Assembly: GCA_026995265.1 (NCBI GenBank)
Contig: JALWPC010000534.1
Span: 1 to 44,869, forward strand
Direction of reading: 5' to 3'
DNA: 44,869 nt
From: Paracoccaceae bacterium
Lineage (GTDB): Bacteria; Pseudomonadota; Alphaproteobacteria; Rhodobacterales; Rhodobacteraceae
This document shows positions 1-44,869 of this stretch, one piece after another. Below the pieces are notes generated by a model that had not been told where the DNA came from, did not search any database, and saw nothing but the letters and a program-made list of their open reading frames with translations. Position 1 is the stretch's first letter; each line of letters begins with the position of its first letter. A program made the position numbers and the translations under genes.

Positions 1-1
1 A

Positions 2-73
2 GCCAAAGTCATCGTGAACTGCCTTAACCGATTCACAGCACATGGAATGCCTGTGAGCGTGAAAATCCAATGA
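2..73 (+). CDS. Possible 3' end of an unidentified upstream gene (partial)
   Basis: A reading frame is open from the first bases of the window to a TGA at 71-73. It gives 23 residues ending in HGMPVSVKIQ. It could be the C-terminus of a gene that starts outside the window. I do not recognise it, and so short an open frame can occur by chance. Positions 74-246 that follow hold no gene I can support and probably contain the leader and promoter of the polyamine operon. Confidence 0.25.
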   Translation, partial: AKVIVNCLNRFTAHGMPVSVKIQ

Positions 74-246
74 CTGGCTTGGGAAAGGGGAAATCCGTCT
101 CAACGATCTTATATGCAACAACGCCTGATTTTATTCGCACTGCATTCGCCGGTTTTCGGGCTGAGTCATAAGGGAATACCCTTGCCAACAGGACTTGACT
201 TCCCGGCCTCTTCCCCGCAACTCTGCCTCATGCACAGGAGCCGATT

Positions 247-1530
247 ATGCCAACCACCCCCGCAATGATCCGCGCCGCCATATGTGACCTTAACGGTATT
301 TGGCGCGGCAAGCTCATGCCTGCCACCCAGCTTGAAAAAGTGATGGGCGGCAGCTTGCGGATGCCCTGTTCCGTGCCAGCCATCGACATTTTTGGCGAGG
401 ACGTGGCCGACAGCCCACTGGTGTTCAAATCCGGCGACGCTGACTGCCTCTGCCTCCCCACCCCGCGCGGCCCGCTGCCCGAGCTTTGGCAAAGCGGCGC
501 GGCGCAGTTTGTGCCGGTGGTGATGGCCGGAGAGGGCGGCACCCCGTCCGCCATCGACCCGCGCCAAATTCTGGCCGCCGTAGCAGAGAAGCTCAAGGCG
601 CAGGGGCTAACCCCTGTAATGGCCATCGAGATGGAGTTTTACCTGGTCATGCCCGGCCCCACGCCGCCGCAGGCCGGGGCGCAGATGCTGGCGCTTGACA
701 ATGTCGATGACCACGGCGCGTTTTTCGAGGCGGTCTACGGGGCATGCGCTGCCTATGGCATACCCGCCGATGCTGCTATTTCCGAGGGTGGGGCGGGGCA
801 GTTCGAGATCAACCTTCTGCATGGGCCCAACCCTCTGACGGTGGCCGATAACGCGGTGTTTTTCAAGCGCATCGTGAAGGGGGTGGCACGGGCGCAGGGG
901 CTGGAGGCCAGCTTTATGGCCAAGCCCTATCTGGGGCAGTCGGGCAGCGGCCTGCATGTGCATTTCAGCCTGCTGGACGGGGCCGGAAACAACCTGTTTG
1001 ACGATGGCACCGAGGCGGGCAGCGACACCCTGCGCCATTGTGTGAACGGGCTGTTGCGCCTGATGCCCGCCTCCACCCTGATCTTCGCGCCGCACCTGAA
1101 TTCCTATCGTCGCCTCAGGCCCAACAGCCACGCGCCTACGGGCATTGGCTGGGGATACGAGAACCGCACCAGTGCGATTCGCATTCCCGGCGGCAACCCC
1201 GAGGCGCGGCGCATCGAGCACCGCGTGGCCGGGGCGGATGCCAACCCCTACCTGCTGCTGGCTGCATTGCTGGCGGGGGTGCTGGAAGGGCTGGAGCGGC
1301 CCGCCGACCCGCCCGCCGCCACCACGGGCAACGCCTATGAGGCGGGGCTGCCGCAGCTACCTGCCGACTGGGCGGCGGCGATTTCGGCCTTTGAAAGCAG
1401 CGATGCCCTCAAGGCCCGCCTCAACCCGCAATTTGTCGAGGTGTTTGCCGCCATGAAGCGCCAGGAGTTCAACCGCTTCGCCCACCGGATGAGCGCCTTC
1501 GAGGTGGAGACCTACCTGACCACCCTCTGA
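247..1530 (+). CDS. Glutamine-synthetase-family ligase, probable gamma-glutamyl-polyamine synthetase (PuuA-like, short form)
   Basis: ATP-dependent ligase of the glutamine synthetase fold (427 aa), predicted to join glutamate to an amine such as putrescine in the cytoplasm. Visible GS landmarks are the metal ligands in EMEFYL (E128, E130), GAGQFEINL (E187), HVHF (H237, H239), NSYRRL (285-290) and the arginine-rich NRTSAIRIP. The flap glutamate that binds ammonium in true GS (GYEAP, E327 in E. coli) is replaced by His295 in NSHAP. This argues against ammonia as the substrate. The N-terminal domain is about 30 residues shorter than in the second paralogue at 5535. The start has AGGAG seven bases upstream. 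It lies first in a run with a polyamine ABC importer. The amine substrate is inferred from this context; other amines are possible. Confidence 0.85.
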   Translation: MPTTPAMIRAAICDLNGIWRGKLMPATQLEKVMGGSLRMPCSVPAIDIFGEDVADSPLVFKSGDADCLCLPTPRGPLPELWQSGAAQFVPVVMAGEGGTPSAIDPRQILAAVAEKLKAQGLTPVMAIEMEFYLVMPGPTPPQAGAQMLALDNVDDHGAFFEAVYGACAAYGIPADAAISEGGAGQFEINLLHGPNPLTVADNAVFFKRIVKGVARAQGLEASFMAKPYLGQSGSGLHVHFSLLDGAGNNLFDDGTEAGSDTLRHCVNGLLRLMPASTLIFAPHLNSYRRLRPNSHAPTGIGWGYENRTSAIRIPGGNPEARRIEHRVAGADANPYLLLAALLAGVLEGLERPADPPAATTGNAYEAGLPQLPADWAAAISAFESSDALKARLNPQFVEVFAAMKRQEFNRFAHRMSAFEVETYLTTL

Positions 1531-1604
1531 GGGTAAAATTTTGCTTGCTTTTGCTCCGCTTTCCCCGCCAAACTCCCCGTAGACATTCAACAGGGAGCCA
1601 TACC

Positions 1605-2693
1605 ATGAAAACTCGTATAACCACCGCGCTGATCGCACTGGCCGCCGCCGGGGCGGTTCAGGCGCAGGATAACGTGCTGCACGTTTATAACTGGTCGGAT
1701 TATATCGCCGAAGACACCTTGCAGAAGTTCACCGATGCCACCGGCATAGAGGTGACTTACGATGTTTATGACAGCAACGAGGTGCTGGAAGCCAAGATGC
1801 TGGCGGGCAATTCGGGTTATGATGTGGTGGTGCCCACCTCGGACTTCCTGCAACGCCAGATCGCGGCGGGGGTTTACATGCCACTGGACAAGAGCAAACT
1901 CCCCAACCTTGCCAATATGGACCCCGCCCTGATGGCCGGTGCCGCCGCCTATGACCCGGGCAATGAACACGCGGTGATCTATATGTGGGGCACCACGGGC
2001 ATTGGCTATAACACCAAGGCCGTGGCCGAGCGGCTGGGGGAAGATTACACCGTGGATAGCTGGGCGCTGGTGTTTGACCCGGACACCGTGTCCAAGCTCG
2101 CCGATTGCGGGGTGTCGATGCTCGATGCGCCCACCGAGATGATCCCGGCGGCGATGAACTATCTCGGGCTGGACCCGAACTCCACCAACAAGGCCGACCT
2201 GGAAGCGGGCGCGGCGCTGATCGAGAAGGTGCGGCCCTATATCCGCTATTTCCATTCCTCGCAGTATATCTCCGACCTCGCCAATGGCGACACCTGCGTG
2301 GCCGTGGGCTGGTCGGGCGATGTGTTCCAGGCGCAGGCGCGGGCGGACGAGGCCGAAAACGGCGTGGAGATCGCCTATGTGATCCCGAAAGAGGGGGCTT
2401 TGCAGTGGTTTGATATGCTGGCCATTCCGGCAGATGCACCGCACCCTGATCTGGCGCACAAGTTCATCAACTTCATCATGGACCCTCAGATCACCGCCGA
2501 TATTACCAACTATGTGTGGTATGCCAATGCCAATGCGGCCTCCATGCCGCTGGTGGATCCGGAGATCACCTCGGACCCGGGCATCTTCCCGACCGAGGCC
2601 GCCAAGGCCAACCTTTGGGCCTCGGTGCCCTATGATGCGCGCACCGACCGCCTGGTCACGCGGCTGTGGACACGGGTGAAAACCGGGCAATAA
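1605..2693 (+). CDS. potF: Polyamine ABC transporter periplasmic binding protein (PotF/PotD-like)
   Basis: Periplasmic solute-binding protein (362 aa) that should capture putrescine or spermidine for the PotGHI importer. The first 20 residues form a Sec signal peptide ending VQA, with mature protein starting QDN. The motif NWSDYI (W30, S31, Y33) matches the start of PotF/PotD proteins and includes amine-binding aromatics. WSGDVFQA and LQWFDML carry the tryptophans and aspartates that bind the diamine in the family. I chose ATG 1605 rather than an upstream ATG at 1545 because it begins the signal peptide and has AGGGAG eight bases ahead. A strong hairpin lies just downstream, before potG. The substrate specificity among polyamines cannot be read from the sequence. 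Confidence 0.9.
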   Translation: MKTRITTALIALAAAGAVQAQDNVLHVYNWSDYIAEDTLQKFTDATGIEVTYDVYDSNEVLEAKMLAGNSGYDVVVPTSDFLQRQIAAGVYMPLDKSKLPNLANMDPALMAGAAAYDPGNEHAVIYMWGTTGIGYNTKAVAERLGEDYTVDSWALVFDPDTVSKLADCGVSMLDAPTEMIPAAMNYLGLDPNSTNKADLEAGAALIEKVRPYIRYFHSSQYISDLANGDTCVAVGWSGDVFQAQARADEAENGVEIAYVIPKEGALQWFDMLAIPADAPHPDLAHKFINFIMDPQITADITNYVWYANANAASMPLVDPEITSDPGIFPTEAAKANLWASVPYDARTDRLVTRLWTRVKTGQ

Positions 2694-2700
2694 AATCATC

Positions 2701-2722
2701 GGGGGCGCCTTTGGGCGCTCCC
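2701..2722 (+). terminator. Intercistronic hairpin between potF and potG
   Basis: Nine-bp arms GGGGGCGCC (2701-2709) and GGCGCTCCC (2714-2722) enclose a TTTG loop; one pair is G-T. There is no long T run directly after. Such hairpins behind a binding-protein gene commonly protect its mRNA or partly terminate, giving more binding protein than membrane parts. That role is inferred. Confidence 0.6.
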
Positions 2723-2738
2723 AGCTTTTGGGGGGCAA

Positions 2739-3866
2739 ATGAGCGAGCATATTCTGGCTGCAGAAACAAAACCTTGGGTTAAAGGCACGGATAGACCCTT
2801 TGTGCGCATCAAGGGCATCACCAAAATGTTTGGCGACCTCGCCGCGGTCAAGGATGTGTCGCTGGACATTTACCGCGGCGAGCTGTTCTGCCTGCTCGGC
2901 GGCTCGGGCTGCGGGAAATCGACCCTGCTGCGGATGCTGGCGGGGTTCGAAACCCCGACCGGTGGCGCCATTGAAATTGACGGGCAGGACATGACCGGCG
3001 TGCCCGCCAACATGCGCCCCACCAATATGATGTTCCAGAGCTACGCCCTGTTCCCCCATATGAGCGTAGAGAAAAACGTGGCCTACGGGCTGCGGCGGGA
3101 AGGGGTGCCCAAAGGGGAGGCCATGCAGCGCACCGCTGACATGCTCGGCCTTGTCAAGCTCGACGGTTTTGCCCGCCGCAAGCCGCACCAGCTTTCCGGC
3201 GGGCAGCAACAGCGGGTGGCGCTGGCGCGGGCGCTGGTCAAACAACCCAAGCTTTTGCTGCTCGATGAGCCGTTGGGGGCGCTCGACAAAAAGCTGCGGG
3301 AGGAAACACAATTCGAGCTGATCCGCATTCAGGAAGAGCTGGGCGTGACCTTTATCGTGGTGACCCATGACCAGGAAGAAGCGATGACGCTCTCCACCCG
3401 CATCGGTGTGATGGACGCGGGCCGCATCGTGCAGGTGGGCGAGCCGCGCGAGATTTACGAGACCCCCAACAGCCGCTTCGTCGCCGATTTCATCGGTTCG
3501 GTGAATATTTTTGACGGCGAGGTGGATGTGGCCGCGCCGGACCTGATGCGGGTGAACACATCCGAAGGGCCGGTGATGTGCGAACCCGTGGCGGGGCTGA
3601 CGGCGCGCCAAAAGCTGCATATTGCCGTGCGCCCCGAGCGCATCCGGCTTTCGCGCACGCCCCTTGAGGCCGCCAACACCATGCAGGGGGTGGTCACCGA
3701 GGTGGCCTATATGGGCAACCTTTCGGTTTACCGTGTGCAACTGCCAAACGGGCAATGCCTGAAGGTCACCGCCGCCAACGGGCTGCACGAGGACAACCCG
3801 ATCACCTGGGATGAAACGGTGCATATCGGCTGGTCAGCCGCCGCCTGCAGGGTGCTGGTCAAATGA
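2739..3866 (+). CDS. potG: Polyamine ABC transporter ATP-binding protein (PotG/PotA-like)
   Basis: ATPase subunit (375 aa) that powers the polyamine importer at the inner face of the membrane. It shows Walker [10 protein letters not shown], the Q-loop in MFQSYALFP, the signature [14 protein letters not shown], Walker [13 protein letters not shown] and the H-loop VTHDQ. The C-terminal third (from about residue 250) is a TOBE-type regulatory domain including [15 protein letters not shown] stretch precedes the ATG at 2739. The stop codon overlaps the start of potH in ATGA (3863-3866), indicating translational coupling. Confidence 0.93.
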
Positions 3867-4738
3867 GGCTGGGGCGGCGCTTTGTGATTGCGGTCCCCAC
3901 CCTGTGGCTGCTGCTGTTTTTCATGGTGCCGTTTCTGGTGGTGCTGAAAATCTCGCTGGCCGAGCCGCGCATTGCCATTCCGCCCTATTCGCCCCTGTGG
4001 GAATGGGTGAATGGCAGCCTCAAGTTTAACATAAACCTCGAGAATTACAGCTATATGTGGGAGGATAGCCTTTATCTCAACGCTTACCTCTCCTCGATCA
4101 AAATCGCCGCCATTGCCACGCTGCTGACCCTTCTGGCGGGCTACCCGATGGCCTATTATATCGCCCGCAGCCCCGAGCCGCGCCGCTCTATCCTGCTGCT
4201 CTTGGTGGTGCTGCCGTTCTGGACGTCGTTTCTGCTCAGGGTTTATGCGTGGATTGGCATTCTGAAAACCAACGGGATTTTGAACGCGGTGCTGCTCTGG
4301 GCGGGAATTATTGATGAGCCGCTGGTTATCATGCAAACCGATGTGGCGGTGTATATCGGCATTGTTTACACCTATCTGCCGTTTCTGATCCTGCCGCTTT
4401 ACGCCAACCTTGTGAAGCTCGATGACACCCTGCTGGAGGCCAGCCGGGACCTCGGCGCCAGCCGCATGTCCAGCTTTTTCCGCATTACCCTGCCGCTCTC
4501 CATGCCCGGAATCATCGCCGGCTCGATGCTGGTGTTTATCCCCGTGCTGGGCGAATACGTGATCCCCGCGCTCCTTGGCGGGCCGGATACGCTGATGATC
4601 GGCAAGGTGCTGTGGAACGAGTATTTCAGCAACCGCGACTGGCCGGTGGCCTCGGCGGTGGCGATTGTGATGCTGGTGATCATGATGATTCCAATCATGA
4701 TCCTGCGCCGCGCCCAGGCGAGGGGGGCGGAAATATGA
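3863..4738 (+). CDS. potH: Polyamine ABC transporter permease (PotH/PotB-like)
   Basis: Inner-membrane permease (291 aa) with about six hydrophobic segments; the first spans roughly residues 8-28. The cytoplasmic EAA loop, EASRDLGASRMSSFF followed by RITLPLSMPGI, contacts the ATPase. It pairs with PotI to form the translocation path. It starts inside the potG stop (ATGA) and its own stop overlaps the potI start at 4735-4738, so the three genes are translated as a coupled unit. Confidence 0.92.
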   Translation: MRLGRRFVIAVPTLWLLLFFMVPFLVVLKISLAEPRIAIPPYSPLWEWVNGSLKFNINLENYSYMWEDSLYLNAYLSSIKIAAIATLLTLLAGYPMAYYIARSPEPRRSILLLLVVLPFWTSFLLRVYAWIGILKTNGILNAVLLWAGIIDEPLVIMQTDVAVYIGIVYTYLPFLILPLYANLVKLDDTLLEASRDLGASRMSSFFRITLPLSMPGIIAGSMLVFIPVLGEYVIPALLGGPDTLMIGKVLWNEYFSNRDWPVASAVAIVMLVIMMIPIMILRRAQARGAEI

Positions 4739-5526
4739 AGCTGCGCTTTACCCCCATCATGGCCCTTTTGGGCTATCTCTTCCTTTACGGCCCGATCATC
4801 TCGCTGGTGGTTTACAGCTTTAACAAAAGCAAGCTGGTGACGGTGTGGGGCGGCTGGTCCACCAAATGGTATGCCGAGCTGTTTGCCAATCAGCAGATCA
4901 TGGACGCCGCAAAGCTGAGCCTGAAAATCGCGGTGGTCTCGGCCAGCGTGGCCACGGTGCTGGGCACGATGATGGCCATGGTGCTGGTGCGCTTTAAGCG
5001 GGTGCGGGGCAAGGGGCTGATGGGGGGGATGGTGACCGGCCCTCTGGTGATGCCCGATGTGATCATCGGCCTGTCGCTGTTGCTGCTGTTCGTGGCTATG
5101 CAAAGCCTGATCGGCTGGCCCGCGGGGCGCGGGCTGACGACGATATTAATCGCCCATATCACCTTTAACATGGCTTATGTGGCCGTGGTGGTGCAGTCCC
5201 GCCTTTCCGATATGGATGACTCCATCGAGGAAGCGGCGCTGGACCTCGGGGCCTCGCCCGCGCGGGTGTTCTTTGACATCACCTTGCCGATGATCACCCC
5301 GGCGCTGGTCTCCGGCTGGCTTCTGGCCTTTACGCTTTCACTTGATGACCTCGTGATCTCCAGCTTCGTCTCCGGCCCCGGGGCCACCACCCTGCCGATG
5401 GTGATTTTCTCCAAGGTGCGCCTTGGGGTAAGCCCCGATATTAACGCCCTGGCCAGCCTGATTGTGCTGGCGGTGAGTATCGGTATAATCGTTTCGGCGC
5501 TCTTGATGCGCCAGAAACCGAAATAG
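4735..5526 (+). CDS. potI: Polyamine ABC transporter permease (PotI/PotC-like)
   Basis: Second inner-membrane permease (263 aa) of the importer. It begins MKLRFTPIMALLGYLF, a typical PotI/PotC N-terminus with an early membrane segment. The EAA loop reads EAALDLGASPARVFF then DITLPMITPAL. The frame is open further upstream (to 4612), but the ATG at 4735 overlaps the potH stop as ATGA and fits the family length, so I use it. The second GS-like gene follows after eight bases. Confidence 0.92.
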   Translation: MKLRFTPIMALLGYLFLYGPIISLVVYSFNKSKLVTVWGGWSTKWYAELFANQQIMDAAKLSLKIAVVSASVATVLGTMMAMVLVRFKRVRGKGLMGGMVTGPLVMPDVIIGLSLLLLFVAMQSLIGWPAGRGLTTILIAHITFNMAYVAVVVQSRLSDMDDSIEEAALDLGASPARVFFDITLPMITPALVSGWLLAFTLSLDDLVISSFVSGPGATTLPMVIFSKVRLGVSPDINALASLIVLAVSIGIIVSALLMRQKPK

Positions 5527-5534
5527 AGGCCCCC

Positions 5535-6905
5535 ATGTCGCTCCCCAAATCCATGCAGTATATCGCCAAAATGCCGGAATCCGTGGCGGAATGGCTGGAT
5601 GGCCGCCGTGTCGAGGAAATTGAATGCGTGATCGCCGATATGGCGGGGGTGTCGCGCGGCAAGGCGATGCCGAGCAAGAAGTTCAGCCGTGAAGAGCGGG
5701 TGTTCCTGCCCACCTCTATCTTTTTCCAAACCATTGACGGCCAATATGTGGATATGGAGATCGAGAACCAGTGGACCGAATCCGACATGCTTCTGGTGCC
5801 CGATTTCAGCACCGCCACCGCCGCCCCGTGGGCGGGGGATGTGACGCTTCAGGTGATCCATGACGTGCAGAATATGGACGGCTCGCCGGTGGAGCTGGTG
5901 CCGCGCAATGTGCTCAAACGGGTGCTGGATCTCTATAAGGCCGAGGGCTGGGAGCCGGTGGTGGCCCCCGAGCTGGAGTTTTACCTCACCAAGCCCAACC
6001 TCAACCCCAACCACCCGATCGAGCCGCCCATGGCGCGCACCGGTCGGCGGGTGGCCTCGCGGCAGGCCTATTCCATGGTGGCGGTGGATGATTACGGCAA
6101 GGTGATTGACGATATTTACGATTTCGCCGAGGCGCAGGGCTACGAAATCGACACCATCATTCAGGAAGGCGGCGCCGGGCAGATCGAGATCAACCTGATC
6201 CATGGCGACCCGATCCGGCTCGCCGACCAGGTGTTTTACTTCAAGCGGATGATCCGCGAGGCGGCGTTCAGGAATGATTGCTACGCCACCTTCATGGCCA
6301 AGCCGATGCAGGACGAGCCGGGCAGCGCCATGCACATCCACCACTCGGTGCTGGGGGCGGACGGGCAGAACATCTTCAACGGGCCCGATGACCAGCCCAC
6401 CGCGCTGTTCTACAGCTTCCTCGCGGGGCAGCAAAAATATGTGCCCAACGCCATCAGCCTGTTTGCGCCCTATGTGAATTCCTACCGCCGCTATGTGGCC
6501 TCCGGCTCGGCGCCGATCAATCTGGAGTGGGGCGAGGATAACCGCACCACGGGGATTCGGGTGCCGATTTCGAGCCCCGAAGCACGGCGGGTGGAGAATC
6601 GCGTGGTGGGGATGGATTGCAACCCCTACCTTGGCATTGCCGCCTCGCTGGCCTGTGGGTATTTGGGCATGAAGCAGGGGCTGAAGCCGCGCGGGCAGAT
6701 GACGGGGGAGGCCTACGGGGCCGACCACGGCTTGCCGCGCTCGCTTCTGGGGGCGCTGGATGCTTTCGAGCGCGCGCCGGACCTGCGGGCGGTGCTGGGC
6801 GAGGATTTCAGCGCTGTTTACAGCGCCCTGAAGCGCCACGAGGCGGAGGCGTTCCTGCAGGTGATCAGCCCGTGGGAGCGGGAGCATTTGTTGTTGAATG
6901 TGTGA
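5535..6905 (+). CDS. puuA: Glutamine-synthetase-family ligase, probable gamma-glutamylputrescine synthetase (PuuA-like)
   Basis: Full-length (456 aa) GS-fold ligase expected to make gamma-glutamylputrescine from glutamate, ATP and putrescine, the first step of the Puu pathway. It has the metal ligands in ELEFYL (E146, E148), GAGQIEINL (E218), the HIHH segment (H267, H269), NSYRRY and NRTTGIRVP. The ammonium-flap glutamate of true GS is Ser325 here (ASGSAP), consistent with an amine substrate. It is the last gene of the potFGHI run, eight bases after potI. It differs from the first paralogue at this flap (Ser versus His) and in N-terminal length, so the two may use different amines. Confidence 0.88.
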   Translation: MSLPKSMQYIAKMPESVAEWLDGRRVEEIECVIADMAGVSRGKAMPSKKFSREERVFLPTSIFFQTIDGQYVDMEIENQWTESDMLLVPDFSTATAAPWAGDVTLQVIHDVQNMDGSPVELVPRNVLKRVLDLYKAEGWEPVVAPELEFYLTKPNLNPNHPIEPPMARTGRRVASRQAYSMVAVDDYGKVIDDIYDFAEAQGYEIDTIIQEGGAGQIEINLIHGDPIRLADQVFYFKRMIREAAFRNDCYATFMAKPMQDEPGSAMHIHHSVLGADGQNIFNGPDDQPTALFYSFLAGQQKYVPNAISLFAPYVNSYRRYVASGSAPINLEWGEDNRTTGIRVPISSPEARRVENRVVGMDCNPYLGIAASLACGYLGMKQGLKPRGQMTGEAYGADHGLPRSLLGALDAFERAPDLRAVLGEDFSAVYSALKRHEAEAFLQVISPWEREHLLLNV

Positions 6906-6907
6906 GC

Positions 6908-6927
6908 GGTGGGCGCAAGCACCCACC
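6908..6927. terminator. Hairpin between convergent puuA and the hydrolase gene
   Basis: GGTGGG (6908-6913) pairs with CCCACC (6922-6927), and an inner GC-AA-GC closes the loop with one C/A mismatch. It fills the 22-bp gap between two converging stop codons. It probably ends transcription from both sides, although no T run follows on the plus strand. Confidence 0.5.
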
Positions 6928-7680
6928 CTACGCTTTGAGCTTTTCGGTAAAATAGCCCATCACCTCGGTTAGGGCATCACGGGTCGGGCTGCCATCTTCG
7001 CCGTTGAAATGCACCGTCAGCAGGGAATGCTTGTCCCCCTCGATTTCCCGCAGCTTTATCCGCTCGTGATCGCCGTTAAACGCCTTGTCCAGCGCCTCGA
7101 ATTTGGCGTGGGTGCAGAGCTTGTCGCCCTGAAAGCGAAAGACCAGCATCGGGCCTTTTTCATCCAGCCCCGCGCGGATTTCGGCGACATCGCCGGGCGA
7201 CATGTGCAGGGCGGAATTGGCCAAAAGCGGCAAGGAGGGCTGGGAGGCGACGCCCGCCAGCACGCTTTCATCGGCCATCATCGAAATGGCGAAATTGCCG
7301 GTGAGGCACATGCCGATGACGCCGATGCCCTGCACCTTGTGCGCATTCCGAAGCTCGGCCGCCAGGGCGCGGAGCCACCGGACCACGGGGCTGGTGCGGT
7401 GTTTGGCGAACACCGCGAATTCGCGGCGCATACAGAACACCCGCACGATGTTTCCGGCGAAAGACAGCCGCCCGATGGGGCCAAACAGGTGCGGCAGCAC
7501 CACGGTGAACCCCGCGGCGATCAGGTCTTCGGCCAGCCGGTTGGTTTCCACGCCAATGCCGGGCAATTCCTGAATGATCAGCACCACGGGGCCGCTACCT
7601 TTGGTGTAAACATCATGCGCCAGCGGTTTGCCATCCACGGCGTTGGTGGTGAAAACGGATTTTTCCCAGTCGGACAGCAT
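6928..7680 (-). CDS. Dienelactone hydrolase family protein (alpha/beta hydrolase)
   Basis: Cytoplasmic alpha/beta hydrolase of the dienelactone hydrolase family (250 aa). The likely triad is Cys in GMCLTGNF, Asp in RFQGDKL and His in GDKHSLLT; the Cys-Asp-His type is characteristic of this family. An early ELPGIG segment fits the oxyanion region. The gene runs against the polyamine genes, converging with puuA and divergent from the oxidoreductase at 7765. No aromatic-degradation genes are nearby, so the substrate is unknown. Confidence 0.85.
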   Translation of the reverse strand: MLSDWEKSVFTTNAVDGKPLAHDVYTKGSGPVVLIIQELPGIGVETNRLAEDLIAAGFTVVLPHLFGPIGRLSFAGNIVRVFCMRREFAVFAKHRTSPVVRWLRALAAELRNAHKVQGIGVIGMCLTGNFAISMMADESVLAGVASQPSLPLLANSALHMSPGDVAEIRAGLDEKGPMLVFRFQGDKLCTHAKFEALDKAFNGDHERIKLREIEGDKHSLLTVHFNGEDGSPTRDALTEVMGYFTEKLKA

Positions 7681-7764
7681 GTCATTCCCCTTGTGCTTTT
7701 CCGAAGGTTAGCATTGAATCCGCCGTTTGGGAACGGTTAGGGTAAGGCCAAGAAAGGGCACCCC

Positions 7765-9057
7765 ATGGACCTGCTTTACGCCAATGACAAACCGGGCCGC
7801 TACCCGAAATCCTACTGGGCCTCGGTAGCCACCCCGCTGGCCCCGTTTCCGCCGCTCAGGGGCGAGGTAACGGCGGATGTCTGCGTGGTGGGGGCGGGGT
7901 TTACGGGGCTCTCTTCGGCGCTGCATCTGGCAGAGGCGGGCTATAAGGTGGTGCTGCTGGAGGCCCAGCGGGTGGGCTTTGGCGCCTCGGGCAGGAATGG
8001 CGGGCAGGTTGGCTCGGGCCAGCGGGTGGAGCAGGATGAGCTTGAGAAGATGGTGGGAGAGGACACGGCCCGCGCGCTCTGGGAACTGGGTGAGGCCAGC
8101 AAGGCTTGCGTGCGGCGGCTGATTACCAAGCATGGGATTGAGTGCGACTGGCGCGACGGAATCATTCATGCCGAGCTGAAGCCCAAAAACCTGCACCACA
8201 GCCTCGCCTATGCCGAGATGCTGCAAACCCGCTATGGCTATGACGCGATTTCGGCGCTGGATGGGGCAGGCATTCGGGCGCATATCGGCACGGATGCCTA
8301 TTGCGGCGGCACGCTGGACATGGGCGCGGGGCATTTGAACCCGCAGAAATATGTGCTGGGGCTGGCGCGGGCGGCGCAAAAGGCGGGGGTGGCGATTTAT
8401 GAGGGCTCCAAGGCGCTCAGTTATACGGGGCCGAATGTGCGCACTGCCGAGGGGCGCGTGGCGGCGGAATTTCTGATTTTGGCGGGCAATGGCTATATGG
8501 GCGGGCTGTCCAAAAAGGTGGCCCGCCGGGTGATGCCGATCAATAACTATATCGTCGCCACCGAACCCTTGGGCGAGGCCATGGCCAAAAGCCTGATTGC
8601 CGAAGATGTGGCAGTGGCCGACAGCAAATTCGTGGTCAATTACTTTAAGCGCTCGGCGGATCACCGCATGGTTTTTGGTGGCGGCGAAAGCTATGGCTAC
8701 AAGTTCCCTGCTGACATCGCGGCCAAGGCGCAAAAGCCTATGCTGGAGATTTTCCCGCAGCTTGCGGGGGCAAAGATTGATTACGCATGGGGCGGCACCT
8801 TGGCCATCACCATGAACCGGATGCCGAATTTCGCCCGGCTTGCGCCGAATATCCTGAGCGCCTCGGGCTATTCGGGCCACGGGGTGGCAATGGCCAGCCT
8901 CGCGGGCGAGATTCTGGCGGAAACCATTCAGGGCACCAGTGAGCGGTTTGACCTGTTTGGCACCACAAAGCCCCCCCGCTTCCCCGGCGGCCCCGCCCTC
9001 AAAACCCCGCTTCTGGCGCTGGCGATGAGCTATTATGCCCTGCGGGACCGCATTTAG
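7765..9057 (+). CDS. puuB: FAD-dependent amine oxidase, probable gamma-glutamylputrescine oxidase (PuuB-like)
   Basis: DAO-family flavoprotein (430 aa) predicted to oxidise gamma-glutamylputrescine to the aldehyde, releasing ammonia and peroxide. The N-terminal Rossmann motif VVGAGFTGLSSALHLAE binds FAD, followed by LLEAQRVGFGASGRNGGQVG, a signature of PuuB/OrdL-type oxidases. The C-terminal YSGHGVAMASLAGE closes the FAD site. An AAAGGG ribosome site precedes ATG 7765. It sits 860 bp after puuA, separated by a reversed hydrolase gene, so it is a separate transcription unit of the same pathway. Other amino-acid or amine substrates in this broad family cannot be excluded. Confidence 0.85.
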   Translation: MDLLYANDKPGRYPKSYWASVATPLAPFPPLRGEVTADVCVVGAGFTGLSSALHLAEAGYKVVLLEAQRVGFGASGRNGGQVGSGQRVEQDELEKMVGEDTARALWELGEASKACVRRLITKHGIECDWRDGIIHAELKPKNLHHSLAYAEMLQTRYGYDAISALDGAGIRAHIGTDAYCGGTLDMGAGHLNPQKYVLGLARAAQKAGVAIYEGSKALSYTGPNVRTAEGRVAAEFLILAGNGYMGGLSKKVARRVMPINNYIVATEPLGEAMAKSLIAEDVAVADSKFVVNYFKRSADHRMVFGGGESYGYKFPADIAAKAQKPMLEIFPQLAGAKIDYAWGGTLAITMNRMPNFARLAPNILSASGYSGHGVAMASLAGEILAETIQGTSERFDLFGTTKPPRFPGGPALKTPLLALAMSYYALRDRI

Positions 9058-9121
9058 CGCTCTATTTGTCATAAAATAGATAATTCTTGCGCCTGCCGTT
9101 GCGTAAAGATTGACCAGAGGA

Positions 9122-9150
9122 TTGACGTATAAGTAAGCTGGCCCAAATAA
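9122..9150 (+). promoter_or_regulatory. Putative sigma-70 promoter of the fadL-like gene
   Basis: TTGACG (9122-9127) and AAATAA (9145-9150) are 17 bp apart, ahead of a strong GGGAGGAAGC ribosome site and ATG 9170. The -35 is good and the -10 is poor, so this is a candidate only. Confidence 0.4.
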
Positions 9151-9169
9151 AAATTTCTGGGAGGAAGCT

Positions 9170-10222
9170 ATGAAAAAACTGGGTTTTGCAGCGGGCGCTG
9201 CCCTTTTGGCCAGCGCCGCGATGGTGCAAGCTGGCGGGATTGAGCGCACGAGCCAATCTGTCGATATTATTTTTGAAACCGGCACGTTGGTTAAATTTGG
9301 CACGTCTTACGCCATGCCGTCAGTTTCGGGTATTGACCCGACCGCCACCGCTACCGGCATTATGTCTCCCAACTACGTTTCGTTTTCCGGCGGTTACAAA
9401 ACCGACCTGAGCGATAAAATCGGCCTCGCGATCATTTTTGACCAACCTTATGGCTCTCTCGCCAAATATACCGCAGGGTTATATACTGGCACGGCGGCAG
9501 ATCTGAAATCATCGGCAATTACGGTTGTCGGTAGCTATGATGTGAGCGACCGGTTTATGGTGTATGGCGGGGCGACCTACCAAACCATGCAGGCGACGGC
9601 CGCCGTGCCTTTGGCGGGCGGGTATACCATCACCGCCGATGCCGGGTCCGGTTTTGGCTATGTTGCCGGTGCCGCATACCAAATTCCCGATATTGCGCTG
9701 CGCGTGGCGCTGACCTATCGCTCTACGGTCAGCTCGACCCACACCACCGCGGAGGCTTTCGGCGGGCCTTCCATCCCCGGCTCGATGACCGTGACCACCC
9801 CGCAATCGGTCAACCTCGAGTTCCAGACGGGCGTAAATCCCAAAACGCTGGTTTTCGGCTCTATCCGCTGGGTGAACTGGTCTGCCTTCGATATTACACC
9901 ACCGACCTTTCCGGGTGGCGCGTTGGTCAGTTATACCTCTGATCGTGTAACCTATAACCTTGGTGTTGGCCGCAAATTGTCTGACACGCTATCGGCAGCG
10001 GTGACCATGGGGTATGAAAAAAACCTGCACGGTGCCCCGTCGCCATTGGCCCCCACAGACGGCTTTTTCAGCCTTGGCGCGGGCCTGACCTACACGATGG
10101 GCAACACCAAAATTTCCGGCGGGGCCAAGTATATCTGGCTGGGAGATACCGCCGGTGCGGCGGGCACATTTGCCAACAACTCCGCCATCGGCATTGGCAT
10201 CAACTTTTCCATCGCGATGTAA
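9170..10222 (+). CDS. OmpP1/FadL/TodX-family outer membrane protein
   Basis: Outer membrane beta-barrel (350 aa) of the FadL family, which passes long-chain fatty acids or other hydrophobic compounds. It has a Sec signal peptide (residues 1-21, ending VQA), alternating beta-strand patterns such as SAITVVGSYDVSDRFMVYGG and a C-terminal strand IGIGINFSIAM ending in an apolar residue. It is shorter than E. coli FadL (about 420 mature residues), as many marine alphaproteobacterial members are. The plug-domain N-terminus is abbreviated. The gene stands alone with its own promoter candidate and a strong terminator. The transported substrate is unknown. Confidence 0.85.
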   Translation: MKKLGFAAGAALLASAAMVQAGGIERTSQSVDIIFETGTLVKFGTSYAMPSVSGIDPTATATGIMSPNYVSFSGGYKTDLSDKIGLAIIFDQPYGSLAKYTAGLYTGTAADLKSSAITVVGSYDVSDRFMVYGGATYQTMQATAAVPLAGGYTITADAGSGFGYVAGAAYQIPDIALRVALTYRSTVSSTHTTAEAFGGPSIPGSMTVTTPQSVNLEFQTGVNPKTLVFGSIRWVNWSAFDITPPTFPGGALVSYTSDRVTYNLGVGRKLSDTLSAAVTMGYEKNLHGAPSPLAPTDGFFSLGAGLTYTMGNTKISGGAKYIWLGDTAGAAGTFANNSAIGIGINFSIAM

Positions 10223-10243
10223 GCCTTGCAGGTATGAACACCA

Positions 10244-10273
10244 AAAATGGCCCGAAACCCGGGCCATTTTTTT
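10244..10273. terminator. Bidirectional Rho-independent terminator
   Basis: Perfect 11-bp arms AAAATGGCCCG (10244-10254) and CGGGCCATTTT (10260-10270) with a 5-base loop. A run of seven T follows on the plus strand and five on the minus strand. It terminates both the fadL-like gene and the converging cytochrome b561 gene. Confidence 0.9.
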
Positions 10274-10287
10274 GCGCGATAGCGGCG

Positions 10288-10785
10288 TTAACCCGCCTTC
10301 GTCATCCGCTTGATCAGCCCGTTTTTCAGCACAAAATGGTGATAGAGGGCAGCACCGATATGCAAGGCCACAAATGCCAGTAAAACAAATTTGAGCGCCC
10401 AGTGCGCGGTAACGGCCAGTTCATTCTGGCCAAACCATGCCAGCGCGCCGCTGAGCGGCATAAGCAGCAAAGCAAGGTAAAGAATGCCATGGGTGGCGTG
10501 GGCCACCATTTTCATCATGGCGGTTTCTTCTTTTGGCAAGGCCGGAGCCCCTTTGGTAAAGCGCATGAAAACGCGCACCAGCATCAGCACAAAGGTGAGC
10601 AGCCCCGCAAGCACATGGGCGCGCACAACAAGCGGGATGGTTTCGGCTGAAGAGGCGGTGACGCCAACCTCCTGAACCATGGCTTTGATCGTGTCTGAGC
10701 CGACAAATTGCAATAGAATCAACAGGGCAATCGCCCAATGCAGGATTTTTTGAGTGCGGGTATAACCGTCGCTGATGGGGGCCAT
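10288..10785 (-). CDS. Cytochrome b561 family protein
   Basis: Four-helix integral membrane di-haem protein (165 aa) that moves electrons across the inner membrane. Hydrophobic segments lie at about residues 14-30, 50-70, 92-115 and 125-150. Histidines suited to haem ligation occur in ILHWAIALL, RAHVLAG, HATHGILY and LHIGAALYHH. The size and the start MAPISDGYTRTQKILHW match the YodB/CybB type. It is monocistronic, converging on the bidirectional terminator. The electron donor and acceptor are not indicated. Confidence 0.9.
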   Translation of the reverse strand: MAPISDGYTRTQKILHWAIALLILLQFVGSDTIKAMVQEVGVTASSAETIPLVVRAHVLAGLLTFVLMLVRVFMRFTKGAPALPKEETAMMKMVAHATHGILYLALLLMPLSGALAWFGQNELAVTAHWALKFVLLAFVALHIGAALYHHFVLKNGLIKRMTKAG

Positions 10786-10885
10786 GTTGTGTCCTTTTTT
10801 TGCGTTGTGGTTTCGGATACTTACTTTAATACGAAAAAATTACAATATCCGAGGCCAGACCATGCAGGTCGTGGGCGGCAAAATC

Positions 10886-13147
10886 TCAAACTAGATCCAT
10901 CTCTTTCAGGCGTTTCAGGTAGCGGGCCCGCTGTGCTTTTATGCTATAGTCCCTTAACATCAGGGCCTTGCCCCGCGCGGCCCGCGCCTGAGCAGCCTCG
11001 GGGTTGTCCAATATCTGCCGCATGGCATCGGCCAGCGCGTCATGGTCTATTTCCGCCCAAAAGGCATTTTCCAGCGGGTAGATCGGCTCCCCCGGGCGCA
11101 CAAGCCGCTTGCGCCACGGCACCGGAAGCGCGGTTTCGGGCGTGCAGAAATCCTGCGTGCCGGCATAATCGGTGGCGATCACCGGCGTGCCCAGCGCCAT
11201 GGCATAGGCCGGCACATAGCCGAAACCCTCGGCACGGTGCGGCGACACCAGCGCCGTGGCCTCGCGGATAAGCCCGAGATACTCGGCAAAGGGCAGGTGC
11301 TCCTGAAACAGGATAATCCGCCGGTCGCGCGCCATCAGCTTTTTGATGATCGACATTTGCTTTTCGGGGTCGCCCCAGTGGTTTTTCGGCGGCTTGGAGG
11401 TTTTGATCACCAAGCGGGCCGCTGCATCCCCTTCAAACGCCATTTGAAACGCGTGCACCGCCGCCAGCGGGTTTTTGCGCGCCACTGAAGAGTGGAGGTC
11501 AAAGCTCAGCAGAAAAAACCGCTGCCCGGGGGCAAAGCCAAGGCGGGCGAGGTCAAACGGCGCGGGGATAGGCAGGTCAAACCCTTTCCCGACCCACGTT
11601 ACCGGAATATCATAGGCCCGTCGGTAAATGTCCTGCACAAAGCGGGTCGGGGCCCAAACCTCGTCAAGCACCTTGCCCGCCAGCGCGTGGGCCCGGGGCA
11701 GGGTTTCCAGCTCCCATAGCAGAAATCCGATATGGGTGGTGCCCGGCGTATGGGTGCGCAACATCTGCGCCGGAATGGCATCGGCATTGACATGGTGCAG
11801 GCAAAAGCGCCGCTTGGGCGTGATGCCTTTGAGCGCCGCGTCAGACATGCGCTGGTTTTGCCCGAGGCCGGTATCGGCCGCACTGTTACCCGTGGTGAGG
11901 GCCTCGGGCTTTGTGGGGGGCACCGCCAGCCCGGCAAGGGCGGCAAGCAGCGGATAGCTGGCAAAGGCCCGCGCCGCAAACCATGCCTTCAACTCGACAG
12001 CCTCCCACGGCTTTTGCAGCGCCTGCACCCCTGATAACGGCGCATGGGCAAGCACCGCCAGCACGAATTGCAGGCGGGTCAGGCCGCCGGGAAGGGGAGT
12101 GTTGAGCCATGCCGCCACAGGCGGGGCCACGCCCTTTTCCGCGTCGAAAAACCGGGCGTTATTCACGATTTTATGCAGCGCGGCAGCAAGGCCGGCGGGC
12201 GACAGATCAGCGTCAATCTGCTCGGGGGCGCCGCGGTGCAGCGCATGGGCATAAATCTGTGGGGCGCGGGACAGGAACCAGTCTCTATAGGCTTGGGCGC
12301 TGTCTGCCGTGGTCAGCGGGAAACGGTCAAACAGGCGGCGGGCCTGATGGATGTGCAGCATAAAGCCGGACATTTCAACGCCATGAACCGTTGACGGGGC
12401 ATCTCCGAAAGGCGCGGCGGTTATAAACCCGCCTGGCTGGTCGAGCACCGGCAAGCCACCCTCGCCAAAATGCGTCACCACCTCGCACAGGGTTTTGACC
12501 TCGCCATAAAGCGGGTCTTCTGCGGGCAAACGGTTGAAAGCGGCGCGCAGCCAAACGGGCGTAAGCCGCACCTCCCCCCTGGCCCCGTGCCTTACCGCCA
12601 GCTCCAGGCTGGCAAGCTCGGCCTCTTCGGGCGATACGGGCGGCGGCCTGTGCCCCAATATCGGGGCGACCACCGCCTCTGGCGGGTTTTTTTGCCGGGT
12701 CAGCCGCACCGCGCGCGGGCGCAAAAGCTTCATCGCCCCCGCCAGCGCCAAAATAGCGAGGTAGTCCGGCTTCTTCAACGCGCGCGGGCGGAACACCACC
12801 ACAGCGCGGCGCGCCCGCCGGGCAAGGTGCCAGACCAGCCCCAACCGCCGCACGCCCTCCAGCCAACGGGGCCACCACAGCTCTTGCGAGATCTGGCCGA
12901 AATCCAGCCCCTCTGGATAAAGCACCAGTGTATCAAGCCCGCCCAGCAGCCTGCCGCGATCTTCCCGATAGGCCGCCTTGGGCGCAAACCGGAGGTGGTC
13001 AAGGCTATAGGCGGGGTGGGTGGTGGTGCTCGGGCGCACATCCAGACCTGCCGAATCGAGGTGGAAAATCACCTGCCCCGCATGGCGCACGGCCACATTT
13101 CCCTTGGGGGGCAGGGGCGCAATCACGCGAATTGTTTTTGGCTCCAT
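10886..13147 (-). CDS. Large glycosyltransferase with C-terminal GT-B (family 4-like) domain
   Basis: Protein of 753 aa. The C-terminal half (from about residue 430) is a GT-B glycosyltransferase: LLSFDLHSSVARKNP resembles the nucleotide-sugar-binding start of the second Rossmann domain. SPHRAEGFGYVPAYAMALGTPV carries the conserved family-4 E-x7-E-like region, and IATDYAGTQDF follows. The N-terminal 400 residues match nothing I can name; they contain GFMLHIHQARRLFDRFPL and Ala/Leu-rich helical stretches. No signal peptide or membrane segment is clear. It is monocistronic and divergent from the 6S RNA gene. It may act on a surface polysaccharide or glycolipid, but no sugar-pathway neighbour supports a specific product. 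Confidence 0.8.
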   Translation of the reverse strand: MEPKTIRVIAPLPPKGNVAVRHAGQVIFHLDSAGLDVRPSTTTHPAYSLDHLRFAPKAAYREDRGRLLGGLDTLVLYPEGLDFGQISQELWWPRWLEGVRRLGLVWHLARRARRAVVVFRPRALKKPDYLAILALAGAMKLLRPRAVRLTRQKNPPEAVVAPILGHRPPPVSPEEAELASLELAVRHGARGEVRLTPVWLRAAFNRLPAEDPLYGEVKTLCEVVTHFGEGGLPVLDQPGGFITAAPFGDAPSTVHGVEMSGFMLHIHQARRLFDRFPLTTADSAQAYRDWFLSRAPQIYAHALHRGAPEQIDADLSPAGLAAALHKIVNNARFFDAEKGVAPPVAAWLNTPLPGGLTRLQFVLAVLAHAPLSGVQALQKPWEAVELKAWFAARAFASYPLLAALAGLAVPPTKPEALTTGNSAADTGLGQNQRMSDAALKGITPKRRFCLHHVNADAIPAQMLRTHTPGTTHIGFLLWELETLPRAHALAGKVLDEVWAPTRFVQDIYRRAYDIPVTWVGKGFDLPIPAPFDLARLGFAPGQRFFLLSFDLHSSVARKNPLAAVHAFQMAFEGDAAARLVIKTSKPPKNHWGDPEKQMSIIKKLMARDRRIILFQEHLPFAEYLGLIREATALVSPHRAEGFGYVPAYAMALGTPVIATDYAGTQDFCTPETALPVPWRKRLVRPGEPIYPLENAFWAEIDHDALADAMRQILDNPEAAQARAARGKALMLRDYSIKAQRARYLKRLKEMDLV

Positions 13148-13209
13148 GGGCTTCCCGGCTGTTCACACCCCGCTCGCGGCGGATTGATCAATCTTTATGC
13201 GAAGCCCCC

Positions 13210-13238
13210 TTCAAAAACCACCCTAAAGGCGCTATATG
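13210..13238 (+). promoter_or_regulatory. Putative promoter of 6S RNA
   Basis: TTCAAA (13210-13215) and TATATG (13233-13238) with a 17-bp spacer place a start near 13245. That is exactly where the closing stem of the predicted 6S RNA begins. Confidence 0.5.
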
Positions 13239-13244
13239 TATCAA

Positions 13245-13408
13245 CGGCGGGTGCTGGTCGTTGCGTGCAAAGGACCCATCCTAGTGGCCTTAATTCATCG
13301 AAAGGGAGCTGGCTCTGTGACTGGCCGTGGCCTATCTCATCTGGCGCCCACCTGGTTCTCCAGGCTCTCGAGGATCAGACCCCTTCACGAATGCTCCGGG
13401 CCCGCCAC
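13245..13408 (+). ncRNA. ssrS: 6S RNA (SsrS), RNA polymerase regulator
   Basis: The stretch has no coding signal but folds end to end. GGCGGG at 13246-13251 pairs with CCCGCC at 13401-13406, giving a rod of about 160 nt. Inside are an apical GAGC/GCTC pairing near 13306-13314 and a small hairpin CCTGG-TTCT-CCAGG at 13351-13364. 6S RNA lies immediately upstream of the 5-formyltetrahydrofolate cyclo-ligase gene in many proteobacteria, and that gene starts 19 bases further on. 6S RNA imitates an open promoter and binds sigma-70 RNA polymerase in stationary phase. The call rests on position and fold; the ends are approximate. Confidence 0.72.
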
Positions 13409-13426
13409 CAAATTCCCGGGGACACC

Positions 13427-13987
13427 ATGAATATCGCCCTTGAAAAACAGGCCGCCCGAAAAGCGGCAATGGCCCGGCGCAAGCGGGCGCACAAGGCGGG
13501 CACCGGCGCGGCGGAAGCTGCCGCGCAACATTTGCTATCATGGCTGAAAACCCGGCCAAAGCTACAGACCATTGCCGGCTATATGCCAATTCATACCGAA
13601 CTGGATATTTTACCCGCCATGCACGCCCTGCACGAAAAAGGCCATGCGCTCTGTGTGCCGGTGATTGTCGGCAAGGCGATGCCGCTGAGATTTGGCGCAT
13701 GGGCACCGGACACCAAAATGACCAAAGGTGCCTTTGGCGCATTGGTGCCAGAGAACCCCAAATGGCTAACCCCCGAACTTCTACTCTGCCCGATGCTGGG
13801 TTTTGACAGTGCCTGCCAGCGCATGGGCTATGGCGGCGGGTTTTATGACCGCACAATCGCCGCGCTTTCACCCGTTCAGGCGATGGGGTTCGCCTATGCC
13901 GGGCAACAGGTGGACCACCTGCCAACCGAACCGACAGATATGCCATTGGACGGCGTCATAACCGAAACCGGTATTTTCTGGCCCTGA
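13427..13987 (+). CDS. ygfA: 5-formyltetrahydrofolate cyclo-ligase (5-FCL)
   Basis: Cytoplasmic ATP-dependent enzyme (186 aa) converting 5-formyl-THF to 5,10-methenyl-THF, a folate salvage step. The N-terminus has the basic substrate/ATP region KQAARKAAMARRKRAH. The C-terminal LLCPMLGFDSACQRMGYGGGFYDRTIA contains the family P-loop-like G-Y-G-G-G-F-Y-D-R motif. The frame is open far upstream (to 12470), but homology starts at MNIALEKQ (ATG 13427), and the upstream part overlaps the 6S RNA. Co-transcription with 6S RNA is likely, as in other proteobacteria. Confidence 0.93.
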   Translation: MNIALEKQAARKAAMARRKRAHKAGTGAAEAAAQHLLSWLKTRPKLQTIAGYMPIHTELDILPAMHALHEKGHALCVPVIVGKAMPLRFGAWAPDTKMTKGAFGALVPENPKWLTPELLLCPMLGFDSACQRMGYGGGFYDRTIAALSPVQAMGFAYAGQQVDHLPTEPTDMPLDGVITETGIFWP

Positions 13988-14099
13988 AGCCCCTAAACGG
14001 CCGTGCCCGATAGCACAAACCGCCCGCATTCCGGTCTTCCCCGCTCCTTTCTGCAGACCAGATCACTCTACCCAAACGCGCGGCATATACGGTTTTCCA

Positions 14100-14129
14100 T
14101 ATAACTACATTCCTAGGTATGTAGTTATA
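14100..14129. repeat. 30-bp near-perfect palindrome in AT-rich intergenic DNA
   Basis: Arms of 11 bp (TATAACTACAT, 14100-14110, and ATGTAGTTATA, 14119-14129) flank a centre T-CCTAGG-T; the whole 30 bp is self-complementary except one central pair. Downstream GCGTTATA recurs at 14148 and 14161. It lies in the 256-bp gap (13988-14243) between the converging 5-FCL and small DUF genes, in which I see no gene. It could be an operator, a weak AU-rich terminator or part of a small RNA gene. Confidence 0.6.
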
Positions 14130-14243
14130 AGTCGAAACATTATTATGGCGTTATAACAATGCGTTATATGAATATTTTTCGATGAATGGAAAGAAAACCG
14201 CAGAGGGATTCACTGCAGATCAGGCGGCCAATTCGTGGCGCAT

Positions 14244-14432
14244 CTAGCCCTTGATTGCGCGCGCCCGCATGGCGGCAGCCCGCAGCTCCTCAGCAATTTC
14301 CTCGGCCTCGTCAGGGTCGAAATCCAGCGGAATTTCAATGTTTTCCCCTTCGATAAACAGCCGCACCATGCCTTGGTCCGTCGGCCCGATTTGCAAATTC
14401 GCCGCAATATCACTCTGCTTATTAATGCCCAT
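14244..14432 (-). CDS. Small conserved protein, DUF6324-like
   Basis: Acidic soluble protein of 62 aa beginning MGINKQSDIAANLQIGPTD and rich in Asp/Glu with a C-terminal helix (DEAEEIAEELRAAAMRARA). It resembles a small Rhodobacterales-restricted family I know as DUF6324; the family name is from memory. I chose the ATG at 14432 over that at 14456 because AAAGGGAAAGGG lies about seven bases upstream and homology begins at MGIN. Function is unknown. It is divergent from tRNA-His. Confidence 0.75.
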   Translation of the reverse strand: MGINKQSDIAANLQIGPTDQGMVRLFIEGENIEIPLDFDPDEAEEIAEELRAAAMRARAIKG

Positions 14433-14536
14433 AGCGCGCCCTTTCCCTTTGCCCATGGCCTAGCGCCGAATTTGCCCCTTGGCAAGCATCTTTGGGCTTG
14501 CAATCCAATCATCACAGATGTAATTCACCCCACAGT

Positions 14537-14613
14537 GCCGGCGTAGCTCAGTTGGTTAGAGCGCTTGATTGTGGATCAAGAGGCCCCTCGTTCGAATCGA
14601 GGCGCTGGTACCA
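14537..14613 (+). tRNA. tRNA-His (anticodon GTG)
   Basis: 77-nt cloverleaf including encoded CCA. Acceptor GCCGGCG pairs with CGCTGGT (two G-T pairs); the anticodon stem CTTGA/TCAAG holds loop TTGTGGA with anticodon GTG; the T arm is CCTCG-TTCGAAT-CGAGG. The discriminator is A73 and position -1 is T, so the usual bacterial G-1:C73 identity pair is absent. This is known for a large group of alphaproteobacteria whose HisRS has adapted. Confidence 0.97.
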
Positions 14614-14750
14614 TTCCCACCACAATTCGGCGGGTTCATCGGAGCCACTGTTTTTCCCTGCACTAACAGTTGCAATCTACGCCGGAGAATGGGTAGAATC
14701 ATCGGCACTATGGCAGGATATTCAACCTCGGAAGCAAACCAGGCCCTGGC

Positions 14751-14767
14751 GGGCGCTTTAAGCGCCC
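14751..14767 (+). terminator. Hairpin in the ureD leader
   Basis: GGGCGCT (14751-14757) and AGCGCCC (14761-14767) form a 7-bp stem, followed by CTTTGCCTTTGC. It sits 28 bp before ureD. It may end tRNA-His transcription or attenuate the urease operon. The rest of 14614-14795 shows nothing else I can support. Confidence 0.45.
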
Positions 14768-14795
14768 CTTTGCCTTTGCAATATCTCTGCGGTCG

Positions 14796-15611
14796 ATGAT
14801 GCTGGATACCCCCGAAAATGCAAAGGCTATGCAGCGCGCCAAGGGGCGGGCCGAGGTGGGCTTTGCGGCGCGCGGGCTCACGCGGCTTTACCAAAGCGGA
14901 TGCTGTAAAGTGCGGCTGCCAAAGGGTGGCTATCCCACGCCCGGGGCGGTGTTTATCAACACCTCGGGCGGGGTCACCTCGGGGGATCGACTGCACTATG
15001 TGGCAGAGGTCGGGGCGGAAGCCGCGCTCGATGTAACCACCCAGGCGGCCGAGCGTATTTACCGCGCCAACGGGGGATCGGCCCATATTTCCAACAGCCT
15101 TACTCTGGGGGAAAACAGCCGTCTGGACTGGTTGCCACAGGAAACCATTTTGTTTGAGGGGGCCGCTCTGAAGCGCCAACTCGACATCGAAATGGGCGAA
15201 AGCGCCTCCTTGTTGGCGCTCGAAACCGTGGTGCTTGGCCGCAGGGCGATGGGCGAAACCCTGCAATTGGTCGCGCTCTCTGACCATTGGCGCATCCGCC
15301 GTGGCGGGCGCCTGGCCTATGCCGACGCTTTGCGCTTTAACGCGCCCACTTTGCAAACCCGAAGCGCCGCCACCCTTGGCGGCCACCGCGCGCTGGCGAC
15401 CCTGCTTTACGTTGCTCCCGATGCCGAGGCGCGCCTGAGCCAGGCCCGCAGCCTGCTCCCCTTCCCCGGGGTCGAGGCCGCTGCCTCTGCCTGGAACGGG
15501 CTGCTCACCCTGCGCTTTCTCGCCCCCGACGCCCAGCCCCTGCGCGCGGCGCTTATTTCGTTTTTAACCCGGTTTCGCGGGCGGCCCCTCCCCCGCGTCT
15601 GGCAGATGTAA
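14796..15611 (+). CDS. ureD: Urease accessory protein UreD
   Basis: Urease maturation protein (271 aa; UreD/UreH family) that binds apo-urease and guides nickel from UreG through UreF to the active site. Family landmarks include [20 protein letters not shown] near the N-terminus, [11 protein letters not shown], and [15 protein letters not shown]. It is the first gene of the urease operon, as is usual in alphaproteobacteria. The start is ATGATG at 14796-14801, so either Met could be used. ureA follows after ten bases. Confidence 0.95.
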
Positions 15612-15621
15612 AGGCACATTC

Positions 15622-15924
15622 ATGAACCTGACCCCAAGAGAAAAAGACAAACTTATGGTGAGCCTCGCCGCCATGGTCGCCCGTGGGCGGCTGGCGCGCG
15701 GCGTAAAACTCAACCACCCCGAGGCGATTGCGCTGATCACGGACTTTGTGGTGGAAGGCGCGCGCGACGGCCGCCCGGTGGCCGACCTGATGCAGGCGGG
15801 GGCCGAGGTGCTTACCCGCGAACAATGTATGGAAGGCATACCCGAGATGATAACCGACGTGCAGGTGGAAGCCACCTTTCCCGATGGCACCAAGCTGGTG
15901 ACCGTTCACCACCCGATCCGATGA
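15622..15924 (+). CDS. ureA: Urease gamma subunit UreA
   Basis: Small structural subunit (100 aa) of urease, which hydrolyses urea to ammonia and carbamate in the cytoplasm. The start [17 protein letters not shown] and the core [21 protein letters not shown] and ending PIR are family hallmarks, and the length is normal. Its stop overlaps the start of the alarmone hydrolase gene in ATGA at 15921-15924. The gene that usually follows, ureB, is displaced by that insertion. Confidence 0.98.
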
Positions 15925-16466
15925 GCACCCTGCCCCAAGCCTATGCCTTCGCCGCACGTGCCCATACGGGTCAATTCCGTAAGGGCGCGGGGCAAGTGCC
16001 CTATATCAACCACCCCTGCGCCGTGGCGGCGCTGGTGGATAAGGCGGGCGGGAGTGAGGCCGCGATTGTGGCCGCTGTGCTGCATGATGTGGTGGAGGAT
16101 ACGCCGGTGACGCTGGCCGAGATTGAGGCTACGTTCGGGGCGGAGGTTGCGGGCCTCGTGGAGGCGCTGACGGACACGCCGGAGATGGAGGCCATGCCGA
16201 ATGCGGCGCGCAAAGCCCTGCAAGCCGAGAAGATCGCCCGCGCGCCAGAGGGCGCCAAGCTGGTGAAGCTCGCAGACCAAACCAACAACCTGCAAGACCT
16301 CTGCGGGGTGTTTGGCGATAAACCCGTGGCCGTGCGCAAGACCTACCTTGCGGGGGCCAGCGCCATAGCGGCACAATGCGCGGGGCTGTCGGGCTTTCTG
16401 GACGAGGCTTTTGCCGAGGCCGCCCGCGCCCTGCAAACCATGATAGACAAAGAGGAACAGATATGA
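15921..16466 (+). CDS. Stand-alone HD-domain small alarmone hydrolase (MESH1/SpoT-hydrolase-like) inside the urease operon
   Basis: 181-aa HD-family metallohydrolase without a synthetase, TGS or ACT domain. It resembles the hydrolase half of SpoT and animal MESH1, which remove pyrophosphate from (p)ppGpp. All Mn-binding and catalytic positions are present: H31 in YINHP, H55-D56 in LHD, E59-D60 in VED, and D119/N123 in [11 protein letters not shown]. Length and spacing closely follow MESH1 (about 179 aa). ATG 15921 overlaps the ureA stop, and the gene's own TGA overlaps the ureB start at 16463-16466, so it is translationally coupled to both urease subunits. It is not a known urease subunit or accessory protein. 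The alarmone substrate is inferred; MESH1 also acts on NADPH, so another phosphate substrate is possible. Confidence 0.88.
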
Positions 16467-16768
16467 TCCCCGGAGAGATTTTCCCTGCTGAGGGTAGCAT
16501 TGCCTTGAATGCGGGCCGCGCGGCGCAGGTGCTGATGGTCGCCAATACCGGCGACCGCCCCGTGCAGGTGGGCAGCCACTACCACTTTGCCGAGACCAAC
16601 CCTGCGCTGGAATTTGACCGCGCAGCGGCCCACGGGATGCGCCTGGACATCCCCGCCGGCACCGCTGTGCGCTTTGAGCCGGGGCAGCGGCGGGAGGTGT
16701 CGCTGGTGGAGATCGGCGGCGGGCGGAAGGTGTTTGGGTTTAACGGGCAGGTGATGGGGGGATTATGA
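16463..16768 (+). CDS. ureB: Urease beta subunit UreB
   Basis: Structural subunit (101 aa) of the trimeric urease protomer. The opening [26 protein letters not shown], and the region [18 protein letters not shown] with [10 protein letters not shown] are diagnostic. The start codon overlaps the alarmone hydrolase stop (ATGA). A 124-bp gap with a strong hairpin separates it from ureC, unusual in an otherwise overlapping operon. Confidence 0.98.
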
Positions 16769-16807
16769 GAGTTTGTTCATTGCCCCACCACAGCGCCCCC
16801 CTCCTAA

Positions 16808-16831
16808 CCTCCCCCCGCAAGCGAGGGGAGG
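16808..16831. repeat. GC-rich stem-loop between ureB and ureC
   Basis: CCTCCCC (16808-16814) pairs with GGGGAGG (16825-16831), with an inner CGC-AA-GCG. No T run follows. It may be an mRNA stability or processing element, or a dispersed palindromic repeat; I see only one copy here. Confidence 0.5.
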
Positions 16832-16892
16832 GACGCGCCTAGCTCGAACGTTTCGCTCCTCACTCAATACATTCAATTCATAGGACCACCCC

Positions 16893-18605
16893 ATGCCCCA
16901 CCACATCCCCCGCCCTGACTATGCCGCCATGTATGGCCCCACCACCGGAGACCGTATCCGCCTTGCCGATACCGACCTGATTATCGAGGTCGAGCGGGAC
17001 CTCACCACCTACGGCGAGGAGGTGAAATTCGGCGGGGGGAAGGTGATCCGTGACGGGATGGGGCAGTCGCAGGCCACGCGGGCCGAGGGGGCGGTGGATA
17101 CGGTGATCACCAATGCGCTGATTGTCGACCATGCGGGGATTTACAAGGCGGATGTCGGCCTGAAGGACGGGCGGATTGCGCGCATAGGCAAGGCGGGGAA
17201 CCCGGATACCCAGCCGAATGTGGACATCATTATCGGGCCTGGGACCGAGATTATCGCGGGCGAGGGGCGGATTTTGACGGCGGGGGGCTTTGACAGCCAC
17301 ATCCACTTCATCTGCCCGCAGCAGATCGAGGACGCGCTGCACTCGGGCCTCACCACCATGCTGGGCGGCGGCACGGGGCCGGCCCATGGCACCCTCGCAA
17401 CTACCTGCACCCCGGGGCCGTGGCATATCGGGCGGATGCTGCAAGCGGCGGACGCCTTCCCGATGAACCTCGCCTTTGCGGGCAAGGGGAATGCCTCGCT
17501 GCCCGCCGCGCTGGAGGAGCAGGTGCAGGCGGGGGCCTGTGCGCTGAAGCTGCACGAGGATTGGGGGACGACTCCGGCGGCGATTGACAACTGCCTGAGC
17601 GTGTCCGACGCTTGGGACGTTCAGGTGATGATCCACACCGATACCATCAACGAAAGCGGCTTTTTCGAGCACACCCGCAACGCGCTCAAGGGCCGCACCA
17701 TCCATGCCTTCCATACCGAGGGCGCGGGCGGCGGCCACGCACCGGACATCATCCGCATGTGCGGCGAGGATAACGTGATTCCCGCCTCCACCAACCCCAC
17801 CATGCCCTATACGGTCAACACGCTGGAGGAGCATCTGGATATGCTGATGGTCTGCCACCACCTCGATGCCGGCATCCCGGAAGACATCGCTTTTGCCGAA
17901 AGCCGGATCCGCCGCGAGACGATTGCCGCCGAGGATATTTTGCATGATATAGGCGCGTTCAGCATCATCGCCAGTGATTCACAGGCCATGGGGCGGGTGG
18001 GCGAGGTGATCATCCGCACGTGGCAAACGGCGGATAAGATGAAAAAACAGCGCGGGCGGTTGCCCGAGGAGGTGGGCGATAACGACAACCTTCGCGTGCG
18101 GCGCTATATTGCGAAATACACGATCAATCCGGCGATTGCGCAGGGGATGTCCAGGCATATCGGCAGCATTTCTGAAGGCAAACGCGCTGATCTGGTGTTC
18201 TGGAACCCTGCGTTTTTTGGCGTGAAACCGGAGATGGTGCTGCTGGGCGGCAGCATCGTAATGGCGCAAATGGGCGACCCGAATGCCAGCATCCCCACCC
18301 CGCAGCCGGTCTATTCCCGCCCGATGTTTGGCGCCTTCGGGCGCAACGTGGAGCACAGCGCGGTGGTGTTTACCAGCGCAGCGGCACAAGCCGATGGCAT
18401 TGCTGAAAAGCTGGGGCTGGCCAAGCAAACCGTGGCGGTGGAGAACACGCGCGGGGGCATTGGCAAGGCAGCCATGGTGCTGAATGATGCCACGCCGGAA
18501 ATCGAGGTGGACCCCGAAACCTACGAAGTGCGCGCCGACGGGGAGTTGCTGACCTGTGAGCCTGCCGAGGTGCTGCCCATGGCGCAGCGGTATTTTATGT
18601 TTTAG
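16893..18605 (+). CDS. ureC: Urease alpha subunit UreC
   Basis: Catalytic subunit (570 aa) of nickel urease. The dinickel site is complete: H136 and H138 in DSHIHFI, the carbamylated K219 in [11 protein letters not shown]248 in MIHTDT, H274 in HAFHTEG and D362 in ASDSQAMGR. The flap Cys321-His322 (VCHHLD) is intact. Numbering is two above the Klebsiella enzyme. AGGA precedes ATG 16893. All accessory genes needed for nickel insertion (ureD, E, F, G) are in the operon, but no nickel transporter is visible. Confidence 0.99.
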
Positions 18606-18614
18606 GAAGGCCCT

Positions 18615-19049
18615 ATGATCCGCGCCATCTCCGTCACACATTCCCATAGCTCCGAAAACACCGTCACCCTCAGCTATGACGACCGTTTCCTGCGCCGCAA
18701 GCTGCTGACCTCGGACCAAGGCGAGTCCTTCCTTGTGGACCTGCCCGAAACCGTGTCGCTCAACCATGGCGATGCTTTCAAGCTCGAAGATGGCCGCTTG
18801 GTTGGCGTCAGGCCCGCACAGGAGGACCTGCTGGAAATCAAAGGCGACCTCACCCGCCTTGCGTGGCATATCGGCAACCGCCACACCCCCTGCCAGATAG
18901 AGCCGCACCGGCTGCTGGTTCAGCGCGAGCATGTAATGCGTGATATGCTGGAAAAGCTCGGGGCGGAGCTGCGAGAGGTGACCGAGGCCTTCACCCCCGA
19001 GGGCGGGGCGTATGGGCATGGGCGCACCCATGGGCACAGCCATGGATAG
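18615..19049 (+). CDS. ureE: Urease accessory protein UreE (nickel chaperone)
   Basis: Nickel-binding metallochaperone (144 aa) that delivers Ni(II) to the UreDFG complex. The N-terminal domain holds DDRFLRRKLLT-type peptide-binding sequence. The C-terminal domain has LAWHIGNRHTPCQIE with the conserved metal His, then VMRDMLEKLGAE. The tail [10 protein letters not shown] is a short His-rich extension that should bind extra nickel. The 3' end overlaps the ureF start. Confidence 0.96.
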   Translation: MIRAISVTHSHSSENTVTLSYDDRFLRRKLLTSDQGESFLVDLPETVSLNHGDAFKLEDGRLVGVRPAQEDLLEIKGDLTRLAWHIGNRHTPCQIEPHRLLVQREHVMRDMLEKLGAELREVTEAFTPEGGAYGHGRTHGHSHG

Positions 19050-19677
19050 CGCCGCGCTGCATAAGCTCACCCAGTGGCTTTCACCCACCTATCCGGTGGG
19101 GGCGTTCAGCTATTCGCACGGGCTGGAATGGGCGATTTCAGCGGGGGACATTGCGGATGCCGCCACGCTTGAGGCATGGCTGCGAGACATCCTGACCCTT
19201 GGTAGCGGGCGCAATGACGCCATTCTGCTGGCCCATGCCTACCGCACCGATAGCCCCGCCGAAATCGCAGAGTTGGCAACGGCTTTGAACCCAAGTGCCG
19301 AGCGGCTGCTGGAAACAGAGGCCCAAGGGGCGGCGTTTGCCAAAACCACCCGCGCCATCTGGCCGGATGACCTGCCCGATATGCCCTACCCCGTGGCCGT
19401 CGGCACGGCGGCGCGCCAGCACGGGTTGCCGCTCGCAGAAACGCTCTCGCTTTACCTGCACGCCTTTGCCGCCAACCTTGTCTCTGCCGCCGTCCGCTTT
19501 TTGCCACTCGGGCAAACCGAAGGGCAGGCCGTGCTATGCGCCCTGTTTCCGACCATCGACACTATTGCAACCGAAGCCCTGACCGCCACGCTGGATGATC
19601 TCGGCGGCTGCGCCTTTCGCGCCGACATGGCCTCCATGCATCACGAGACCCTCAAAACAAGGATTTTTCGCTCATGA
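19042..19677 (+). CDS. ureF: Urease accessory protein UreF
   Basis: All-helical accessory protein (211 aa) that links UreG to UreD and acts in urease activation. It has the family start [21 protein letters not shown] and later [13 protein letters not shown]. In-frame ATGs occur at 19012, 19018, 19030 and 19042. I use 19042 (MDSAALHKL) because homology begins there and the overlap with ureE shrinks to eight bases; the upstream ones lie within the ureE His-rich tail. The stop overlaps ureG (ATGA). Confidence 0.94.
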
Positions 19678-20285
19678 CCTCCCCGAACGGCCCCCTGCGC
19701 GTGGGCATTGGCGGCCCTGTGGGCGCCGGAAAAACCTCGCTCACCGAGGCGCTGTGCAAAGCCATGCGGGATGACTACTCGCTCGCGGTGATCACCAATG
19801 ATATTTACACAAGCGAAGATGCGGAATACCTGATGCGGGCGCAGGCCCTGCCGCTGGCGCGTATCATGGGGGTCGAAACCGGCGGTTGCCCACACACGGC
19901 CATCCGCGAAGATGCATCGATCAACCTCGCCGCCATTGACCAGCTCACCCAAAAATTCCCTGATCTGGACGTGATTTTTATCGAAAGCGGCGGCGATAAC
20001 CTCTCGGCGACCTTCTCGCCCGAGCTGGCCGACCTGACGATTTATGTGATCGACGTGGCCGCCGGCGAGGAAATTCCGCGCAAGGGTGGCCCCGCCATTA
20101 CCCGCTCCGATCTGCTGGTGATCAACAAAACCGACCTCGCCCCCCATGTGGGCGCGTCGCTTGAGGTTATGGCGCGCGACAGCGAGCGCATGCGCCGGAG
20201 CAAACCCTTTGTGTTTTGCCAGGTGAAGGCGGGCAAGGGCACCGATACGGTTGTGGATTTCATCAAAAAACACGGGGGGCTGTAA
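19674..20285 (+). CDS. ureG: Urease accessory GTPase UreG
   Basis: SIMIBI-class GTPase (203 aa) whose GTP hydrolysis drives nickel delivery to urease. P-loop GGPVGAGKT (13-21), the metal-binding CPH in [20 protein letters not shown], and guanine-recognition NKTDLA are all present. The start is coupled to ureF by ATGA. It is the last gene of the operon; 34 bp separate it from the converging CoA-transferase gene, with no clear terminator. Confidence 0.98.
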
Positions 20286-20319
20286 GCGCTCGAACCCGCT
20301 GGCGGAGCACCCGTTTTTC

Positions 20320-21507
20320 CTAACCTTCCCCCAGCCAATCCTTCAGCACTTCATCCGTATCCGCGCCACAGAGCGGTGGCGCGTGCCTGTAGGTCACCGG
20401 CGTTGCAGAGAATTTCACCGGATTGCCGATCAGCTTTACAGGGCTGTGGGGGTGGTCCATTTCCACCACCATCTCCCGCGCCGCCACTTGCGGGCTGGCA
20501 AACACTTCTGAAAGGTCGTTCACCTCGCCGCATGGCACATTATTGGCCTTCATCGCAGCGAGCATCTCCTGCTTGCCTCGCGTGGCAAACAGCGCCTCCA
20601 GCTTGGGCAACAGCAGCTCGCGGTTCTCTATCCGCTTGATATTGGTGGCAAAATCCACGTTTTCCGCCATTTCCGGCACGCCGAGAATCTCGCACAACCG
20701 CCCAAACTGGCTGTCGTTCCCCACCGCCACAATCACATGGCCATCCTTGGCGGCAAATACCTGATAGGGCACAATATTCGGGTGGCCATTGCCCCGCCGC
20801 TCGGGCACCTCGCCCGACTGCAAATAATTGGTGCCCTCATTGATCAGCCACGCGATCTGGCTATCCACCAATGCCACGTCGATATACTGCCCCTCGCCGG
20901 TCACATCCCTGTGCCGCAGCGCCGCCAGCACCGCCGTGGCCGCATACATGCCGCACATTACGTCGGCAATCCCCACCCCCACCTTCATCGGTGGACCGTC
21001 CGGCGCGCCGGTCAGGCTCATAATGCCGCCATAACCCTGCGCCATCAGGTCATAGCCCGGCAGGTGCGCATTTGGCCCCGTCTGCCCGAAGCCGGTGATC
21101 GAGCAATAAATGATCTTCGGGTTTACCGCTTTAATCGCCTCATAATCCAGCCCGTATTTCTTCAGTCCGCCGAGCTTGTAGTTTTCCACCAGCACATCGG
21201 CCTTGGCCGCCAGCGCCTTGATCAGCGCCGCCCCTTCCGCCGTGGCAATATCCACCGCCACCGAGCGCTTGTTGCGGTTGGCAGACAGGTAATAGGCGCT
21301 CTCGAATGTGTCGTTGCCGTCGGCGTCCTTCACATAGGGAGGCCCCCATTTGCGGGTATCATCCCCCGCGCCGGGCCGCTCGATCTTCACCACATCGGCC
21401 CCGTAATCGCCCAAAAGCTGGGTGCTGCTCGGCCCCGCCAGAATGCGCGACATATCCAGCACCTTCACCCCCGCCAGCGGACCGGGCCTTTCGGAACTGT
21501 TCGCCAT
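20320..21507 (-). CDS. Family III CoA-transferase (CaiB/BaiF/Frc type)
   Basis: Cytoplasmic CoA-transferase (395 aa) that moves CoA between carboxylic acids. The start GPLAGVKVLDMSRILAGPS, SANRNKRSVAVDI, and LVENYKLGGL are typical. GPNAHLPGYDLMAQGYGG contains the aspartate that forms the acyl anhydride in formyl-CoA transferase. I chose ATG 21507 (MANSSERP) because AGGAGGCAAGG lies just upstream; the open frame continues to 21735 but that part does not look coding. It diverges from the thioredoxin gene, with the 11-bp repeat element between them. The substrate pair is unknown. Confidence 0.88.
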   Translation of the reverse strand: MANSSERPGPLAGVKVLDMSRILAGPSSTQLLGDYGADVVKIERPGAGDDTRKWGPPYVKDADGNDTFESAYYLSANRNKRSVAVDIATAEGAALIKALAAKADVLVENYKLGGLKKYGLDYEAIKAVNPKIIYCSITGFGQTGPNAHLPGYDLMAQGYGGIMSLTGAPDGPPMKVGVGIADVMCGMYAATAVLAALRHRDVTGEGQYIDVALVDSQIAWLINEGTNYLQSGEVPERRGNGHPNIVPYQVFAAKDGHVIVAVGNDSQFGRLCEILGVPEMAENVDFATNIKRIENRELLLPKLEALFATRGKQEMLAAMKANNVPCGEVNDLSEVFASPQVAAREMVVEMDHPHSPVKLIGNPVKFSATPVTYRHAPPLCGADTDEVLKDWLGEG

Positions 21508-21643
21508 GCACCTTGCCTCCTGAATCTTGCTTGCCGCCACCCCGCGGCCCCTGCCCGCAGCATAGGCCCAAGCCCCGCCTGCCGCAAGCGGCCCACACCC
21601 GTTTTCACACGGATCATAAAAGGTTAACGTAGCCGCGCACGCC

Positions 21644-21687
21644 GGATGTCCGACGGATGTCCTACAAAAGTCCGACAGATGTCCGCA
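21644..21687 (-). repeat. Array of four 11-bp units, copy 1
   Basis: Read on the minus strand the units are TGCGGACATCT, GTCGGACTTTT, GTAGGACATCC and GTCGGACATCC. The 11-bp period is one helical turn. A related four-unit array in the same unit order lies at 31578-31621 on the plus strand. Inverted octamers GGTTAACG (21622-21629) and CGTTAACC (21703-21710) flank it. It is in the divergent region between the CoA-transferase and thioredoxin genes and may be an operator array. Confidence 0.65.
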
Positions 21688-21688
21688 T

Positions 21689-21703
21689 GGGGGTTTTGCC
21701 CCC
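21689..21703. repeat. Small GC hairpin beside the 11-bp array
   Basis: GGGGG (21689-21693) and CCCCC (21699-21703) enclose TTTTG. Its role is unclear. It directly abuts the 11-bp units upstream of the thioredoxin gene. Confidence 0.35.
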
Positions 21704-21771
21704 GTTAACCCTTGAATTCCGCCGCCGCGCATCAATATATGCAGTAACTCGAATATTTCCGGAGCCAGATC

Positions 21772-22203
21772 ATGTCTGCCAAAAACCTCACCTGCCTATC
21801 TTGCGGCACCGTAAACCGCGTGCCCGAAGAGCGCCTCTCATCCAAGCCCAAATGCGGCACCTGCGGCCAACCGCTCAACCAGCCCAAAGTCACCGAAATC
21901 GACGCCGCCACCCTCACCAAAGCCAGCAAGCGCGACCAGCTCCCGCTGGTGGTGGATTTCTGGGCCCCGTGGTGCGGCCCCTGCCGGATGATGGCACCGG
22001 AATTTTCCAAAGCCGCCACCCGGCTTGGCACGGCAGTGCGCTTTGCCAAGATCAACACAGAAGAGTTTCCTGCCGTCTCCCGGCGTCATAATATCCGCGG
22101 CATCCCAACCATGGCCCTGTTTAAAAACGGCAAAGAGGTCGCCCGCCAATCCGGTGCGCTTCGCGCCGACCAGATCAAGGCATGGGTAGAAAGCCACAGC
22201 TAA
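21772..22203 (+). CDS. trxC: Thioredoxin 2 (TrxC), zinc-finger thioredoxin
   Basis: Cytoplasmic disulfide reductase (143 aa). An N-terminal zinc ribbon has C8-x2-C11 and C28-x2-C31. The thioredoxin fold follows with active site WCGPC (67-71), FAKINTEE and the cis-proline in GIPTMALFKNG. The size and architecture match E. coli TrxC, which is oxidative-stress induced. It is monocistronic; the repeat array about 85 bp upstream is the only visible regulatory candidate. A GGAG precedes the start. Confidence 0.94.
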   Translation: MSAKNLTCLSCGTVNRVPEERLSSKPKCGTCGQPLNQPKVTEIDAATLTKASKRDQLPLVVDFWAPWCGPCRMMAPEFSKAATRLGTAVRFAKINTEEFPAVSRRHNIRGIPTMALFKNGKEVARQSGALRADQIKAWVESHS

Positions 22204-22230
22204 TTCCAAATTGGTCAAATATCCCGGGGG

Positions 22231-22260
22231 GCTGCCAGCGGCAGCGGGGGCAGCGCCCCC
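22231..22260. terminator. Paired hairpins between convergent trxC and smc
   Basis: Two consecutive stems: GCTGCC-AGC-GGCAGC (22231-22245) and GGGGGC-AGC-GCCCCC (22246-22260). They fill the gap between the two stop codons and probably separate the two transcription units, although no T run follows. Confidence 0.5.
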
Positions 22261-22262
22261 TC

Positions 22263-25200
22263 CTAGCCCTCGACCATCTCTTCGGCCTGCCGCAGATCCA
22301 CCGATACCAGTTGCGACACGCCTTTTTCCCCCATTGTCACCCCGAATAGCCGCTCCATCCGGCTCATGGTCACCGCGTGGTGGGTGATGATCAGAAAGCG
22401 GGTGCTGGTCTGGGTGGTCATTTCGTCCAGCAGGTCGCAAAAGCGGGTGACGTTGGCATCGTCCAGTGGCGCATCGACCTCGTCGAGCACGCAAATCGGG
22501 CTGGGGTTGGCCAGAAACACCGCGAAAATCAGCGACATCGCGGTCAGGGTTTGCTCGCCGCCCGAGAGCAGCGAGAGCGTCGAGAGCTTCTTGCCCGGCG
22601 GTTGGCACATAATCTCCAGCCCCGCCTCAAGCGGGTCATCAGATTCCACCAGCACCAGCTTGGCCGCGCCACCGCCAAACAGGTGTTTGAACAGCATTTC
22701 GAAATTCCTGTTCACGGTTTCAAACGCCGCCAGCAGCCGTTCGCGCCCTTCCGCGTTCAGGTTGGCGATCCCGTGCCGGAGCTTGGCCACCGCCGCCTCG
22801 AGGTCCTGCTTTTCCGCCTGTAGCGAGGCCAGTTCCTCCTGCACGGCTTTGGCGTCTTCCTCGGCGCGCAGGTTCACCGCGCCCAGCGCGTCCCGCTGCC
22901 GCCTGAGCCGCGTCACATCGGCCTCGATCACCCCGGATTCCGGCATCTTGTCAGGGTCCGCCTCCAGCGTGTCCAGCAGCACTTGCGGGGCGACGCCGGT
23001 TTCCTCGAGCACCCGCTCGGCGGCCAGCGCCACCCGCTCACCCGCCGCCTCGCTCAGGGCCTCGGCCCGGGCTCTTTCCTCGCGGGCCTCCGACGCGGCG
23101 CGCTCCGCCAGCCGCTCGCCCGCCTCGGCCTCCCGAAGCGCCGCTTCCCCCTCCGCGAGCAGGTCCGCCGCCCGTTTGCGGCGCGCCTCGGCCTTGTCGA
23201 GTGCCGTGGACATCTCCTGACGGCGGGTCACGATCTCCGCCGGCGCCGCCTTGGCCTGTTTCAGCTCCCGCTGGCTGGCCTCGATGCGCCCGGCCAGTTC
23301 CTGAAGGTGGCGCCCGGCATTCTCCAGCCGCCGCGCCCAGTTGCCCTTTTCCTTCTCGATCTCGCGCAGGCGGCGCACCCGCGCCTCGGCCTCACGGCGC
23401 AGATCGTCGGCGATCGAGCGCTTGGTCATCATGGTGAGCCGCGCCGCTTCCACCCGAAGCTTGTGGCGCTCCAGCGCCTCCCGCGCCGCCTCAAGGTCGC
23501 CCAGCCCGGCCACGCCGTCCTTGGCCTCCTTCAGGCCCGCCCGCGCCGCTGCCGCATCCTCTGCCCGCCGCTTCAGGGCCTGTGTCAGGCTTTCCAGCCG
23601 CGCCCCGAGGCTGTCCGCCTCCGCCCGCGCCCTGGACACCGCCCGCACCGCCGCCGTCGCCGCCTCGTCGGCCCGCCGCCGCGCCACCCGCGCCGCCTGC
23701 TCCTCGGCCTGCGCCGCCTCCATCAGCGCCTTGGCAGACCCATGCGCTGCCCGCGCCTTATCCGCCAGCCCCTGCGCTTCCAGAGCCGCCGCTTCCAGCT
23801 CCGCCAGCCGGTTTTTCCGCTGCAAGCGCAGGGCTGCTTCCGAGGGCGCATCCTCGGCCCCGGCGCGGAACCCGTCCCAGCGCCACAGGTCCCCCTCGAC
23901 TGAAACCAGCCGCTGCCCCGGCAAAAGCTGCCCTTGCAACCGCGCCCCCTCGGCGCGCGCCACCACGCCGACCATGTGCAGCCGCCGCGCGAGCGCGTCG
24001 GGTGCCACTACGTATGACGCCAGACGCGCGGCGCCCGCGGGCAGGGGGGGCACATCTTTCAGGGGCTCATAGGTGACCCAGCCCGACGCCGCATCCGCGC
24101 CCACCTCCGGCGCTTTCAAATCATCCGCCAGCGCCGCGCCCAGCGCCGCCTCATAGCCCTTTTCGGCCCGCACTTTGTCCAGAATCTGCGCCCCTTCGCC
24201 CTGGTCCCGTGCGATCAGCCGTTGCAGCGCCGCCAGCTCGCCCTCATGGGCCCTGGCCTCGCCATCGGCGGCGCTCAGGGCCACGCGGGCCTCGCCTTCC
24301 ACCCGTTGCGCCTCGGCGCGGCGGGTTTCGGCATCCAACAGCGCGGCCTCTGCCGCTTCCGCCTCCGCCGCCGTGGCCACCTGCGCCGCTTCTACCGTGG
24401 CCACCTGCGCCGTGGCTTCCTCAAAGGCCGCTATCGCCTCAACTTCAGCCGCCCGCGCCGATTCGATCTCGCCATCCAGCTTTTCCACCAGCCCTCGCGC
24501 GTCCTCCAGCCGCCGCTTGGCGGACTGGTGCCGCGCCGCCAGCCGCGCCGCGTCCTCGGAAAGCTGGTCCGCTTCGGCCTCGACCGCCTGCAGGCTCTGC
24601 GCCGCCTCGCTGGCGGCCAGCTTGGCTTCGGCCAGCTTGCCCTCATGCCCCGCGCCTGCCTTGTCCAGCGCCTCGGCCTCCCAATCGAGCCGCGCCACGG
24701 TCTCGCCCGCATCCTTGTTCAGCGCCGCCTCGCGCTCGGCGTCCTTTTCCAGTTGCACGATCCGCGCCTCGAGGTCGGCAATCACCTGAAGCGCCCGCGC
24801 CTCCTGCTCGGCCAGCGCCGCCTGCTCCACCTGCAGCCGCTGCAACACCGCGCCCGCAATCGCCTCCTCCTCGCGCAGGGGCGGCACCTTGCCCTCGGCC
24901 GCTTCCCGCGCCTTCATCGCCGCCAGCGCCCGCCCCTGCGCGCCCGCCGCCGCCTTGCCGGCCTCGCCCAGCGCCCCTTCGGCCGCCAGCCGCTCCACGT
25001 CTGCCTCGCGCCAACGGCGATACAAAAGCAGCCCCTCGGCGCGCCGCAGCTCATCGGCAATGGTGCGATACCGCGCCGCCTGCCGCGCCTGCCGCTCCAG
25101 TGTGCGCAACTGCGCCTCCAATTGCTCCAGCACGTCCTCGACCCGCACAAGGTTGCTCTCGGTGCCGTTCAGCTTCAGCTCGGCCTCGTGGCGGCGCTTA

Positions 25201-25721
25201 TAAAGCCCCGAGATTCCCGCCGCCTCTTCCAGCACCCGCCGCCGTGCCTTGGGCTTGGCGTTGATCAGCTCGGCGATTTGCCCCTGACGCACCAGCGCGG
25301 GCGAATGCGCCCCTGTCGAGGCATCGGCAAACAGCATCTGCACATCCCGCGCGCGGCAGTCCTTGCCATTCACCTTATAGGCCGAGCCCGCATCCCGGGT
25401 GATCCGCCGCACGATCTCCAGCGTGTCCTCGGTGTTGAACGCCGCCGGGGCCAGCCGCGCGCGGTTGTCGATCGTCAGCGTCACCTCGGCATAATTGCGG
25501 GCCGGGCGGGTGTCGGCACCTGCGAAAATCACATCTTCCATGCCGCCGCCGCGCATGGCGCTGGCGCGGTTTTCGCCCATCACCCACCGGAGGGCCTCCA
25601 GCAGGTTGGACTTCCCGCAGCCATTCGGCCCCACTACGCCCGTCAGCCCCGGCCGAATCACCAGTTCTGTCGGGTCCACAAAGCTTTTGAACCCCAGTAA
25701 TCTGAGCTTGCTGAACTGCAC
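22263..25721 (-). CDS. smc: Chromosome segregation protein SMC
   Basis: Structural maintenance of chromosomes ATPase (about 1152 aa) that condenses and segregates DNA with ScpAB. Order: N-terminal ATPase with Walker A GPNGCGKSN, a long Ala/Glu/Arg-rich coiled coil, a hinge near the middle (GYEAALGAALADDL), a second coiled coil, and the C-terminal ATPase with LSGGEQTLTAMSL and Walker B ICVLDEVDAPLDD. Homology begins at QFSKLRLLGFKSFV, so I favour a GTG start at 25721 with GGAG twelve bases ahead. ATG 25748 is the alternative, and the frame is open to 25820. No scpA or scpB is nearby. Confidence 0.95.
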   Translation of the reverse strand: MQFSKLRLLGFKSFVDPTELVIRPGLTGVVGPNGCGKSNLLEALRWVMGENRASAMRGGGMEDVIFAGADTRPARNYAEVTLTIDNRARLAPAAFNTEDTLEIVRRITRDAGSAYKVNGKDCRARDVQMLFADASTGAHSPALVRQGQIAELINAKPKARRRVLEEAAGISGLYKRRHEAELKLNGTESNLVRVEDVLEQLEAQLRTLERQARQAARYRTIADELRRAEGLLLYRRWREADVERLAAEGALGEAGKAAAGAQGRALAAMKAREAAEGKVPPLREEEAIAGAVLQRLQVEQAALAEQEARALQVIADLEARIVQLEKDAEREAALNKDAGETVARLDWEAEALDKAGAGHEGKLAEAKLAASEAAQSLQAVEAEADQLSEDAARLAARHQSAKRRLEDARGLVEKLDGEIESARAAEVEAIAAFEEATAQVATVEAAQVATAAEAEAAEAALLDAETRRAEAQRVEGEARVALSAADGEARAHEGELAALQRLIARDQGEGAQILDKVRAEKGYEAALGAALADDLKAPEVGADAASGWVTYEPLKDVPPLPAGAARLASYVVAPDALARRLHMVGVVARAEGARLQGQLLPGQRLVSVEGDLWRWDGFRAGAEDAPSEAALRLQRKNRLAELEAAALEAQGLADKARAAHGSAKALMEAAQAEEQAARVARRRADEAATAAVRAVSRARAEADSLGARLESLTQALKRRAEDAAAARAGLKEAKDGVAGLGDLEAAREALERHKLRVEAARLTMMTKRSIADDLRREAEARVRRLREIEKEKGNWARRLENAGRHLQELAGRIEASQRELKQAKAAPAEIVTRRQEMSTALDKAEARRKRAADLLAEGEAALREAEAGERLAERAASEAREERARAEALSEAAGERVALAAERVLEETGVAPQVLLDTLEADPDKMPESGVIEADVTRLRRQRDALGAVNLRAEEDAKAVQEELASLQAEKQDLEAAVAKLRHGIANLNAEGRERLLAAFETVNRNFEMLFKHLFGGGAAKLVLVESDDPLEAGLEIMCQPPGKKLSTLSLLSGGEQTLTAMSLIFAVFLANPSPICVLDEVDAPLDDANVTRFCDLLDEMTTQTSTRFLIITHHAVTMSRMERLFGVTMGEKGVSQLVSVDLRQAEEMVEG

Positions 25722-25878
25722 GGTTTCGCGAATCTCCAAAAGTCCCATAAGATTCCGCGCTGGCGGCGCGGAGTCAAGCAAATCTACCGAATATTGCGGC
25801 ATAGTGGCACTTATCCACAAGATGTCGTTGCGTTATGGCGCAGTTTTGCCCATCATCGGGCCAAAAGGGGAATTGAAT

Positions 25879-26406
25879 ATGAAACTGCTTGGCATATCCG
25901 GATCGCTGCGCGCGGGCTCTTACAACACCATGCTGCTGGCCGAGGCCGCACGGGTTTTCGCGCCCCGTGAATACCGGCTGGCCAATCTCGACCTGCCACT
26001 GTTCAACGAGGACATTGCCGATAAACCCGCCAGCGTGCTCAAGCTCCACGCCGATATTCTGGCCGCCGATGCGGTGATCATCGCCACGCCGGAATACAAC
26101 AAGAACCTCTCGGGCGTGCTGAAAAACGCGCTCGACTGGGTGAGCATGGTGCGCCCCAATGCCTGGGAGGGCAAACCGGTGGCCATCATGTCGGCGGCGG
26201 CGGGGGTCACCGGCGGGGTGCGGGCGCAATACTCCCTGCGCCACTGCATGACCCCGTTCAACCCCCGCATTTTGCAGGCTCCCGAGGTGATGGTGGGCAA
26301 TGCCGCCGAGGCTTTTGACGATCACGGAAAGCTTACAGACACGCGCACCCTCGGGCTGCTGGGCGAGCAAATGGATGCCCTCAAGAACGAGGTGTCGCCC
26401 CGCTGA
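25879..26406 (+). CDS. NADPH-dependent FMN reductase family protein
   Basis: Flavodoxin-fold reductase (175 aa) that transfers electrons from NAD(P)H to flavin, quinone or azo substrates. GISGSLRAGSYNTMLL is the FMN-phosphate loop. TPEYNKNLSGVLKNALDWVS is the family signature (PEYN). ATG 25879 has AGGGG eight bases upstream and begins the fold; the frame is open upstream, but that part overlaps smc. It diverges from smc. Related proteins include ChrR and ArsH-like reductases; the substrate is not determinable here. Confidence 0.9.
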   Translation: MKLLGISGSLRAGSYNTMLLAEAARVFAPREYRLANLDLPLFNEDIADKPASVLKLHADILAADAVIIATPEYNKNLSGVLKNALDWVSMVRPNAWEGKPVAIMSAAAGVTGGVRAQYSLRHCMTPFNPRILQAPEVMVGNAAEAFDDHGKLTDTRTLGLLGEQMDALKNEVSPR

Positions 26407-26466
26407 CTTGGCGAAAACCTTAAAAAATGGTAAACTCCCTGTTGTAACAAGTTTGGGAGATACCTG

Positions 26467-26781
26467 ATGCGTTCTGTTTTTACCCTTGGCGCGGCCGCAT
26501 TTCTGGCCGCCTGTTCCATGAGTTCAACCCCCGTCGGCGGGGATTGCACCACCCGTGCCAATACCGAACTCATGGCGCTGAAATCGGCGATCGAAGCCGC
26601 AGAAACCAACCTCGCCCGCGGATACGCGATTGAGCGCCGTATTGATGAAGCCACAGGCACGACGATCGAGGCGCACGCGCCCATCAACCGCGCCGAAGAA
26701 CAGGCGAAACTGGCCAGCCTGAACGCGCGCCTGCCGGATGTTCAGGCCCGTGCAGCGGCAGCGGTGGCGCAATGCGGCTAA
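26467..26781 (+). CDS. Small predicted lipoprotein
   Basis: 104 aa with a lipoprotein signal: basic MRS, hydrophobic core and lipobox LAAC at about residues 13-16, so it should be acylated and anchored in an envelope membrane. The rest is a helical, coiled-coil-prone segment (AIEAAETNLARGYAIERR; EEQAKLASLNARLPDVQARAAAA) and ends in a second Cys. I do not recognise a family. GGGAGA precedes the ATG. Its stop shares bases with the stop of the converging helicase gene (CTAA at 26778-26781). Confidence 0.8.
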   Translation: MRSVFTLGAAAFLAACSMSSTPVGGDCTTRANTELMALKSAIEAAETNLARGYAIERRIDEATGTTIEAHAPINRAEEQAKLASLNARLPDVQARAAAAVAQCG

Positions 26782-28289
26782 CCGGTTTCGGCGGTTAGCT
26801 CCAGCCGCGCGGGGGTCATATCAAGATCACGCACCCCGAGCGGCTCTTTAGGCCGCGCCAGCGCATAGCGGCTGACCCAGAAAAGCCGCTCCTCGGCGCG
26901 GGTTATGGCCACGTAAGCAAGGCGCTTCCACAGGGGAATCCCCGCCTCGACCCGCCCCATTTTGGCGGCGATCTGCAAATCTGGCCCGAACACCTGCACT
27001 TCAGCCCATTGCGAGCCCTGCGCCTTGTGGGTGGTCACCGCCGCCCCGTGCAGAAAGGCCGCGCCCATGCGCGCCGCGCTCACAATCATCGGCTCTTCCT
27101 GGTCCGGCAGCTCTATCTGGATAATCGAGGCGGCGTTCACCAAAGGGTCTGGCGCGCCGGTCACGTAAAGACGGCTAAAGCCCGGCTTTTTACCCGGCCC
27201 GAGGTAGATGCACTGCGCCCCTTTGATCAGCCCGCGCGCCTCAAGGTCTATGCGCTTTTTGCGGTGCTTCAAGGGGAGTTCGATGCCGTCGCAAATCAGC
27301 GGTTCGCCGGTGAGCAGGGCGGTTTCGGGCGCATCATGGGCCCCCCTGAACGCCGCGATCAGCCGGATGCGGGTGGCGTTGCGCCAGACCAGCACCGGCG
27401 AGCGCGCCATCAGGTCCGCATCCACCCGCGGAGCCATGACCACGCGGTCATCCTTGGCCGCCGCCTCGCTCAGAAGCCGCTCGAAATCATTAAAACCCAG
27501 TGCAGGGTCGCCAAGCGCGTGGGCCAGATCGAGGATCGGGTTGTCAGCGGCCTGCCGGTGCACGCGGTGCAGGGTGAGCTTGCGCTTTTCGGGCAACTTG
27601 TCAAACGACATCGCGCCGGATTGGCCCACGGGCGCAAGCTGGGCGGGGTCTCCAAACAGCACCAGCGTTGGGAAAAGCTCCTTGAGGTCCTCAAGCTGCT
27701 GGTCATCCAGCATCGAGCTTTCATCGACAAAGCCGATGTCTAGCGGGTCCGTCCGCCGCTTCCAGCCGGTGATGAAATCCGAGCCCCGCAACCCCGCCGT
27801 GGCCAGCGCCCCGGGGATGGATTTATGGAGTTTGAAAAATGCCTCGGCGCGCTCCAGCGCCGCCTCTGTGAGGCCCTCGATCTCGGGCTTGCTGGCGCGG
27901 CCCTCCAGCCATTCGGCGATCTGCTCGTATTCGGGGTCATAAACCGGCGTATAAATTATCCGGTGAATGGTGGTTGCGGGCACCCCTTGCCGCCTGAGCA
28001 CGCTCGCCGCTTTGTTGGTAGGCGCCAGCACCGCCAGAGTGCGCTTGTCAGGCCGCGGCTTGCCCTCATAGTCGCCGGAGACAACGTCGACTCCAAGGTC
28101 ACAAACCGCATCCACAAGCCTGGCCAAAAGCATGGTTTTGCCCGAGCCCGCCTTGCCCAGAACCGCCAACACACTATCATCCCGCCCCGTGGGCGGCGTG
28201 AGCTGTTCATTGTCGAGGTCCACCCCCGCCTTTTTCAACTCACCGGCAATGGTGTCATAGGCTTCGGCCTGATCGTCAGACAATATCAT
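26778..28289 (-). CDS. ATP-dependent helicase, RecD/UvrD-like superfamily 1
   Basis: Superfamily 1 helicase (503 aa) related to the motor part of RecD2. Motif I is GKAGSGKT, motif Ia region LAPTNKAASVL, motif II VDESSMLDD, motif III LFGDPAQLAPVG, and the C-terminal motifs V/VI are VTTHKAQGSQW and AYVAITRAEERLFW. It lacks the long N-terminal helical domain of full RecD2 proteins and has no RecB/RecC partner nearby. A role in DNA repair or replication-fork processing is inferred from the family only. Confidence 0.88.
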   Translation of the reverse strand: MILSDDQAEAYDTIAGELKKAGVDLDNEQLTPPTGRDDSVLAVLGKAGSGKTMLLARLVDAVCDLGVDVVSGDYEGKPRPDKRTLAVLAPTNKAASVLRRQGVPATTIHRIIYTPVYDPEYEQIAEWLEGRASKPEIEGLTEAALERAEAFFKLHKSIPGALATAGLRGSDFITGWKRRTDPLDIGFVDESSMLDDQQLEDLKELFPTLVLFGDPAQLAPVGQSGAMSFDKLPEKRKLTLHRVHRQAADNPILDLAHALGDPALGFNDFERLLSEAAAKDDRVVMAPRVDADLMARSPVLVWRNATRIRLIAAFRGAHDAPETALLTGEPLICDGIELPLKHRKKRIDLEARGLIKGAQCIYLGPGKKPGFSRLYVTGAPDPLVNAASIIQIELPDQEEPMIVSAARMGAAFLHGAAVTTHKAQGSQWAEVQVFGPDLQIAAKMGRVEAGIPLWKRLAYVAITRAEERLFWVSRYALARPKEPLGVRDLDMTPARLELTAETG

Positions 28290-28350
28290 GGCGGCTCCGG
28301 TGCGGTTACACCGGAATTATAACGCCATTATCTACCCACCGCCAGCGCCT

Positions 28351-28995
28351 TTAAGCCACCATCGAGTCCAGAGATCCGGCAACCGGGAAGGAGGCATCAA
28401 ACCAGGCTTCCACCTCGGCCGCTGCAATGCCGGACTTGGCACAAATGCCGGCTTTTGAAGCTTCGTCCAAGGCCCAGAGGCCCGCGCTGATGGCATCCTT
28501 GCCTTCGCCAATGGTGCCCAGAATTTCCGGCTCCCAGCCGAGGCGCTTGTAAATGTGCACCATGCGGGCATCAAATACACCAACCGAGCTATCCAAGGCC
28601 CAGCGAATACCGGCCTCGCAGCCCGCCAGACACACGGACGCCCCGATGCGGTTAGCCAGCTTGCCCGCCCGTGGTGACAGGCAAAAGCGGGTGGTTTCCC
28701 AGATCAGCGGGCTCGAAAACTTAACACCATTGGTTAGATGGGAAAAGTGGTCATTGATCATGGTATTGCCGGTGGTCGGCAGGTTGCGCATAGAGCCGCC
28801 ATGGGTGCCGTCTGGCAATTCGTAGATCATATAGAGCGGGTTCATCTCGTCATACTCGTCGGTCTCGAAACCGTCTTCGCTCACGGTTACATCCCATTTC
28901 AGGCGCTCCTTGAACTGGTAGGCGCGGTCACGGAACATGCTGTCACGTAACTTGGGGAATGCGTCGAGCGCATCGGCATAGATATATTTGATCAT
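28351..28995 (-). CDS. luxI: Acyl-homoserine-lactone synthase (LuxI family)
   Basis: Enzyme (214 aa) that makes an N-acyl-homoserine lactone from S-adenosylmethionine and an acyl carrier. The invariant residues are present with canonical spacing: R24, F28, W34 (RDRAYQF, LKWDV), D46, D49, R70, F84, E100 and R103. The acyl chain length cannot be read reliably. It lies 93 bp downstream of luxR on the same strand, with a GGAG ribosome site and a CtrA-type site in between. It is somewhat longer at the C-terminus than many LuxI proteins. Confidence 0.96.
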   Translation of the reverse strand: MIKYIYADALDAFPKLRDSMFRDRAYQFKERLKWDVTVSEDGFETDEYDEMNPLYMIYELPDGTHGGSMRNLPTTGNTMINDHFSHLTNGVKFSSPLIWETTRFCLSPRAGKLANRIGASVCLAGCEAGIRWALDSSVGVFDARMVHIYKRLGWEPEILGTIGEGKDAISAGLWALDEASKAGICAKSGIAAAEVEAWFDASFPVAGSLDSMVA

Positions 28996-29038
28996 TGTTG
29001 TCTCCTAGGGTTGGGTGCATCGACTGATGCGAATGAAT

Positions 29039-29057
29039 CGTTAAAGAATTCTTAACG
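29039..29057 (-). promoter_or_regulatory. CtrA-type dyad upstream of luxI
   Basis: The 17 bp GTTAA-AGAATTC-TTAAC within 29039-29057 exactly fits the CtrA consensus TTAA-N7-TTAA(C) and is dyad-symmetric. It lies 44-62 bp before the luxI start. A smaller dyad GCATC-N4-GATGC (29017-29030) lies closer to luxI, and a further half-site CCGTTAAG follows near 29080. CtrA control of AHL genes is known in Dinoroseobacter; binding here is inferred. Confidence 0.55.
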
Positions 29058-29088
29058 GGCGTAAGAAACACTAAAAAAACCGTTAAGA

Positions 29089-29808
29089 TTAAAACGAAAG
29101 CAGCCCTTTGGAATAGGCTGTGATCACCGCGTGAACAGTGTTGAGGGCCCCGAGCTTATGGCGCGCCGAATCGATATAGACACGCAACGTGTGTTCCGAA
29201 ATTTTGAGCTTTTCCGAAATCTGCCCACGGTTCAGCCCCAGGGAAAGATATTTCAGCGTATCCTTCTCCCGCGGAGAAAGCTTGGCCAGCGTTTGCTCGT
29301 CTTCCGGCACGAAAATGTCGACAACCTTTTTGTGAATATAGTGGGAAATCAACATCATATCGCGCTTATATTCCTCAGAGAATTTCTCCCAGGACTCATC
29401 GTTGCAGTTGTCATTGACGGTAAAAAGCGCGAATTGCCCGTTGGGCCCGCGGATCGGTATCGAAAGCCCCTGGCTCGCCACCCCCGCAGAAATCGCTTCC
29501 CCCAGAAACTCGCGGCTGCCTTTACTTGACCAGTCAAGCTGCTTCCATTCCATCGGGTGAAACTGGCGCATCGCACCGCTGACAACAGGGTCAACGCGCA
29601 CGTATTTCCGGTCATGATAGTATTGCATCCATTCGGGGGAATAGGTGAGAGCTGCATAAGGGCGTGGTCCTACATTGACCGCATGGTAAACCGCATTGGA
29701 AATGCCGTAAGCGTCGCGAATAGCCTCGACTGACGACTGTATGTCATCGGGCGTTTGGCTCTTTTCCAGAGCATCCAGAAACGTCTCCAACTTCGTCACG
29801 GCGTTCAC
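29089..29808 (-). CDS. luxR: LuxR-family quorum-sensing transcriptional regulator
   Basis: AHL-responsive regulator (239 aa). The N-terminal autoinducer domain has the ligand-pocket residues W60, Y64, D73 and P74 in the spacing of TraR, followed by a conserved Gly in SIPIRGPNG. The C-terminal LuxR helix-turn-helix starts at LSPREKDTLKYLSLGLNRGQIS. The first codon is GTG at 29808; a second GTG nine bases on, preceded by AGGTGA, is equally plausible. It is upstream of and collinear with luxI, and its start lies inside the 3' part of a small gene. Confidence 0.95.
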   Translation of the reverse strand: MNAVTKLETFLDALEKSQTPDDIQSSVEAIRDAYGISNAVYHAVNVGPRPYAALTYSPEWMQYYHDRKYVRVDPVVSGAMRQFHPMEWKQLDWSSKGSREFLGEAISAGVASQGLSIPIRGPNGQFALFTVNDNCNDESWEKFSEEYKRDMMLISHYIHKKVVDIFVPEDEQTLAKLSPREKDTLKYLSLGLNRGQISEKLKISEHTLRVYIDSARHKLGALNTVHAVITAYSKGLLSF

Positions 29809-30040
29809 CTAAGCCAGCTTCAGGACCAGACACGCGCGCAAGTTCCGATGCGGCCACCAGCACGGCATCGTCAAGATGCTCAGCCAGCTTCGTCATGTTG
29901 TTATTCACAGCACAGGCCCGCAGGTCTGCCAGAACGTCGATCATCCAGTCTTTTTTCACTGTATCACTCGCTAAGGTTTTTTCAAGGTCCGCCATTTGGT
30001 TAGTGTGAGTATTGCCGCCGTGTTTGATTAAATATGTCAT
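29744..30040 (-). CDS. Small conserved-type protein upstream of and overlapping luxR
   Basis: 98 aa. The core, from about residue 16 (MADLEKTL) through KKDWMIDVLADLRACA and KLAEHLDDAVLVAASELARV, is a compact helical protein. It resembles small uncharacterised proteins I associate with roseobacter LuxR/LuxI loci (from memory). The last 22 residues are encoded in DNA that also codes the luxR start in another frame (65-bp overlap), so the two may be translationally coupled. The start could be 30040 or 29995; neither has a good ribosome site. Function unknown. Confidence 0.6.
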   Translation of the reverse strand: MTYLIKHGGNTHTNQMADLEKTLASDTVKKDWMIDVLADLRACAVNNNMTKLAEHLDDAVLVAASELARVSGPEAGLGERRDEVGDVSGCSGKEPNAR

Positions 30041-30054
30041 AAATATATGGGGCG

Positions 30055-30075
30055 CGCTATTCCCCCAAAATAGCG
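30055..30075. promoter_or_regulatory. 21-bp dyad upstream of the small QS gene
   Basis: CGCTATT (30055-30061) and AATAGCG (30069-30075) flank seven bases, 15 bp before the ATG at 30040. It resembles a lux-type box in length (about 20 bp, CT...AG core), but the CT-to-AG spacing is 13 rather than 12. It is a candidate LuxR operator. Confidence 0.4.
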
Positions 30076-30106
30076 AGGGCAGGGCGCTAAGCTATTTGTA
30101 TTTATT

Positions 30107-30134
30107 GAATTTCGCGAAATGCTTCGCGAAATTC
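30107..30134 (-). terminator. 12-bp-arm inverted repeat downstream of ccr
   Basis: GAATTTCGCGAA (30107-30118) and TTCGCGAAATTC (30123-30134) are exact complements with a 4-base loop. It lies 30 bp past the ccr stop on the same strand, so termination is likely, but the T tract is missing. It is also in the upstream region of the QS genes. Confidence 0.5.
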
Positions 30135-30164
30135 CGGCTGTATTTGGCGAATCATTAACCAATT

Positions 30165-31418
30165 TTAACCTGTCTGCGACTCAGAGACATCCTCAAGCGT
30201 GCGCAGCCCCGTCACCGGCGCATTCACCATTACCGCCATATTGCCCGGCTTATGCTCGTTTCGCAGCATTTTAGTGTGGGCATCGGGCAGTTCCGCCCAG
30301 GGGAAGACCTCCGACATGCACGGATCAATCCGCCGCTCCAGCATCAGTTGGTTGGCAGCAGAGGCCTGTTTGAGGTTGGCAAAATGGCTGCCCTGCACGC
30401 GCTTCTGGTGCATCCAGACATAGCGCGCATCCATGGTCAGGTTATAGCCCGTGGTGCCCGCGCAAATCACCACCATGCCGCCGCGCTTGGCCACAAAGGT
30501 TGACACCGGAAAGGTCGCCTGCCCCGGGTGTTCAAACACAATATCCACATTATTGCCCTTGCCGGTGATCTCCCAAATCGCCTTGCCAAACTTGCGCACC
30601 TCGCCAAACCAGGCCTTATAGGCCTCGGTATTGACCTCGGGCAGCGCGCCCCAGCAGTCAAATTCCTTCCGGTTGATCACGCCTTTGGCCCCCAGCCCCA
30701 GCACGAACGCGCGCTTGCTTTCATCCGAAATCACCCCGATGGCATTGGCCCCGGCGGTGTTGATAAGCTGAATGGCAAACGAGCCAAGCCCGCCAGACGC
30801 CCCCCAGACCAGCACGTTTTGCCCGGGCTTAAGCGTGTGCGGGCGATGGCCAAATAGCATCCGGTAGGCGGTGGCCAGGGTGAGCGTATAGCAGGCGCTT
30901 TCCTCCCATGTCAGGTGCTTGGGGCGCTTCATGATCTGCTGGGATTGCACGCGGGTGAACTGGCCAAAGGCCCCGTCGGGCGTCTCATAGCCCCATATAC
31001 GTTGGCTGGGCGAGAACATCGGGTCGCCGCCGTTGCACTCCTCGTCGTCGCCGTCATCCTGGTTGCAATGCACCACCACCTCGTCGCCAACCTTCCAGCG
31101 TTTCACCTTGTCGCCCACCGCCCAGATCACTCCCGCCGCGTCGGAACCGGCAATGTGGTAGGGCTGTTTGTGGATGTCAAAGGGGGAAACCGGCGTGCCC
31201 AGCCCGGCCCAGACGCCATTATAATTCACCCCCGCCGCCATCACCAGAATCAGCACTTCGTGGCTATCGAGCGTCGGCGTATCTACCACCTCCAGTTGAA
31301 AGCTCTTTGCCGGCTCCCCGTGGCGCTCCCGCCGGATCACCCATGCGTGCATCTGCCTGGGCACATGGCCAAGGGGCGGAATCTCTCCGATGTCATAGAG
31401 GTCTTTCGGGTCTGTCAT
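30165..31418 (-). CDS. ccr: Crotonyl-CoA carboxylase/reductase
   Basis: Key enzyme (417 aa) of the ethylmalonyl-CoA pathway; it reductively carboxylates crotonyl-CoA with NADPH and CO2 to ethylmalonyl-CoA. It is an MDR-superfamily protein: GVNYNGVWAGLGTPV, HIAGSDAAGVIWAVG, and the NADPH motif VWGASGGLGSFAIQL. The long insert DDGDDEECNGGDPMFSPSQRIWGY and the C-terminal FEHPGQATFP distinguish Ccr from ordinary quinone reductases. ATG 31418 has AAGGACA seven bases ahead. A 17-bp palindrome lies 25 bp upstream. The pathway mutase gene ecm is 1.9 kb away. Confidence 0.96.
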   Translation of the reverse strand: MTDPKDLYDIGEIPPLGHVPRQMHAWVIRRERHGEPAKSFQLEVVDTPTLDSHEVLILVMAAGVNYNGVWAGLGTPVSPFDIHKQPYHIAGSDAAGVIWAVGDKVKRWKVGDEVVVHCNQDDGDDEECNGGDPMFSPSQRIWGYETPDGAFGQFTRVQSQQIMKRPKHLTWEESACYTLTLATAYRMLFGHRPHTLKPGQNVLVWGASGGLGSFAIQLINTAGANAIGVISDESKRAFVLGLGAKGVINRKEFDCWGALPEVNTEAYKAWFGEVRKFGKAIWEITGKGNNVDIVFEHPGQATFPVSTFVAKRGGMVVICAGTTGYNLTMDARYVWMHQKRVQGSHFANLKQASAANQLMLERRIDPCMSEVFPWAELPDAHTKMLRNEHKPGNMAVMVNAPVTGLRTLEDVSESQTG

Positions 31419-31442
31419 GGGCCTGTCCTTCAATAAATCAGT

Positions 31443-31459
31443 GCGCAACAATGTTGCGC
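31443..31459. promoter_or_regulatory. Perfect 17-bp operator-like palindrome upstream of ccr
   Basis: GCGCAACA-A-TGTTGCGC, a perfect dyad 25 bp before the ccr start. A related half-site TGCAACAAT occurs at about 31519. The ecm leader has TGTTGCA. It is a candidate operator for a regulator of the ethylmalonyl-CoA genes. Confidence 0.55.
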
Positions 31460-31577
31460 TATTACTTCTGTTTTTGTAATGACATTATCCGTCGATTCCC
31501 GCAAGTGTTTTTGTGCGGTGCAACAATTTCCGGCCTCGCCCGCGCTGAAACGGCCACTTCCATGGCATGTGAAATCT

Positions 31578-31621
31578 GTATGACATCTGTCGTCTTTTTG
31601 TCGGACATCCGTAGGACGCGG
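31578..31621 (+). repeat. Array of four 11-bp units, copy 2
   Basis: Units GTATGACATCT, GTCGTCTTTTT, GTCGGACATCC and GTAGGACGCGG, matching copy 1 at 21644-21687 unit by unit. It is 160 bp upstream of ccr and points away from it, as copy 1 points away from trxC. The surrounding gene-free stretch 31419-31786 (368 bp) also holds the ccr dyad and GC-rich sequence without a credible gene. Confidence 0.65.
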
Positions 31622-31751
31622 GCGGTGCCGACCTTCCGCGAGAGTTCGGCCATCCGGCCACACGCGCGACGCCCGCAGCGCGGCGCGGGTGCAATCTCGC
31701 CAAGCAGTGCAACGGTGGACGCGCCGCCCGCCGAGCCGAAGGCGAGGCGCG

Positions 31752-31772
31752 GTTTCGGGGCGCAGCCCCGAA
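31752..31772 (-). terminator. Hairpin downstream of the acyltransferase gene
   Basis: TTTCGGGGC (31752-31760) and GCCCCGAAA (31764-31772) form a 9-bp stem with a GCA loop, 15 bp past the acyltransferase stop. There is no T tract; the likely role is termination or 3' end protection. Confidence 0.5.
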
Positions 31773-31786
31773 AAGCAGTTTGGCAC

Positions 31787-33160
31787 CTATCCCTCCAGAT
31801 GCGCAATCGCGTTGGCGTAATATTCCAGCAGCGCGCGGTTCTCCTCATTCACGCTATAGACCCCGCCCTCTTGGCGCAGGATGTGCCGCATTTCCAGCAT
31901 CCTTAGGCCCACATCCACGGCATAATCCTCGTCCTCACGCGGGATGTGGCTGTAAACGCCGCGCGTGGCATAGGCCTTCAGCCGCCGGTGCGCCGCACCC
32001 TTCACGCCGATTTTGCTCAGGCTGCCTGCCTCCAACATAATCGAGGCGATCAGCGAAACGGGCAGCACCGGCACCACCTTGCCGATGTCGTCCATCAGGT
32101 CTCGCCCAAGCCCCGCGATCTGCTCTTCCAGCGGGGCCGGGTGCGCCGCCAGATACCCCTTGAGCGACACCGGAGTCCCGAAGCTCACACAGGCATAGCC
32201 GAAGCGGTGATACTTCCCCGTTATCCTGAGCCAGAGCTGATGCCGCAGGAAGCGCAGCACCGCCAGCGGGCCGGTGTTGAATTGCGGCTTGCCCTCGCCG
32301 CGCGCCGCCAGCAAAACGCGGTCTTCCAACACGCGGTCATAGTTCAGGCCCACGGGCACGAACACCACGTCGCGCGTTCCCTCGGGGTTGAAGCCCCGCA
32401 CGATATAGCTCAGCAGCCCCAGTTTGGCCTCGCCCAGCTTGCCGGAGCGCGAAAGCCCGCCCTCGGGGAACACGGCCTGCGTCACCCCGCCCTCGGTGGC
32501 CATTTGCACATAGCGCGCCAGCACGCAGCGATAAAGCGGGTTGCGGGATTTGCGGCGGATGAAATAGGCCCCCATCGAGCGGATAAACCCTTGCAGCGGC
32601 CAGACCCGCGCCCATTCGCCCACCGCATAGGAGAGCGCCGAACGCTCCGAGGCCAGATAGGTGACCAGCACGTAATCCATATTCGAGCGGTGGTTCATCA
32701 CGAACACCACGGTGGAATCGGGGTTCACCCGGGCCATGGCGGCTTCATCGAGCAGCCCGATGCGCACGCGGTAAAGCGATTGCGACAGCCAGCGCGCCGC
32801 CCGTGCGGCAAAGCCGAAATAGGCAAAGGCGGAGAAATGCGGCACGATCTCGCGGGCGTATTTATGGGCCTTTTCGGCCAGCACCTCGGGGGGCGTGCCG
32901 GTTTGTGCCGCCTCTTTGGCGATGGCCTCCATGATGCGGGGGTCATGGGCCAGCCGGTCGATCAGCACCTTGCGGCGGGTGAGCTTGAAGGGCTGGATTT
33001 TGAGTTGCAAGCGGGTGTTGAGCCGCTCCACCGCGCGGTTGAAGCGCTTGCGGAAATACCAGCGCACCGAAGGCAGCAGCAGCTTATCCAGCACCGCCAC
33101 CAGCGCAAACAGCCCCGCCAGCACCGCCAGCCATACCGGAATTTCAATCGTCCCGCCCAT
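31787..33160 (-). CDS. PlsB-like glycerol-3-phosphate / lysophosphatidate acyltransferase family protein
   Basis: Membrane-associated acyltransferase (457 aa) of phospholipid or neutral-lipid synthesis. One N-terminal membrane segment (about residues 8-30) is followed by the PlsC-like domain: block I HRSNMD (157-162), block II region GAYFIRRKS, block III FPEGGLSRSGK and block IV VFVPVGLNYDR. It is shorter than E. coli PlsB (about 800 aa) but carries a PlsB-like C-terminal part (MLEMRHILRQ). It lies between ccr and ecm, but it ends toward ccr and diverges from ecm, so a shared role is not implied. Confidence 0.85.
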   Translation of the reverse strand: MGGTIEIPVWLAVLAGLFALVAVLDKLLLPSVRWYFRKRFNRAVERLNTRLQLKIQPFKLTRRKVLIDRLAHDPRIMEAIAKEAAQTGTPPEVLAEKAHKYAREIVPHFSAFAYFGFAARAARWLSQSLYRVRIGLLDEAAMARVNPDSTVVFVMNHRSNMDYVLVTYLASERSALSYAVGEWARVWPLQGFIRSMGAYFIRRKSRNPLYRCVLARYVQMATEGGVTQAVFPEGGLSRSGKLGEAKLGLLSYIVRGFNPEGTRDVVFVPVGLNYDRVLEDRVLLAARGEGKPQFNTGPLAVLRFLRHQLWLRITGKYHRFGYACVSFGTPVSLKGYLAAHPAPLEEQIAGLGRDLMDDIGKVVPVLPVSLIASIMLEAGSLSKIGVKGAAHRRLKAYATRGVYSHIPREDEDYAVDVGLRMLEMRHILRQEGGVYSVNEENRALLEYYANAIAHLEG

Positions 33161-33245
33161 GGGGGTAGCTTACAACAGCGGCCCGACAAGGCTAGGGGTA
33201 AGGGCGTTACTATCTTCCGAAATTCGCGATGTTTACGTAACATTA

Positions 33246-33274
33246 TTGCTTGCAAGAATTTTGTTGCAGTGCAA
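33246..33274. promoter_or_regulatory. TTGC/GCAA dyads upstream of ecm
   Basis: TTGCTTGCAA (33246-33255) and TTGCAGTGCAA (33264-33274), the latter an 11-bp dyad, lie 25-53 bp before the ecm start. TGTTGCA here is the reverse complement of the TGCAACA in the ccr leader. Operators of ScfR/PccR/RamB regulators are TTTGCAAA-like, so a related regulator is possible. Confidence 0.45.
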
Positions 33275-33298
33275 TAAAGAACTAAACCGGAGTCCATC

Positions 33299-35245
33299 AT
33301 GCCGCAAAAAGACCGCCCCTGGCTTTTCCGCACCTATGCGGGCCACTCGACCGCCAGCGCCTCGAACGCGCTTTTTCGCGAGAACCTCGCCAAGGGGCAA
33401 ACCGGGCTTTCGGTGGCTTTTGATCTGCCCACGCAGACGGGCTATGACAGTGATCATATTCTGGCGCGGGGCGAGGTGGGCAAGGTCGGGGTGCCGATTT
33501 GCCATCTCGGCGATATGCGGCGGCTGTTTCAGGAAATTCCGCTCGATCAGATGAACACCTCCATGACCATCAACGCCACGGCGGCCTGGCAATTGGCGCT
33601 TTATATCGCCGTGGCCGAGGAGCAGGGGGCCGATGTGGCGGCGCTGAAAGGCACGGTGCAGAACGATATTATCAAGGAATATCTGAGCCGTGGCACCTAT
33701 ATCTTCCCGCCAGCCCCGAGCCTGAAGCTGATCGGGGATATTGTCGAATATTGTTACGCGGAATTGCCCAAATGGAACCCGATGAACGTGTGCTCCTACC
33801 ACCTGCAAGAAGCGGGCGCGACGCCGGAGCAGGAGCTGGCCTTTGCCCTGACCACGGCGATTGCGGTGCTGGACCAGGTGCGCGGGCAGGTGCCGGAGGC
33901 GGACTTCCCCGCCGTGGTGGCGCGGATCTCGTTTTTCGTGAATGCGGGCATTCGGTTTGTCACCGAGATGTGCAAAATGCGCGCCTTTGTGGACCTGTGG
34001 GATGAGATTTGCCGCGAGCGCTACGGGGTCACGGACCCCAAGCAGCGGCGGTTTCGCTACGGGGTGCAAGTGAACTCTCTGGGCCTGACCGAGCAGCAGC
34101 CGGAAAACAATGTTTACCGGATTTTGATCGAGATGCTGGCGGTGACGCTGAGCAAAAAAGCCCGCGCCCGCGCGGTGCAGCTTCCCGCCTGGAACGAGGC
34201 CTTGGGCCTGCCGCGCCCGTGGGACCAGCAATGGTCGCTGCGGATGCAGCAGATCATGGCCTATGAGACAGACCTTCTGGAATATGACGACCTGTTTGAC
34301 GGCAATCCGGCGGTGGAGGCCAAGGTGGAAGCGCTGAAGGCCGGGGCCCGCGCGGAGATTGCGCATATCGACAAGATGGGCGGCGCGGTGGCGGCGATTG
34401 AATATATGAAAACCAGCCTTGTGCAGGCCAATGCGGCGCGGCTCGGGCGGATTGAATCGGGCGACACCCCGGTGGTGGGGGTGAACCGGTTTGAGGCGGG
34501 GGAGCCTAGCCCGCTCACCGGTGGCGACAAAGAGATCATGGTGGTGGACCCGCAGGTGGAGCAGGAGCAGATCGAGGCGCTGCAGGCGTGGCGGGCGGGC
34601 CGCGACGGGGCAGCGGTGGAGGCCAGCCTCAAGGCCCTGCGGGCGGCGGCCAAGGCGGGCGAGAACATCATGCCGCCCTCGATTGCCTGCGCCAAGGCGG
34701 GCGTGACCACGGGGGAGTGGGGCGAAGCCATGCGGGCGGTGATCGGTGAATATCGCGCGCCCACGGGGGTGAGCATGGCCATGGCCAATGACACCACGGG
34801 GCTTGAGGATATTCAGGGGGAGGTGCGGGCAGCGGCGGCGCGCCTGAAGGAGCCGCTGCGCTTTCTGGTCGGTAAGCCGGGGCTGGATGGCCACTCCAAC
34901 GGGGCCGAGCAGATCGCCGTGCGGGCGCGGGATTGCGGCATGAAGGTGTTTTACGAGGGCATCCGGATGACGCCGGAAGCGCTGGTGGAGACCGCGCGCC
35001 GCGAGCGGGTGCATATCATGGGGCTGAGCATCCTGAGCGGCTCGCATGTGCCGCTGGTGGAAGAGACCATGGCGCGGCTCAAGGCGGCGGGGCTGGATAT
35101 GCCGGTGATTGTCGGCGGGATTATCCCGGATGCGGACGCTAAAACCCTGCGCGCGCTGGGCATTGCCCGTGTCTATACGCCCAAGGATTTCGACCTCAAT
35201 CAAATCATGCGGGATGTCATCTGGTTAACACAAAACCCCAAATAG
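33299..35245 (+). CDS. ecm: (2R)-ethylmalonyl-CoA mutase
   Basis: Coenzyme-B12 mutase (648 aa) converting ethylmalonyl-CoA to methylsuccinyl-CoA. The N-terminal TIM-barrel begins [31 protein letters not shown] in parts, with [18 protein letters not shown] as the substrate region. The C-terminal cobalamin domain has DGHSNG at about residue 531 (the D-x-H-x-x-G lower-ligand His), [11 protein letters not shown] and GGIIPDADA. Size and the AGHSTA start match Ecm/MeaA rather than the larger methylmalonyl-CoA mutase. With ccr it indicates the ethylmalonyl-CoA pathway; the remaining steps (mcd, mch, epi) are not in the window. GGAG precedes ATG 33299. Confidence 0.94.
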
Positions 35246-35300
35246 TGCTGGAAGCTTGCCCACGTTTGCACCAGAATGTCGCAAAACGAGAGGGAAGAAG

Positions 35301-36011
35301 ATGACTGTCCATATTGGAGCCAAAGCTGGCGATATTGCGGAAACCGTGCTGCTGCCGGGGGACCCCTACCGCGCCCGCTGGGTGGCGGAGAATTTCCTTG
35401 AAAACGCGGTTCTGGTGAATGAAGTGCGCGGGATGCTGGGCTTTACCGGCACATATAAAGGCAACCGTGTCACCGTGCATGGCACCGGCATGGGGATGCC
35501 GTCGCTTTCAATCTACGTCAACGAGCTGATCCGCGATTTCGGGGCCAAAACCCTGATCCGCATCGGCTCTGCGGGGGCGATGCAGGAGGCGATCAAGGTG
35601 CGGGATGTGGTGTTGGCGATGAGCGCCACCACGCTGAGCACGCCATCTGAAGGCATGTTCAGGGAGCTGAACTTCGCCCCGACGGCCGATTTTGGCTTGC
35701 TGGCGGCGGCGCATAAAGCGGCGCAAGGTAAGAGCATCCCGACCCATGTGGGCAGCATATATTCCAGCAATACCTTTTATGACGAACGGCCCGATTTGAA
35801 CGAGCAAATGATGCGCCACGGCATTCTGGCGGTGGAAATGGAAGCGGCCGAGCTTTACACCCTGGCCGCCCGCTATGGCTGCCGCGCGCTGGGGATTATG
35901 ACGATCTCGGACCACCTTGTCACCCATGAGGCGCTGCCCTCGGACCAGCGCGAGCGAAGCTTCGGTGACATGGTCGAAATCGCACTGGAAGCGGCGTTTG
36001 AGCAGGGCTAG
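35301..36011 (+). CDS. deoD: Purine nucleoside phosphorylase, DeoD type
   Basis: Cytoplasmic hexameric phosphorylase (236 aa) that splits purine (deoxy)nucleosides with phosphate. [22 protein letters not shown] carries the phosphate Gly/Arg, GTGMGMPS and RIGSAGAMQ the phosphate site, [12 protein letters not shown] the ribose-binding Glu, and MTISDHL the catalytic Asp. AGGGAAG precedes ATG 35301; the frame upstream to 35256 lacks family sequence. Its stop shares CTAG (36008-36011) with the converging arsR stop. Confidence 0.95.
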
Positions 36012-36328
36012 GACAGCGTTTTCAACAGGGCCAGATTCTCGCGGCAATGCGCCATTTGCCCGTCGCAACAATCTTGCGGCAAAAAACTGATCAGGTCATT
36101 GATCGCGACCATATCTGCCGAATAATGGATCTCGCGCCGGTGGCGGGTGGCCCGTAACAGGCCTGCCCGTTTCAGAATTGCCAGATGCCCCGAAAGCGTG
36201 GGCGGCACACTCCTTAGCCGGTTCGAAATCTCGCCCACGCGCAGGCTGTTGGACGGCTGCCGGGCCAGCTGGCGATAGATATACATACGGGTGGCCGCAA
36301 AGGCCTCTATCGCTTTGCTCTGGTCCAT
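36008..36328 (-). CDS. arsR: ArsR-family metalloid-responsive repressor
   Basis: Winged-helix repressor (106 aa) of the ArsR/SmtB family. The HTH is around [17 protein letters not shown] (residues 42-58), and the wing follows at [10 protein letters not shown]. It lacks the classic C-V-C motif in the DNA-recognition helix but has a C-terminal Cys triad C87, C88, C95 (CCDGQMAHC). This resembles the second type of As(III) site described for Acidithiobacillus ArsR. It diverges from an AqpS-like channel gene across a 90-bp region with a dyad operator, so it probably represses that gene and itself until arsenite binds. Confidence 0.88.
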
Positions 36329-36376
36329 TTTATGTCCTGCCCAACACCGGTGGTTTACTATCTTTTCATTGCTATA

Positions 36377-36403
36377 CTATGGTTATCTCGGCAATTACCG
36401 TAG
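36377..36403. promoter_or_regulatory. Dyad operator in the arsR-aqpS divergent region
   Basis: CTATGGTTAT (36377-36386) and ATTACCGTAG (36394-36403) are complementary at 8 of 10 positions with a 7-bp spacer. It lies 16 bp before the aquaporin start and 49 bp from the arsR start, a suitable place for ArsR repression of both. Confidence 0.5.
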
Positions 36404-36418
36404 TAAGGTGGGTTCACG

Positions 36419-37090
36419 ATGGAAAACCGCATAATCATAAATATGCCGCGCAGGCTGTTTGCCGAAGGGGTCGGGACATTTTCATTGCTGGCCACAGTTG
36501 TGGGTTCCGGCATTATGGCCGAAAACCTGTCGGGCGGGAATGTGGCGATAGCATTGCTGGGCAACACCATCCCCACGGGGGCCATTCTTGTGGTGCTGAT
36601 CACGGTGTTCGGCCCGATTTCCGGCGCCCATTTCAACCCCGCCGTTACCCTGAGCTTTGCCCTGCGCAAGAACATTTCGGTGCCCGAAAGCGTGCTTTAT
36701 GTGGTGGCGCAGATTTCCGGAGGCATTGTCGGGGTTCTGGCCGCACATTTCATGTTTGACATGGAGATTCTGGAGACCTCGACCAAGCTGCGCACCGGCG
36801 CAGGCCAATGGATGGGCGAGTTTGTGGCCACCTTCGGCCTGGTTGGCACGATTATGGCCTGCATCAAAGCCCGCCCAAGCGCGGTGCCAATGGTGGTCGG
36901 GCTGTATATAACGGCTGCCTACTGGTTCACCTCCTCCACCTCATTTGCCAATCCGGCCGTGACCATCGCCCGCAGTTTCTCGGACTCCTTTGCCGGTATC
37001 GACCCTTCCAATATTGCCGCTTTTATTGTGATACAGTTCCTTGCCGCCATCATGGCAACCTACACCTTCAGGTGGCTGTTGGAGGACTAG
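36419..37090 (+). CDS. aqpS: Aquaporin-family channel, AqpS-like (predicted arsenite channel)
   Basis: MIP-family membrane channel (223 aa) with six hydrophobic segments and two NPA boxes: NPA 73-75 (HFNPAVT) and NPA 178-180 (FANPAVTIAR). The arginine that normally follows the second NPA in the selectivity filter is Val181 here, which widens the filter; Arg185 lies four residues further. The same replacement is reported for Sinorhizobium AqpS, which conducts arsenicals and is encoded beside arsR. No arsC or arsH follows. Instead a PatB-like gene starts three bases after the stop. It probably lets arsenite or methylated arsenic leave the cell; direct evidence is lacking. Confidence 0.85.
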   Translation: MENRIIINMPRRLFAEGVGTFSLLATVVGSGIMAENLSGGNVAIALLGNTIPTGAILVVLITVFGPISGAHFNPAVTLSFALRKNISVPESVLYVVAQISGGIVGVLAAHFMFDMEILETSTKLRTGAGQWMGEFVATFGLVGTIMACIKARPSAVPMVVGLYITAAYWFTSSTSFANPAVTIARSFSDSFAGIDPSNIAAFIVIQFLAAIMATYTFRWLLED

Positions 37091-37092
37091 CC

Positions 37093-38268
37093 TTGCCAAA
37101 CCCGTTTGATACCGAATTCAACCGCCGCGAGGTGCCCGCGCTGAAAACCCATAAAATGGTGTTGGGTGAAAATGGCGCGGACCTGTTTGCCGCCGGTGTA
37201 GCCGATATGGATTTCCAGGCCCCGCCCGTAGTGCGTGCCGCCATGAGGGCGCGGCTGGAACACGGCATTTTCGGCTATGAAGCTATGCCCGATACCCTCT
37301 TGCCAGCCCTGACCGGATGGCTCGCCGCCCGCCATGGCTGGCAGGTCGAGGCCGCCCATATTCTGCGCGCCCCCAATGTGCTGAACATCCTTGCCATGGC
37401 GGCATCTGTTTTCACCGATCCCGGGGATGGTATCATCGTGCAGCCTCCGGTATTTTTCGATTTTTACGATATTCTCCGAGAAAACGACCGGAAAATCAGG
37501 CCCAACCCGCTGACCTTGCAAAATGGGCGCTACGGCATGGATTTTGACGGGCTGGAAAAACTGGCCGCCGAACCGCGCACAAAAATGCTGTTTTTGTGCA
37601 ACCCGCATAACCCGGTTGGCCGTGTCTGGACGCGGGCCGAACTCACGCAGCTGGGGGATATTTGCGCCCGCCATGATGTGCTGGTGGTGTCCGATGAAAT
37701 TCATGCGGATATTACCCTGCGCGGGCACAGCTACACCCCCTTTGCCGCCCTCGGCCCAGCCTATGCCGACAATGCGATCACCTGCTTGTCTCCGGCCAAA
37801 AGTTTCAATATCGCCGCTTGCTGCTCGGCCTTTACCGTGGTTTCCAACCAAGCACGCCGCGCCGCCTTTCAGGCTGAAAACAGCCGCCTGACGGTGAACA
37901 AAAACAACGCCTTTGCCAGCGTGGCCATGGTCGCCGCCTATGAGGCAGGCGGGCCGTGGCTGGATGCGGCGTTGGCCTATATCGAGGGGAATGTGGCCCT
38001 TGTGCGGGCAGCACTGGCCCCTTTGAAAACGGTGCAGATGGTAGAGCCGGAAGGCACCTTCCTGCTCTGGCTTGATTTCCGCGCCCTCGGGCTTTCACCT
38101 GAAGGGCTCACGGCGTTTCTGCGGGAAAAGGCGGGCTGGGCCGTAACCCGCGGGCAGGCTTTCGGCAAAGAGGGCGAAGGTTTTGCCCGCCTCAACATCG
38201 CCTGTCCGCGGGCAAAACTGGCGGCCGCGCTGAAAACACTCACTGCCGCCCTTACCCCGATTTCGTAA
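37093..38268 (+). CDS. PLP-dependent aminotransferase, PatB/MalY type (C-S lyase family)
   Basis: Fold-type I PLP enzyme (391 aa). FAAGVADMDFQAPPVVRAAM near the N-terminus is the MalY/PatB hallmark. CNPHNPVGRVW, VVSDEIHADI and the PLP lysine in SPAKSFNIAACC complete the active site. Members cleave the C-S bond of cystathionine or cysteine conjugates. The most likely start is TTG 37093 (LPNPFDTEFNRR), with GGAGG seven bases ahead and just after the aqpS stop; no ATG fits. It is co-transcribed with the channel gene, which is unusual for an ars unit; a link to thiol-arsenic chemistry is only speculation. Confidence 0.87.
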   Translation: MPNPFDTEFNRREVPALKTHKMVLGENGADLFAAGVADMDFQAPPVVRAAMRARLEHGIFGYEAMPDTLLPALTGWLAARHGWQVEAAHILRAPNVLNILAMAASVFTDPGDGIIVQPPVFFDFYDILRENDRKIRPNPLTLQNGRYGMDFDGLEKLAAEPRTKMLFLCNPHNPVGRVWTRAELTQLGDICARHDVLVVSDEIHADITLRGHSYTPFAALGPAYADNAITCLSPAKSFNIAACCSAFTVVSNQARRAAFQAENSRLTVNKNNAFASVAMVAAYEAGGPWLDAALAYIEGNVALVRAALAPLKTVQMVEPEGTFLLWLDFRALGLSPEGLTAFLREKAGWAVTRGQAFGKEGEGFARLNIACPRAKLAAALKTLTAALTPIS

Positions 38269-38346
38269 CCAAATTGCTTGGCGCTTCGGGCGCGGATACG
38301 CTAAGCTGGCCACTTAGCCCTCAGGCACATTTTTCCGGAGCCGGTC

Positions 38347-39141
38347 ATGCAGCCACTCAGCGCGTTCCCCGCCGATATTGCCCGCAATATCACCTGCGTT
38401 TTCACCGATATTGATGACACCCTCACCCATGAGGGCCGCCTGCCCGCCAATGCTTACGCAGCACTGGAAGCCCTGCAAAGCGCGGGCATTCAGGTGGCCC
38501 CGATCACCGGCCGCCCCGCAGGCTGGTGTGATATGATCGCGCGTATGTGGCCGGTTGCGGGGGTGGTGGGCGAAAACGGGGCGTTTTATTTTTCCTACGA
38601 TACCGCCGGCAAAAAAATGTTGCGGGTGTATGATCTGGATGCGGCCACGCGGGCAAAAAACCGGGAAAAACTGGCCCGTATTCAAGCCCGGGTGCTGGCC
38701 GAAGTGCCGGGCTGCGCAGTGTCGGCCGACCAGCGTTACCGCGAGGCTGATCTGGCCATTGATTTCTGCGAAGATGTGCCGCCTCTGCCCGAGGCCGCCG
38801 TGCAGCGGATTGTCGATATTTTCGAGGCCGACGGCGCCATGGCGAAGGTCTCCTCTATCCATGTAAACGGCTGGTATGGCCGCTATGACAAACTCTCCAT
38901 GAGCCGCCGCTTTGCCGCCGAGCGGCTGGGTCTGGACCTTGAAACCGGTCGCAATCGCGTGGTTTTTTGTGGTGACAGCCCCAATGACAGCCCGATGTTT
39001 GCCGCTTTCCCCTATGCCTGCGGCGTGGCCAATGTGGCCGATTTTGCGGGTAAAATGGCGGCAATCCCCGCTTATATAGCCCCGTCTCGTGGCGGTGACG
39101 GTTTTGTGGAAATCGCCGACATGTTGCTATCGGCCCGCTAA
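38347..39141 (+). CDS. HAD-superfamily phosphatase, subclass IIB
   Basis: Cytoplasmic phosphatase (264 aa). Motif I is FTDIDDTLT with the nucleophile Asp, motif II TGRPAG, the cap domain spans about residues 85-180, and motif IV is FCGDSPNDSPMF. The IIB cap places it with sugar-phosphate phosphatases such as mannosyl-3-phosphoglycerate, trehalose- or sucrose-phosphate phosphatase. The substrate cannot be chosen from sequence alone. GGAG precedes the ATG. It converges with the agl operon, whose last gene ends 39 bp away; a sugar-phosphate role would fit but is not shown. Confidence 0.85.
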   Translation: MQPLSAFPADIARNITCVFTDIDDTLTHEGRLPANAYAALEALQSAGIQVAPITGRPAGWCDMIARMWPVAGVVGENGAFYFSYDTAGKKMLRVYDLDAATRAKNREKLARIQARVLAEVPGCAVSADQRYREADLAIDFCEDVPPLPEAAVQRIVDIFEADGAMAKVSSIHVNGWYGRYDKLSMSRRFAAERLGLDLETGRNRVVFCGDSPNDSPMFAAFPYACGVANVADFAGKMAAIPAYIAPSRGGDGFVEIADMLLSAR

Positions 39142-39180
39142 TACGCGCCCCAGACGATTGTCCCGAAACACCGTGCGGCG

Positions 39181-40263
39181 CTAGCGGTAGAGGAGCGAGC
39201 GGCCATCCGCGAATAAATGCACCTTTTCGGCAGGGGCGGTCAGGCGGATGGTCTGGCCACGCAGACCGTGCACAATGCCCGGCAGCTTGGCAATCACCGG
39301 CTCCCCCGATGTCGCGTCGAAATAGATTTGTGTCACCTCGCCGAGCAGTTCGGTGAAGTCCACTGTGCCGGTGAAAACCGGCCTGCCCTCGGTGGCCCGC
39401 AGGTCCTCGGGGCGCACGCCCACGCTCACCTGCCGGCCCATATCGGCTTCGGTGGTCGGGATGTCTGCCAGCGCCTCGCAGCCCTCTGCCAGTTGCACGC
39501 GGGTTTGCGGGCCTGTGGCAATAATCTCGCCGGGCCAGAGGTTCATGGCGGGGGAGCCGATGAAGCGGGCGACGAATTCGTTTTCGGGGCGCTCGTAGAG
39601 GTCCAAGGGGGTGCCGACTTGCGCAATGCCCTTGTTGGCCAGCACCACAATGCGGGAGGCCAGCGTCATCGCTTCCACCTGATCATGGGTCACATAAATC
39701 ATAGTGCTGTCCGGCATACTCTCCTTGAGCTGGGCGATTTCGATACGGGTGGCGACGCGCAGGGCGGCATCCAAGTTGGAAAGCGGTTCGTCAAACAGAT
39801 AAACCTTCGGGTCCCGCACAATCGAGCGGCCAATGGCGACGCGCTGGCGCTGGCCGCCAGACAGCGCCTTGGGCAGGCGGTCGAGGTAATCTTCGAGCTG
39901 GAGGATTTTGGCGGCTTTGGCCACGGCGGCCTCGATCTCGGCTTTGGGCTTTTTGGCCAGTTTCAGGGCAAAGGACATGTTTTCGCGCACCGTCATGTGC
40001 GGATAAAGCGCGTAGGACTGGAACACCATGGCAATGCCGCGCTCGGCGGGGGGGATGTTATTGACCACCACGCCGTCAATTTCCAACTCGCCGGCGGTGA
40101 TCTTCTCCAAGCCCGCCACCATGCGCAGCAGGGTGGATTTCCCGCAGCCCGAGGGGCCGACAAACACGATCAACTCGCCGGTTTTTATATCGAGGTTAAT
40201 GTTTTCCAGCACGCTCAAATCGCCGTAAGACTTTGCAATTCCTGTCATTTTCAGCTCGGCCAT
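39181..40263 (-). CDS. aglK: Alpha-glucoside ABC transporter ATP-binding protein AglK
   Basis: MalK/UgpC-type ATPase (360 aa) for the agl sugar importer. Walker A GPSGCGKST, Q-loop MVFQSYALYP, signature LSGGQRQRVAIGRS, Walker B VYLFDEPLSNLD and H-loop VTHDQVEAMTLA are present. A C-terminal regulatory OB/TOBE domain holds VSVGVRPEDLRA. AGGAG precedes the ATG, nine bases after aglA. It is the last gene of the operon. Confidence 0.92.
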   Translation of the reverse strand: MAELKMTGIAKSYGDLSVLENINLDIKTGELIVFVGPSGCGKSTLLRMVAGLEKITAGELEIDGVVVNNIPPAERGIAMVFQSYALYPHMTVRENMSFALKLAKKPKAEIEAAVAKAAKILQLEDYLDRLPKALSGGQRQRVAIGRSIVRDPKVYLFDEPLSNLDAALRVATRIEIAQLKESMPDSTMIYVTHDQVEAMTLASRIVVLANKGIAQVGTPLDLYERPENEFVARFIGSPAMNLWPGEIIATGPQTRVQLAEGCEALADIPTTEADMGRQVSVGVRPEDLRATEGRPVFTGTVDFTELLGEVTQIYFDATSGEPVIAKLPGIVHGLRGQTIRLTAPAEKVHLFADGRSLLYR

Positions 40264-40272
40264 AATGTGCTC

Positions 40273-41901
40273 CTATGGTTTGACGGCAAGGAATACCTGC
40301 CAGGGCTCAAGGGTGAGGCGGCCTTCGGGCGAAAGCGCGGCGCTGCCAAGCGCCCGCCCTATCGGCTGCCACTGGCCCGCAGGCAGGTCGGCCTGGCGCG
40401 GGGTGTCGCCAAGGTTGAAGGCGCAGAACAGGGTCTCGGTGCCTGTGCTGCGCGTAAAAGTAAGCACGCCAGTGCTGGAAAGCACCTGCATATCGCCCAC
40501 GCGCAGGGCGGGGTGGGCCTGCCGGAAGGCAATGGCGCGGCGGTAGTGGTGCAGGAGCGAGGCGGGGTCAGCCTCCGCGCTGGCGGCGGCGTGGCTCAGG
40601 TGCGCTTGCGGCACGGGGAGCCATGTTTTGGCGGCGCTTGAGAAGCCGCCGTTCTGGTTGCTTGACTCCCAGACCATCGGGGTGCGGCAGCCATCGCGGC
40701 CTTTGAATTCGGGCCAGAATTCAAGCCCGTAGGGGTCCTGAATGGCGTCAAACGGCACGTCGGCCTCGGGCAGGCCCAGTTCCTCGCCCTGATAAATACA
40801 GGCCGAGCCGCGCAGACACATTAGCAAGGTGGCAAAGCAGCGGTTGGCGGCATCATTCAGGCCCCAGCGGGATGTGTGGCGGGCGACGTCGTGGTTGGAA
40901 AAGGCCCAGCAGGCCCAGCCGTTGGCGGCCACGCGGTCGAGCTTGGCGAAAATCCCGGCTATGTCTGCGGCTTCGGGGCGGTGGCTGGCGAGGAGTTCAA
41001 AGGCGTAGCACATCTGCATCAGGTCGTCGCCCGCCGTGTATTCGCCGAGAATCTCCAGCCCGCGCTGGCTGTCGCCAACCTCGCCGACGGCGGCGGCGTT
41101 ATAGGGGTCCATCAGGGCGCGCAGGCGGCGCAGGAAGCCCAGCGTCTCGGGGCGGTTTTTGTCGTAGAGATGCTCCTGATAATTGTAAGGATTGACCGCA
41201 GGGGCGGTGAGGTCGTTGCGCTCGCTCTCCGGCAGGGCGGGGTTATCGCGCAGGGCCTGATCGGCGAAGTAGAAGTTGATGGTGTCGAGGCGGAAGCCGT
41301 TGACGCCGCGCTCCAGCCAGAAGCGGGCGATGTCGAGGAGTTCGTCCTGCACTTGCGGGTTGTGGAAGTTCAGGTCGGGCTGGCTGGTGAGGAAATTGTG
41401 CAGGTAATACTGGCAGCGCCGCCCCTCCCAATGCCACGCCGAGCCACCGAAGATGGAAAGCCAGTTATTGGGCGGGGTGCCGTCGGGCTTGGGGTCGGCC
41501 CAGACGTAATAGTCACTGTGGGGGTTTGGCTCGGCTTTGCGGCTCTCGATGAACCACGGGTGCTGATCTGAGGTGTGGCTGAACACCAGATCAATCATCA
41601 CCTTGAGGCCGAGGGCGTGAGCGGTTTCCACCACCGCGTCAAAGTCGGCGAGCGTGCCGAAAACGGGGTCCACATCGCGGAAATCCGAGACATCATAGCC
41701 GAAATCGGCCATGGGAGAGGTGAAAAACGGCGAGATCCAGATGGCGTCTACCCCGAGTTTAGCGATGTAAGGCAGGCGTTGCACAATGCCGCGCAGGTCG
41801 CCGATGCCATTGCCGGTGCTGTCCTGAAAGCTGCGCGGGTAGATTTGGTAAATCACCGCCCCGCGCCACCAGTTTTGCGCTGTGTTCATATGGTTTTCCA
41901 T
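40273..41901 (-). CDS. aglA: Alpha-glucosidase AglA (GH13)
   Basis: Cytoplasmic glycoside hydrolase family 13 enzyme (542 aa) that splits imported alpha-glucosides such as sucrose, maltose or trehalose. The start WWRGAVIYQIYPRSFQDSTGNGIGDL is diagnostic. Catalytic regions: DLVFSHTSDQHPWF, GFRLDTINFYF (nucleophile Asp), AVGEVGDS (acid Glu) and FSNHDVARH (third Asp). ATG 41901 shares a base with the aglG stop (TAATG); ATG 41889 is the alternative. The gene order matches Sinorhizobium aglEFGAK. Confidence 0.94.
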   Translation of the reverse strand: MENHMNTAQNWWRGAVIYQIYPRSFQDSTGNGIGDLRGIVQRLPYIAKLGVDAIWISPFFTSPMADFGYDVSDFRDVDPVFGTLADFDAVVETAHALGLKVMIDLVFSHTSDQHPWFIESRKAEPNPHSDYYVWADPKPDGTPPNNWLSIFGGSAWHWEGRRCQYYLHNFLTSQPDLNFHNPQVQDELLDIARFWLERGVNGFRLDTINFYFADQALRDNPALPESERNDLTAPAVNPYNYQEHLYDKNRPETLGFLRRLRALMDPYNAAAVGEVGDSQRGLEILGEYTAGDDLMQMCYAFELLASHRPEAADIAGIFAKLDRVAANGWACWAFSNHDVARHTSRWGLNDAANRCFATLLMCLRGSACIYQGEELGLPEADVPFDAIQDPYGLEFWPEFKGRDGCRTPMVWESSNQNGGFSSAAKTWLPVPQAHLSHAAASAEADPASLLHHYRRAIAFRQAHPALRVGDMQVLSSTGVLTFTRSTGTETLFCAFNLGDTPRQADLPAGQWQPIGRALGSAALSPEGRLTLEPWQVFLAVKP

Positions 41902-43046
41902 TACTTGACCGACCCCGCCAGCAGCCCGCGCACGAGGTATTTTTGCATGGCAAAGAACACCATGAGGGGCACGGCGATTGAAACGAAGGCCGAAGTGGCG
42001 AGGATTTCCCAGTTGCCGCCGCGTGTGCCCAGAAGCTCGACGATTTGCTTGGTCATCACCGTGGTGTCGCCGGTGCTGTCGATGAGAAATACCAGCGCCA
42101 CGAGGAGGTCGTTCCATGTCCAGAGGAACTGGAAAATGGCGAAGGAGGCCAGCGCGGGGAAGCTCAGCGGCAGGATAATTTTGGTGAAAATCTGGAACTC
42201 GGTGGCCCCGTCTACGCGGGCGTTCTCGATGATGTCGCGCGGCAGGCCGACCATGTAATTGCGCAACAGGTATATGGCCAGCGGTAGGCCAAAGCCCGTA
42301 TGCGCCAGCCACGCGCCAAGGTAGCCCTTGCCGATGCCGATTTCATTATGCAGCTTCAAGAGCGGAATCAGCGCCAGTTGCAAGGGCACCACGAGCAGGC
42401 CGACGATAACGGCAATCAGCAGCGCCCGCCCCGGGAACTCCATCCATGCCAGCGCATAGGCGGCGAAGGCGGCGATGACGATCGGGATGATGGTGGCGGG
42501 GATGGTGACGGTAAGAGTGTTGATGAAGGCCTTGGCCATGCCCTCGGCATTCTCGGGGTCAAACAGCACGTTCTGGTAGTTGCGCAGGGTGAATTCCGGC
42601 GGGGTGGTGGCGGTGACAAAGATGCGCTGGCCACGGCGGCCCGAAAACGGCTCGGTGTTTTCCATCCGGTAGCGTCCATCGGCCTGCACGGTGATGGTGC
42701 CGCCCTTTTTCAGGGGCGCGGTGTCGCCAGCGGTGTAGCTGTTGATCGCGCGCGAAGAAATGCCCCAGACGGAGATTTCGGCGGGTTTTTCCGGCGGGAA
42801 AAGCCGCCCTTCAATCACATAAAGCCCGCCCTCCTGCACCTGAAGCTCCGGCGCATCGGCGCGCAGGGTCAGGTTTTGCTGGGAGGGAAACATCGCCTTC
42901 CACCAGCCGCTGGTGGAAATCTGGTCAGCAGTGCGAAAGGAGGAAACCAGCAGCCCCACGGTGGGAAACAGCCACAGCGCCACCAAGGCCAGCACCGAAA
43001 TATGCACCGCCCATGAGAGGCTGGATTTTTGCCCTGCAATATCCAC
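41901..43046 (-). CDS. aglG: Alpha-glucoside ABC transporter permease AglG
   Basis: Inner-membrane permease (381 aa). The first membrane segment is near residues 15-35. Then an insert of roughly 110 soluble residues, probably periplasmic (about 40-150), precedes the MalG-like core; such an insert is typical of AglG. The EAA loop reads ENARVDGATEFQIFTKI then ILPLSFPAL. It pairs with AglF. The stop overlaps the aglA start. Confidence 0.93.
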   Translation of the reverse strand: MDIAGQKSSLSWAVHISVLALVALWLFPTVGLLVSSFRTADQISTSGWWKAMFPSQQNLTLRADAPELQVQEGGLYVIEGRLFPPEKPAEISVWGISSRAINSYTAGDTAPLKKGGTITVQADGRYRMENTEPFSGRRGQRIFVTATTPPEFTLRNYQNVLFDPENAEGMAKAFINTLTVTIPATIIPIVIAAFAAYALAWMEFPGRALLIAVIVGLLVVPLQLALIPLLKLHNEIGIGKGYLGAWLAHTGFGLPLAIYLLRNYMVGLPRDIIENARVDGATEFQIFTKIILPLSFPALASFAIFQFLWTWNDLLVALVFLIDSTGDTTVMTKQIVELLGTRGGNWEILATSAFVSIAVPLMVFFAMQKYLVRGLLAGSVK

Positions 43047-43055
43047 ACCGGCCCC

Positions 43056-44075
43056 CTATTTCATTTCTTTGCGCGCATTGCGCACGTTCCACACCAGAAT
43101 TGGTGTAACCAGCAGCATAATGACCATGGCGCTGGCCGAGCCGACGCCCCAATCATTGGCGCGAAACAGTTTGTCATACATGTAATTCGCCAGCACCTGC
43201 GTGCCCCACTGGCCGTTGGTCATGGCGAAAACGATGTCGAAAACCTTGAGCACCACGATGGTGATGGTGGTCCAGACCACCATAATCGTGCCCTTGATCT
43301 GCGGCACTTTGATTTTGAAAAACACCTGAAACGGGTTGGCCCCGTCGACGATCGCCGCTTCTATGGTTTCCTCGGGAATGCCGCGCAGGGCCGCGGACAG
43401 GATCACCATGGCAAAGCCGGTTTGAATCCAGACCAGCACCGCCATCAGGAAGAAATTGTTCCAGAACGGCACGGTAAGCCACGCAATGGGGGCCTCGCCG
43501 CCAAAGTAAAGGTAAAGCGCGTTGAGGATGCCGATTTGCTCCTGCTCAATCGGGCGCATGTCATAAACCAGCTTGAAGATCACCGCCGCGCCCACAAAAG
43601 AGATCGCCATGGGCATGAAGATCAGCGATTTGGCGATGTTGCCCCATTTCAGGCGGTCGGTGAGCTGCGCGGCCAGCAGGCCAAAGCCGGTGGCAAGGGC
43701 GGGGACCACAGCCAGCCACATGGCGTTGTTTTTCAGCGCTTCCCAGAATTTTGGCTGGTTGAGCATCTGGCGATAATTATCCAGGCCTACCCAAGCGTAA
43801 GCCGTGGTGCCATCGGGCAATGTGCTGCGCTCGGTCAGGGAAAGCCGCAGGGTTTCCACCACCGGATAAGCCAGATAGGTGCCAAGTGCCAAGAGCGCGG
43901 GGAGCAGGAAAAGCCAAGGGCGCACGATGTTGGCGCGGTTTATATTCCGGCCCGCGTTTTCCCCGCGCGCGGGGAAAAGCACCTTGTCGAGAAACTGGTT
44001 GGAGAGATAAAAATACCCGACACAGCCGCCCACACCGACGAGAATCGTGAGTATGCCTTGCAGTGCCGGATGCAT
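43056..44075 (-). CDS. aglF: Alpha-glucoside ABC transporter permease AglF
   Basis: Inner-membrane permease (339 aa), MalF-like, with an extra N-terminal membrane helix (QGILTILVGVGGCVGYFYL) and then the core starting at about residue 50. The EAA loop is EAAIVDGANPFQVFFKI then KVPQIKG. A GGAGGGG ribosome site precedes the ATG. aglG follows after nine bases. Confidence 0.93.
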   Translation of the reverse strand: MHPALQGILTILVGVGGCVGYFYLSNQFLDKVLFPARGENAGRNINRANIVRPWLFLLPALLALGTYLAYPVVETLRLSLTERSTLPDGTTAYAWVGLDNYRQMLNQPKFWEALKNNAMWLAVVPALATGFGLLAAQLTDRLKWGNIAKSLIFMPMAISFVGAAVIFKLVYDMRPIEQEQIGILNALYLYFGGEAPIAWLTVPFWNNFFLMAVLVWIQTGFAMVILSAALRGIPEETIEAAIVDGANPFQVFFKIKVPQIKGTIMVVWTTITIVVLKVFDIVFAMTNGQWGTQVLANYMYDKLFRANDWGVGSASAMVIMLLVTPILVWNVRNARKEMK

Positions 44076-44093
44076 GTTTTCCCCTCCAATAGG

Positions 44094-44116
44094 TGGCCCG
44101 GCGCAGTGCCGGGCCA
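44094..44116 (-). terminator. Intercistronic hairpin between aglE and aglF
   Basis: TGGCCCGGC (44094-44102) and GCCGGGCCA (44108-44116) are perfect 9-bp arms around GCAGT, directly after the aglE stop. As at potF, such a hairpin behind a binding-protein gene probably raises binding-protein mRNA relative to the downstream genes. Confidence 0.6.
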
Positions 44117-44123
44117 GCCTGGT

Positions 44124-44869
44124 TTACTTAATGGCATCCCAAGAGGCCTGAATGGCATCGGCCACATCCTGGGCCGCTTTGCCGCCGGCATAGTCAACCA
44201 TGCCTGTCCAGAAAGAGCCAGCACCAACGGCACCGGGCATCAGGTCTGACCCGTCAAAGCGGAAGGTGGTGGCATTCAGCAGAATGTCATTCATCTTCGC
44301 CAGAGTCGGATCGCCGAACACCGAGGTATCCACGCCCTTATGAGGTGTCAGGAAGCCGCCGCGGGCCATCCAGATCTCGTTGGCCTCGGGGGTTTCGAGG
44401 AAGGCGATCAGGTCTTGCGCGGCGGGGCTGTCATTGGTGATGGTCCAGACCGTACCCGCGCCAAGCACCGGCTTGCCGAGGTCTTTGTTTGCATAGGCAG
44501 GGAAGTAGAAGAAATCAGCGTCTTCGCCCACCGCGGTGCCCTCGGGGAAGAAGGCCGGAATGAAGCTGGCCTGGCGGTGCATGTAGCACTGCGGCGGCGA
44601 GCTGAACAGGCCTTTGGGGCTGTCGCGGAAATCGGTCGAGGCCACAGCCCCGGCCCCGCCGGCGACAAAGGCATCATTGCGGGCAAACCAGCCGAATTCC
44701 TCGATGGCGGCGACAACGCGCGGGTCGTTGAACGGCATGGCGTTGCTGACCCAATCGTCATAAACCGCAGGGGGCTGGGTGCGCAGCATCAGGTCTTCCA
44801 CCCAGTCGGTGGCAGGCCAGCCGGTGGCCCCGCCGGAGCCAAGGCCGATGCACCACGGGGTGCCGCCAT
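44124..44869 (-). CDS. aglE: Alpha-glucoside ABC transporter binding protein AglE (partial, 5' end outside window)
   Basis: C-terminal 248 residues of a periplasmic sugar-binding protein. The frame is open to the window edge, where it reads GGTPWCIGLGSGGATGWPATDW, so the real start lies beyond 44869; an internal GTG at 44801 is not the start. Later landmarks are FNDPRVVAAIEEFGW, CYMHRQASF and the C-terminal VADAIQASWDAIK. It heads the aglEFGAK operon; the regulator aglR would be expected further upstream, outside this window. Confidence 0.93.
   Translation of the reverse strand, partial: GGTPWCIGLGSGGATGWPATDWVEDLMLRTQPPAVYDDWVSNAMPFNDPRVVAAIEEFGWFARNDAFVAGGAGAVASTDFRDSPKGLFSSPPQCYMHRQASFIPAFFPEGTAVGEDADFFYFPAYANKDLGKPVLGAGTVWTITNDSPAAQDLIAFLETPEANEIWMARGGFLTPHKGVDTSVFGDPTLAKMNDILLNATTFRFDGSDLMPGAVGAGSFWTGMVDYAGGKAAQDVADAIQASWDAIK

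Follow-up and report, generated by a model that had tools for sequence, protein, structure and literature searches.

An extragenic palindrome in a Paracoccaceae bacterium as a putative dispersed operator of an autoregulated ArsR-type protein with a one-sided predicted IHF site

The near-perfect palindrome at positions 14100-14129 of a Paracoccaceae contig is a putative operator of an ArsR-type protein whose gene, itself apparently autoregulated, lies elsewhere in the genome; it is accompanied on one side by a predicted IHF box, an identity well supported by sequence comparison. With modest confidence, we propose that such dispersed operators and their one-sided IHF sites form a composite extragenic element with an architectural, insulating or roadblock role at gene ends. 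The window (the whole stretch of 44,869 nucleotides that was analysed, contig JALWPC010000534.1 of assembly GCA_026995265.1) contains the following features at and around the site.

13427..13987, + strand: gene for 5-formyltetrahydrofolate cyclo-ligase (ygfA/MTHFS; PF01812, 3.9e-29; TIGR02727, 1.1e-41), converging on the site
14100..14129, no strand: putative palindromic operator of class a, TATAACTACATTCCTAGGTATGTAGTTATA, core ACTACATNCCTAGGNATGTAGT, assigned by sequence match to the operator of the C627 regulator
14130..14150, no strand: AT-rich spacer from the operator to the IHF box, the centres of palindrome and box being ~43-44 bp (~4 helical turns) apart
14151..14166, + strand: predicted IHF box TTATAACAATGCGTTA (core TAACAANNNNTTA, 14154-14166), from an EM motif (17.7 bits), pointing away from the palindrome
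14244..14432, - strand: DUF6324 gene (PF19849, 1.6e-35), converging on the site

The palindrome is laid out as TATAACTACAT-T-CCTAGG-T-ATGTAGTTATA, with a single mismatched pair (T/T) beside the CCTAGG centre and 15-nt arms that are 93% complementary. It lies in an AT-rich islet (GC 0.29 over 14100-14199 against 0.55-0.65 in the surroundings) between the converging stops of the cyclo-ligase gene at 13987 and the DUF6324 gene at 14244. Direct repeats of GCGTTATA follow it at 14148 and 14161, and the predicted IHF box takes in most of them. The initial annotation, made from the letters of the window, had described the palindrome, the islet, the converging 3' ends and the direct repeats, and all four descriptions were confirmed. 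Elsewhere in this neighbourhood, a 6S RNA-like match at 13248-13406 (+) lies directly upstream of the cyclo-ligase gene, where 6S RNA is known in other bacteria, with 29.6 of the 46.4 bits of the Rfam cut-off and thus under it. A urease-like gene run was read from translations at 14796-19677 (+), with an HD-type hydrolase-like open reading frame (15921-16466) between its ureA- and ureB-like genes.

The palindrome had also been called isolated, which is true of the window, where the class pattern matches once, but not of the genome. The source genome (G000) is a fragmented MAG of 666 contigs, 96.8% complete with 3% contamination, and within it the full 30-bp pattern occurs in nine places and the 22-bp core ACTACATNCCTAGGNATGTAGT in 15, both at up to three mismatches. 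The looser pattern CTANNNNCCTAGGNNNNTAG (CTAN4CCTAGGN4TAG) was found in 61 places and the related pattern ACTAAACNNGTTTAGT (ACTAAACN2GTTTAGT) in 27, so that the site lists, compiled by pattern searches, comprise 88 sites of the two wider classes. Reversed control patterns matched nowhere in the genome in the 30-bp, 22-bp core and CCTAGG-class searches. None of 89 listed sites falls within a gene called by a home-made codon model trained within the analysis; a single site extends a few bases into a weak open frame. Within classes b and c, the outer positions of the arms show more symmetry than shuffled arms do, a pattern also compatible with a hairpin; changes in the core arms are no more symmetric than in shuffles. 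As a separate observation, class-c palindromes are embedded in a ~360-bp non-coding dispersed repeat with nine copies of ~66-86% identity (L117, L129, L133, L148, L141, L135, L114, L115 and L123), some of which adjoin another repeated module of ~280 bp; an Rfam scan of four of these loci gave no match.

The partner regulator was recognised from a tandem overlapping operator pair (C627:766-803), in which the class-a core recurs at up to two to three mismatches, directly before a 90-aa gene (C627:828-1097; MKPTGKQKSMAIFFDALAHPRRMML..., MKPT...). The C627 protein combines a winged helix-turn-helix fold with ArsR-type similarity, the features of the ArsR/SmtB family: it scores above the cut-off for HTH_20 (PF12840) and slightly under it for NF033788 (50.5 of 55), its HMMER matches include ArsR, PagR, YgaV, NolR and SmtB, and the structures nearest to it in Foldseek are YgaV, ArsR, NolR and SmtB. 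The AlphaFold2 model of its 73% orthologue has a mean pLDDT of 93.7. The protein contains no cysteine and lacks a Cys-type metal site, which does not bar it from the ArsR fold, because not every ArsR-fold protein is a Cys metal sensor; a His-based or non-metal ligand is conceivable.

The link between protein and palindrome recurs across the genus, in which close homologues (13 genomes) share 51-100% identity. The upstream regions of 21 homologues were inspected, and in most of them a palindrome lies directly before the ribosome-binding site, with a sequence specific to its class (e.g. of the ACTACAT/ACTAGAT type); at L046, L055, L056 and L066 it is degenerate, was left unscored by the script and retains CCTAGG. 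G000 encodes the C627 protein and three paralogues, each with its own palindromes, at least four operator classes occur in this one genome, and the regulator of the GACCTC-ACTAAACYGG subtype, not found in G000, may lie in sequence missing from the MAG. CCTAGG sites are present in 8 of the 13 genomes, exclusively those whose regulators have a CCTAGG operator, and ACTAAAC sites in 7 of the 13, exclusively those with an ACTAAAC-type operator; these counts come from non-independent genomes of one genus and include the regulators' own operators, which makes presence partly circular for genomes with few sites (e.g. G010 and G005) and not for those with ten or more. Four genomes (G001, G003, G008 and G011) have neither site class and no close regulator homologue. 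The window site thus shares its sequence with the promoter region of the C627 gene, and its copies exist only where that regulator class does. Of the suggestion that the palindrome is a regulator site for an unseen transcript, the first half is borne out by this match to an ArsR-type operator.

The regulator genes themselves show further constraint. At the position of the IHF box they carry ATGAAACCAAC, which is the start of MKPT; the Pro3 codon is CCA in all 21 genes, against 6% of proline codons genome-wide, and the Lys2 codon is AAA in all 21, whereas other invariant residues differ in codon. This invariance points to a constraint on the DNA. Moreover, a TTAA-N7-TTAA-like motif (seven or eight of eight matches) is located upstream of 18 of the 21 genes, compared with 13% in shuffles, mostly at -66 to -69 (L042-L071). 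This motif corresponds to the CtrA consensus, and control of the regulator genes by CtrA is a lead that these promoter sequences offer.

The second component of the element came from an EM search of the flanks of the 88 sites, which returned TAATAWCAATATGTTA; at 64 sites this box begins 35-37 bp away from the centre of the palindrome. The box is found on one side only, faces outward and is present in every operator class. The consensus for IHF is WATCAANNNNTTR. When positions were checked with this consensus instead of the trained EM matrix, the strict form lay at offset 36-41 in 11 of 15 hits and the relaxed form WAHCAANNNNTTR in 27 of 33 (26 of them at 38-40), against none of four hits on the opposite strand. 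In two genomes outside the training set (G007 and G009), all six relaxed hits lay at the expected offset of 36-41. The consensus therefore occurs at a non-random position, and binding by IHF is predicted from it; the box in the window matches the relaxed form only (TAACAANNNNTTA). Some boxes (L162, L167, L152 and L023) are placed at 44-48 or 60-62 bp rather than at 36, approximately whole helical turns further out. A third motif, TTCTAYCTWAAGGTGT-like and partly driven by the class-c repeats, was seen opposite the box. The spacing of the box does not fit a -35/-10 promoter, and that reading was abandoned.

Since most copies carry a predicted IHF site at a fixed distance, the data suggest a system that spans the chromosome, and not a product of chance or a relic. 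A chance or relic origin, raised in the initial annotation for a palindrome with neither copies nor conservation, is contradicted on both counts by the copies in the genome and by conservation of the site in a sister species (G007). In G007, the gap between the DUF6324 and cyclo-ligase genes holds the element ACTACAATCCTAGGAATGTAGT with its box, in the same orientation as in the window, and similarity to the window in the remainder of the gap is not obvious by eye, the flanks having diverged. In G002 and G004 the DUF6324 and ygfA genes abut and the element is absent. Site positions turn over, as only 10 of 33 sites in G007 have one or both neighbours in common with a site in G000, and 6 of the 33 have both, one of these being the regulator gene itself.

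Outside the genus, homologues at 1e-15 were detected in only two other genomes among 199 family genomes. One of them, G015, represents a second genus with a closed 3.56-Mb chromosome and has one homologue, preceded by ACTAAACCGGTTTAGT, together with ~27 extragenic palindrome copies distributed around the chromosome. Here the box is placed at 36-37 bp and also at 24-25 bp, approximately one helical turn closer, and fewer sites carry it. In another Rhodobacteraceae genus (G159, L292-L297), at least seven extragenic palindromes ACTCAACTAGTTGAGT were observed, with no evident IHF box.

Among scored gaps of G000, compared with other gaps of at least 100 bp in the same sequence by tests chosen after the data were seen, convergent gaps are enriched (22 of 74 site gaps against 13 of 104 others; OR 3.0, p=0.007) and divergent gaps are depleted (12 of 74 against 42 of 104; OR 0.29, p=5e-4). 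The same holds for G015, where convergent gaps account for 14 of 25 scored sites and 5 of 58 other gaps (OR 13.5, p=9e-6) and divergent gaps are depleted (OR 0.06, p=2e-4). This avoidance of divergent promoters and preference for gene ends argues for an architectural, insulating or roadblock role. It also weighs against an ordinary regulon, in which each palindrome would be the promoter operator of a neighbouring gene or of a small unannotated RNA starting at the site, an explanation that we consider unlikely while taking it seriously. In its favour, ArsR proteins normally repress promoters, the palindromes of the regulator genes themselves overlap the promoter region beside the CtrA-like TTAAN7TTAA motif, and several dispersed sites lie upstream of genes read from translations, such as a paaA-like gene, or in the divergent gap between malate synthase and aminopeptidase N genes. 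As about half of the scored gaps in G000 are tandem and 12 of 74 are divergent, some sites may affect promoters. However, the CtrA-like motif is present in only 19 of the 132 flanks of dispersed sites, close to the rate in shuffled regulator promoters, the window site has no promoter-like match, and Rfam gave no hit there or in the scanned class-c repeats. The "unseen transcript" half of the earlier suggestion falls on the same evidence, as the window site has no promoter- or terminator-like match and no Rfam hit, and only box, spacer and palindrome are visibly kept between G000 and G007; its companion, a small RNA gene or promoter, is disfavoured by the lack of Rfam and promoter matches at the site.

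A repetitive extragenic palindrome or MITE-like mobile repeat, copied without a role and merely sharing its sequence with the regulator's operator, would account for many extragenic copies, for the inclusion of class c in a ~360-bp dispersed repeat, for the symmetry of the outer arms and for the turnover of positions. We nevertheless judge it improbable. Outside class c, the copies share only box, spacer and palindrome when their flanks are printed and profiled, the site classes track the regulators, the element is kept at an orthologous gap despite diverged flanks, and no transposase gene was seen by inspection in the neighbourhoods examined. In the window, a CTGCAGAYCAG direct repeat (14051-14061 and 14213-14223) and the pair CGGTTTTC/GAAAACCG (14090 and 14193) flank the site and resembled a target duplication and terminal repeats of a transposon or MITE, a candidate that was rejected because such pairs are no commoner than expected by chance. 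The 112 sites examined yielded 20 flanking-repeat pairs against 14-24 in shuffles, so that the terminal inverted repeats and target-site duplication expected of a MITE are no more frequent than with shuffled partners.

A bidirectional terminator, in which the palindrome would form an RNA hairpin between the two converging genes, seems very improbable. The enrichment of convergent gaps, the predicted RNA fold (-11.3 kcal/mol) and the location of many G015 sites ~45-90 bp past stop codons would suit it, but the frequency of T-tracts after the arms does not exceed background in G000 and does so only slightly in G015, the window site has no terminator-like match and lacks the GC-rich stem followed by a T tract of an intrinsic terminator, and the need for a hairpin leaves both the fixed IHF box and the match to the regulator's operator unexplained. 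A role in site-specific recombination or integration, as a dif, loxP-like or attachment site, another suggestion of the initial annotation, is scarcely credible: the 11-8-11 layout of the palindrome resembles recombinase core sites and IHF participates in several recombinase complexes, but ~88 copies of the palindrome classes exist in one genome where one or few would be expected, their classes co-occur with an HTH regulator, flanking repeats are not in excess, and no match was found in viral contigs, phages or plasmids, a result on which a phage or plasmid origin was likewise rejected.

Among known systems, the C627 protein shares the winged-helix fold with NolR, YgaV/BigR, SqrR, SmtB and ArsR, and members of the ArsR family usually have an operator in their own promoter. 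The differences are the lack of cysteine in the 90-aa protein, tens of mostly non-promoter sites and at least four operator classes in one genome. The matS, parS, SlmA and Noc sites are likewise palindromes scattered over the chromosome regardless of promoters, each set bound by one dedicated protein, but their sequences and proteins are unrelated to those described here, and no segregation or division role is implied. In its working the element most resembles BIME-1 of E. coli, which consists of two inverted REPs and an IHF-binding segment (PMC2817692), as both place many copies of an extragenic palindrome, combined with an IHF site, in gaps between genes; the IHF site is recognised here by consensus only. 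It differs from BIME-1 in its autoregulated ArsR-type partner, its one palindrome per element and its IHF box outside the palindrome. REP palindromes, which bear a GT(A/G)G head, are linked to RAYTs, tyrosine transposases flanked by two inverted REPs (PMC2817692); GTAG occurs within an arm of the window palindrome and not as a head, no transposase was seen beside the sites read, and the element is not classed as a REP or BIME. As in the RAYT-REP pairing, the abundance of each palindrome class follows the presence of its protein gene, and the two co-diverge, but here the proteins belong to the winged-helix regulators and their operator lies in the promoter. The CIR1-4 intergenic repeats of Caulobacter, which are ~110 bp long with two arms and a GANTC motif (PMC2229807), are similar in being alphaproteobacterial, extragenic inverted repeats of several classes, whereas by inspection the window element (14100-14166) contains no GANTC. 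The neisserial Correia/NEMIS elements are also dispersed and intergenic with an IHF site, but they are MITE-like (PMC2229807) and have no link to a regulator. Literature searches returned nothing specific on such elements in Rhodobacter or Roseobacter.

Taken at face value, the proposed mechanism would begin with the C627 protein, which presumably binds the palindrome as a dimer, both in its own promoter, where it would autoregulate, and at about a dozen chromosomal sites. The three paralogues in G000 would act likewise through their own palindromes, giving ~88 sites overall. IHF would bind and wrap the DNA beside each palindrome, and the ArsR-type dimer and IHF may form one nucleoprotein complex, serving as an architectural, insulating or roadblock site at gene ends and not in the control of a nearby promoter. 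We infer that an architectural or insulating protein-bound site is to be favoured over a promoter operator, a small RNA promoter, a terminator or a mobile repeat.

More tentatively, marine Rhodobacteraceae may possess a chromosome-organising or transcription-insulating system in which gene ends all over the chromosome are marked by IHF and by small autoregulated ArsR-fold proteins that have a palindrome apiece, with up to four orthogonal protein-site pairs in one cell, possibly under CtrA control, and with co-divergence of protein and site. If true, this would add a kind of repetitive extragenic palindrome that is based on a regulator and not on a transposon, in which a transcription-factor fold occupies scattered sites, mostly off promoters, next to a fixed IHF partner. 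The set of paralogues, each matched to its palindrome, also lends itself naturally to following the co-divergence of a protein and its operator specificity.
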